Below, in pieces: positions 1-6,296 of a stretch of 6,296 bases of DNA; positions within the stretch are counted from its first letter, which is position 1, and each line of letters begins with the position of its first letter. The position numbers were made by a program, and so were the translations under genes. Source of the DNA: Deltaproteobacteria bacterium RIFOXYA12_FULL_61_11 (GTDB taxonomy: Bacteria; Bdellovibrionota_F; JAHFAK01; YA12-FULL-61-11). The notes under the pieces were generated by a model that searched no databases, was not told where the DNA came from, and was given only the letters and a program-made list of their open reading frames with translations. The DNA is taken from assembly GCA_001799195.1 (NCBI GenBank), contig MGSU01000260.1, forward strand, positions 1 to 6,296. The letters are read 5' to 3'.

Positions 1-246
1 GTACCCATCGAACTCAGCCTTTTCTCCAAGTCCCTCTTCACCCTGGACAACGTGCTCAAGGATCTTTCCCCTGGGATCCTCCAGGACAAGAACCTGCGTC
101 GCCAGCTCATCCTCAGGGCCGCCAAGGCCTATCCCGAGATCATCCCCAAGAGCATGGCGATGAAGCTCGAGCAGTACCGCCGCACCAACGCCATCCCCTC
201 CAACGAGGAATTCGCCCGCCGCCTCGGATCCGCCGCGGGGCTTTAA
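1..246 (+). CDS. C-terminal end of a probable ABC1/AarF/UbiB-family kinase-like protein (5' partial)
   Basis: The reading frame is open from base 1 and ends at TAA 244-246, so only the last 81 residues are visible and the true start lies upstream. The segment opens with a hydrophobic/basic stretch reading LFSKSLFTLDNVLKDLSPG. This resembles the short motif (an RKxLxTLEGVLxxLDP-like pattern) in the C-terminal region of ABC1/AarF/UbiB atypical kinases, which take part in ubiquinone biosynthesis or lipid homeostasis. The rest is a charged, probably helical tail rich in Arg, Lys and Ala. The kinase core (lysine, QTD-type and DFG-like motifs) would lie outside the window and cannot be checked. The family call therefore rests on one short motif and is moderate. 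The next gene starts 174 bp downstream on the same strand, so the two may be transcribed separately. Confidence 0.5.
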   Translation, partial: VPIELSLFSKSLFTLDNVLKDLSPGILQDKNLRRQLILRAAKAYPEIIPKSMAMKLEQYRRTNAIPSNEEFARRLGSAAGL

Positions 247-404
247 TTCACGCTATTCCCCGTCAAGACGGTAGCCAGTACAGCCCGTGACTGCCCTCGT
301 GGAGGACTCCAGCTCAGTACGATATCTCTTTGATAACAGGTATGAGGCGACGTCTTGCATTCCTCTGCCCGATGAGCGACAACCTGCCCACAGGGAGACT
401 ATGC

Positions 405-410
405 GAGGGA
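405..410 (+). promoter_or_regulatory. Probable ribosome binding site of the formiminotransferase-cyclodeaminase gene
   Basis: The sequence GAGGGA lies 10 bases before the ATG at 421. It is the best purine-rich match upstream of the conserved protein start (MKLVECVPNFSEG). Spacing is slightly long but acceptable. The remaining gap, 247-404, shows no convincing -35/-10 pair and no U-tailed terminator hairpin. Confidence 0.5.
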
Positions 411-420
411 AACAGCAAAG

Positions 421-2067
421 ATGAAACTGGTCGAATGCGTTCCCAACTTCAGCGAAGGCCGAGACGAGTCGAAGATCAGGGCCATCACGGCCGCGATCGA
501 GGCCGTGCCCGGCATCCGTCTCCTCGACGTCGATCCGGGCCGCAATACCAACCGCACCGTGGTCACCTTCGTCGGGGATCCCGAGGCCGTGCTCGAAGCC
601 GCCTTCCTGGCTATACAGAAAGCCGCAGAGGTGATCGATATGCGCATGCATCGCGGCGAGCACGCCCGGCAGGGGGCCACCGACGTCTGCCCCTTCGTCC
701 CGGTGAGCGGTGTGACCATGGAAGAGTGCGTCGCTTTGGCTCGCAGGCTCGGCTCCCGCGTTGGAGAGGAGTTGGGCATCCCGGTCTACCTCTACGAAGC
801 GGCGGCCTCCGAGCCGCGGCGCCGCAACCTGGCCTATGTGCGCCAAGGCGAGTACGAGGGGTTGCCTGCAAAACTGATCGATCCCGCTTTCGTGCCCGAC
901 TTCGGCCCCGCGGTCTTCAATCCCCGCTCCGGGGCCATCGCCATTGGCGCCCGCGAGTTCCTCATCGCCTACAACCTCAACCTCAACACCAAGGACTCCA
1001 AGCTGGCCAACCGCGTCGCCGTGGCCATCCGCGAGCAAAGCAAGGTAGAGAAGGACGAGGTAGGCAAGGACCTCCTCGACGAACAGGGCGCCAAACGCTA
1101 CACCAAGGGACTCCTCTCGTGCGTCAAGGCCACGGGGTGGTACCTTGAGCAGTACCGCACCGCCCAGGTCTCGGTGAACCTGACCAACTACAAGGTCACC
1201 CCCCTCCACGAACTGGTCGAGACAACACGCAAGGTGGCCGCCGAACTGGGACTCGTCGTCACCGGTTCGGAGCTGGTCGGACTCATCCCTAAGACCGCGC
1301 TGCTCGAGGCCGGGAAGTTCTACCTGCACCGGATGAACCGCAGCACCGGGGTCAGCGAGGAAGAACTCGTCGAGACCGCGGTGCGCTCCCTCGGGCTGAA
1401 TGAACTCTACCCCTTCGACCCGAAGAAAAAGGTCATCGAATACGTCATCGCCGAACCGCCCTTGCTCCTCGGCATGAACCTGCGCGAGTTCGCCAATGAA
1501 GTGGCCTCGGACTCCCCCGCTCCCGGCGGCGGCAGCGTGGCCGCGCTCTGCGGCGCCCTATCGTGCGCGCTCTCCACCATGGTCGCCAATCTCACCTACA
1601 CTAAGAAGGGCTTCAAGCAGGTCAAGAAAGAGCTGCGCCTGCTCGCCGAAGAGGGCCAAACACTCAAAGATACCTTCCTCTCTGACGTGGACGAGGACAC
1701 CCGCGCCTTCAACCAGGTCATGGCCGCTCTCTTAGCACCGTCCGAGGAGAAGGCTTCCCGCCTAGCCGCCGCCAACCTCGCCGCGACCTCGGTGCCGCTC
1801 GGCGTACTGCGCCGCTCGCTGCAGGCCCTCACCTACGCGGAATTCGTGGCGACGAACGGCAACCCGAACTCGCTCTCGGACGCAGGCGTCGCCGCGATCA
1901 CGGCCAGGGCGTGTGCCGAAGGCGCCTACCTCAACGTGCTGATCAACCTGCCGGGCCTGGCCGACAAGGCCTTCGCCACCGCTGCCAAGACCGAGGCAGA
2001 AGACCTCCGCGCTCGGGTCCGCACCAGCACCGAGACCGTCCTGGCCGCGATCGAAGCCAGGTTGTAA
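421..2067 (+). CDS. ftcD: Bifunctional glutamate formimidoyltransferase / formimidoyltetrahydrofolate cyclodeaminase
   Basis: This 548-residue cytosolic enzyme would transfer the formimino group of N-formimino-L-glutamate, a histidine-degradation product, to tetrahydrofolate. It would then deaminate the product to 5,10-methenyl-THF (EC 2.1.2.5 and 4.3.1.4). Residues 1 to about 180 form the formiminotransferase N-domain, starting with the typical VECVPNFSEGRD. The motif MHRGEHARQGATDVCPF (76-92) holds His81, matching the catalytic His82 of mammalian FTCD. The second subdomain (about 181-300) includes VSVNLTNYKVTPLHE (251 on) and GSELVGLIPK (282-291). After a short linker, the cyclodeaminase domain runs from about 340 to 548, with the diagnostic SPAPGGGS at 365-372. 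Length and domain order match the fused mammalian-type enzyme, and both halves look intact. The start is supported by the conserved N-terminus and the upstream GAGGGA. No other histidine-utilisation gene is in the window. Confidence 0.96.
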   Translation: MKLVECVPNFSEGRDESKIRAITAAIEAVPGIRLLDVDPGRNTNRTVVTFVGDPEAVLEAAFLAIQKAAEVIDMRMHRGEHARQGATDVCPFVPVSGVTMEECVALARRLGSRVGEELGIPVYLYEAAASEPRRRNLAYVRQGEYEGLPAKLIDPAFVPDFGPAVFNPRSGAIAIGAREFLIAYNLNLNTKDSKLANRVAVAIREQSKVEKDEVGKDLLDEQGAKRYTKGLLSCVKATGWYLEQYRTAQVSVNLTNYKVTPLHELVETTRKVAAELGLVVTGSELVGLIPKTALLEAGKFYLHRMNRSTGVSEEELVETAVRSLGLNELYPFDPKKKVIEYVIAEPPLLLGMNLREFANEVASDSPAPGGGSVAALCGALSCALSTMVANLTYTKKGFKQVKKELRLLAEEGQTLKDTFLSDVDEDTRAFNQVMAALLAPSEEKASRLAAANLAATSVPLGVLRRSLQALTYAEFVATNGNPNSLSDAGVAAITARACAEGAYLNVLINLPGLADKAFATAAKTEAEDLRARVRTSTETVLAAIEARL

Positions 2068-2134
2068 GTATTCAGTCTTGGGTGGGGCAAGGGGTCCTGT
2101 CGCCTCTCACCCCCACCATGCTCATACTTGCGCG

Positions 2135-2153
2135 TGGCGGGGGACCCCCGTCG
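2135..2153 (+). terminator. GC-rich hairpin downstream of the formiminotransferase-cyclodeaminase gene, possible terminator
   Basis: The core CGGGG-GAC-CCCCG (2138-2150) is a perfect 5-bp stem with a 3-base loop. It can extend outward to about 8 pairs if G-U wobbles are allowed. It lies 68 bp after the stop at 2067. Just upstream, GGTGGGG (2081-2087) can pair with CCCCACC (2111-2117) as a second stem with a 23-base loop. No T-run follows either, so a classical Rho-independent terminator is not supported. The location suits a 3'-end processing or pausing structure, but it could be chance in GC-rich DNA. Confidence 0.25.
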
Positions 2154-2182
2154 GCGTCACCCCAACGAGGTAACAACAATAA

Positions 2183-2225
2183 CCTGCAATTCACCCAAGA
2201 GTGAAGGGTTACACCAGGTTGCAGG
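2183..2225 (+). repeat. Nested inverted repeat upstream of the papain-like lipoprotein gene
   Basis: CCTGCAA at 2183-2189 is complementary to TTGCAGG at 2219-2225. Directly inside the left arm, TTCAC (2190-2194) pairs with GTGAA (2201-2205) around a 6-base loop, leaving a 13-base bulge on the right side. An alternative pairing of AACCTG (2181-2186) with CAGGTT (2215-2220) overlaps it. The element ends 7 bases before the candidate -35 box of the next gene, so as DNA it could be an operator-like site. It does not match a riboswitch I recognise. Confidence 0.3.
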
Positions 2226-2231
2226 CCGAAC

Positions 2232-2260
2232 TTGACCTGCCGCGTCATTTGTGGTACAGC
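2232..2260 (+). promoter_or_regulatory. Candidate sigma-70-type promoter for the papain-like lipoprotein gene
   Basis: TTGACC (2232-2237) matches five of six bases of the TTGACA -35 consensus. After a 17-base spacer comes TACAGC (2255-2260), a weak -10 box with TA and the fourth A conserved. It is preceded by TGG, giving an extended -10 TGn at 2252-2254. Transcription would begin near 2267, leaving a leader of about 20 bases that contains the ribosome binding site. If real, this rules out the upstream GTG at 2251 as the translation start. The -10 is poor, so this is a prediction only. Confidence 0.35.
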
Positions 2261-2275
2261 CGAGGCCATACTCGT

Positions 2276-2280
2276 GGAGG
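2276..2280 (+). promoter_or_regulatory. Ribosome binding site that fixes the papain-like lipoprotein start
   Basis: GGAGG lies 6 bases before the ATG at 2287, an ideal distance. The in-frame upstream GTG at 2251 has no comparable site and would put 12 unneeded residues before the signal peptide, so 2287 is chosen. Confidence 0.75.
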
Positions 2281-2286
2281 TCTTGC

Positions 2287-3255
2287 ATGGTCCGGGCACT
2301 GCTCCTCTGCTGGCCCCTCTTCCTCGTTCTTGCCTGTGACGTCGCCGAAGCTCCCGATCCCACCCCCGACGGCAAGTACGCCCGAGAGCTCCGCCTCTAC
2401 CACCGAGACCACCTGCCGCTGCGCTTCTCGCTGCAGCGCGACGACCAACCCGACTTCGTCCCCCTACCCGGGACACAGCCGCCCGAGCGCAGCGAGGAGT
2501 TCCTGATCGAGACCTCGCCGAAGCTCATTCAAGGTCGCGGCGACTGCATGATCTTCGGCACCACCCACTTCTTCGAGTATGCCTGGTATCTGCTCTTCGG
2601 CGAGCGTTTCGACGCCTCGCAACAGTACCTGGCCTACCGCTTCACCACCGCGCCCTGGAAGATCATGGCCACCGGCCATACCGGCACCGCGCTCAAGACC
2701 GTCGCGCTACTCAACGACGGCATGGTCGCCGAAGCCGACCACCCCTACGACCAAGAAGACCCTTGGTATGATCCGCCGGCCTCGCGTCCGATGGTACAGC
2801 GCCGCATCACCTTCGAGCCCTACCTCATCAACGACACCGGTAACCGCGACTGGTCCGAGGGGGCCTACACCGCGGAGCACATCGTGGAGATCAAAGAAGA
2901 CATGGTCGCCAATCACGCGCCGGTGCTCCTCTCGGTGACCGAGTGGGGTGGCTTTATTTGGCACGTCATGGTCGTGGTCGGCTGGGACGAAGCCGGTCTG
3001 TACCTGCGCGACTCCCTGGCCGTGAGCGATACCTCTGAGCACCAAGTCTACCGCGAGTTCTTCACCCGCGCCAGCTACGACGAGATCGTCGACCTCGGCA
3101 TCGCTGCCTGGTCGGCCAGGTTCAGCGAGAGACCGGCACGCATCACCGACGGCTTGGTTTACGGCCTGGAGGAATTCAAACGTAACCTTTTATGCCTGCT
3201 GCTGAGCAACTGCCCCCTCGACCTGGCTTTGGAGGACGAGGCCAAGACGCCCTGA
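2287..3255 (+). CDS. Lipoprotein with a papain-like (C1-type) cysteine peptidase domain
   Basis: This 322-residue protein begins with a lipoprotein signal peptide: a hydrophobic core, then the lipobox LVLAC with the lipidated Cys17 followed by Asp. It should be membrane-anchored and face the periplasm or cell exterior. From about residue 78 the papain pattern can be followed. IQGRGDCMIFG carries a likely oxyanion Gln82 and nucleophile Cys87. A TGTALKTVALLNDGMVAEADHPY segment (132-154) resembles the papain ALxxV...GI...YPY region. IWHVMVVVGW carries His226, and LYLRDSL carries Asp242 in place of papain's Asn175. Cys87-His226 and His226-Asp242 are 139 and 16 residues apart; papain has 134 and 16. 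The cysteine preceding papain's nucleophile (Cys22) is absent. No prodomain of normal size is present. Function and substrate are unknown. The gene converges on the next with 15 bp between stops, with no clear terminator there. Confidence 0.75.
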   Translation: MVRALLLCWPLFLVLACDVAEAPDPTPDGKYARELRLYHRDHLPLRFSLQRDDQPDFVPLPGTQPPERSEEFLIETSPKLIQGRGDCMIFGTTHFFEYAWYLLFGERFDASQQYLAYRFTTAPWKIMATGHTGTALKTVALLNDGMVAEADHPYDQEDPWYDPPASRPMVQRRITFEPYLINDTGNRDWSEGAYTAEHIVEIKEDMVANHAPVLLSVTEWGGFIWHVMVVVGWDEAGLYLRDSLAVSDTSEHQVYREFFTRASYDEIVDLGIAAWSARFSERPARITDGLVYGLEEFKRNLLCLLLSNCPLDLALEDEAKTP

Positions 3256-3270
3256 GCCCGCGGCCCCCTC

Positions 3271-4371
3271 TCACGGTACCACCGCTAACATCTGGAACTC
3301 GTTGTAACCCATGTCCGAGCTGCCGCCCCGGTAGAGGTCCCAGGCGAACAGTTCCTTCTCGCGGTCATAGGCGATGATAGTGGCATGCATACTTGTCTCG
3401 TCATAACGCTCGTTGGGGTCATAGACGAAGATCAGGTCGGCTCGGCTGCAGCGGATCATTCGGTAGACCAGCACGGCGTGGGCATACGTGGCGCTGGCCA
3501 GTCCGAGCAGGGGCATCTGTTTGCGCCGCAGCCGTTCCCACAACCGCTCGACCACCACGGCCGGCTCGGTGAGATCGGTACCGGGCGGCGAAAAGAGCGA
3601 CGTCTCGAGGAAGTCGCGCAATTCGACGATCTGTGAGCCGACGGTGTTGCGCTCGACCTGGAGGAGCGAGGACAGCTCGTAGAATTGGTCGGGCATGGCC
3701 GTGGTGTAGTCCCGGAGCGTGGCATACCCATTCACGTCGAGCTTGATCAGTCCGCCGCTGACCAGGGACGCGGTGAGGTTGTCCTGGGAGATCCCCGTCT
3801 TGTCAGCTTCAGGGTGATACCGCCCGTGCTGGGACAGATGTCCGACCAGATAGGCCATGCCGTAGCACATGCCGGTCATCTCGTACTCGGCGGCCAGGCC
3901 GACCACCCGGTCATTGGTCACGAGCGGCGTGTCCTCGAGGATGTGCAACCCCCGCGACGAGATGGCCTCGAGCTCTCCGAAACTCGTTGCGCTGCGCCCC
4001 GTGCTCCACTCCAACTCGGCTAGATAGGGGTTGGGATTGAGCGGCGGCGGCGCCGGAGGATCCGCGGGGGCCTCTCCTTGGGGGTCGATAGGCGGGAGGG
4101 GAGTTTCCTCGGTCTCGAGTTCGGTCACCTCGACCTTACCGAGGTTGAGCGCGGGAGCACCGCTCTGGGGTCTTTGCTCGGGTGTGGAAGTAGGCGCTGT
4201 GGGGAGAGTCCCGAGAGAGGGTCTCGGGGTGGTCGGGGTACTCGCGAGGTCGGAACTGGCTTCTCCCTCGAAAAGGACCTCCTCGGGTTCCGCGCTCTTC
4301 TGGTCGTCCTCGCACGCCACGAGGCCGCAGCAACCAATGAAGAGGAAGAGAACATAGGGAACCGGCCGCAT
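3271..4371 (-). CDS. Lipoprotein with Pro/Thr-rich linker and a predicted papain-fold (C39-like) cysteine peptidase domain
   Basis: This 366-residue protein has a lipoprotein signal peptide ending in the lipobox LVAC with lipidated Cys20, followed by acidic residues. Residues about 35-115 are a low-complexity linker rich in Pro, Thr, Ala and Glu, probably a flexible tether. The folded part (about 118-366) contains TGMCYGMAYLVGH with Cys169, THAVLVYRM-like sequence (TYAHAVLVYRM) with His298, and IFVYDPNERYD with Asp318. A GxCYGMA...HAV...YDPN series is typical of papain-fold, C39-like peptidase domains, so Cys169-His298-Asp318 is the proposed triad (inference). The start is ATG 4371, because AGGAGG precedes it by 7 bases and the signal peptide starts there. 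An open frame continues 16 codons further upstream without support. It sits 71 bp after the preceding minus-strand gene with no terminator seen, so cotranscription is likely. The exact substrate, or even activity, is unknown. Confidence 0.72.
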   Translation of the reverse strand: MRPVPYVLFLFIGCCGLVACEDDQKSAEPEEVLFEGEASSDLASTPTTPRPSLGTLPTAPTSTPEQRPQSGAPALNLGKVEVTELETEETPLPPIDPQGEAPADPPAPPPLNPNPYLAELEWSTGRSATSFGELEAISSRGLHILEDTPLVTNDRVVGLAAEYEMTGMCYGMAYLVGHLSQHGRYHPEADKTGISQDNLTASLVSGGLIKLDVNGYATLRDYTTAMPDQFYELSSLLQVERNTVGSQIVELRDFLETSLFSPPGTDLTEPAVVVERLWERLRRKQMPLLGLASATYAHAVLVYRMIRCSRADLIFVYDPNERYDETSMHATIIAYDREKELFAWDLYRGGSSDMGYNEFQMLAVVP

Positions 4372-4378
4372 AATCGTT

Positions 4379-4384
4379 CCTCCT
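4379..4384 (-). promoter_or_regulatory. Consensus ribosome binding site of the minus-strand lipoprotein gene
   Basis: On the minus strand this reads AGGAGG, a full Shine-Dalgarno match, with a 7-base spacer to the ATG at 4371. It decides the start in favour of MRPVPYVLF over the longer frame beginning at 4419. Confidence 0.85.
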
Positions 4385-4442
4385 GAGCAACGAGTTGATG
4401 GTAGCTCGACCACCCGCATCCCGCAAGTACGTGGCTCCAGAC

Positions 4443-5690
4443 TCAGGATCCACCGGCCTGGGCGAACCGGTACCCGAGGTAAGCACCGAGCAAGAAGCCC
4501 TCTCCCAAGGGAGCATCGGCCTCATACCCACGGGTCTTCCAGCCGGCCTCGAGCTCTCCGAACCATCCCCGGATCGACGGGCTGCGCCAGATACCCCTGA
4601 CCCTGCCGTAGGGTCGCCGGTCGAGGAAGGTCGTCCGGTCCGGATCGACCTCGCGCACAAGGCCGACCTTGGTGGCGAGGGTCCACGTCCCGAGGAACCG
4701 GACCGGCCAATCCACCCTGACAAGAGCGCTATCGGGGCGTTCGTGCGAGAGGACCTCGAAGCCGAGCCAACCCGTTCCGGGCGCCATGGGCATCAACAGA
4801 TCGAGAACATAACGCTCTCCGAACGGCACCAAGGCATAGCCGAACCGCGGAACCACGGGCAGAGGCCACGCCAGGGGCCGATCCATCGCGCCGGTGGCGA
4901 GGTACTCGAAATCCAGCCAGAGCGCCTGGAGCAAGAGGGGATCCACGAGATTGAGCAGAGCCCTCGCGCCGACTCCTGCGACCGAAGGGCCGGCCACCGC
5001 ACGCCCGGTCTGCCGGGCTACCTCGGCCCTAACCTCGAGTACTGCGTTGACATCGTTGTTCCTCGAACCTCCTCCGGCGGACAAAGCGGTCAGGAGGAGC
5101 AGCCCCCGGCTGAGCCCATAGGTGTCGCCGGGATTGAGGCGCACCTCTCTCCAATCGACCATGCTCTCTGCCAAACGGTCGGAAGCCACGGCGCTGGCCT
5201 CGAACCCACCCAGACTGAACAATTGGTTCTCCACGGGACTCAAGGTACCGAGATAGCCGGTCAGACCAAGATAGCTGTTGTCGAACACATAGACATAGGG
5301 GGCAGGCAGGCCGAGCCGGACCCGCAAGCCCGACACCCCGAGTTCGCGACCGCGAGCTGAGTGTCCGAAAACCTCGTGGATGACCATGACGGTCCAGGAG
5401 GCCAACGCGAGGTCGACAGCCACCAGTTTCAACAAGCGCAGCCAAGGAGTGCTGAGCCTCCCCTGCAACAGGTATTCGCTGCTGTTGAAGAGCAGGAAGC
5501 CCAGCACCTCGCCATAACGGGCTCCCGCACGGGGACCGAGATAGCGATCACCGCCGGCTTGCAGGACGGGATCAAACCCCCCGAGCTCCAACTCCGGCGG
5601 AGCTTCAGCGCGCACGATCGAAGCCCACCAGACGACGAGGAACATCGCCCGGAGGAGCGCCGCTACCGTGCCTCGGCCCGACCTCGTCAT
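4443..5690 (-). CDS. Exported membrane protein with an HExxxH motif, possible metallopeptidase; family not recognised
   Basis: This is a 415-residue protein I cannot assign to a named family. It begins with a basic then hydrophobic segment (about 9-26) ending VRA-EA, a plausible signal peptide cleaved near residue 28. A long hydrophobic segment (about 86-104) runs directly into IHEVFGHSARGRELG, giving His105-Glu106-xxx-His110. HExxxH is a metal-site pattern known from TldD-type peptidases, but the TldD context is absent and the classical HExxH spacing is not met. GGFEASAVASDRLAE (161-175) could supply a further acidic ligand (inference). Residues from about 280 to the C-terminus alternate polar and hydrophobic residues and end LGAYLGYRFAQ, as in beta-barrel-like outer-membrane proteins. 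The start at 5690 is 8 bases after the stop of the upstream gene with only a weak purine stretch, suggesting translational coupling. The frame stays open to 6047, but that extension lies inside the upstream gene. Confidence 0.65.
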   Translation of the reverse strand: MTRSGRGTVAALLRAMFLVVWWASIVRAEAPPELELGGFDPVLQAGGDRYLGPRAGARYGEVLGFLLFNSSEYLLQGRLSTPWLRLLKLVAVDLALASWTVMVIHEVFGHSARGRELGVSGLRVRLGLPAPYVYVFDNSYLGLTGYLGTLSPVENQLFSLGGFEASAVASDRLAESMVDWREVRLNPGDTYGLSRGLLLLTALSAGGGSRNNDVNAVLEVRAEVARQTGRAVAGPSVAGVGARALLNLVDPLLLQALWLDFEYLATGAMDRPLAWPLPVVPRFGYALVPFGERYVLDLLMPMAPGTGWLGFEVLSHERPDSALVRVDWPVRFLGTWTLATKVGLVREVDPDRTTFLDRRPYGRVRGIWRSPSIRGWFGELEAGWKTRGYEADAPLGEGFLLGAYLGYRFAQAGGS

Positions 5691-5698
5691 GAGCCGTC

Positions 5699-6296
5699 TC
5701 AGGGTAACCCGTTGAACTTGCGCCCCACCCACCCGAGGGCGAAGAGCACACAGAGCAGGAGGACGAACCAAGGTGTATCCCATACTCCGAACACCTGGCC
5801 GGCCCGGACCTGGAAACGAGGCGGGAGTTCCTCGAGCACGGAGGCGAGGGTACTCCCCGGTCGCACGTGGAGCACCTCGTTCTCGGCTGCCAACCGCAGG
5901 AAGAGACGTGGGTCGGAGAGCACGACGTCGGCCTCTCGCCCTCCGCCCCGACACAGGAACCGGGTCCTGGCCTGGCGGAGCTCGCCCTCCATGGTGACCG
6001 CCGCTTCGACGGTATACACCCCGGGTTCCACCAGCGGGAGGCGCCAACGAACCATGCCCTCTTCATTGCCTTCTGCCCGATGCACGGCCTCTACCCGTCC
6101 CTGGGAGACGAGTTGGAGTTCGATGGCGCCGCGATGGGGTTGGAAGTCCCAGTTCCTGGCAGTGACCTCGACCTGTACCTCCTCTCCGAGGACATAGTCC
6201 CGCCGGTCGGTCTCCACGCGCAGGCGGTCGAACTCGTCCGCCCGCGTGAGAAAGGCCGTACTCTTGCGAAAGAATTCTCGGTAATGCCGCCCATCC
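5699..6296 (-). CDS. C-terminal part of a membrane-anchored protein resembling BatA/VWA or glutamine-amidotransferase-like membrane proteins (5' partial)
   Basis: The frame is open to the window edge and ends at TGA 5699-5701, giving 198 visible residues; the N-terminus is missing. The visible part opens with GRHYREFFRKSTAFLTRADE, followed by RLRVETDRRDYVLGEEVQVE. This resembles the segment (GxxYxxFWRxxxRWLxxxxx...RLxVxTDRxxYxxGExV) that follows the VWA- or GATase1-like domain in large bacterial membrane proteins of the BatA/aerotolerance-like type. An Ig-like beta-sandwich region follows (about 27-115), including EPGVYTVEA. A transmembrane helix lies at about 175-190 (WFVLLLCVLFALGWV), with a short basic tail, RKFNGLP, matching the EWxxRRRxGL-type ending common in that group. 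The GTG at 6217 is only an internal codon in this reading. It is the first visible gene of a probable operon with the two genes downstream on the minus strand. The family call is by pattern only. Confidence 0.6.
   Translation of the reverse strand, partial: DGRHYREFFRKSTAFLTRADEFDRLRVETDRRDYVLGEEVQVEVTARNWDFQPHRGAIELQLVSQGRVEAVHRAEGNEEGMVRWRLPLVEPGVYTVEAAVTMEGELRQARTRFLCRGGGREADVVLSDPRLFLRLAAENEVLHVRPGSTLASVLEELPPRFQVRAGQVFGVWDTPWFVLLLCVLFALGWVGRKFNGLP

Follow-up and report, generated by a model that had tools for sequence, protein, structure and literature searches.

The gene at positions 4443 to 5690 of the window, the whole 6,296-nucleotide stretch of DNA analysed here, encodes an exported protein of 415 residues with an HExxxH motif. 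Judged by its relatives, the protein belongs to a small, unnamed and undescribed family, in which the HExxxH and HExxH forms of the motif alternate. We read it as a two-part protein, an HExxxH metallopeptidase-like enzyme that would be anchored by an outer-membrane beta-barrel, and give this reading a probability of about 0.55.

The gene is a clean open reading frame of 415 codons on the minus strand (as are all features of the protein given below), with an ATG at 5688-5690 and a stop codon at 4443-4445, and the homologues align over its full length. By inspection, residues 1-28 (5607..5690) form a Sec-type signal peptide with a hydropathy peak of 1.94 at residue 8 and the cleavage site VRA/EAPP. 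A signal peptide is present in most relatives too. The gene starts 8 bases past the stop of an upstream gene on the same strand, and because of this short distance the two may be co-transcribed. The upstream gene (5699-6296, minus strand) is cut by the contig end; the C-terminal part of its protein ends in a membrane segment and includes a region of weak MG2-like (Ig-fold) character, and the gene is absent beside the relatives of the 4443-5690 gene in the neighbourhood comparison. Rfam gave no match, the promoter scan was empty, and the terminator scan stayed at chance level. The organism's own genome (an assembly of 4.6 Mb in 342 contigs) contains no second copy of the gene, and its class is represented by one other sampled genome only.

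Elsewhere in the window, the gene at 421-2067 (plus strand) encodes a bacterial fused FTCD, with formiminotransferase and cyclodeaminase parts (FTCD_N, FTCD, FTCD_C). Two further neighbours, 3271-4371 (minus) and 2251-3255 (plus), encode predicted lipoproteins with lipobox-like VACE and VLAC sequences. In both, Cys, His and Asp/Asn follow in this order (GMCYGM/HAVLVY and GDCMIF/HVMVVVG), which looks papain-like by eye, with no supporting Pfam or PDB match.

Neither the window protein nor any scanned relative had a credible match in searches of Pfam, NCBIfam, PHROGs and PDB sequences, which bears out the original prediction that it matches no known family. Around 30 relatives were recovered from many phyla, among them Ignavibacteriota, Marinimicrobia, Zixibacteria, Myxococcota and Bacteroidota. 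Among 386 diverse genomes we found two convincing relatives, L002 and L003, at 23-27% identity and with the motifs HEFFGHGAR and HEFYGHGAR. From an alignment of these two we reached 20 loci in named genomes (one of them, L049, and L003 are a single gene). The hosts are Melioribacteraceae, WOR-3, Delongbacteria, Zixibacteria, Marinimicrobia, Bacteroidetes, Eisenbacteria, Aminicenantes, Polyangiaceae, other myxobacteria and one gammaproteobacterial MAG. The 20-locus scan was keyed to patterns of the motif region and by itself cannot prove that the motif is conserved; the later profile searches were not keyed to it. These motif-independent profiles matched in 14 of 149 Marinimicrobia genomes and, for the myxobacterial phylum, in 2 of 282, and the relatives found in this way retain the metal residues. 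Single-sequence scans of genome and viral contigs and tblastn on plasmids found nothing, as the window protein is too divergent, and an alignment-based scan of the viral contigs found nothing either.

Some members and one further protein deserve separate mention. Two members that diverge from each other occur in one Eisenbacteria MAG (L052:1732-2991 and L054:1811-3064, both on the plus strand). The Marinimicrobia genome G717 has a standard member, L071, and also a member with the variant motif HEYIGHGDRYRE (L082:1501-2748, minus strand). A 255-residue HELGH protein (L004:883-1125, minus strand) matches Pfam Peptidase_M50B marginally, at 26.3 bits against a cut-off of 26, and the window protein weakly (E 0.005); it is a possible bridge to M50. 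The gene neighbourhoods share no common neighbour across lineages and give no hint of function. Several family loci adjoin other peptidases (Rce1-like, C92, M6, M3, C10), from which we draw no conclusion since no single type recurs.

The motif itself, H105-E106-V-F-G-H110 (HEVFGH, residues 105-110, 5361..5378), had been the starting point of the original prediction, and it holds well. All 32 sequences, although only about 15-26% identical to the window protein, have H105, E106, G109, H110 and R113, and for this reason the motif is not there by chance. The loss of the two His and the Glu among homologues, named in advance as the result that would count against a metal site, is seen in none of the 32 aligned sequences.

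Among the Marinimicrobia matches we found full-length relatives with the canonical HE[LF]GH (L073, L074), and a second HExGH group with HEFGH[WS] (L075-L077, L079-L081) was reached via the C-terminal half. In the family, HExGH is found in these eight relatives only. With MAFFT, a one-column gap falls exactly between E106 and F108, i.e. the residue missing from the HExGH relatives corresponds to V107 (5370..5372). The same single gap within the motif is obtained with hhalign, which aligned the 21-sequence HExxxH set with the six-sequence HExGH group at a probability of 99.7 and an E-value of 1.8e-25; the 356 aligned columns take in the C-terminal half. Since the alignment is near full length and has this single gap in the motif, HExxxH and HExxH are, at the level of sequence, two forms of one family separated by a natural one-residue indel. 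To our knowledge, it is rare for members of one family to differ by an indel in a catalytic zinc motif. In a tree of 32 members two motif changes are needed; however, the test does not reject a single HExxH clade (p-AU 0.316) and the branch of the window protein is very long, so we leave the direction and the number of the indels unsettled.

Two residues are rival candidates for the third metal ligand. E164 (5199..5201) belongs to a GGxE motif and lies 53 residues after H110, a distance of 44-58 across the family that resembles the spacing in DPP III. It is Glu in 30 of the 32 sequences, Asp in L051 and lost in L049. D213 (5052..5054), the candidate with a position like that in site-2 proteases, is invariant in 24 HExxxH sequences; in the HExxH group its alignment is less sure, the Asp being one column off in part of the group. 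A conserved Glu named earlier as Glu155 was misnumbered: residue 155 is Asn, and the conserved residue is E154 (5229..5231), which is kept in most HExxxH members only; the other residues had been given correctly. The family alignment contains no conserved Cys column. The L049 protein (7935-9284, plus strand) keeps HEFYGH and has AGLGV in place of the GGxE glutamate; possibly it is an inactive form or uses another third ligand.

In the AlphaFold2 model of the window protein, confidence is good from residue 80 to 300, with block means of mostly 74-94, and poor at 314-373. Residues 53-266 (4893..5534) form an alpha-helical metallopeptidase-like domain, with pLDDT mostly 75-94 from residue 80. The motif helix is followed by a beta-hairpin with strands at 120-126 and 142-147 (5250..5333). 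The three best matches of this model with VIA-align are all site-2 proteases: SpoIVFB with Z 8.3 (127 aligned residues, rmsd 3.8), a level possible by chance among helical bundles, and mjS2P with Z 7.6, these two over window residues 82-243, and SpoIVFB E44Q with Z 7.2. Neither the window model nor the model of L040, a central relative, had a Foldseek match at E <= 0.001.

The likeness to site-2 proteases (M50; PF02163, PF13398) consists of the succession motif helix, beta-hairpin, helix; part of the family shares HExGH, and an Asp and a Glu are conserved further on. In mjS2P, we take the ligands to be H54, H58 and D148. Ungapped counting from the limits of the aligned ranges puts H105 on mjS2P residue 54 and D213 on SpoIVFB residue 137; this count is no residue alignment, and it puts H105 off by two when begun at the start of the SpoIVFB range. 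In SpoIVFB, the ligands are H43, H47 and D137, and in site-2 proteases TM2 and TM3 are joined through an antiparallel beta reentrant loop (PMC11486902). The hairpin of the window protein takes the same place in the order of elements as this loop. The layout of the modelled helical domain is therefore suggestive of a site-2 protease, and this is not proof. Differences are also clear: the window protein has HExxxH, no LDG motif, zero or one instead of three to seven TM-like segments, and an added outer-membrane barrel. In site-2 proteases the LDG motif supplies the Asp ligand, whereas D213 sits in ND[VP]. PF02163 and PF13398 match neither the window protein nor its relatives. HExxH, LDG, multiple TM helices and a Pfam match were all looked for in the window protein and none was found, for which reason we do not file it in M50.

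The C-terminal part, about residues 270-411 (4458..4883), had been described as looking like outer-membrane beta strands, and the models agree, more clearly for a relative than for the window protein itself. L040 is modelled well nearly throughout (mean pLDDT 89.2, pTM 0.87), with helices over 52-276, the beta-hairpin after the motif helix, and then eight confident strands from 292 to 432, so that the barrel is predicted at high confidence in this relative. A short extra strand at 41-47 is grouped with the barrel by the aligner. In the window model the C-terminal strands are weaker, with low confidence at 314-373; the combination of a signal peptide with an amphipathic barrel is likewise present as predicted in L040 and weaker in the window protein. 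For L040, VIA-align ranks outer-membrane barrels first, with KdgM at Z 10.6 and NanC at Z 10.5 (KdgM/NanC range 10.3-10.6). KdgM and NanC have 12 strands. Their sequence identity to the L040 barrel is 5-10%, and they are without the helical metallopeptidase-like domain. The connections between the L040 strands roughly alternate between short and long, and with a periplasmic C-terminus this places the helical domain, in the model, probably on the periplasmic side.

Taken as a mechanism, our preferred reading runs as follows. The signal peptide would bring the protein to the periplasm, and the C-terminal half would form a small beta-barrel anchoring it in the outer membrane. The helical half at the N-terminus, which probably faces the periplasm, would hold a mononuclear metal site, probably zinc, with H105 and H110 plus E164 and/or D213 as ligands and E106 as the general base. 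The most likely activity would be peptide hydrolysis near the outer membrane. The domain would keep the core layout of a site-2 protease, with the TM character missing in most members, and its motif helix would have to bulge for both His to stay on the metal, as in DPP III and TldD. Against this reading stand the site-2 protease match at a Z of 8.3 that helical bundles may reach by chance, the lack of a conserved gene neighbourhood hinting at function, the poor barrel model and long branch of the window protein, the missing E164 in L049 and the slightly changed motif context in L082.

The HExxxH spacing had been noted as unusual against HExxH. It is indeed conserved here, and it is not unprecedented. 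DPP III binds zinc with HExxxH (HELLGH) and a Glu about 52 residues on; the mutations H450Y, H455Y and E508A abolish zinc binding and activity, while shortening of the motif to HExxH leaves activity (PMC3268031). TldD has HExxxH on a distorted helix and uses a Cys in addition (PMC5810440). As both of these sites are catalytic, the extra residue in the motif is compatible with catalysis. The fold of TldD is different and its third ligand is a C-terminal Cys. DPP III (M49) resembles the window protein in HExxGH and a Glu at a similar distance, but it is about 720-740 residues long (723-738 set against the 415 of the window protein), has another fold and no barrel, and the window protein has no Pfam or PDB sequence match to M49.

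This spacing favours the strongest rival, a gluzincin domain that would have no kinship with site-2 proteases and whose chemistry would be thermolysin/M48/M49-like, with zinc bound by H105, H110 and E164 and a structural role for D213. E164 is also better conserved than D213 over both motif forms. In the hhalign profile comparison with the HExxH and combined sets, the best scores were 34-39 for M50, 25-31 for M48 and 22-25 for M3, all above the column-shuffled controls (maxima 14-21), with a probability never above 65%; the HExxxH set alone gave no probability above 4%. The M48 scores thus exceed the controls; however, M50 outscores them and the M48 alignments are confined to 14-17 columns at the motif. 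In structure, site-2 proteases match best, and among the VIA matches listed there are no M48 or M49 chains, which we do not count as proof. PF01435 (M48) matches neither the window protein nor its relatives, and M49 is equally missing from the Pfam results. BepA, a zinc protease acting at the outer membrane (PMC8423444), and other M48 peptidases may be functional parallels, but M48 has HExxH and no barrel. On balance, we regard a gluzincin as a serious though rather doubtful explanation.

It is unlikely, in our view, that the protein binds metal in the outer membrane without being a protease, its site serving structure, metal uptake or another kind of hydrolysis (e.g. of lipids). The two sequences in which E164 is lost or replaced by Asp would fit such a role, as would the lack of a conserved substrate or partner gene. 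Small outer-membrane barrels also include lipid enzymes, and OMPLA is among the matches of L040, as a barrel only. Against it, the general base E106 is invariant, and it would be needless in a purely structural site.

The original prediction had likened the site to those of intramembrane or membrane-embedded metallopeptidases. The segment before the motif (residues 86-104) does have the highest hydropathy of the protein, 1.99 on the Kyte-Doolittle scale over 19 residues, and no other family member is as hydrophobic there; the mean before HE is 1.19 in the HExxxH set, so strong hydrophobicity is a property of the window protein and not a family trait. Downstream of the signal peptide, family members show zero or one segments over a hydropathy of 1.6, compared with three to seven in the fetched M50 proteins, and on this comparison we rejected a membrane-embedded site. 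That the protein is a protease working within the bilayer is thus very improbable, despite the hydrophobic segment and the site-2 protease-like fold, as the C-terminal outer-membrane barrel also implies a transit through the periplasm that strongly hydrophobic helices would impede. Most likely the active site lies in an exported soluble domain, outside the bilayer. The earlier hint towards intramembrane metalloproteases is nevertheless echoed by the fold comparison of the models and is worth pursuing. Of the overall picture first drawn, the HExxxH site, Glu164, the barrel half and the absence of a known family stand, and the membrane-embedded site does not; the alternation of HExxxH and HExxH within the family and the resemblance of the helical domain to site-2 proteases go beyond it.

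Tentatively, and at odds below even, a site-2 protease-type core may have left the inner membrane, lost its TM character and become fused to an outer-membrane beta-barrel, with an extra residue in the zinc motif in most lineages. The present data would allow a Pfam/NCBIfam model of the family to be built. The family is a natural counterpart to the laboratory-made shortening of the DPP III motif (PMC3268031). A protease-like domain on an outer-membrane barrel, in mostly uncultured phyla, would be a novel type of envelope enzyme, and if the core on the barrel is truly that of a site-2 protease, it would be a natural experiment in the evolution of active-site indels and a new class of outer-membrane protease.
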